NCBI GenBank assembly: GCA_937951645.1
Contig: CALFBM010000083.1
Span: forward strand, 1-36,406
DNA from: an uncultured Rhizobiaceae group bacterium
Lineage (GTDB): Bacteria; Pseudomonadota; Alphaproteobacteria; Rhizobiales; Rhizobiaceae
Reading direction: 5' to 3'
DNA length: 36,406 bases
A model generated the notes under the pieces. It worked only from the letters and a program-made list of their open reading frames with translations. It did no database searches and was not told the origin of the DNA. This document shows, in pieces, positions 1 through 36,406 of the stretch; the first letter of the stretch is position 1; the number at the start of each line of letters is the position of its first letter. Position numbers and translations under genes: made by a program.

Positions 1-665
1 ATATCTACTGTACGGCGTAGTGGTGAATTTCTCTTTTGGTAGTTAAACATTGCGCGTGCATCAGAAACGCCAGCGCCGGCTAATGTTCTGACTGGGCCTG
101 CTGAAATTGCATTAACGCGAATGCCTTGTGGACCAAAGTCACTTGCCAAATAGCGAACGCTTGCTTCCAATGCTGCCTTGGCAACGCCCATCACATTATA
201 GTTTGGCATCACACGCGTCGCACCGCCATAAGTGAGGGTCAGCATGGAACCGCCCTCATTCATCATGGCTGCTGCACGTTTTGCAATCTCGGTAAATGAG
301 AAGCATGAGATAACCATGGTGCGGGAAAAGTTTTCACGTGTGGTGTCAGCATACATGCCTTTAAGCTCGTTCTTGTCTGAAAATGCAATCGCATGAACAA
401 GGAAGTCGATTGAACCCCATTCTTTTTTTAACGTTTCAAAAACAGCATCAACAGAAGCAATATCTTCCACATCACAATCCAAAAGAAGTTTTGAGCCAAC
501 ACTATCAGCAAGCGGCTTAACACGTTTGCCAAAACCATCACCTTGATAAGTAAAGGCAAGTTCCGCGCCTTGTTCAGCCAGTTGTTTTGCAATGCCCCAG
601 GCAATCGAGTGGTTATTTGCAACACCCATCACAAGGCCGCGTTTGCCTTTCATTAAGTCACCCAT
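1..665 (-). CDS. fabI: Enoyl-[acyl-carrier-protein] reductase (NADH), 3' part truncated by the window edge
   Basis: Manual minus-strand translation from ATG at 665: MGDLMKGKRGLVMGVANNHSIAWGIAKQLAEQGAELAFTYQG...; FabI-type SDR start and ...YNVMGVAKAALEASVRYLASDFGPQGIRVNAISAGPVRTLA; next to fabB/fabA. Not in the ORF track because it runs off the edge. Confidence 0.95.
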   Translation of the reverse strand, partial: MGDLMKGKRGLVMGVANNHSIAWGIAKQLAEQGAELAFTYQGDGFGKRVKPLADSVGSKLLLDCDVEDIASVDAVFETLKKEWGSIDFLVHAIAFSDKNELKGMYADTTRENFSRTMVISCFSFTEIAKRAAAMMNEGGSMLTLTYGGATRVMPNYNVMGVAKAALEASVRYLASDFGPQGIRVNAISAGPVRTLAGAGVSDARAMFNYQKRNSPLRRTVD

Positions 666-675
666 GTTCAGTTCC

Positions 676-1893
676 TTAACCGTTGTAGCGCTGCAGCGCG
701 AGGGTTGCATTCGTGCCACCAAAACCAAAGGAGTTGGAAATAACTGTATTCAGTTCTGCATTATCAATACGCTCACGAACAATATTCATATCCGTAAACT
801 TGGGATCAATTTCTTCGATGTGCGCGCTTTCGCAAATAAATTGATTGTTCATCATAAGCATGCAGTAAATTGCTTCCTGAACACCTGTTGCGCCAAGTGA
901 ATGGCCTGTTAGGGATTTTGTTGCAGAGATAGGAGGGCAATTCTGCCCAAAGACTTCACGGACTGCTTCAATTTCTTTTTCATCACCAACCGGTGTTGAG
1001 GTGCCATGGGGGTTGATGTAATCAATCGGATCATTAACGGTTGATAGAGCCATTTGCATGCACCGAATTGCACCTTCACCAGATGGTGCAACCATATCAT
1101 GGCCATCAGAAGTTGCACCATAACCAATAACCTCACCATAGATTTTTGCGCCTCGTGCCTTGGCATGTTCAAGTTCTTCCAGAACAACGACACCTGCTCC
1201 TCCGGCAATCACGAAACCATCGCGATTTACGTCATAGGTGCGAGAAGCTTTTGATGGTGTGTCATTAAACTTGGATGACATTGCACCCATTGCATCAAAC
1301 AGGTTCGACATTGACCAATCAAGATCTTCTGATCCGCCTGCAAAGATAATATCCTGCTTGCCCATTTGAATGGTTTCATAGGCATTACCTACACAATGGT
1401 TTGATGTGGCACATGCTGATGTTATTGAATAGTTTACACCCTTGATTTCAAATTGCGTACCAAGAACGGCAGAAGCGGTTGAGCTCATTGCTTTTGGAAC
1501 TGCGGTTGGTCCAATGCGCTTTGGCCCTTTTTCACGCGTTACGTCTGCCGCTTCGAAGATCACCTTGGTTGAAGGGCCTCCTGAGCCCATAATGATACCT
1601 GTACGAGGATTTACAACATCGCTGTTTTCAAGGCCTGCATCTTGAATGGCTTGCTCCATGGCAATGTAATTCCATGCAGTGCCTTTTGCCATAAAACGTG
1701 CGGTGCGACGGTCAAGTACTTCAAAGGGGTCAAGATTTGGTGCGCCCTGAACCTGACAACGGAACCCATATTTTACATGATCTTCTGCTGTGGTGATGCC
1801 TGACTTAGCTTCGCGAAGAGAACCAAGCACTTCTTGAGTATTATTTCCAATGGATGAGACAATGCCCATGCCTGTTACGACAACGCGTTTCAT
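676..1893 (-). CDS. fabB: Beta-ketoacyl-ACP synthase I
   Basis: [18 protein letters not shown]..., active-site [24 protein letters not shown] and [13 protein letters not shown] motifs; fabA-fabB-fabI order. Confidence 0.96.
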
Positions 1894-1917
1894 GGTTATG
1901 TTCCTTGACTTTGAGTT

Positions 1918-2433
1918 CTAGGATGCTTTTTCTTTGGATAGACCAACTTTTAAGTCTTTTGCAGTGTAAATAATTTCGCCATCAGCCTTAAGCCAGCCAT
2001 CAGCAATGCCCAAGACAAGACGACCACGCATAACACGTTTAAAATCAATGCCGTATTCTACCATCTTTGTTTTTGGCGTAACCATTCCCTTGAATTTCAC
2101 TTCACCAGTGGAGAGTGCCATTCCGTAGCCTTCACCGCCAGACCAGCCCAGAAAAAAACCTGTAAGTTGCCACATCGCATCAAGACCAAGGCAGCCGGGC
2201 ATGATTTCATTGCCAATAAAATGACATGGAAAGAACCAGGCATTCGGTTTTATATCAAGCTCTGCACGAACCATGCCCTTGCCGTATTCACCGCCTTCTT
2301 CATCAAGCTTCGTAATGCGATCAAACATCAGCATTGGAGGAGCAGGAAGTTGGGCATTTCCTTGTCCAAATAATTCGCCTTTTCCGCAGGCAATTAATTC
2401 TTCATAATTGTAACTTGTTTGACGGTCAGTCAT
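1918..2433 (-). CDS. fabA: 3-hydroxydecanoyl-ACP dehydratase/isomerase
   Basis: 171 aa, [33 protein letters not shown] motif typical of FabA; directly upstream of fabB. Confidence 0.96.
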
Positions 2434-2565
2434 ATATGCCGAGCCTTTTTATCTTGATAATTCAATCTGCTTCGCACAGTTTTAGCACATGATTTTGCCC
2501 TCTGCCAAAGGAAGAATTGCAGATTTGTGGAGAAGTTTGCTGCTTAAGGGAATTCCATGGCAATA

Positions 2566-2585
2566 AATTGACGTAATCGTCAATT
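2566..2585. promoter_or_regulatory. Perfect dyad AATTGACG-TAAT-CGTCAATT in the fabA/irr divergent intergenic region
   Basis: 8-bp perfect inverted arms with 4-nt spacer, read directly. Confidence 0.6.
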
Positions 2586-2682
2586 ATTTTACCTTTTGTC
2601 CTTATTGCTGCCTATTGCGTAAATTTACAGTAGGAATTATATTCCTCAAATAACAGGTATCCATTATATAAGTTGGCCTTGT

Positions 2683-3102
2683 ATGTTCGATAAAGTTCAA
2701 AACCTCGATGTCGTTTTGCGTGAAGCAAATTTGCGCCCTACTCGCCAAAGAATTGATCTCGCACGTCTGCTATTTTCCAAGGGTGAACGCCACGTTTGTG
2801 CAGAAACCTTATTTGAGGAAGCGCGAGAAGCGGGTGTAATGGTCTCTCTTGCTACGATTTATAATACGCTACACCAGTTTACGGACAATGGCTTGTTACG
2901 TGCAATTACAGTTGATTCAAGTAGAACATATTTTGACACTAATACGGGTGACCACCATCATTTTTATCTGGAAGACTCCAATGAATTAATGGATATGCCT
3001 GATGGTTATGTAAAAATTGATAACCTTCCAAAGCCACCCGAAGGCCTTGAGATCAGCAGTGTAGATGTAGTGGTTCGTGTTCGTCCAACGTCAAAAAACT
3101 GA
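2683..3102 (+). CDS. irr: Fur-family iron response regulator Irr
   Basis: 139 aa Fur-like; LRPTRQRIDLARLLF, VSLATIYNTLHQFTDNGLL, and the HHH stretch (TGDHHHFYLED); divergent from fabA as in many Rhizobiales. Confidence 0.9.
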   Translation: MFDKVQNLDVVLREANLRPTRQRIDLARLLFSKGERHVCAETLFEEAREAGVMVSLATIYNTLHQFTDNGLLRAITVDSSRTYFDTNTGDHHHFYLEDSNELMDMPDGYVKIDNLPKPPEGLEISSVDVVVRVRPTSKN

Positions 3103-3654
3103 TCATTCTTCGATCAATTCATCTGGATAAACACCCCAGATATTAGCCTTGCTGACATAACCGTCCTGCTTGCCAAACGTTAAGTGGCAGAATTTTTCAC
3201 CGCAAAAATCAACATTGGCAATAACCCCAGGCTCAATTTGAGCTAGATTGGAAGAAGCAGGATCAGGCTTTGACATTAAATTTGCCATACCTTTTTTCTT
3301 GTTGTTTTCCCATGGGTTGATGATGGCAGTACGTTTGCCGGAAAGTAGCGAATGTAACATCCAGCCTTCATTTCCTTCCGCATCACGAACTTTACGCCAA
3401 TTATCGAACTCCTGAATAATTTCCATTGGGAGGCCTTTTTTTACATATAGCCAGGCCACCTGATATTTTGCCCCAGGCCCAACACGCATATTTGCCTTGC
3501 CGGATTTTAAACTCACAAAACGGGGAATAGGCAATCCTGTTTTGCCAGTAGTTGTTGATTGAGCCTTGGCGATCTCGACCGAAACAGGCAAAACAAATAA
3601 AGAGGCTATAAGTACGTTTGATAATAATTTTGAAAACAACCTGAACAAATTCAC
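3103..3654 (-). CDS. Secreted SH3-domain protein
   Basis: N-terminal signal-peptide-like segment; SGKANMRVGPGAKYQVAWLYVKKGLPMEIIQEFDNWRKVRDAEGNEGWMLHSLLSGKRTAI is bacterial SH3-like. Confidence 0.85.
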   Translation of the reverse strand: MNLFRLFSKLLSNVLIASLFVLPVSVEIAKAQSTTTGKTGLPIPRFVSLKSGKANMRVGPGAKYQVAWLYVKKGLPMEIIQEFDNWRKVRDAEGNEGWMLHSLLSGKRTAIINPWENNKKKGMANLMSKPDPASSNLAQIEPGVIANVDFCGEKFCHLTFGKQDGYVSKANIWGVYPDELIEE

Positions 3655-3801
3655 CTGATTTTCCCCTATCGAGACCCGTAAACGAAATTCTTGCTTTAGT
3701 GTTGCCAGTCTGGCCTTATAAATATATCAAATACCTTGGTATTCAAAGACTGTTAATACTGCGTCAACATCTGGCATTAATGTCATTATCGGAACTAAAA
3801 A

Positions 3802-4797
3802 ATGAGTAAAAAAAAACCTGTCGTCATTGTAACACGTAAATTGCCAGATTCTGTCGAAACACGGATGCGAGAGTTGTTTACTACAACCTTGAATCTAAAA
3901 GACAACGCCTTGACGCAAGAACAGTTGATTGATGCTGTACAAAAAGCAGATGTGTTGGTTCCGACTGTTACAGATAATATTGATGCAGCCTTGATTGAAA
4001 AGGCCGGATCCCAACTCAAACTTATTGCGAATTTTGGAAATGGTGTTGATAATATTGATGTTGCAGCTGCTGCAAAAAAAGGCATTACAGTTACCAACAC
4101 ACCTAACGTTTTAACTGAAGATACTGCTGATATGGCCATGGGTTTGATGATTGCGGTTTCCCGTCGCTTTGTGGAAGGTGCGCAAGCGATTAACAAAAAC
4201 GAGTGGCCCGGTTGGTCACCAACATGGATGCTGGGCAATCGAATTTGGGGTAAACGTCTTGGTGTCATTGGCATGGGCAGGATCGGCACAGCAGTTGCAA
4301 GGCGCGCAAAGGCATTTGGCCTTTCAATCCATTATCATAATCGTAATCAGGTAAGTGGTGCTGTAGAAGATGAACTTGAGGCGACCTATTGGGATAGTCT
4401 TGATCAAATGTTGCCGCGCGTTGATTTTCTTTCGATCAATTGTCCTTATACGACAGAAACCTATCACATGCTTTCTGAAGAACGTCTGGCATTAATGCAG
4501 CCAGGCTCGGTTATTATTAATACTGCGCGTGGTGAAGTGATTGATGAAAAATCACTTATTCTTGCAATTTCTCATGGTAAAATTTCAGGTGCTGGCCTTG
4601 ATGTTTTTGAAAATGAGCCTGCTGTTAGTGTTGATTTGATGAAGCTTGTTAAAAAGGGAAAGGTTGTCGTGTTGCCGCGCATGGGGTCTGCAACCAAAGA
4701 AAGCCGCATTGAAATGGGTGACCGTGTCTTGATTAATATTAGAACCTGGGTTGATAGTCATCGTCCACCAGACCGTGTCTTACCGAGTGAAGCTTAA
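3802..4797 (+). CDS. D-isomer specific 2-hydroxyacid dehydrogenase (glyoxylate/hydroxypyruvate reductase-like)
   Basis: GKRLGVIGMGRIGTAVARRAKAFG Rossmann motif; NTARGEVIDEKSL; GAGLDVFENEP. Confidence 0.9.
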   Translation: MSKKKPVVIVTRKLPDSVETRMRELFTTTLNLKDNALTQEQLIDAVQKADVLVPTVTDNIDAALIEKAGSQLKLIANFGNGVDNIDVAAAAKKGITVTNTPNVLTEDTADMAMGLMIAVSRRFVEGAQAINKNEWPGWSPTWMLGNRIWGKRLGVIGMGRIGTAVARRAKAFGLSIHYHNRNQVSGAVEDELEATYWDSLDQMLPRVDFLSINCPYTTETYHMLSEERLALMQPGSVIINTARGEVIDEKSLILAISHGKISGAGLDVFENEPAVSVDLMKLVKKGKVVVLPRMGSATKESRIEMGDRVLINIRTWVDSHRPPDRVLPSEA

Positions 4798-4812
4798 ATT
4801 GAGGTTTATCAA

Positions 4813-5847
4813 ATGAAAGCCATTACCTTTGGCTCGGCGATGGTTGATATCATCACCGTAATAAGTTCTGAATCGATTGAGCAGATTTCGCTTTCCAATT
4901 CCAATCAGCAATATCTGCTCGTTGAACCAGGCCGCAAAGTAGAGGCCGAAACAATTACACGCCATATTGGTGGTGGTGCGCTTAATACGGGCGTATGTTT
5001 AACCAAGCTTGGTTGTGAGGTTGGTCCGGTTGTTAAAATGGGGGATGATGTTCCACGAGATTATATCGTAAAACACTGTCTTTCACATGAATTGAATATT
5101 GAAAAATTCCTGATTGATGAAGCTCAATCCACGGGTTCAGCTGTGATGATCGCAAGCCATGAAAAAAACGCTGCAATTTTTACACACAGGGGTGCAAACA
5201 CAACACTTGTTCAATCAGATTTGGATAAAATAATCCCTCTGAAAGCTGATATCATACATGCAGCACCTTTAAGTGGCGCATCCGCCAATATGTTGCCTGC
5301 TATTTCTCAATTGGCAAAAGAAGCAGGTAGCTTTTTTTCGTCCAATCCTGGTATTCGCCAGATTACAACGCGAGCAAATTCGGTCTTGTCTGCTGCAAAA
5401 AACATGTCATTGATTTCTATCAATGAGGTTGAAGCAGCAGCTTTGGTTCCATGCCTGTCAGCCATTGATTCAACCCTTGATTGGGGAGTGCCCAGTAAAG
5501 GTGATCCTGTTATTCATTCTCAGGGTGGTGAGATCTGCCTGAAGAAGTTTTGTAAAACACTGCATACGCATGGCCCAAAGCATGTTTTGATTACCCACGG
5601 AGCAGAAGGTGCTTATCTGTATGATGGGGAAATATTACACCATCAAGAGGTAATACCGACCAAAGTGGCCGGCACGGCTGGTGCGGGTGACTCTTTTGTT
5701 TCAACGCTTGCCTGGGGCTTGAAATCAGGACATTCAGCCAAGCGAGCACTCTTGCAAGCTGCACATAATGCATCCTCGGTGGTTTCCTACGTGAATACGA
5801 CAGATGGATTATTAAGTGCAGATGAATTGATGAAGCGGGCTTCTTAA
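4813..5847 (+). CDS. PfkB-family carbohydrate/nucleoside kinase
   Basis: [17 protein letters not shown] and [19 protein letters not shown] signatures. Confidence 0.9.
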
Positions 5848-6293
5848 ACCCCTGTTGAACCAAATCCGCCAGAACCACGTTCAGTTTCACTTGCCAGAGA
5901 ACCTTCTGAGATCTCAACCTGGGTGACTGGTGCAATTACCATTTGGGCAATACGCATACCACGCTCAATTTTAAAGGTTTTCTCACCATGATTAATCAAT
6001 AGTACCATCACTTCACCACGATAATCAGCATCAATTGTGCCCGGTGTATTAAGACAGGTAATGCCGTTTTTGTAGGCAAGGCCGGAGCGCGGGCGGATTT
6101 GCCCTTCATGGCCTTTGGGAATTTCCATTACCAAGCCCGTTGGCACCAGAACGCGTTTGCCAACTTTTAATACAATCGGCTCATTTTCTGGAACAGCTGC
6201 GCGCAAATCCATGCCCGCAGCATCTTGCGTTTCATAAGAGGGAAGTTCCAAGCCTTCACCATGCGGCAACCTGATAATATTGAGAGTGCTCAT
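5844..6293 (-). CDS. dut: Deoxyuridine 5'-triphosphate nucleotidohydrolase (dUTPase)
   Basis: [48 protein letters not shown] and [10 protein letters not shown] motifs. Its 3' end overlaps the PfkB gene by 4 bp, convergent. Confidence 0.96.
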
Positions 6294-6691
6294 CGTGGAT
6301 CGTATGCAAATTCCAGACGATTGCCACCTGGCTCATTGATAAAGAAATGAACCTTAGGCCCTGCACCAGAAAATTCTGGTGAGCATTCAATTTTTACGCC
6401 GGGCCAATCTTTAATCTTGGCAAAGGCATCATTGAGAACTTCTTCACTTGGAAATTTAAAAGCCACATGATGAAGCCCTACATTAGTCTTGCGATCAAAT
6501 CCTGTAGGTGCGTCCGTTTGTGCTTGCCAGATTGTCAGAACAGAACTGCCATCTGTAATAAACTTTGAAGGATAGTCAGGCTTGCCACCAACTTCTTTCC
6601 AACCAAGACATTCTGTAAAAAACGCGATGGTTTTATCCAGATCAGAAACTGTTAAGCCAAGATGGTCTATTCCAAGAGTAAGTGCAGTCAT
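6290..6691 (-). CDS. VOC (glyoxalase/bleomycin resistance) family protein
   Basis: [25 protein letters not shown]...GLHHVAFKF...[15 protein letters not shown]. Internal ATG at 6691 preferred to the ORF-track start at 6703. Confidence 0.88.
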
Positions 6692-6741
6692 GGGATGCTC
6701 CAATGTTTATGCGAGTATAGATATTAATAATTTTAAGAGAA

Positions 6742-8181
6742 TTAAATTTCCAATGTTTCGACGGTAAAATGTTTTATAATCTCGTTTACAAGTTTTTGTG
6801 CCACCTCACTCTTGTCCATCTTTGGCCAATCTTCAATACCTGATTTGCTTAATCGCTTCACAGTGTTTTTATCACCTCCCATCACACCCCCTTCGGGTGA
6901 TACATCATTGGCAATAATCCAGTCAGCATTTTTGCTTTTGAGTTTGGCTTTGGCATGTTCTTCCAGAGCTTCAGTTTCAGCAGCAAAACCAATAAGAAGT
7001 TGAGGGCGTTGTTTATGATGCCCCAATGTTTTCAAAATATCCGGGTTTTCTGTAAGTTGTAATGAAGCAGGGCCTTTGCCATTTTCTTTTTTCATTTTTT
7101 CATCAGACGCGTTCACAGTTCGCCAGTCAGCCACAGCAGCCACCATGACAGCAATATCTGCAGGCAAGGCAGTCTCTACAGCCTGTTGCATTTCACGAGC
7201 CGTTTGTATGTTTATGGTTTCGCAATTTTCAGGATCGGGAATATCAACCGGACCAGAAACCAAAATTACTTCTGCACCAGCCTGACCCAAGGCTTCTGCA
7301 ATTGCATGCCCTTGCTTGCCTGAAGATCTGTTGGCAATGTATCGAACAGGGTCAATGGGTTCATGCGTTGGGCCAGAAGTTACAATGGCTCGTTTTCCAG
7401 CTAGTGGTTGGGGTATTTTTTTGGGGAGTAGTAAATTTTCAATAGCGCTGACAATTTCCAGGGGTTCGGCCATACGTCCAAGTCCGGCTTCCCCACTTTC
7501 AGCCATTTCACCAGCATTGGGACCAATAAAATGTATGCCATCAGAATGCAGTAATTTGATATTGCGTTGTGTGGCAGGGTGAGACCACATTTTCGGATTC
7601 ATGGCAGGGGCAATCAACACAGGTTTATCAGTTGCCATTAAAACGGTTGAGGCAAGATCATTTGCATGTCCTTGTGCCATTTTAGCCATAAGGTCTGCTG
7701 TAGTCGGCGCAACAACGATCAAGTCAGCTTCGCGAGATAATCGAATATGTCCGATGTCGTGTTCGTCATCACGGTCAAAAAGTTCAGAAAACACTTTATC
7801 ATTGGCAATCGCAGAAACGGAAAGTGGCGTTACAAATTCATGCGCCGCGTTTGTCATGACAGGGCGAACCAATGCTCCGCGCTCACGTAACCTACGAATT
7901 AGGTCAAGGCATTTATAAGCTGCAATGCCGCCGCCAATAACAAGTAGAATGAGCTTGCCTTTTAAGTTGACAGGCGGAGCGCCCTTTTCCTCGCTTTGCT
8001 GATGAATCGGGCTTGTGGCAATTGGGTTAAATATTTGGGCAGGTTCAAGAAGAGAAAGTTTTTTTACATCGCCCAGGATAAGACGTACTTGCTCTTCCAT
8101 GGACCGACCGTTTTTGGCGGCGTACTCACGAAGCGTCTGTTTGGTTTCTTCATCAAGATTTCGTATGGTAATACTGGCCAT
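6742..8181 (-). CDS. coaBC: Bifunctional phosphopantothenoylcysteine decarboxylase/phosphopantothenate-cysteine ligase with an N-terminal FitA-like ribbon-helix-helix domain
   Basis: N-term MASITIRNLDEETKQTLREYAAKNGRSMEEQVRLIL (RHH) in the same frame as GKLILLVIGGGIAAYKCLDLIRRL, VAPAMNPKMWSHPAT-like (IAPAMNPKMWSHPATQRN) and TSGPTHEPIDPVRYIANRSSGKQG. Confidence 0.94.
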   Translation of the reverse strand: MASITIRNLDEETKQTLREYAAKNGRSMEEQVRLILGDVKKLSLLEPAQIFNPIATSPIHQQSEEKGAPPVNLKGKLILLVIGGGIAAYKCLDLIRRLRERGALVRPVMTNAAHEFVTPLSVSAIANDKVFSELFDRDDEHDIGHIRLSREADLIVVAPTTADLMAKMAQGHANDLASTVLMATDKPVLIAPAMNPKMWSHPATQRNIKLLHSDGIHFIGPNAGEMAESGEAGLGRMAEPLEIVSAIENLLLPKKIPQPLAGKRAIVTSGPTHEPIDPVRYIANRSSGKQGHAIAEALGQAGAEVILVSGPVDIPDPENCETINIQTAREMQQAVETALPADIAVMVAAVADWRTVNASDEKMKKENGKGPASLQLTENPDILKTLGHHKQRPQLLIGFAAETEALEEHAKAKLKSKNADWIIANDVSPEGGVMGGDKNTVKRLSKSGIEDWPKMDKSEVAQKLVNEIIKHFTVETLEI

Positions 8182-8430
8182 TTTTAATCCATATGATTAC
8201 ATTGATATCAAATATAGTAAATTTATGATTTCATTGCAATCGTTCGATTTGCCTTGTATTAGTCTCATTTTTCATGTATTGCGTACGTACCCGATATTTT
8301 GCCGAACTACTGACTAGTCTTGCGCTCCTCTGAATTGAACTGCGCCTACCACGATTTCTTCCCAAAATTGACGACAACAGACACTTACGCTCAATTCCGA
8401 GCTTGAGGTCTCATTTGAAAGGTAATTACC

Positions 8431-8640
8431 GTGACTAATGGCACAGTAAAATTTTATAACGACCAAAAAGGTTTTGGTTTCATTCAACCTGAAGACGGCG
8501 GAACAGACGTATTCGTACATGCTACGGCGCTAGAGCGCGCAGGCATGTCAGGTCTTTCTGAAGGTCAAAAAGTTGCGTTCACAACTGCTGTTGATCAGCG
8601 TTCTGGCAAAACTGCAGTGGATACAATCCAGGCTGCGTAA
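8431..8640 (+). CDS. Cold-shock-domain protein (CspA family), GTG start
   Basis: TNGTVKFYNDQKGFGFIQPEDGGTDVFVHATALERAGMSGLSEGQKVAF; RNP1/RNP2 motifs (KGFGFI, VFVHA). Confidence 0.95.
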   Translation: MTNGTVKFYNDQKGFGFIQPEDGGTDVFVHATALERAGMSGLSEGQKVAFTTAVDQRSGKTAVDTIQAA

Positions 8641-8669
8641 TTCTTCTTTTGAAGAATAAAAGTCTTATT

Positions 8670-8697
8670 AAGGGTGGCTTTGCTGCCCTTTTTTATT
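8670..8697 (+). terminator. Rho-independent terminator after the cold-shock gene
   Basis: AGGGTGGC-TTT-GCTGCCCT stem (two G-U pairs) followed by a T-run. Confidence 0.75.
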
Positions 8698-8728
8698 AGG
8701 TAATTTTTGTTTCCTTTCTTCAATTTTT

Positions 8729-8946
8729 CCCTCTCCTACAATTCAGCCCTTCGTGAAGAGGGTGTTTTAATGTACCAGCCTCCTCCTTGTGGGGAGGCAC
8801 GTGATTGGCGCGGAACGCGGCAGAACGGGTGGGGGTAAGCAACTGTTGACAAAATTCAGAATTCCACTTCAAGTTCGTCACCTCCCACCGTTTCCCCCTG
8901 CGGCTAAGCCTTGGTTCAACTGCCTTCCCACAAGGAGGAGGCAGGC
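8729..8946. repeat. Intergenic multi-hairpin inverted-repeat element (MITE/RIME-like)
   Basis: 22-nt arms 8778-8799 (gcctcctccttgtggggaggca) and 8921-8942 (tgccttcccacaaggaggaggc), one mismatch as inverted repeats; flanking hairpin CCCTCT...AGAGGG at 8729-8762. Confidence 0.7.
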
Positions 8947-9073
8947 ATAAATCTGCATTCACTCGCCCATTACTGAACGGTGTTGTCAAACTCTTTTCCC
9001 AATTCAAACATGCGGAGTTCTCAGTGGAGAGCCTCTAATGTTTGTTTTTGTGGTTCTCAACTGAGAACTCCAC

Positions 9074-9218
9074 GTAGAGATTTTTAGAACCGCCTTACGG
9101 GATAAATCGCGCAGGATCGGCCTTCTAGGAGGGTCGCAGTCCGAAACGACAACCTTACCGCTCTACTGTCTCTATCCTTGTTTAACTTCGGTGGCCAAAC
9201 TGAGTTTGTTGGATAGAC
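9074..9218. ncRNA. Candidate structured RNA of unknown class; strand undetermined
   Basis: GTAGAG(9074-9079)/CTCTAC(9161-9166) closing stem around a GGAT-CGGCCTTC-TAG-GAGGGTCG-CA-GTCC hairpin (9114-9142); second stem TCTATCC(9171-9177)/GGATAGA(9211-9217); no convincing ORF. Confidence 0.35.
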
Positions 9219-9300
9219 GATAAGATGATTATGCGGGAAGTGGCAAAAGCGGGGATAAGTTTTTACTATATTTATTAAACTGAAAATTACAAAATGTAGT

Positions 9301-9663
9301 ATGGCCGTCTTATATGAGAAACTTAACCGATATCGTTTGCCGAAGAACGATTCTGGACATGCTAGGATTAATAGTTTCTGGAAAGTCAGTGAATCTCAAC
9401 TCCATAAAGCTGAAAAGGTGATGGCAATAAAAATTCCCTCCGAATTACGCCAGTTTAATTTCAATGTAGATAAAGTTGGAAGATGGTCAGATACTTATAT
9501 TAATCGTATCGTAGTGCCTTCAAGACTGCCCAATCTTTGGAATAAAACAGATTTAGATTTCAACTTTGATAAAACCCCAATAGCAGAAAGTTTCAACCAA
9601 TTCATGTTGAGGCTTTACGAAAATATAACCTTTTATTTGGATCATGTCGGTGTTTATGAATGA
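9301..9663 (+). CDS. SMI1/KNR4 (SUKH)-like small protein, possible orphan immunity protein
   Basis: 120 aa; SESQLHKAEKVMAIKIPSELRQFNFNVDKVGRWSDTYINRIVVPSRLPNLWNK resembles the SUKH pattern (xxxEKxLxxxLPxxLRxF...NxxxxPxxLxxLW). Weak RBS. Confidence 0.45.
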   Translation: MAVLYEKLNRYRLPKNDSGHARINSFWKVSESQLHKAEKVMAIKIPSELRQFNFNVDKVGRWSDTYINRIVVPSRLPNLWNKTDLDFNFDKTPIAESFNQFMLRLYENITFYLDHVGVYE

Positions 9664-9709
9664 CTACTTTTGCTCAGAAAAAGTAATCAACCACAATCTA
9701 CCTTACCCC

Positions 9710-10945
9710 TCAAAACCGCTTCACCAACCCGGTATTTGGGAAACAAGTCGGCTTCAAGCCATTTTTTTGTTGCCAGTCGCCAATTGAGCGTCTGGTTTTA
9801 AATCCTGCAAGCCCGTCTGCACCGCCTACGTCATAGCCTTTGGCGATGAGGGCTTCTTGCATGCGTTTGACTTCATGGCGTTTGATGCCGGAGACTTTTT
9901 GCCATCCTGCTTGAAATGGCTTGTTTGAAAATTGAATACGATCTGCAACATTACCAACAAAAAGTGCGTAGAGATCCGAATTATTATATTTCTTGATGAC
10001 GTAAAAATTTGGCGTTGCAATAAAAGCCGGACCTGAGCGTCCTGCAGGCATCAAGATCGCGCCATCTTTTTTCTGTTCGTTTGCAGGAAAAGCCTTGCCA
10101 GAAATTCGCGTTACCCCAGCTTTTGACCAATCAGAGATTCTACGCATTTGGTCAGGTCCTTCCAATGCGCAGGAAACTGAAGTTGGAATACTGGCTTCAA
10201 AACCCCAATCACGCCCCTTTTGCCAGCCGTATTTATTCAGATAATTCGCAATAGAGGCTAATGTGTCGCCAGTTGAACCCCATATATTACGCTTACCATC
10301 ACCGTCAAAATCCACGGCATATTCCAGATAAGAAGAGGGTAAAAATTGCGGTTGCCCCATGGCACCTGCCCATGAGCTTTTCATCTGCGATGGAGAAGCA
10401 TAACCTTTGTCTATGATAACAAGTGCAGCGAGTACTTCTTTGCGGAACAGCTCTTTGCGTGTCGACATAAACGCCTTGGTCGCCAGAACCTGAAAGGCAT
10501 TATGCGGAATACTGGCGCGACCAAAAGCAGATTCACGACCCCATATTGCAAGTAGAATTCGTCCAGGTACACCGTATTTTTTCTCAATACGTGCAAGTAA
10601 TCTCTTGTGCTTGCTGGCAAGTTTCTTGCCCGATGCAACAACCGAATTCATATTATTGGGGCTGAAATATCTTGCAGGTGATTTAAACTCCGACTGGGCT
10701 TGTGGTCTGGAGATTTTTGCTTTTGTACCGGGCGGCACCAGGTCAGGCAATTTCCAATTCAAGGTAACGCCTTTGAAAGCTGCGTCAAATTTACGTTTGG
10801 AAACACCACTACGTTTTGCTTCAGGCCAGAGGTCATTTTGTAGCCATGCTTGAAATTGGCCTTCAATCTTTGCAGTATTTTGAGCAAGAGAAGGCGTTGC
10901 AAAAATACTCAGGAAAAAACCAAGTGAGATAAGAAAACGATTCAT
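9710..10945 (-). CDS. Lytic murein transglycosylase (MltB-like) with C-terminal peptidoglycan-binding domain
   Basis: Signal peptide; YGVPGRILLAIWGRESAFGR, SSWAGAMGQPQFLPSSYLEYAVDFDGDGKRNIW; C-terminal PG_binding_1-like repeat. Confidence 0.94.
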   Translation of the reverse strand: MNRFLISLGFFLSIFATPSLAQNTAKIEGQFQAWLQNDLWPEAKRSGVSKRKFDAAFKGVTLNWKLPDLVPPGTKAKISRPQAQSEFKSPARYFSPNNMNSVVASGKKLASKHKRLLARIEKKYGVPGRILLAIWGRESAFGRASIPHNAFQVLATKAFMSTRKELFRKEVLAALVIIDKGYASPSQMKSSWAGAMGQPQFLPSSYLEYAVDFDGDGKRNIWGSTGDTLASIANYLNKYGWQKGRDWGFEASIPTSVSCALEGPDQMRRISDWSKAGVTRISGKAFPANEQKKDGAILMPAGRSGPAFIATPNFYVIKKYNNSDLYALFVGNVADRIQFSNKPFQAGWQKVSGIKRHEVKRMQEALIAKGYDVGGADGLAGFKTRRSIGDWQQKNGLKPTCFPNTGLVKRF

Positions 10946-10963
10946 AATGTGAATCTAGGCAAT

Positions 10964-11464
10964 CTATCTCAAATGTGCCAGTGCTTTTTCTTCTTCACGA
11001 ATACGAACAAAAAGCATTACTCCATTCAAAACAGAAAATACCAATGCCATTTCCCATAGACCAAGCACCATGGGCGCTACAAAAATCTCGGCAACAACCA
11101 GCATGTAATTTGGGTGTCGGAAATACTTAAAAGGCCCGGCAAGAATTAGAGGTTCATCCAGTACAATAATACGTGTCGTCCAGCGCTCACCAAGACTTGT
11201 TAAAATCCAAAGCCTAAACCCCTGTAGAACTGCAAAAATCAAAAGCCAATAATAATTTACCTGTTCAACATGACCTGCAAGAACCAATCCAAAAACCCAA
11301 AGGAAATGCAAGCTAACCATATATGGATAATGTAGCCGTCCATATTCTTTTGCACCTTTTGCAAGAAGTGCTGCTGTATTTTGCCTTGAAACAAAAAGCT
11401 CAGCCAGACGCTGGGTAATTACAAAAACCAGAAACATGATGGTTACAAGAGAAAGTTCCGGCAT
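10964..11464 (-). CDS. Isoprenylcysteine carboxyl methyltransferase (ICMT)-family membrane methyltransferase
   Basis: Multi-TM 166 aa; GPFKYFRHPNYMLVVAEIFVAPMVLGLW is the ICMT-type RHPxY motif; adjacent to a type III PKS. Confidence 0.85.
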   Translation of the reverse strand: MPELSLVTIMFLVFVITQRLAELFVSRQNTAALLAKGAKEYGRLHYPYMVSLHFLWVFGLVLAGHVEQVNYYWLLIFAVLQGFRLWILTSLGERWTTRIIVLDEPLILAGPFKYFRHPNYMLVVAEIFVAPMVLGLWEMALVFSVLNGVMLFVRIREEEKALAHLR

Positions 11465-11469
11465 TAATC

Positions 11470-12513
11470 TTATCCAATCTGAATTGGCATGAAAGAAGCT
11501 GTAAATCCTGGCCCCAATGCACCCAGTAACATTTGCCCTTTTTTGCCCTGTTTAAGAACCTCTTTCAAGACAAACAACGCAGTTGGTGCAGACATATTTC
11601 CAAATTGCCGTAGTATATCGCGCTCAAAATCCAGCGCTCCCGGTTTTAGTTCAAGCGCGGTTTCAATTGCTTCAACCACTTTTGCACCTCCTGGATGGAA
11701 AATGTAACGTGAAATTTCATTTTGATTAAGGTCAGCCTTTTGGCAGGCTTGAGAGATTGTGCCAGCCATATGTTCTTCAGCAAAAGCTGGTATGGATCGG
11801 TCAAAAACAACACCAAGACCTGTATTGTCAACGTCCCAACCCATAATGCCAAGTGTATCAGGCCAAATATGTTCATTGCCTTGGCGCAGTATTATATCAC
11901 TATTCTGTTTGGTTGATATAACTGCTGCTGCTGCTCCATCACCAAAGAGAATGGTCGCAATAATATCTGCCTTTTGCAGCCTGTCAGAACGAAATGAAAG
12001 TGTGCAGGCCTCAATAATAACCAGCAGTACATTTGTGCCTGGAGCAGCACTTGCCAGGGATTGTGCAATACCAAGACCGGAAACGCCACCGGCACAACCA
12101 AGACCAAACACGGGAACGCGACGTATATCTGAACGAAAGCCCATTTCCTTGAAGGCTAATGCTTCAATGGTTGGTGTGGCAATGCCGGTAGAGGAAACAG
12201 TAACAATGCAATCAATCTCGTTTGCCTTGAGCTTTGATTCATTTAATGCCTTACGCGCAACCTTGATGAAAATATCAAATGCACCTTCAAGATAGAGCGT
12301 GTTTCTGTCTTGCCAGTTTTTGGGTTCCTGAAACCAGTCAATTGGCGCAAACGAATAACGTTTTTCAACGCCTGAACTTTTAAAGCTTGAAGACATGCGT
12401 TCAAATTGACTGTAGCGTGGCCCCAGTATTCGTCTTGCATTATCTTCAACCAGGGTTTGTGGCAGTTCGTATTCGGGAACAGCAGTTGAAAGGCCATTAA
12501 GATAAACTGTCAT
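11470..12513 (-). CDS. Type III polyketide synthase (chalcone/stilbene synthase family)
   Basis: 347 aa; candidate Cys-His-Asn triad in VFGLGCAGGVSGL, YIFHPGGAKVVEA, FGNMSAPTALFVL. Confidence 0.92.
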   Translation of the reverse strand: MTVYLNGLSTAVPEYELPQTLVEDNARRILGPRYSQFERMSSSFKSSGVEKRYSFAPIDWFQEPKNWQDRNTLYLEGAFDIFIKVARKALNESKLKANEIDCIVTVSSTGIATPTIEALAFKEMGFRSDIRRVPVFGLGCAGGVSGLGIAQSLASAAPGTNVLLVIIEACTLSFRSDRLQKADIIATILFGDGAAAAVISTKQNSDIILRQGNEHIWPDTLGIMGWDVDNTGLGVVFDRSIPAFAEEHMAGTISQACQKADLNQNEISRYIFHPGGAKVVEAIETALELKPGALDFERDILRQFGNMSAPTALFVLKEVLKQGKKGQMLLGALGPGFTASFMPIQIG

Positions 12514-12603
12514 GAAACATCCAATAACAATAGTTTATCAATAACTAGAGTTTTTCATCAATAAGCATAGTCACATTATGATAACGCGCCTTCACTAATT
12601 TGC

Positions 12604-13656
12604 TTAATATGGAATTGGATAATCTTTATAAACTGCCAAAATATCCGCCATGACTTCATCATTCAACTTTACATCAGCAGAACCAATTGCTGTTTTTAAT
12701 TGATCCATACTGGTTGCACCAAAAATGGCAGAAGTCATGAAGGGACGTGTCAGACACCAGCTTAGTGCCATTTGAGTCATGTCCAACCCATGCTTTGTTG
12801 CAACAGCTTTATATGCAGCAACACAAGCATGTGCTTTATCATTCCAGCGACCACCCAGATTGGCGCTTGAAACATCGGCGCGTGAACCCGTTGGGCGATC
12901 ATCGCCCTTGCTTTCAAGGTATTTGCCAGTTAGCAAACCACATGCCAGTGGAGAAAAGGACAAGAGGCCAACATCTTCATGATGGCAAAGCTCTGCCATG
13001 TCGAGATCAAAGTATCGGCACATAAGCGAATATTCATTTTGAACAGAGGCCATGCGTGGCAGGCTTTTTTCTTCTGCAATACGAAGCCAGTTTGCTGTTC
13101 CCCATGCGCTTTCATTGGAAAGACCAACAGATCTGATTTTGCCTGCTTTCACATGCTCATTTAATGCATTTAAAACTTCGTCCATATGCTCAAGTGTGTC
13201 AGCTGTATTTTGTTTTGTAGCATCAAACGTCCACGATTGGCGGAAAGCGTATGAGCCACGGTTTGGCCAATGTAATTGATAAAGATCAATGTAATCTGTT
13301 TGCATGGATTTGAGACTGGTTTCCAGGGCGGCGTTAATGGTATCGGGCGAAATAGGCGCACCATCACGAACATTTGCATATCCGGATCCTGAAACCTTGG
13401 TTGCAAGAATAGCATCACCTCGACGAGCCTTGTTATTGGCAACCCAGGAACCAATCACACGTTCCGTGTCGCCTTGGGTTTCCTTGGACAAAGGCGTGGT
13501 TGGATACATTTCGGCCGTGTCGATGAAATTAATGCCGTGATCAAGCGCATAATCAATTTGCTCATGCCCCTCTGCTTCGGTGTTTTGTGTTCCCCACGTC
13601 ATGGAGCCAAGACAAAGCTCACTGACCATAATGCCTGTACGGCCAAGTTCATTCAT
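12604..13656 (-). CDS. Aldo/keto reductase (Tas-like)
   Basis: NELGRTGIMVSELCLGSMTWGTQ, GINFIDTAEMYP, DYIDLYQLHWPNR motifs. Start at MNELG preferred. Confidence 0.92.
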   Translation of the reverse strand: MNELGRTGIMVSELCLGSMTWGTQNTEAEGHEQIDYALDHGINFIDTAEMYPTTPLSKETQGDTERVIGSWVANNKARRGDAILATKVSGSGYANVRDGAPISPDTINAALETSLKSMQTDYIDLYQLHWPNRGSYAFRQSWTFDATKQNTADTLEHMDEVLNALNEHVKAGKIRSVGLSNESAWGTANWLRIAEEKSLPRMASVQNEYSLMCRYFDLDMAELCHHEDVGLLSFSPLACGLLTGKYLESKGDDRPTGSRADVSSANLGGRWNDKAHACVAAYKAVATKHGLDMTQMALSWCLTRPFMTSAIFGATSMDQLKTAIGSADVKLNDEVMADILAVYKDYPIPY

Positions 13657-13702
13657 TTTCATGATTATTTCCCAATTCGCGAATGCGTATCAGGAATATA
13701 TA

Positions 13703-13912
13703 TCAGCGATTTTGAATTTTTCCATAAAGCTCTTTGATTTTATTGCTTGCAGTCTTTTCACAAAGGCAAGGAATGACTGCATGAATAATTGCAGCGCTGG
13801 CTGCAACAAAAAGCCCCAATGCAAATTTTGATGCAAAGCGCATGTGCTCAAAATATCCTTCATCGACGGACGCCGGGTGCTCAAATAATATTTTATTCAT
13901 CACGGATTTCAT
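13703..13912 (-). CDS. Small membrane protein resembling DUF6356
   Basis: 69 aa; LFEHPASVDEGYFEHMRFASKFALGLFVAASAAIIHAVIPCLCEKTAS. Confidence 0.72.
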   Translation of the reverse strand: MKSVMNKILFEHPASVDEGYFEHMRFASKFALGLFVAASAAIIHAVIPCLCEKTASNKIKELYGKIQNR

Positions 13913-14013
13913 GTTGGGTTCTCCTGTTTGAAGACAACATTACATCTTTACAAAAGGGAATAATTCCGAAATTTTCTTGATCATGAGCAAATAATTGGTA
14001 CATTATCCCATAT

Positions 14014-14475
14014 ATGAGTAATATTATAGATGAAATAGATCGTAAAATCCTGATAAAGCTTCAGATTGATGCCTCAATCAGCATTGAACAGCTTGCTGAT
14101 TCCATTAATCTTTCAAGAAATGCTTGTTGGCGACGGGTTAAGCGCCTGGAGAATGATGATGTGATTGGCAAGCGAATAGCTTTGGTTAATCCGGAAAGTG
14201 TCGATCTTGGGCTTGCTGTCTTTGTCATGATAAAAGCTTATGGTCATGATCCGGACTGGCTTGATAAATTCAAGAAAGCAGTTTCTCTAATGCCTGAAAT
14301 TATTGGTGCGCATCGTATGTCAGGTGATTTGGATTATGTCCTGCGGATACGTGTTAAAGATGTAAAAGCCTATGATGATTTTTATCAACGCCTGATTGCA
14401 AAAGTGCCTGTGGCGGATCTTTCAGCAAGCTTTGTAATGGAAGATATTAAGGACACAACCAGCTTGCCTGTTTAG
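14014..14475 (+). CDS. Lrp/AsnC family transcriptional regulator
   Basis: IDEIDRKILIKLQIDASISIEQLADSINLSRNACWRRVKRLENDDVI plus AsnC ligand-binding C-terminus. Confidence 0.95.
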   Translation: MSNIIDEIDRKILIKLQIDASISIEQLADSINLSRNACWRRVKRLENDDVIGKRIALVNPESVDLGLAVFVMIKAYGHDPDWLDKFKKAVSLMPEIIGAHRMSGDLDYVLRIRVKDVKAYDDFYQRLIAKVPVADLSASFVMEDIKDTTSLPV

Positions 14476-14477
14476 CC

Positions 14478-16040
14478 CTAGCTAAAAATCTGCCAGGCCA
14501 AAAGGCCAGTAATTACCCAAAGTGCTACATGCCCCCAGCGATTGTTCTTGGCTTCTGCTTTGCCAATGGCTTCAGTTGTTTCAGGGTCAAGCTTCATGCC
14601 ATTGGCAATCATGCCTTGCATATGTTCAGATAAAAGTTCAGTGCGTTTGGCAAGCTTTGGCATTTGGTGTGCTAGCCTGAGAGCTGCATCAACGCCTTCT
14701 TTGGCATCTTCCATAATACCTGCAGGGCCGAGGTTCTTGGCTATCCATGCCCCAACAACGGGTTCGGCTGATTTCCACATATTAAATTTTGGGTCGAGTG
14801 TGCGTGCAACGCCTTCAACCACAACCATGGTTTTTTGCAACAGCAATAGTTCAGGTCGTGTTTGCATGTCGAAGATTTCTGTTACTTCAAACAGTAGTGT
14901 CAAAAGCTTTGCCATGGAGATGGTGTCAGCTGATTGTCCATGAATAGGCTCACCAATTGCACGGATGGCTTGGGCAAAACTTGTGACATCATGATGCGGT
15001 GGCACATAGCCTGCATCAAAATGAACTTGCGCTACGCGAAGATAATCACGTTTGATAAAACCATAAAGGATTTCTGCAAGAAACCTGCGCTCATCTTTGC
15101 CAAGGCGCCCACAAATTCCAAGATCAACGGCTACAATATCGCCTTTTGCATCAACAAACAGATTTCCCGGATGCATGTCTGCATGGAAAAAACCATCACG
15201 CAGTGTATGGCGCAGGAAAGATTGAATAAGTGTGACTGATAAGGCTTCCAGATCATGATTTGCTTTACGCAAGGCTTCCACGTTGGAAAGCTTGATACCC
15301 TCCACCCATGACATCGTAATGCAATCACGGCCTGTAAATTCCCAATTAACTTCAGGAACACGAAACCCTTCATCTTCTTTTGTGTTTTCGCCCATTTCAG
15401 AAAAGGCCGCTGCTTCAAGGCGCAAGTCCATTTCAATTTTTGCAGATTGATCCAGCATATCAACAACTGAAACAGGTTTCAGCCGCTTTGCCTCTTCAAG
15501 AGTTTTATCGACAAAGCGTGCGGCGGCATAAAAAGTTTGCATGTCTTTGCGAAAACGCGCTCGCACGCCAGGGCGAATAACTTTAACGGCAACCGTCTCG
15601 CCAGTGTCTTTTAACGTGGCTTTATGAACTTGTGCCACGGAAGCTGCGGCAATCGGTTTACTGATTTCAGAATAGATTTCATCCAGTGGACGATTAATGG
15701 ATTGTTCAATACGCTTCTTGGCTTCTGCAAGGCCAAAGGGTTCTATACTGTCATGTAGAAGTGATAAATCCCGCGCCGTAGCGCTGCCCACAACATCAGG
15801 TCGTGTGGCAAGAAATTGACCAAGCTTAATCCAGCTTGGTCCAAGTTTATTAAGCGCTATTGAAAGACGTTCAGATTGTTCACGATCTGTTGCTTGCCGT
15901 CTGGCGATAATGCTGGCAATTCGATGGGCAAATTTTGCAGGCGGCGGCAGTCCGTCAGAAGGAAATTCAGAGACGACACCCTCACGTGCCAAAACCCAGC
16001 CAGCGTGAGCAAGAGATAAAAAAGAACGAATGGTGCTCAT
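14478..16040 (-). CDS. ubiB: Ubiquinone biosynthesis protein UbiB (ABC1/ADCK-like kinase)
   Basis: LGPSWIKLGQFLATRPDVV, AASVAQVHKA, FFHADMHPGNLFVDAKGDIVAVDLGICGRL; next to ubiE. Confidence 0.95.
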   Translation of the reverse strand: MSTIRSFLSLAHAGWVLAREGVVSEFPSDGLPPPAKFAHRIASIIARRQATDREQSERLSIALNKLGPSWIKLGQFLATRPDVVGSATARDLSLLHDSIEPFGLAEAKKRIEQSINRPLDEIYSEISKPIAAASVAQVHKATLKDTGETVAVKVIRPGVRARFRKDMQTFYAAARFVDKTLEEAKRLKPVSVVDMLDQSAKIEMDLRLEAAAFSEMGENTKEDEGFRVPEVNWEFTGRDCITMSWVEGIKLSNVEALRKANHDLEALSVTLIQSFLRHTLRDGFFHADMHPGNLFVDAKGDIVAVDLGICGRLGKDERRFLAEILYGFIKRDYLRVAQVHFDAGYVPPHHDVTSFAQAIRAIGEPIHGQSADTISMAKLLTLLFEVTEIFDMQTRPELLLLQKTMVVVEGVARTLDPKFNMWKSAEPVVGAWIAKNLGPAGIMEDAKEGVDAALRLAHQMPKLAKRTELLSEHMQGMIANGMKLDPETTEAIGKAEAKNNRWGHVALWVITGLLAWQIFS

Positions 16041-16047
16041 GAGATAC

Positions 16048-16830
16048 TTAAATCTTCCATCCTGAGTGCATGGCTACAACACCGCCTGTGAAATCCCGCC
16101 AGCTGACTTTTTCAAATCCTTGACTCCGAATAGCATCTGCAAATTTCTCCTGATTAGGAAATTTTGCAATTGATTCGACCAGATATTGATAGCTGTCACC
16201 ATCTCCTGTTACAGCCTTGCCAATTTTCGGGATCGCATTCATCGACCATTGTTCGTAAAACTTATCAAGCAAGGGCACATTGACTTCAGAAAATTCAAGG
16301 CACATGAATTTGCCACCCGGTTTTAAAACACGGTAAGCTTCAGCGATTGCTTGCTCCATTTTTGGGACATTACGAATGCCAAATGCGATGGTGTAGGCGT
16401 CAAATGAATTATCATCAAACGGCAGAATTTCTGCATTACCTTCAATAAATGTGAGCTTGTCTGCCAGACCTTTTTTAATGGCGCGTTGCTCACCCACTTC
16501 AAGCATGGAGGCATTGATATCAAAAACAGTGGTATGTACTTGTTCACCGCCACGCTCAACAATACGAAACGCAATGTCACCTGTTCCGCCAGCCACATCG
16601 AGAGACTTCCAAATTTTCGTATCATTCCTGGGTGGTGCCAGCGAAGATATCATTGCATCTTTCCAAAGTCGGTGCATGCCCGCAGACATCAAGTCGTTCA
16701 TCACATCATACTTGCTTGCAACCTTGTGAAAGACGTCATTGACCAAAGGTTGCTTTTCGCCAGGATTTACGCTTGAAAACCCAAAAGAGGTTTCCATCTG
16801 TTCAGCAGCAGTGGTACGAGAATCTGACAT
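16048..16830 (-). CDS. ubiE: Ubiquinone/menaquinone methyltransferase
   Basis: [73 protein letters not shown] at 16830 (MSDSRTT) preferred to 16899. Confidence 0.95.
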
Positions 16831-16950
16831 TATAATAGGCCTTATAAATTTCTGGCTTTCACATACATTATATATAAAGGAAGCTAAAGTGCTTTTCACT
16901 GGGACATATTAGGCTACAAGTGCGAATGGTTAAAATGAGTAGAAAATATT

Positions 16951-17841
16951 ATGCCTGAATTGCCAGAAGTTGAAACCGTACGCCGTGGACTTGCGCCAAT
17001 AATGGAAGGTGGCATGATTGAGAAGGCGGTTATTAATCGTCCCAATTTACGCTTTCCATTTCCAGATGATTTTGTAGCAAGGCTTGAAGGTCAAAAAATC
17101 CTGTCTGTTGGCAGGAGAGCAAAATACCTTGTGCTTGATTTGGCAAGCGGCGAAGTGCTCGTCATGCATTTGGGCATGTCGGGTTCGTTTCGCATAGAGC
17201 TTGTCGATGGTGTTTCTGCTCCGGGTATTTTTCATCATCCAAGGTCTGACGCACAAAAGCATGATCACGTCATTATAAGTGTAGATGGCCCCCATGGCCG
17301 TGCGGATATTATATATAATGACCCGCGCAGGTTTGGGTATATGGATTTGGTTGCCCGAAGCGAAATGGAAACGCATAAGCATTTTGCATTTGTTGGTGTT
17401 GAGCCAACGGGTAATGCGCTGGATGGGGCTTTGATTTCCAAACTCTTTGCAGGCAAGTCTACTCCCTTAAAGGCAGCACTTCTTGATCAGCGGTTGATTG
17501 CTGGGCTTGGCAATATTTATGTCTGTGAAGCCTTGTGGCGAGCAGGGCTTTCTCCTGAGCGCAAGGCAAGCACTATTACCCGCAAGGATGGGAAAGCCAC
17601 AAAACGTACAGATTTACTTGCCCGGTCCATTCGTGAGATCATTGCAAGTGCTATAGAAGCAGGTGGTTCATCCCTGCGTGACCATAAGCAGACAGATGGT
17701 AGTATGGGATATTTTCAACACACATTTAATGTCTATGATCAGGAAGGAAAGCCGTGTAAATCTACAGGGTGTAATTCAATCATTAAACGTATCGTTCAAT
17801 CTGGACGATCAACCTTTTATTGCCCAACATGTCAGCGTTAA
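16951..17841 (+). CDS. mutM: Formamidopyrimidine-DNA glycosylase
   Basis: MPELPEVETVRRGLAPIMEG start and C-terminal zinc finger ...C..C...YCPTCQR. Confidence 0.97.
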   Translation: MPELPEVETVRRGLAPIMEGGMIEKAVINRPNLRFPFPDDFVARLEGQKILSVGRRAKYLVLDLASGEVLVMHLGMSGSFRIELVDGVSAPGIFHHPRSDAQKHDHVIISVDGPHGRADIIYNDPRRFGYMDLVARSEMETHKHFAFVGVEPTGNALDGALISKLFAGKSTPLKAALLDQRLIAGLGNIYVCEALWRAGLSPERKASTITRKDGKATKRTDLLARSIREIIASAIEAGGSSLRDHKQTDGSMGYFQHTFNVYDQEGKPCKSTGCNSIIKRIVQSGRSTFYCPTCQR

Positions 17842-18022
17842 GCCTGTTAAAGCGCTAAGCTTATTATTCGTTGACAATGACACTGATTCAATGTAGCTAA
17901 ACTTCAAAATTACAGGCGGTAAATCCAGCCTGTCTCTTTTCCAGTCAAAATGACACGGTTTGCTTGAGACAGTAGCTTGAAACTGGTTTTGCTTAAGCCA
18001 AACAAATATAGGAAGCTCAAGT

Positions 18023-18289
18023 ATGGCTAATACACCATCCGCGAAAAAGGCAGTTCGTAAGATTGCAGCTCGCACAGAAGTTAATAAAGCGCGTCGCTCA
18101 CGCATGCGTACATTCATCCGCAAGGTTGAAGAAGCAATTGCAGGTGGCGACAAGGATGCTGCAAATGCAGCTCTAAAAGCAGCTCAGCCAGAAATCATGC
18201 GCTCTGTAACCAAAGGCGTCATGAAAAAGAATACAGCAGCTCGTAAGGTATCCCGCCTTTCTGCAAGTGTGAAGAAAATTGGCGCATAA
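18023..18289 (+). CDS. rpsT: 30S ribosomal protein S20
   Basis: [39 protein letters not shown]...[18 protein letters not shown]. Confidence 0.97.
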
Positions 18290-18310
18290 GTTTTTCGCAT
18301 ATTAAATTGC

Positions 18311-18338
18311 AAACCCGGCCTTTGAGCCGGGTTTTTTT
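18311..18338 (+). terminator. Rho-independent terminator after rpsT
   Basis: AAACCCGGC-CTTTGA-GCCGGGTTTTTTT. Confidence 0.9.
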
Positions 18339-18500
18339 ATGCGTGGACTAAATTTTAACCAGAAAAAAGTCTCAATAATTGCACCATCATAAAAAGTTTA
18401 TATAAAACAACGGGAAATATTATAAGTAGAAATAATGCATATAAAACAAATAGTTATTGGGTAGTTGAAAAAACGCTTCTAAATTTCTACTCAAAAATGC

Positions 18501-18663
18501 GAGTCAATAGACTCAATGGGGAATTTTTTTTCAAAGCCCAGAAATCAGCCATTTCCACGAGTCTTTCAAAAGAAGACCATTGATTCGTAAATGATTCTCG
18601 CCACGAATTACGTAAATGTTTTTTAAAAAAAATCTCAAAAATGAATGGTTAATAAAGCTTTAA
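18501..18663. promoter_or_regulatory. Cluster of five GANTC sites plus one TTAA-N7-TTAA (CtrA-type) box in the AT-rich region upstream of dnaA
   Basis: GANTC at 18501, 18510, 18559, 18582, 18593; TTAATAAAGCTTTAA at 18649-18663. Confidence 0.55.
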
Positions 18664-18986
18664 AGAAAATCAGTTGCACGAGCAGTTTTCGTTCAGTAAC
18701 TTCGAACTCGAAAGACAAGAGGGGTTGGCTCTCCAGGCTTTAAACTAAAAAAAATATAAGCTATTGGAATGCCAAATATGTTTAGTTTTTTAGAAGCTGC
18801 TTTTATGTAGCTATCTGTTGGTTGGCAGGAATGTAAGGCTCATATGCTTTTGTTTCTGTTGACGCTTTGAGCTAGATAATGTTGTCGTTCAATCGGGGTT
18901 CCCCGGGTCCAATTTGGACACATTAAGTTATTTGTTTGATTTATTGCGCTGATGTTAGCCACTTCAGCGAATGGAGAAGGTTTGTC

Positions 18987-19403
18987 ATGTCGTACGCCGG
19001 GGATGTCAGTTGCAAAGAGTGTTTTTCTGCATTGCAGCAAAATAAAAACTCTCAACTGATTGACGTGCGTACAATGCCTGAGTGGATTTTTGTCGGAGTT
19101 CCAAATCTAGATGATATTGGCAAACGAGTGCATACAGTGGATTGGCAACAATTTCCTTCGATGCAGATTAATGCCGGTTTTGTAAGTGCCATTGAATCTA
19201 TTGTCGACGATAAAAGCGCTGAACTTTATTGTTTGTGCCGTTCAGGTGTTCGTAGCATTGCGGCAGCACAAGCATTAACATCTGAAGGGTTCACAAAAGC
19301 GTTTAACGTGCTTTCGGGCTTTGAGGGGGATCATAATCATGAGGGTAAGCGGGGAACCGTTTCGGGGTGGAAATTTGATGGACTGCCCTGGATACAGAAG
19401 TAA
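18987..19403 (+). CDS. Rhodanese-like domain protein
   Basis: LIDVRTMPEWIFVGVPNL... and active-site loop LYCLCRSGVRSIAAAQAL. Start at ATG 18987 (MSYAGDV) preferred to 18936. Confidence 0.92.
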   Translation: MSYAGDVSCKECFSALQQNKNSQLIDVRTMPEWIFVGVPNLDDIGKRVHTVDWQQFPSMQINAGFVSAIESIVDDKSAELYCLCRSGVRSIAAAQALTSEGFTKAFNVLSGFEGDHNHEGKRGTVSGWKFDGLPWIQK

Positions 19404-19485
19404 AAGAGCGAGGCAAGTTTCAAAAAATATTTGGTAAACTGAAAATACTGTAAAAAATTAATTTTAAAAGAGGTTATGAGCGGCA

Positions 19486-21114
19486 ATGAACCAGGCAAAT
19501 AAAGCAGATTACTATAATGAGAAAAAAGACAGTTGGTCGAAAATATCTGGTCCTGATCTAGCTAAAATGAATTTTAAGATACAAGATGAACCAAAAATTG
19601 AAGAGCAGGGAATATCTTCAACTATAACAGGAGAAGGGAAATACTCAGTGGGGGAAAGTAAGAAAAAAGGTGCGGCTAAGTCACCTGAACAGCAATGGGA
19701 CAGAATTAGAAAAAAACTCCAAATCAAATTGGGTAAGGACATATTTGATAGTTGGTTTGGCCGTTTGAAAATATATTGTATTGAGGGCGGCGTTGCCTCT
19801 CACAGTGTGCCAACAGCATTTTTAAAAAGCTGGATTTTGTCAAAATACCGCGATGTTCTGCTCGAGCTTTGGCAAGAAGAGGATAAGTCCATTCTGAGAG
19901 TAGATGTTGCAATCAGAAAACCAACAGTTCACCCACTTGCAACGGAAGAAGCTGCGGCAAAAGCAGAGGCAAGCAAAAAGAAGTCTGGCGAAACAAGTCC
20001 TAATGCAATGCTTCCGTTACGTGCTTTTGGAGCGCGCAACACATCACGCGGAATGGAACAGGCTTCAGGTTTTTCTGGTTCTCCACTCGACACAAAACAT
20101 ACATTTGAATCGTTCATTGAAGGCGGTTCAAACCGCATGGTACATGCTGCTGCACGCACAATCGCAGATGATATTACGGCTTCACATTTCAATCCGCTTA
20201 TTATTCATGCGGGTGTTGGCTTGGGAAAAACTCATATTCTGCAAGCGATTGCCTGTCGTGCCAGAAATCGCAATCCAAAAGCACGTGTTTTATATCTAAC
20301 GGCTGAGTATTTCATGTGGCGTTTTGCTTCTGCAATTCGCGATAAAACTGCGTTGACGCTAAAAGAGTCTCTCCGCGATATAGATATTCTTTTAATTGAC
20401 GATTTGCAGTTCCTTCAAGGTCAGGCTATCCAGGCTGAGTTCTGCCACTTGTTGAACGAGCTGATTGACAGTGCTCGTCAGGTTGTTGTTGCAGCAGACA
20501 GGCCGCCAAGTGAATTGGAAAGCCTTGATGAACGTGTTCGCTCTCGATTAAGAGGTGGTGTAACTTTGGAAATGAAGGCACCTGATTATGAAACACGCAA
20601 AGAAATTTTAAACATCCGCTACAAGGAAGCAAAGGCCGAGCAGCCTAATCTCAATATTCCAGAGGATATTTTGCATTATGTGGCTCGCCAGGTTTCTTCA
20701 AGTGGCCGCGACGTTGAAGGCGCTTTCAACCAACTATTAATCCAGCATCAATTTTCCGAAGGCAGTATGAGCATGGAAGAGCTGGATAAAATTTTATCTC
20801 ATTTGATCAAGTCTGCTGATACAAAACGTGTACGCATAGAAGACATTCAAAAAATCGTTGCTCGCCAGTTTAACGTTAGCAAAAACGATCTTTTATCCAA
20901 TCGTCGAACACGCGTTATTGTGCGCCCAAGACAGATTGCCATGTATCTTGCCAAGGTAATGACACCGCGGTCCTTGCCAGAAATCGGTAGGCGGTTTGGT
21001 GGTCGTGATCATACGACAGTTCTTCATGCGGTGCGCAAGATTGAAGCCATGACTTCTGATGACCAAAAGCTGGCTCATGAAGTGGAATTATTAAAACGTC
21101 TTATTCTTGAGTAG
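19486..21114 (+). CDS. dnaA: Chromosomal replication initiator protein DnaA
   Basis: HAGVGLGKTHILQAIA (Walker A), ILLIDDLQFLQG (Walker B), C-terminal GGRDHTTVLHAVRKIE. Confidence 0.98.
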   Translation: MNQANKADYYNEKKDSWSKISGPDLAKMNFKIQDEPKIEEQGISSTITGEGKYSVGESKKKGAAKSPEQQWDRIRKKLQIKLGKDIFDSWFGRLKIYCIEGGVASHSVPTAFLKSWILSKYRDVLLELWQEEDKSILRVDVAIRKPTVHPLATEEAAAKAEASKKKSGETSPNAMLPLRAFGARNTSRGMEQASGFSGSPLDTKHTFESFIEGGSNRMVHAAARTIADDITASHFNPLIIHAGVGLGKTHILQAIACRARNRNPKARVLYLTAEYFMWRFASAIRDKTALTLKESLRDIDILLIDDLQFLQGQAIQAEFCHLLNELIDSARQVVVAADRPPSELESLDERVRSRLRGGVTLEMKAPDYETRKEILNIRYKEAKAEQPNLNIPEDILHYVARQVSSSGRDVEGAFNQLLIQHQFSEGSMSMEELDKILSHLIKSADTKRVRIEDIQKIVARQFNVSKNDLLSNRRTRVIVRPRQIAMYLAKVMTPRSLPEIGRRFGGRDHTTVLHAVRKIEAMTSDDQKLAHEVELLKRLILE

Positions 21115-21136
21115 ACTTTAAAACTAATTGGGGTGA

Positions 21137-21182
21137 GGGGAAGCCGAATTTTGGGGGTCTTAGGGGGCTTTCGGTTTTCCCC
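21137..21182 (+). other. Stem-loop in the dnaA-dnaN intergenic region
   Basis: GGGGAAG-CCGAA...TTCGG-TTTTCCCC, about 12 bp with one bulge; no clear T-run after it. Confidence 0.6.
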
Positions 21183-21301
21183 AACAGCTTTAGTAGTCAG
21201 CACTTGAAAAACCTGTTATTTTTCCCCACTCTGTGTCAAAGAGCTACGGGTGTGATTATCACCATGTAAATACGGCTAAATTTCCCGGGAGTTATGCAGT
21301 A

Positions 21302-22420
21302 ATGCGCGTTACGATTGAACAGTCAAATCTTTTGAAGTCGCTTGGGCACGTGTATCGTGTGGTTGAGCGCCGTAATACAATCCCGATTCTTTCAAACGTT
21401 TTGTTAAAGGCAGAAGGTGGTGACCTCCACTTAAAGGCGACTGATCTTGATTTGGAGATCTATGAAAAAACACCAGCCGTTGTTGAACAGGCTGGCAGCA
21501 CGACCGTACCAGCACATATGCTTTATGAAATTGTTCGTAAACTTCCAGGTGGGTCAGAAGTAATGCTGTCAATTGATGATGATAGCGCTACATTGAAAAT
21601 TGCTTCGGGGCGTTCGCAATTTACCTTGCAAATGCTTCCTGTTGAGGATTTTCCGGATATTTCTGCTGGTGAATTCAGCCATAGTTTTGCCTGTGCAACA
21701 GGTGAGATAAAAAAACTGATCAGCCATACCCAGTTTGCAATTTCAACGGAAGAAACACGGTATTACTTGAACGGTATCTTTTTGCATACAGTAGAAGATG
21801 ATGGCGAAACTGTACTTCGTGCAGTTGCAACTGATGGTCACAGACTTGCCCGTTCACAAACTTCTGCACCAGATGGCGCAGATGGCATGCCGGGCATTAT
21901 TATTCCGCGTAAAGCAGTAGGCGAGATTCAACGATTGGTCGAAGACCCCGATGCAGCAGTTAACGTTGAGCTTTCAGACAGTAAAATCCGGCTAAGTGTT
22001 GGCGAAACTGTTCTAACCTCAAAACTGATTGATGGAACATTCCCTGATTATAATCGCGTCATACCTGCAGGAAATGACAAGGCTCTCGTTATGGAGCGTA
22101 CTATTTTTGCAAATGCAGTTGACCGTGTTTCAACAATTTCATCTGAGCGTGGACGTGCAGTAAAGCTTTCCCTGACTCAAGGCCAGATGATCTTGTCAGT
22201 AAATAATCCTGATTCAGGAACTGCTGAAGAAGAAATTGCAGTAAATTATACTTCTGATGACTTGCAGATTGGCTTTAACTCACGGTACTTGCTGGATATT
22301 ACAAACCAGCTTGCAGGAGATGAGGCAACTTTCATGTTGTCAGATCCAGGCTCTCCCACTTTAATTAGAGATTCTAATGAGAGCGGTGCGATTTACGTTC
22401 TTATGCCAATGCGGGTTTAG
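21302..22420 (+). CDS. dnaN: DNA polymerase III beta subunit (sliding clamp)
   Basis: MRVTIEQSNLLKSLGHVYRVVERRNTIPILSNVLLKA; ends YVLMPMRV. ATG 21302 preferred to 21233. Confidence 0.98.
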   Translation: MRVTIEQSNLLKSLGHVYRVVERRNTIPILSNVLLKAEGGDLHLKATDLDLEIYEKTPAVVEQAGSTTVPAHMLYEIVRKLPGGSEVMLSIDDDSATLKIASGRSQFTLQMLPVEDFPDISAGEFSHSFACATGEIKKLISHTQFAISTEETRYYLNGIFLHTVEDDGETVLRAVATDGHRLARSQTSAPDGADGMPGIIIPRKAVGEIQRLVEDPDAAVNVELSDSKIRLSVGETVLTSKLIDGTFPDYNRVIPAGNDKALVMERTIFANAVDRVSTISSERGRAVKLSLTQGQMILSVNNPDSGTAEEEIAVNYTSDDLQIGFNSRYLLDITNQLAGDEATFMLSDPGSPTLIRDSNESGAIYVLMPMRV

Positions 22421-22457
22421 GATCAGGACTCATCAATTTATGCAAAGGCGATGACCT

Positions 22458-23591
22458 TTGAACTTCGTCTATATTGAAAAACTTAAACTAACAACATTCC
22501 GCAATCATGAGGCGATGTCTGTTGATTTGGGATCTTCTCATGTTGTTTTAACGGGAGATAATGGAGCCGGGAAAACCAATATTTTGGAAGCTGTTTCGTT
22601 TTTGTCTCCTGGCAGAGGGTTACGCCGTGCAGCCTATGATAGGGTTGGTCAAGCGGGTAAGAGTGGTTCCTGGACAGTCTTTGCTCATATGCAAGGGGCT
22701 CAAGGTGATGTAAAGATTGGCACTGGCTTGCAGGAAACAGCTTTTGGTGTTGAGAATTCCCGCAAGGTTCATATCAATGGTGTTCAGGTAAAAACCTCAG
22801 ATGAACTGCTGGAGCACTCCCGCATTCTTTGGCTTACACCTTCGATGGATGGTTTGTTTACAGGAGCAACCAGCGATCGCAGGCGGTTTTTGGATCGTTT
22901 GGTTCTGGCTGTTGATCCTGCACATGGTCGCCGCGTAGCAGATTTTGAAAAATCCATGCGAGCCAGAAACAAACTCTTAAGCGAAGATTTTCCTGATAGT
23001 GCCTGGCTTGATGCAACAGAGGCGCAACTGGCAGAGTTAGGTGTTGCAATTGCTTCTGCCCGATATGAATTGGTAACACTTCTATCAGAAGTAATCGTCC
23101 GCAATAATGACCCTGATAGTCCGTTTCCTGATGCGCTTGTTTCAATATCAGGAACGCTTGAAAACGAGATTAGTGAAATTGCTGCCAGTGATCTTGAAGA
23201 AGAATATCTTGATCGCTTGCGCAATAACAGACGTATTGATGCAAGGGCAGGAAGAACGCTTGAAGGGCCGCATCGTTCAGATATGATTGTTCAGCACAGA
23301 CCAAAATCCATGCCGGCTTCCCAATGTTCAACAGGAGAGCAAAAAGCGCTGTTGATCGGACTTCTCTTGGCACATGCGCGACTGGTAGGCGAAATGCATG
23401 ATGCGACACCTATTCTTTTACTTGATGAAGTTGCAGCCCATCTTGATGAAGGAAGAAGGGCAGCTTTGTATGATATGATAGACGCATTGGGTTGTCAGGC
23501 CTGGATGACGGGTACAGATCGCGCTTTATTTAAAGCTCTTGATAACCGTGCAATATTTTTAACCGTGCAAGATGGAAAGGTATTTGCATAA
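22458..23591 (+). CDS. recF: DNA replication/repair protein RecF (TTG start)
   Basis: [75 protein letters not shown]. Confidence 0.95.
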
Positions 23592-23704
23592 AAGTTGCAA
23601 AAAACCTTATTCAAACTTGCATTTTACGCCTGCGACAGGGTGGTATATTGTGTAGCAATGGATTAGCGCCCATATCTGGTAATATAATAAAAGAATGTAA
23701 TTTT

Positions 23705-25621
23705 ATGACTGTAAATACACCACTACTAGACACGATCAATCTTCCGGAAGATTTGCGTAAGGTCAGTGAAGATCAACTTTCCCAGGTCGCGGATGAAGTT
23801 CGCACTGAGATGATTGATTCAGTTTCTCAAACAGGCGGACATTTGGGCGCAGGTCTGGGGGTCGTCGAACTTACAACTGCCATTCATTATGTTTTTAACA
23901 CACCTGATGATCGCTTGATTTGGGATGTTGGTCACCAGTGTTATCCGCACAAAATCCTGACGGGACGTCGCGACCGTATGCGTACCATCCGCCAGAAAGA
24001 CGGGATTTCAGGTTTTACCAAACGTGCAGAAAGTGAATATGATCCATTTGGTGCAGCGCATTGTTCTACTTCAATTTCTGCGGGCCTTGGCATGGCTGTG
24101 GCACGTGAGTTGAAGCAAGGTGATAATAATGTAATCGCCGTTATTGGTGATGGCTCCATGTCTGCGGGTATGGCTTTTGAAGCACTTAATAATGCTGGTG
24201 CAATGGATGCGCGGCTGATTGTAATTCTAAACGATAATGATATGTCAATTGCCCCGCCAACAGGTGCCATGTCAGCATATCTTGCACGCCTGGCCTCTGG
24301 CAGGACCTATATGGGCATGCGTGAGTTGGGCAAGAAAATGACCGCCTATCTTGGCAAGAAAATTGACCGCGCCATCACGCGTGCTGTTGAGCATGCACGC
24401 GGATATGTAACTGGCGGCACCATGTTTGAAGAACTTGGTTTCTATCACATTGGCCCAATTGATGGGCATGACCTTTCAACGCTTGTGCCAGTACTTCGCA
24501 ATGTGCGGGACAATGCAAAAGGGCCAGTGCTTATTCATTGCGTGACACGAAAAGGTAAGGGTTATGCACCTGCAGAGGCTTCTAGTGACAAATACCACGG
24601 TGTTTCAAAATTTGATGTAATTACGGGCACTCAGGCCAAATCCATTCCAAATGCTCCTTCTTACACAAAAGTATTTGGTCAGTCCCTGGTTCAGGAAGGT
24701 GAAGACAATGAAAAGATTGTTGGTATCACTGCCGCAATGCCGGGAGGTACGGGAATTGATATTTTTGGGCAAGCCTTTCCAGACCGTACCTTTGATGTAG
24801 GCATTGCCGAACAACATGCTGTAACATTTGCAGCAGGGCTTGCTTCAGAAGGTTACAAGCCATTTTGCGCGATTTATTCTACCTTTTTGCAACGTGCATA
24901 CGATCAGGTTGTACATGATGTTGCCATTCAAAACCTGCCCGTCAGATTTCCTATAGATCGTGCAGGTTTTGTAGGAGCTGATGGGCCAACGCATGCAGGT
25001 TCTTTTGACACAACCTACCTTGCAACATTACCAAATTTTGTTGTCATGGCTGCTGCTGATGAAGCCGAACTTAAACATATGGTGCGCACAGCCGCCGATT
25101 ATGATGACGGCCCAATTTCATTTCGTTATCCACGCGGCGAAGGCGTTGGCGTAGAGATGCCAGAACGCGGTGAGATACTTGAAATTGGTAAAGGTCGAAT
25201 TGTCAGGGAAGGAACTCGCATAGCATTGTTATCATTTGGCACCCGCTTGCAAGAATGTCTTTATGCAGCAGAAGAGCTGGAAAGTTTTGGCCTTTCGACA
25301 ACTGTTGCAGATGCGCGTTTTGCCAAGCCATTGGATAAGGCATTAATTGATAAACTGGCACAAAACCATGAAGTTCTAATTACAGTTGAAGAAGGTTCTG
25401 TGGGTGGCTTTGGTTCACATGTTGCTCAATATTTGAGCAAAACAGGACATTTGGATGAAGGGTCTCTTCGGTTCCGAAGCATTTTCATGCCTGATATTTA
25501 CATGGATCAGGCAAGCCCAAATGACATGAATGAGCAAGGTGGTCTTAATCGCGGTAATATAATCAAAACAGTTTTTACAGCCCTTGGAAAAGAACACACA
25601 GAAGTAAAGACAATTGCTTAG
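23705..25621 (+). CDS. dxs: 1-deoxy-D-xylulose-5-phosphate synthase
   Basis: [86 protein letters not shown] 23705 preferred to 23648. Confidence 0.97.
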
Positions 25622-25622
25622 C

Positions 25623-26837
25623 TTAAAGCAGGCTCTTTAATTCAATTGTTTTATCAGCTGCCTGTTCAGGCGTAATATTTTTGCCAGCTTCCAGCATTTT
25701 CTTGCCAACCATGTAAGTGCGTGGGTCATTCATGGCATCAACGGCAATGAAACGATCATTCTTAAAATAGAAGTGCGCCATGGAGCCTTCGCGATCACCA
25801 ATGCGAGTTATGATTTCATCATAACCGCGATTTAAACCTGCGATCTGTAACTTTACATCGTATTGGTCAGACCAAAACCACGGGTAAGGATTGTAGTTCC
25901 GCGATTCATCTAAGATCTTGTCTGCAACACATTCGGCCTGATCAATGGCATTTTGAACAGATTCCAATCTGGTTAGTTCACCACGGTATTGGAATGCAGC
26001 ACAGTCGCCTGCTGCATAAATATCCGGATTTGACGTTTGGCAATGCTGGTTGACTAAAATTCCACCGTCAACTTTAAGTCCTGCTTCAGCTGCCAGTTCT
26101 GCATTTGGAATAATTCCAATGCCAACAAGTACAAAATCGGCTTCCAAACGGGTTCCATTGCTTAATACAGCAGTAGTTACTTTGTTATCTGTGGCTTCTA
26201 GCCTGTCCAGCCCAAGACCTTCATGGATAGTTACGTTATGTGATGAGTGTAGCGTGCGAAACCAGTCTGAAGTCTTGCTACAGGCAACGCGTTGAAGAAT
26301 GCGATCAGCAGCCTCTATCAAGGTGACTTTTAATCCGCGTGAAGCGCATACGGCAGCTGCTTCAAGTCCAATATAGCCACCGCCTACAATTACCACATTA
26401 CGGTTTTCAATAAGTTCATCGGCAAAATTGTCAGCATCATCAAGACTGCGAAGCAGGTAAACGCCGCCCAGATTGCCGCCAATCGCATCAGGTAAAGCGC
26501 GCGCGCTTGAGCCTGTTGTAAAAACCAGCTTATCCCAGGACAAGATATCTGCATTTGCTAGCATCACAGTTTTTTGAGAAGGATTAACAGATGTAACGCG
26601 TTGGTTTGGAATAAATCGTATTTTATTTTGCTCATACCAGTCTTCAGGGCGTAGTAAAAGCTGATCAAGCGTCATGTCACCCGTTGCATATTTTTTTGAT
26701 AAGGGAGGCCTTTGATATGGAAGGTACGGTTCCTCACCAATAATGGTGATTTTATAGGACTGATTTTTCTGGCGCAGTCGTGCAGCGCACGATGCTGATG
26801 CCTGACCTGCCCCGATTATGATGATTGAGTTTGACAT
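25623..26837 (-). CDS. FAD-dependent NAD(P)H:ferredoxin/rubredoxin reductase family
   Basis: IIIIGAGQASASCAARLRQ, VVIVGGGYIGLEAAAVCASRG, IYAAGDCAAF. Confidence 0.93.
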   Translation of the reverse strand: MSNSIIIIGAGQASASCAARLRQKNQSYKITIIGEEPYLPYQRPPLSKKYATGDMTLDQLLLRPEDWYEQNKIRFIPNQRVTSVNPSQKTVMLANADILSWDKLVFTTGSSARALPDAIGGNLGGVYLLRSLDDADNFADELIENRNVVIVGGGYIGLEAAAVCASRGLKVTLIEAADRILQRVACSKTSDWFRTLHSSHNVTIHEGLGLDRLEATDNKVTTAVLSNGTRLEADFVLVGIGIIPNAELAAEAGLKVDGGILVNQHCQTSNPDIYAAGDCAAFQYRGELTRLESVQNAIDQAECVADKILDESRNYNPYPWFWSDQYDVKLQIAGLNRGYDEIITRIGDREGSMAHFYFKNDRFIAVDAMNDPRTYMVGKKMLEAGKNITPEQAADKTIELKSLL

Positions 26838-27094
26838 ATTGAACTATCGTTTACCTGGTAAGTAAATTAATTTATATCATACCATTACATGTGGGTGTGA
26901 ATTTCTTCGTAGCGTCATATCACAATAATCCTGGGTGTAAACAAAGCGGCTATTAAATCTTCAAACACTGTTGCTCTATTTTCAAAACCTGCATAACATT
27001 ATTCTCTATAAAAATTGTCTTTTGCAATTTTGGTGGCTTTGTTTTGCAAATTTACACATCGCCATCCTTTGTTAAAGATGATTTAAATGATTTA

Positions 27095-27110
27095 TTGAAC
27101 GTTAGTTCAA
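27095..27110. promoter_or_regulatory. Operator-like dyad TTGAAC-GTTA-GTTCAA upstream of the acyl-CoA ligase operon
   Basis: Perfect 6-bp inverted arms with 4-nt spacer, ~80 bp before the start codon at 27189. Confidence 0.6.
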
Positions 27111-27188
27111 ATAATGTGTTGCGTGGAGGCAAGGCACTAGCCTTTAAAATTTGGATTACTCAAGTTTAGGGCACCGGGAGGAGTATAT

Positions 27189-29171
27189 ATGTCTCAGGAA
27201 GACAAGGCGCCCAGAAGTGGGCAGCAATCTACATTCGCAGGTTATCTCGCACTAAACGCTAAGCGTTTTGCTGAACGACCAGCCTTTCGACACAAGGATC
27301 ACGGTATTTGGAAGACATGGAATTGGGCTCAGGCCTTTGAAGAAGTTCGTGCCTATTCCATGGGTTTGAGAAAACTGGGTTTGAAATCCGGAGACAAAAT
27401 TGCCATCGTGGGTCAAAATCGCCCCCGTCTTTACTGGACCTTTTGCGCAGCGCAGGCAATCGGCGCAATACCGGTTCCTGTTTACGCAGATTCTGTTGCA
27501 GAAGAGATGGCATTTGTCCTTGAGCATGCTGAAGTTGTTGCAGCTGTTTGCCAAAACCAGGAACAAGTTGATAAAATAGACTCTATTCGTGATGAAGTTA
27601 AAACTTTAAAATACATATTCTACGATGAGCCACGTGGCCTGCGTGATTATGACATGAAGAACCTGCATGGTATTTCTGATGTGCAAGAGATAGGTCGAGC
27701 TATATTTACTGAAAAAGGTGATGAAGCATGGCGTAAGGGTTTTGCAAAACTCGGTGGCGATGATGTTGCGGTTATGCTTTATACCTCAGGAACAACAGGG
27801 CGCCCAAAGGGTGTAATGCTTTCTTATGAAAATTTGATCAAATCAGCTGATAATGCAAACAGGTTCGATAACCTGAATGAACATGATGAGATTATTGCCT
27901 ATCTTCCATTGGCCTGGGTTGGTGACCATGTATTCTCATATGCGCAGTCTTATGTAGCCGGGTACTGCGTATGTTGTCCGGAAAGCCCTGAGACAGCCGA
28001 CCATGACAGATTGGAAATTGCACCAACTTATTTCTTTGCGCCGCCAAGGGTGTTTGAAACAATGTTGACCAATATCAATGTGCGAATGCAGGATGCCAGT
28101 AACATAAAACAGAAAATGTTCTCTTATTTCATGGATCATGCCCGCAAGGTTGGCGAACCGATCCTGAATAATAAAGACGTGGGCTTTATGGACAAGTTAA
28201 AATACAAACTGGGCGAGTTTCTTGTTTATGCACCTTTGAAAAACCGCATGGGGATGTCAAAAATGAAAGTGGGCTATACGGCTGGTGAGGCCATAGGCCC
28301 TGAAATTTTCAGCTTTTACCGTTCACTTGGTCTTAATCTTAAACAGCTCTACGGACAAACGGAAGCATCGGTTTATATTTCAGCTCAACCGGACGGGCAG
28401 ATAAGAGCTGATACCGTGGGCAAGCCTTCGCCAGATGTTGAAATCAAGATCGCAAAAAGTGGCGAGGTACTATATCGTTCTCCTGGTGTTTTTGTCGGTT
28501 ATTTCAAGAATGATAAAGCAACCAGGGAAACCAAAACAAAAGAAGGCTGGGTGCATACAGGTGATGCAGGTTTTATTGATGGTGAAGGCCATTTGCGTAT
28601 TATTGACCGCGCCAAGGATGTTGGCAAATTAAAAGACGGCAGTTTATTTGCTCCAAAATACATCGAAAACAAATTGAAGTTTTACTCAAACATAAAAGAG
28701 GTTGTTGCGTTCGGTGATGATCGTGATCAATGTTGTGTATTCTTAAACATCGACCTTACATCTGTTGGCAACTGGGCTGAGCGCAACAATGTTTCTTATG
28801 CTTCATATCAAGAACTAACCCAGCATCCTCTGGTCATCAAAATGATGGGTGAGCATGTTGCGCAGGTCAATAAGGATCTTGCCTCAGAAGAAATGATGTC
28901 GGGTTCACAGATAGCTCGCTTCCTGGTGCTGCACAAAGAGCTTGATCCGGATGATGGCGAAATGACCCGAACCATGAAAGTACGCAGACCCTTTATTACA
29001 GAACGATATGGTGATTTGATCGAGGCGCTCTATGATGGTTCGAAAGAAAAGTTTATCGAAACCGAAGTAGTCTTTGAAGATGGCCGCAAGGGCGGAATAT
29101 CTGCAACAGTTTCAATTCTGGATGCGGAAATGTTTGCGCCAACACACGCGCTCAAGGAGGCTGCGGAATGA
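27189..29171 (+). CDS. Long-chain acyl-CoA synthetase / AMP-dependent ligase
   Basis: VMLYTSGTTGRPKGVMLSYENL, QLYGQTEASVYIS, GWVHTGDAGFIDGEGHLRIIDRAKDV; good RBS ggaggag. Confidence 0.94.
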   Translation: MSQEDKAPRSGQQSTFAGYLALNAKRFAERPAFRHKDHGIWKTWNWAQAFEEVRAYSMGLRKLGLKSGDKIAIVGQNRPRLYWTFCAAQAIGAIPVPVYADSVAEEMAFVLEHAEVVAAVCQNQEQVDKIDSIRDEVKTLKYIFYDEPRGLRDYDMKNLHGISDVQEIGRAIFTEKGDEAWRKGFAKLGGDDVAVMLYTSGTTGRPKGVMLSYENLIKSADNANRFDNLNEHDEIIAYLPLAWVGDHVFSYAQSYVAGYCVCCPESPETADHDRLEIAPTYFFAPPRVFETMLTNINVRMQDASNIKQKMFSYFMDHARKVGEPILNNKDVGFMDKLKYKLGEFLVYAPLKNRMGMSKMKVGYTAGEAIGPEIFSFYRSLGLNLKQLYGQTEASVYISAQPDGQIRADTVGKPSPDVEIKIAKSGEVLYRSPGVFVGYFKNDKATRETKTKEGWVHTGDAGFIDGEGHLRIIDRAKDVGKLKDGSLFAPKYIENKLKFYSNIKEVVAFGDDRDQCCVFLNIDLTSVGNWAERNNVSYASYQELTQHPLVIKMMGEHVAQVNKDLASEEMMSGSQIARFLVLHKELDPDDGEMTRTMKVRRPFITERYGDLIEALYDGSKEKFIETEVVFEDGRKGGISATVSILDAEMFAPTHALKEAAE

Positions 29172-29989
29172 ACGCACACGATCCACATTTAAGTACAAAA
29201 TTTGATGACGGTATTGCTCCGGGCGAAGAGCTTCTTCATGTTGATAATATCTCATTATCATTTGGCGGTGTTAAAGCGATTACAGATATCTCCTTTGATG
29301 TTCTAAAAGGAGAAATACGCGCGATCATTGGCCCAAACGGTGCTGGTAAAACTTCCATGTTGAATGTCATTAACGGGTTTTATCATCCGCAAGAAGGTAC
29401 GATAACCTTCCGTGGTGAAAAGCGTCGCAAGATGAAGCCCTATCAGGCAGCCTCAAGTGGTATTTCAAGAACTTTCCAAAACGTTGCCCTGTTTGCCGGC
29501 ATGTCAACGCTTGATAATATCATGGCGGGTCGTACCTTGAAGATGCATAAAAATTTCTTCTGGCAAATGTGGCGTCAGGGCCCTGCACTACAAGAAGAAA
29601 TCCTGCACCGTAAAGTGGTTGAGGAAATTATTGAGTTCCTGGAAATCGAAGCCATTCGCAAAGAGCCTGTGGGGACACTTCCCTACGGTCTGCAAAAGCG
29701 TGTTGAGCTTGGCCGTGCATTGGCAGCCGAACCGGACTTGCTGTTGCTTGATGAGCCAATGGCAGGAATGAATTTGGAAGAAAAAGAAGACATGAGCCGT
29801 TTCATCATTGATGTAAACCAGCAATATGGCACAACGATCGCCCTGATTGAGCATGACATGGGTGTCGTAATGGATCTGGCGGACCGGGTCATTGTTTTGG
29901 ATTATGGTAAAAAAATCGGAGATGGGTTACCGCACGAAGTGCAATCTAATCAAGACGTGATTGACGCTTATCTGGGGGTATCTCACTAA
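29168..29989 (+). CDS. Branched-chain amino acid-type ABC transporter ATP-binding protein (LivG-like)
   Basis: IGPNGAGKTSMLNVINGFYHP, LLLLDEPMAGMNLEEKEDM; overlaps the preceding gene by 4 bp. Confidence 0.94.
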   Translation: MNAHDPHLSTKFDDGIAPGEELLHVDNISLSFGGVKAITDISFDVLKGEIRAIIGPNGAGKTSMLNVINGFYHPQEGTITFRGEKRRKMKPYQAASSGISRTFQNVALFAGMSTLDNIMAGRTLKMHKNFFWQMWRQGPALQEEILHRKVVEEIIEFLEIEAIRKEPVGTLPYGLQKRVELGRALAAEPDLLLLDEPMAGMNLEEKEDMSRFIIDVNQQYGTTIALIEHDMGVVMDLADRVIVLDYGKKIGDGLPHEVQSNQDVIDAYLGVSH

Positions 29990-30948
29990 TGGAATTGCTT
30001 AAACAAATTTTTATTGAGCCATTTGAAACCATGTATGCTTTGCCGGATTTACTCTTGCAAACACTGTGGGAAGGTTTTGTTTCGGGAACGCTTTATTCTT
30101 TGATTGCACTTGGCTTCGTTTTGATTTTCAAAGCTTCGGGAGTTTTCAATTTTGCCCAAGGCATCATGGTTGTGTTTGCAGCTCTTTGTCTGGTTGGTAT
30201 TCATGCTCTGGGTGTTCCTGCATATTTGGCATTGATCTTGACGCTTGGTGTTATGGCACTTTTAGCCATGAGCGTTGTTCAGTTTGTGATGAAGCCTCTT
30301 GTTAACCAGCCAGATATTATTCTCTTTATGTCTACGATTGGCATTACCTTTATCCTTATTGCTGGCGGGCAGATTATTTTTGGTGGCGAACCAAAAGCCA
30401 TGATTACGGAAGAATTGGGCTTGCCGACCGGGTCTAGTGTTTTGGAGGTTAGTGGCGGAATTGTAATTTTCCAGCACATTGATATTGCAGCGGCCATAAT
30501 TGCTGCAATTCTGATTGCAGGGCTGGCGCTTTTCTTTAACAAAACAAAAATTGGTCGTGCGCTTCGCGCTGTTGCTGATGACCATCAGGCAGCGCTTTCT
30601 GTTGGAATTTCTCTGGAACAAATTTGGGTAGTTGTTTGGTTTGCTGCAGGTGTTGTTGCGTTAACAGCAGGTATTCTATGGGCTGCTAAATCTGATGTCT
30701 CCTTTGCGCTTCAGGTTATTGCATTGAAGGCGCTTCCAGTCTTGGTACTGGGTGGGTTCACTTCAATACCAGGCGCGATTATTGGTGGGCTTATCATTGG
30801 TTTTGGCGAAAAGCTTTTTGACCTTTACTGGGGTGTGCCATTATTGGGTGGTGGTACAGAAAGCTGGTTTGCTTTCATCATTGCGCTATTATTTTTACTT
30901 TACAGACCCGAAGGTTTGTTCGGTGAAAAACTTATCGAACGAATATAA
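29989..30948 (+). CDS. Branched-chain amino acid-type ABC transporter permease (LivH-like)
   Basis: GTLYSLIALGFVLIFKASGVFNFAQGIMVV; multi-TM. Confidence 0.94.
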   Translation: MELLKQIFIEPFETMYALPDLLLQTLWEGFVSGTLYSLIALGFVLIFKASGVFNFAQGIMVVFAALCLVGIHALGVPAYLALILTLGVMALLAMSVVQFVMKPLVNQPDIILFMSTIGITFILIAGGQIIFGGEPKAMITEELGLPTGSSVLEVSGGIVIFQHIDIAAAIIAAILIAGLALFFNKTKIGRALRAVADDHQAALSVGISLEQIWVVVWFAAGVVALTAGILWAAKSDVSFALQVIALKALPVLVLGGFTSIPGAIIGGLIIGFGEKLFDLYWGVPLLGGGTESWFAFIIALLFLLYRPEGLFGEKLIERI

Positions 30949-30962
30949 GGGAGGGTTAAAAC

Positions 30963-32054
30963 ATGTTTTATCGTGAAGCAGGCCAGTTTAAAGCTACATA
31001 TGAAGCAGACTCAGCCAAATTCCCTATTTTTCAAGACAAACTATTTATTTGGTTTTATCTGGTTATAGGATTTGTTGCTATACCACTATTGGGAAATGAG
31101 TTCTTCTTGGGTGCTATCATGATACCTTTCCTGGTATTCACATTAGCAGCTATTGGCCTTAATATTTTAACAGGATTTACAGGCCAGATTTCTTTAGGTT
31201 CCGGTGCCTTTATGGGGGTTGGTGCTTATGCCTGCTATAAGATGACGCTTGCTTATCCAGAAGTGAATATTTTAATTTTTATTTTTGCTTCCGGAATATT
31301 TTCAGCAATAGTAGGTGTTTTCTTCGGGTTGCCATCTCTTCGTATTAAAGGGTTTTATCTTGTAGTATCAACTCTGGCAGCACAATTCTTCCTGGAATGG
31401 GCATTCCAGAGAATCCCCTGGCTTTATAATTATAATAATACTGGTGCGATTGATGGTGTTTCACGATGGTTATTTGGAATACAGATAACAGGTGGTGGAG
31501 CTGACCGGACGGCTCAATATATAGTGTGTCTAGCTATAGTTGTTGTCATGACATGGTTTGCTTCCAATATTATTTCGGGTCGAATTGGCCGATCCTGGAT
31601 GATGATTCGTGATATGGATATTGCAGCAGAACTTATGGGGGTACGCCCACTTTATGCAAAGCTTTCAGCTTTCGCAGTTTCCTCATTTTACTGTGGTGTA
31701 GCGGGTTCCATGATGGTTTTTTTATGGCTTGGGGCCGCAGAACCGGAAAGTTTTGATTACAACCACTCATTTGAAATTTTATTCATGGTGATCCTTGGTG
31801 GGCTTGGGAGTTTGCTTGGCTGTTTCTTGGGCGCTGCGGTAATCTGGATTTTACCTATCTTGATCCGTGAATGGTTGCCACCTCTTATTGATAAGATAAC
31901 GCCTTGGGTTATTACATCTTCTACTGCCGATCTGGTTTCAGATATTATTATTGGCATAATGATAGTTGTATTCCTGATTATGGAACCACACGGACTTGCG
32001 CGTCTATGGGCAATCATTAAACAAAAATTGCGTGTTTGGCCTTTCCCGTATTAG
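30963..32054 (+). CDS. Branched-chain amino acid-type ABC transporter permease (LivM-like)
   Basis: LNILTGFTGQISLGSGAFMGVGAYACYKM; multi-TM. Confidence 0.94.
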   Translation: MFYREAGQFKATYEADSAKFPIFQDKLFIWFYLVIGFVAIPLLGNEFFLGAIMIPFLVFTLAAIGLNILTGFTGQISLGSGAFMGVGAYACYKMTLAYPEVNILIFIFASGIFSAIVGVFFGLPSLRIKGFYLVVSTLAAQFFLEWAFQRIPWLYNYNNTGAIDGVSRWLFGIQITGGGADRTAQYIVCLAIVVVMTWFASNIISGRIGRSWMMIRDMDIAAELMGVRPLYAKLSAFAVSSFYCGVAGSMMVFLWLGAAEPESFDYNHSFEILFMVILGGLGSLLGCFLGAAVIWILPILIREWLPPLIDKITPWVITSSTADLVSDIIIGIMIVVFLIMEPHGLARLWAIIKQKLRVWPFPY

Positions 32055-32158
32055 GGTAGGCCTTTGCAGGTTTGGAGCTTGTCCTGAAATTGCATACAAG
32101 TTCTACATGGAAAGCAGTTAGCATAATGTTGATTGCAGAGTATTTGGGAGGAAACAAT

Positions 32159-33457
32159 ATGCTCAAGAAACTCATATTAGGTGCTGCTGCTATTGCAGTA
32201 GCCAGCACTGTTCAAGTAACTACAAGTTATGCCGAGGATACTTTATATATCCCTTCATTAAGCTATCGCACAGGTCCGTTTGCTGGAGCTGGCACACCAA
32301 TTGCAAATGGTTTTGCTGACTATTTTAACATGCTCAATGCACGTGATGGTGGTATAGGTGGTGCCAAACTTGTTGTTGGGGAATGTGAAACTGCATATAA
32401 TGCGCAAAAAGGCGTTGAGTGCTATGAAGCAACAAAAGGCAATGGCGCTCTTGCTTATAATCCATATTCAACAGGTATTACGCTTCAGCTAATTCCAAAA
32501 GCCCCAGTTGATAAAATTCCTGTTCTATCCATGGGTTATGGCCTTTCAGCAGCGGCCGTTGGTGAAAAGTTCCCTTGGACGTTTAACTACCCGGCGTCTT
32601 ACTGGAGCCAAATGTCTTCAATCCTTCAATACATTGATTCACAAGGTGGTATCAAAGGCAAGAAAATTGGCTTCATTTATCTTGACGTTGGTTACGGTAA
32701 AGAGCCAATTCCACTATTAGATAAACTTGCACCTGAAATGGGCTTTGAGTGGGTAGGATTCCCGGTTGGTGTTAAGGAAATGCAAAACCAATCTGCTACC
32801 TGGCTAAATGTTCGTAAAGAACGTCCTGACTGGATGGTTGCTTGGAGTTTTGGTGCAATGACACCAACAGCAGTTAAAGAGGCTGCCAAGATTCGCTTCC
32901 CCATGGATAAATTCATTGGTAACTGGTGGTCTGGTGCCCATGCTGACCTTGAGCCGGTTGGTGAAGCTGGCAAGGGATACAAGGCTGCTAACTTTTCTGG
33001 TGTCGGAACAGACTTCCCTGCACTTCAAGATGTTATTAAACATGTTGTAGATGCTGGCAACAGTCAGGCTGCTAAAGACGATATTGGTAAAGTAAACTAT
33101 AATCGTGGTCTCTTTAATGCTGTAATCATGGCTGAAGCAATTGCTGCAGCTCAAAAAGCTACAGGCAAAGTGAAAATAACTGGTGAAGATATGCGCCTTG
33201 GTCTTGAAACATTTGTTCTTGATGAAGCACGTCTAAAAGAGATTGGTCTTGAAGGTTTTACAGCACCGATCAAGGCTTCTTGCAAAGATCATGAAGGTGC
33301 TGGCTCAATCTTTATCCAACAATGGGATGGTAGCGACTGGAAGCGTACTTCGGATCTCATCGCTCCAATGACAGATGTTGTTCGCCCATTGCTTGAAGAA
33401 GCAGCTGAAAAATATGTTGGTGAGCAAACGGGCTGGAAAACCCAGTCTTGCGGGTAA
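32159..33457 (+). CDS. Periplasmic substrate-binding protein of the Liv-type transporter
   Basis: Signal peptide MLKKLILGAAAIAVASTVQVTTSYA; Peripla_BP_6-like body; RBS gggagg before ATG 32159 (preferred to 32072). Confidence 0.92.
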   Translation: MLKKLILGAAAIAVASTVQVTTSYAEDTLYIPSLSYRTGPFAGAGTPIANGFADYFNMLNARDGGIGGAKLVVGECETAYNAQKGVECYEATKGNGALAYNPYSTGITLQLIPKAPVDKIPVLSMGYGLSAAAVGEKFPWTFNYPASYWSQMSSILQYIDSQGGIKGKKIGFIYLDVGYGKEPIPLLDKLAPEMGFEWVGFPVGVKEMQNQSATWLNVRKERPDWMVAWSFGAMTPTAVKEAAKIRFPMDKFIGNWWSGAHADLEPVGEAGKGYKAANFSGVGTDFPALQDVIKHVVDAGNSQAAKDDIGKVNYNRGLFNAVIMAEAIAAAQKATGKVKITGEDMRLGLETFVLDEARLKEIGLEGFTAPIKASCKDHEGAGSIFIQQWDGSDWKRTSDLIAPMTDVVRPLLEEAAEKYVGEQTGWKTQSCG

Positions 33458-33473
33458 TCGCATAAACAAAGAT

Positions 33474-33499
33474 GTTGGCCTTATTTGTTTAAGGCCAAC
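33474..33499 (+). other. Strong intercistronic hairpin between the binding-protein gene and the second ATPase gene
   Basis: GTTGGCCTT-ATTTGTTT-AAGGCCAAC, perfect 9-bp stem, no poly-T. Confidence 0.8.
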
Positions 33500-33531
33500 A
33501 ATATTTCAAAAGAATTCAAGGAATCCTTTCA

Positions 33532-34368
33532 ATGAGCGTAGCTGAAAATCTCAAGTCAGAGACTGCAGAAACCATTCTGTCGGTTAATAATATCGAGGTT
33601 ATTTACAACCATGTTATCCTTGTTTTGAAAGGTGTATCCCTCACGGTTCCTAAAGGTGGTATTGTAGCACTTCTTGGGGCAAATGGTGCCGGTAAAACAA
33701 CAACCTTGCGCGCGGTTTCAAATTTGCTGCGTGGTGAACGTGGCGAAGTTACCAAAGGCAATATCATATTTAATGATGATGAGATTCAAGATCTAACGCC
33801 AAACGAATTGGTTCGGCGAGGCTGCATTCAGGTGATGGAAGGCCGCCACTGCTTTGGACACTTGTCGATAGAAGAAAACCTCATGACAGGCGCTTATACC
33901 AGAAAAGATGGAGCTGCCGCAGTGCGTGATCATCTTGATCTGGTTTATCAATACTTTCCACGTCTAAAAGAGCGTCGTAAATCTCAAGCAGGCTATACTT
34001 CAGGTGGTGAGCAGCAAATGTGTGCGATTGGTCGCGCACTAATGTCCAAGCCATCGATGATTCTTCTTGATGAACCTTCAATGGGTCTTGCGCCGCAATT
34101 GGTGGAAGAAATTTTTGAGATTGTCCGTGATCTTAATCAAAAAGAAAACGTGTCTTTCTTGCTTGCAGAGCAAAATACCAACATTGCCTTGAAATATGCA
34201 ACTTACGGCTACATTTTGGAATCAGGACGTATTGTGATGGATGGCGATGCAAAAGAGCTTCGTGAAAATGAGGACGTTAAAGAGTTTTATCTTGGAACGG
34301 GTGGCGAGGGTCGTAAGTCATTCAAGGATGTTAAACATTATCGCCGTCGCAAGCGCTGGCTCGCATAA
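33532..34368 (+). CDS. Branched-chain amino acid-type ABC transporter ATP-binding protein (LivF-like)
   Basis: LLGANGAGKTTTLRAVSNLLRG, SGGEQQMCAIGRALMSKPSMILLDEPSMGLAP. Confidence 0.94.
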   Translation: MSVAENLKSETAETILSVNNIEVIYNHVILVLKGVSLTVPKGGIVALLGANGAGKTTTLRAVSNLLRGERGEVTKGNIIFNDDEIQDLTPNELVRRGCIQVMEGRHCFGHLSIEENLMTGAYTRKDGAAAVRDHLDLVYQYFPRLKERRKSQAGYTSGGEQQMCAIGRALMSKPSMILLDEPSMGLAPQLVEEIFEIVRDLNQKENVSFLLAEQNTNIALKYATYGYILESGRIVMDGDAKELRENEDVKEFYLGTGGEGRKSFKDVKHYRRRKRWLA

Positions 34369-34386
34369 TCAAAAGGCAAAAGCTTA

Positions 34387-35073
34387 ATGGGAATCCTGGC
34401 CATCATTGGCATTACATTGCTATTGGCTTTTATATTTGGACCACAATATTGGGTCAAACATGTTATAAAAAAACACAGCATTTCAAGGCAGGATTTTCCT
34501 GGAACAGGCGGTGAACTGGCGCAACATCTGCTTGAAGAACTTGAAATAAACAATGTGAAAGTTGAAGTAACCAAGGATGGAGACCATTATGATCCGAGTG
34601 ATCATATGGTACGTCTCTTGTCTGATCATCATGATGGACGCTCCATCACCGCAGTCGCTATTGCAGCGCATGAAGTTGGCCATGCCATACAGCATCATGA
34701 AGGAAACAGCCTTTTGGCACTGCGTCAAAAACTGGTGGTATTTGCTTCTGTCACGGACAAGTTTGCCGCAGTATTTTTCTTCCTGGCACCTGTTTTGGGA
34801 GTAGTTGCAAAATCACCTGCAGCATTTTTGGGTGTGATTATTATTGGCATTTCTTTTATTGCCATTCGCTTGCTGGTTCATCTTGTGACATTACCTGTAG
34901 AATGGGATGCAAGTTTTGCAAAAGCACTTCCAATACTGGAAAAGGGTGGTTATTTACACCCAAATGACATGCCGGCTGCACGAGAAGTTTTGAAAGCAGC
35001 TGCTTTGACATATGTCTCAGTAGCATTGGCAAGCTTGCTTGATCTTGCACGGTGGATACGGATTTTAAGATAA
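34387..35073 (+). CDS. Membrane zinc metallopeptidase (YugP-like family)
   Basis: GTGGELAQHLLEELEINNVKVE...YDPSDHMVRLLSDHHDGRSITAVAIAAHEVGHAIQHHEGN (HEVGH zinc motif); TM segments. Confidence 0.9.
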   Translation: MGILAIIGITLLLAFIFGPQYWVKHVIKKHSISRQDFPGTGGELAQHLLEELEINNVKVEVTKDGDHYDPSDHMVRLLSDHHDGRSITAVAIAAHEVGHAIQHHEGNSLLALRQKLVVFASVTDKFAAVFFFLAPVLGVVAKSPAAFLGVIIIGISFIAIRLLVHLVTLPVEWDASFAKALPILEKGGYLHPNDMPAAREVLKAAALTYVSVALASLLDLARWIRILR

Positions 35074-35096
35074 GGTTTATGGAAAATGGATAGATT

Positions 35097-36332
35097 ATGA
35101 CGCAGTATTTTGACAAATTGGAAACACGTTCTCCCAAGCAACGGGAGAATGATCTTTTTTCCAATTTTCCAATTTTCCTGATTGATATCATGGAACGTAT
35201 TCCAGGTTGGAAGAAGCGTTTTTCAGAAATTGATTGTTCAAAAATAAATTCCCGTCAATTACTCGCGACACTGCCTGTTATGCGCAAGTCTGATTTGATG
35301 CAAGCACAAGCGGAGCATCCTCCCTTTGGTACGTTTGTTGATACTTCACTTCTCGCAGGCAATCGTATCTTTATGTCACCAGGGCCTGTATGGGAGCCGC
35401 AAGCACCAGGTGTTGATCCCTGGCAAGCGGCACGTTCCTTTCATGCAGCCGGTTTCAGATCAGGCGATATCGTGCATTGTTCGATTGGTTTTACCATGAC
35501 ACCGGGAGGGGCAATTCTTGATGAGGGCATTCGCGCTCTGGGCGGAGTAGTTTATCCGGCAGGGGTTGGTAACACAGAGGCTCAAGTTGAAGCAGCCAGT
35601 GTATTACGACCAGTTGCCTATGCGGGTACGCCAGACTATCTCAAGACCATGCTTGATAAAGCAGATGAAATGGACAAGGATTTATCTTCCATCAAGCGAG
35701 CTTTTGTCTCTGGTGGTGCATTATTTCCTTCAATGCGAGAGGCATATAATGCGCGCGGTATTACAGTTCTTCAAGGTTATGCCACAGCTGATATTGGTGC
35801 AATTGCCCATGAAACAATGCATGATGGCAAGCTTTGCGAAGGCATGATTGTAAATGAAAATCTCATCATGGAAATTGTTCGACCAGGAACTGATGACCCT
35901 GTTGCACCAGGCGAAGTCGGCGAAATGGTTGTAACCAGTTTTAACAAAGCCTATCCATTGGTTCGTTTCGGAACAGGCGATATGTCAGCATTGATTGAAG
36001 AGCCATCGCCGTGCGGTCGCACGAATATGCGCATCAAGGGCTGGATGGGCAGAGCTGATCAACGCACAAAAATCAAGGGCATGTTTGTTGACCCAAAACA
36101 GATTGATCAATTGGTGAAAGCTGTTGAAGGCATGGAGCGAGCGCGTTTGGTTGTGACGCGTGAAGACAGTAAAGATACAATGGTTTTAAAGGTGACAGGT
36201 GCAGCACTTGATGCGACAGATGTAAAAACAAAACTGTCAACGATTGCCAAATTAAATGGTACTGTCGAAATTGTTGATAGCCTGCCAAATGATGGCAAGA
36301 TTATTGATGACCAAAGAGATTACACGGCATAA
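35097..36332 (+). CDS. PaaK-like (phenylacetate-CoA ligase family) AMP-binding protein
   Basis: 411 aa; RFGTGDMSALIEEPSPCGRTNMRIKGWMGRADQRTKIKGMFVDPKQI typical of the PaaK family C-terminal region. Confidence 0.88.
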   Translation: MTQYFDKLETRSPKQRENDLFSNFPIFLIDIMERIPGWKKRFSEIDCSKINSRQLLATLPVMRKSDLMQAQAEHPPFGTFVDTSLLAGNRIFMSPGPVWEPQAPGVDPWQAARSFHAAGFRSGDIVHCSIGFTMTPGGAILDEGIRALGGVVYPAGVGNTEAQVEAASVLRPVAYAGTPDYLKTMLDKADEMDKDLSSIKRAFVSGGALFPSMREAYNARGITVLQGYATADIGAIAHETMHDGKLCEGMIVNENLIMEIVRPGTDDPVAPGEVGEMVVTSFNKAYPLVRFGTGDMSALIEEPSPCGRTNMRIKGWMGRADQRTKIKGMFVDPKQIDQLVKAVEGMERARLVVTREDSKDTMVLKVTGAALDATDVKTKLSTIAKLNGTVEIVDSLPNDGKIIDDQRDYTA

Positions 36333-36333
36333 A

Positions 36334-36406
36334 ATGGGTAATGCGATTACGAACTGGAGCGATGAATACGATAACGTGGGGCATATTCCTAATGCGATAG
36401 GGTTTA
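36334..36406 (+). CDS. Start of a further ORF, possibly alpha/beta hydrolase; truncated by the window edge
   Basis: MGNAITNWSDEYDNVGHIPNAIGF...; the W-S/D-x-x-Y-x-N-x-x-H-I-P pattern recalls arylformamidase-like hydrolases; only 24 residues visible. Confidence 0.4.
   Translation, partial: MGNAITNWSDEYDNVGHIPNAIGF

Follow-up and report, generated by a model that had tools for sequence, protein, structure and literature searches.

A conserved cluster of CcrM sites in a probable dnaA control region of Rhizobiaceae

The interval upstream of dnaA in an uncultured Rhizobiaceae group bacterium holds what is probably (at roughly 70%) a conserved control region of dnaA, or of a rhodanese-domain gene together with dnaA, at positions 18490-18710 of the window, the 36,406-nucleotide stretch of DNA (contig CALFBM010000083.1) that was analyzed as a whole. 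In it, sites for the CcrM methylase (GANTC) overlap a candidate activator site, a CtrA box supplies a predicted CtrA input, and methylation and NtrX would act together on transcription. That this is a real, selected dnaA control region is held with high confidence. The first-pass annotation, made from the letters of the sequence, had proposed a cell-cycle control region that was possibly origin-related; the conserved GANTC sites and CtrA box upstream of (rhodanese-)dnaA uphold the first part of that proposal, and the link to an origin falls away. The features of the region are as follows.

18023-18289, plus strand: rpsT (ribosomal protein S20), the upstream neighbor; Pfam Ribosomal_S20p, 98 bits
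18311-18334, plus strand: rpsT terminator hairpin, then a T run, from a terminator-like scan; stem and T run aligned in 10 of 10 genus sequences
18501-18505, no strand: GANTC site 1, GAGTC, overlapping the word GTCAA; a GANTC here in some genus sequences only
18510-18514, no strand: GANTC site 2, GACTC, lineage-specific and unconserved in the genus alignment
18559-18563, no strand: GANTC site 3, GAGTC, lineage-specific
18573-18596, plus strand: core AA-N5-TTGANTC-NN-AA-N4-TT (AAGACCATTGATTCGTAAATGATT), a candidate activator site (NtrX?) around a CcrM site
18582-18586, no strand: GANTC site 4, GATTC, a conserved CcrM site at the center of the core
18593-18597, no strand: GANTC site 5, GATTC, 11 bp (one helical turn) past site 4
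18649-18663, no strand: CtrA box TTAATAAAGCTTTAA (TTAA-N7-TTAA), in 8 of 10 genus sequences
18674-18702, plus strand: putative sigma-70-type promoter, TTGCAC - 17 bp - TAACTT, proposed from the genus alignment
18936-19403, plus strand: rhodanese-domain gene (TTG at 18936, ATG at 18988); Pfam Rhodanese, 32 bits
19486-21114, plus strand: dnaA, the presumed target; Pfam DnaA_N, Bac_DnaA and Bac_DnaA_C

The terminator behind rpsT sets the control region apart from that gene, and the gap that follows, from the rpsT end at 18289 to the rhodanese start at 18936 or 18988, has the size of about 650 bp first given for it. This genus and some other genera carry the rhodanese gene between rpsT and dnaA, and most Mesorhizobium- and Rhizobium-like loci lack it; the gene is the first after the putative promoter and is likely co-transcribed with dnaA. 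Among named relatives, the DnaA protein is closest to those of Hyphomicrobiales/Rhizobiaceae metagenome genomes, with 90% identity at best. Eleven genomes in the kinship list belong to the same genus, and the genus alignment comprises ten sequences. No Rfam match was found in the rpsT-dnaA gap at E 0.1, and a small RNA or riboswitch there was rejected on that ground.

GANTC is under-represented genome-wide in CcrM-bearing Alphaproteobacteria and enriched between genes (PMC3973325). In the window, 52 sites were observed and 111.7 were expected from dinucleotide shuffles. A 556-kb genome sample gave a density of 1.42 per kb, that is, one site per ~700 bp rather than the one per ~256 bp that had been assumed. 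The five sites occupy 97 bp (18501-18597) with the CtrA box at 18649-18663, just where they had first been placed, and five GANTC in 97 bp is far outside chance. The sample consisted of 40 sampled stretches, the window and two cluster-bearing contigs (gcrA and ybjN), and is partly non-blind because these two were picked after a triplet search had flagged them; it contained only three clusters of at least five GANTC in 100 bp, located upstream of dnaA, in the gcrA promoter and in the ybjN promoter. Tight GANTC triplets occur at 17 places in the whole genome, the same three clusters being the densest. The density scan that had been suggested as a check thus turned up few clusters to match this one.

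For comparison across the family, the rpsT-dnaA gap was taken from 95 loci, and removal of near-identical ones left 74. These 74 gaps contain 292 GANTC sites versus 143 expected from dinucleotide-preserving shuffles of the gaps (z 13.8, a value that overstates independence because the loci share descent), and at least three GANTC fall within 110 bp in 41 of the 74, versus 4.5 expected. The sounder part of the test is the comparison with control palindromes within the same sequences: among 15 of the form XYNY'X', the next highest z was 5.5, and none showed a comparable excess of clusters. Conservation in relatives, another check proposed at the outset, is borne out both by this GANTC excess and by the positions that are kept. 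Some members of the family share a second site like site 5, at +10/+11 from the central GANTC; as for a helical phasing of the sites in general, it is clear for such 10/11-bp pairs only.

Other elements at the upstream edge of the cluster were considered as well. The inverted repeat GAGTC-AATA-GACTC formed by sites 1 and 2 was rejected as a functional hairpin, being unconserved; the closest relative already has GAGTCAATAGGCTC. The word GTCAA (window 18503-18507) is kept in 10 of 10 genus sequences some 70-80 bp before the core, even where it lies outside any GANTC, and often appears as GAGTCAAG followed by a T/A-rich stretch. A minus-strand promoter at this GTCAA/TTGAC word was also rejected, since by-eye inspection of several relatives revealed no consistent -10.

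The core has a fixed architecture. Of the 74 gaps, 54 contain the string TTGANTC-NN-AA, and the five control palindromes tried in this frame give counts of 0-3; around the string, AA stands at -7/-6 (96% and 89%) and TT at +15/+16 (98% and 94%). In a search with a frame that is agnostic to GANTC (AA-N5-TT-N7-AA-N4-TT), 44 of 75 matches held GA[AT]TC and the rest were scattered, and the same search of 386 kb of control DNA yielded no GANTC-containing match. In the genome as a whole the full core pattern turns up just 3 times. Beyond the family, 4 of 20 regions upstream of dnaA in other families of the Rhizobiales have the core, with TTGAGTC or TTGAATC; N therefore varies, and GA and TC stay. 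Two loci of the same genus (L104 and L105) have lost the core GANTC (TGATTTT) and show just a degenerate sequence where the CtrA box is otherwise found, so that both the core and a perfect box are missing, which counts against the reading as dnaA control. This sublineage is a natural contrast for function.

The position of the core may explain how it could be overlooked. The distance from the core to the dnaA start is roughly 550-680 bp in Ensifer-like genomes, beyond the reach of a 400-bp search. In one earlier comparative survey a promoter was taken to be the 400 bp ahead of a gene together with 100 bp of that gene (PMC2877005); another used the 125 bp in front of transcripts (PMC8725594).

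A candidate for the factor that would use the core comes from Sinorhizobium meliloti, where, according to the passages on dnaA in PMC9223101, the nitrogen regulator NtrX activates dnaA and NtrX~P binds in vitro to synthetic dnaA-promoter probes with CAAAACCCTTG; mutating CAA and TTG abolishes that binding in vitro. When 398 family genomes were searched with CAAAACCCTTGATTC, 13 of them, from two genera, had a site, and each had exactly one. Twelve of those loci were fetched, and dnaA lies downstream in 11 of 12 and rpsT upstream in 11 of 12, with at least one of the two in all. In the 13 genomes the left half of the core is CAAAACCCTTG, with ATTC directly after it; the TTG of this string runs into GATTC, and the methylatable adenine therefore adjoins an NtrX half-site demonstrated in S. 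meliloti. The connection to the S. meliloti site consists of matching sequence in genomes of two genera, S. meliloti 1021 lying outside the set. The dnaA passages of the S. meliloti work leave the adjoining GANTC and its methylation unmentioned, and a literature search found no paper joining NtrX to CcrM sites, which is no proof that none exists; the three papers found to mention CcrM, GANTC and NtrX together deal, judging by title and abstract, with other topics. The NtrX motif is CAA-N2-5-TTG; exact CAA-N5-TTG occurs in 10 of 54 cores, and AA-N5-TTG in most. Unlike the S. meliloti site, the window has GAAGACCATTG (GAA-N5-TTG), in which the C of the motif is missing, and this counts against the dnaA-control reading. 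NtrX is a plausible factor for the core.

By itself a single CtrA box is unremarkable, as 2 perfect TTAA-N7-TTAA were found in the window versus 1.28 expected; it is significant because its position is conserved. Among the 74 gaps, 12 contain a perfect TTAA-N7-TTAA, versus 0-3 for spacers of 3-6 and 8-12, and in the 11 loci with both elements nearby the box lies 67-72 bp past the GANTC of the core (67-70 bp in the genus). The 12 loci belong mostly to this genus and to Pseudochrobactrum-like genomes, a narrow spread that counts against the dnaA-control reading. The case for a CtrA input in this genus is good, with binding predicted.

Beginning 10 bp after the CtrA box is the promoter-like pair at 18674-18702, from which a start near 18709 is predicted; a transcript starting there would span the rhodanese gene and dnaA. 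The aligned hexamers in relatives read TTGCGC-N17-TAAATT and TTGAAC-N17-TATCGT. A consensus promoter scan left the pair uncalled, and the match to consensus is therefore weak; these hexamers, too, weigh against the dnaA-control reading, and the promoter is best treated as putative.

The genome encodes the regulators that the mechanism would need. Both ccrM and ctrA, on which the first-pass annotation relied, are encoded, the CcrM orthologue (L005:1153-2310) scoring 620 bits to NF050803, under the curated cutoff of 830, with RAMA (66 bits) and N6_N4_Mtase (233 bits) domains. CtrA (L011:1069-1770) scores 423 bits to NF045991 (cutoff 350), and NtrX (L224:1453-2847) 722 bits to NF051870 (cutoff 600). 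GcrA is encoded as well; like CcrM it falls under its curated NCBIfam cutoff, but both are near full-length model matches.

In the mechanism proposed here, CcrM would methylate the cluster, and once the replication fork has passed, it would stay hemimethylated until a new, late-cycle round of CcrM activity. How the core is bound by its factor would depend on this methylation state; NtrX~P is the best candidate for the factor, and GcrA, or a direct effect on sigma-70, the alternatives. CtrA~P, bound beside the -35, would modulate the promoter. Under methylation-sensitive NtrX and CtrA control of this kind, dnaA transcription would be linked both with replication and, by way of NtrX, with nutrition. 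Confidence that methylation gates dnaA is moderate. A more specific proposal is tentative: that the core is a previously undescribed dnaA element in which an NtrX~P site is fused to a CcrM site, so that hemimethylation gates nutrient-driven transcription. Such an element would be widespread in Rhizobiaceae and present in other Rhizobiales families, where the core is also found. The main text of the A. tumefaciens CcrM-depletion paper leaves dnaA out of the affected genes, which counts against dnaA control.

It is possible, but rather unlikely, that the core simply binds NtrX, or some other activator of the helix-turn-helix type, and happens to hold a GANTC, with methylation irrelevant to its function. 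Such a site would account for AA/TT flanks whose invariance comes close to that of the GANTC, and the in vitro binding of NtrX~P reported with synthetic probes in PMC9223101 is in keeping with it. The excess of GANTC, however, reaches past the core to variable flanking sites, often at +10/11 or +65/66. At the GANTC located 10 bp ahead of the core (GATTCgtg, GAGTCtga, GAATCtcc, GACTCggc), moreover, GA and TC are constant and N and the flanks vary.

Similarly doubtful is the suggestion that GcrA and sigma-70 read the methylated GANTC directly, as at Caulobacter GcrA promoters, with NtrX uninvolved. The encoded GcrA fits this explanation, as do 4 of the 5 window sites that match YGAKTCK, the extended Caulobacter GcrA motif as given in PMC8725594, versus ~1/5 of GANTC in the genome sample. 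Across the family, however, the fraction of gap sites fitting YGAKTCK is 0.19, equal to that in the genome sample, and half of the cores are TTGAATC, which is outside the motif; in the absence of family-wide enrichment, YGAKTCK was rejected as the cause of the conservation. Haakonsen (2015) reportedly placed GcrA-dependent sites at the promoter itself, and the present cluster precedes the predicted start by ~110-210 bp.

That the cluster is a replication origin or part of one (an oriC beside dnaA) is very improbable. The GC skew of the window does turn positive near 17-18 kb, and the AT-rich gap adjoins dnaA. Against this, two same-genus relatives with long contigs have their cumulative GC-skew minimum at or near hemE: in G003, hemE lies at 535 kb, the minimum at 537 kb and dnaA at 753 kb, and in G007 the respective positions are 100, 111 and 260 kb, which places the minimum 2 kb and 12 kb from hemE, and dnaA ~150-220 kb from the minimum. 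In addition, the region 18290-19490 has no DnaA box TTATCCACA with up to one mismatch. On these results the origin reading was rejected, and the "possibly origin-related" clause of the first annotation is unsupported; gene orientation probably explains the local change of skew sign better. Least credible is a chance cluster in an AT-rich gap: GANTC is indeed better tolerated between genes than in coding DNA (PMC3973325), but in shuffled gaps of the same dinucleotide content the sites fall to half and the clusters to a tenth, and GANTC positions are conserved.

Control of dnaA by methylation was known before from Caulobacter, and the dnaA control region described here would be a variant of that kind. 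As in Caulobacter crescentus (PMC3973325, PMC2877005), where transcription of dnaA responds to methylation of its promoter (PMC3973325), GANTC is found in the dnaA promoter of an organism with a CcrM orthologue, and dnaA transcription is presumably coupled to fork passage. Unlike the Caulobacter arrangement, the cluster in the window is dense and lies ~900-1000 bp upstream of dnaA with the rhodanese gene between; an activator-like element of fixed layout encloses it, and a CtrA box is close by.

The clustering also resembles that of GATC sites for Dam and SeqA at oriC and dnaA of E. coli, in that methylase sites are gathered at the initiator gene; it differs in the methylase and motif, and in that no origin is located at this cluster. 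To our knowledge, no SeqA analogue exists for GANTC.

A closer parallel in the same family is the A. tumefaciens gcrA promoter, where 250 bp hold six GANTC and methylation represses gcrA (PMC11514494). Both cases have several GANTC in one promoter; the gene and the spacing of sites differ, and none of the 30 gcrA promoters examined contains the dnaA core motif. The gcrA promoter of the present genome (L016:9104-9202, contig C121) contains five GANTC in 99 bp, at near-constant positions within the genus. Across 30 genomes gcrA promoters hold 150 GANTC versus 40 expected, most having 4-7, which parallels the A. tumefaciens case (PMC11514494). The densest cluster of all, eight GANTC in 124 bp, lies at L015:8860-8983 (contig C134), upstream of a YbjN-family gene (PF10722) that is followed by proC; it is conserved in the 27 genomes examined (142 GANTC versus 36 expected) and has no Rfam match. 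The gene for the EcpR1 sRNA was rejected as the cause of this cluster, its published locus being between divK-pleD and rpmG (PMC4414408).

Transcriptional control of dnaA in Rhizobiales is poorly understood. The short conserved element described here opens the meeting of methylation, CtrA and nitrogen signaling at dnaA to testing by point changes.
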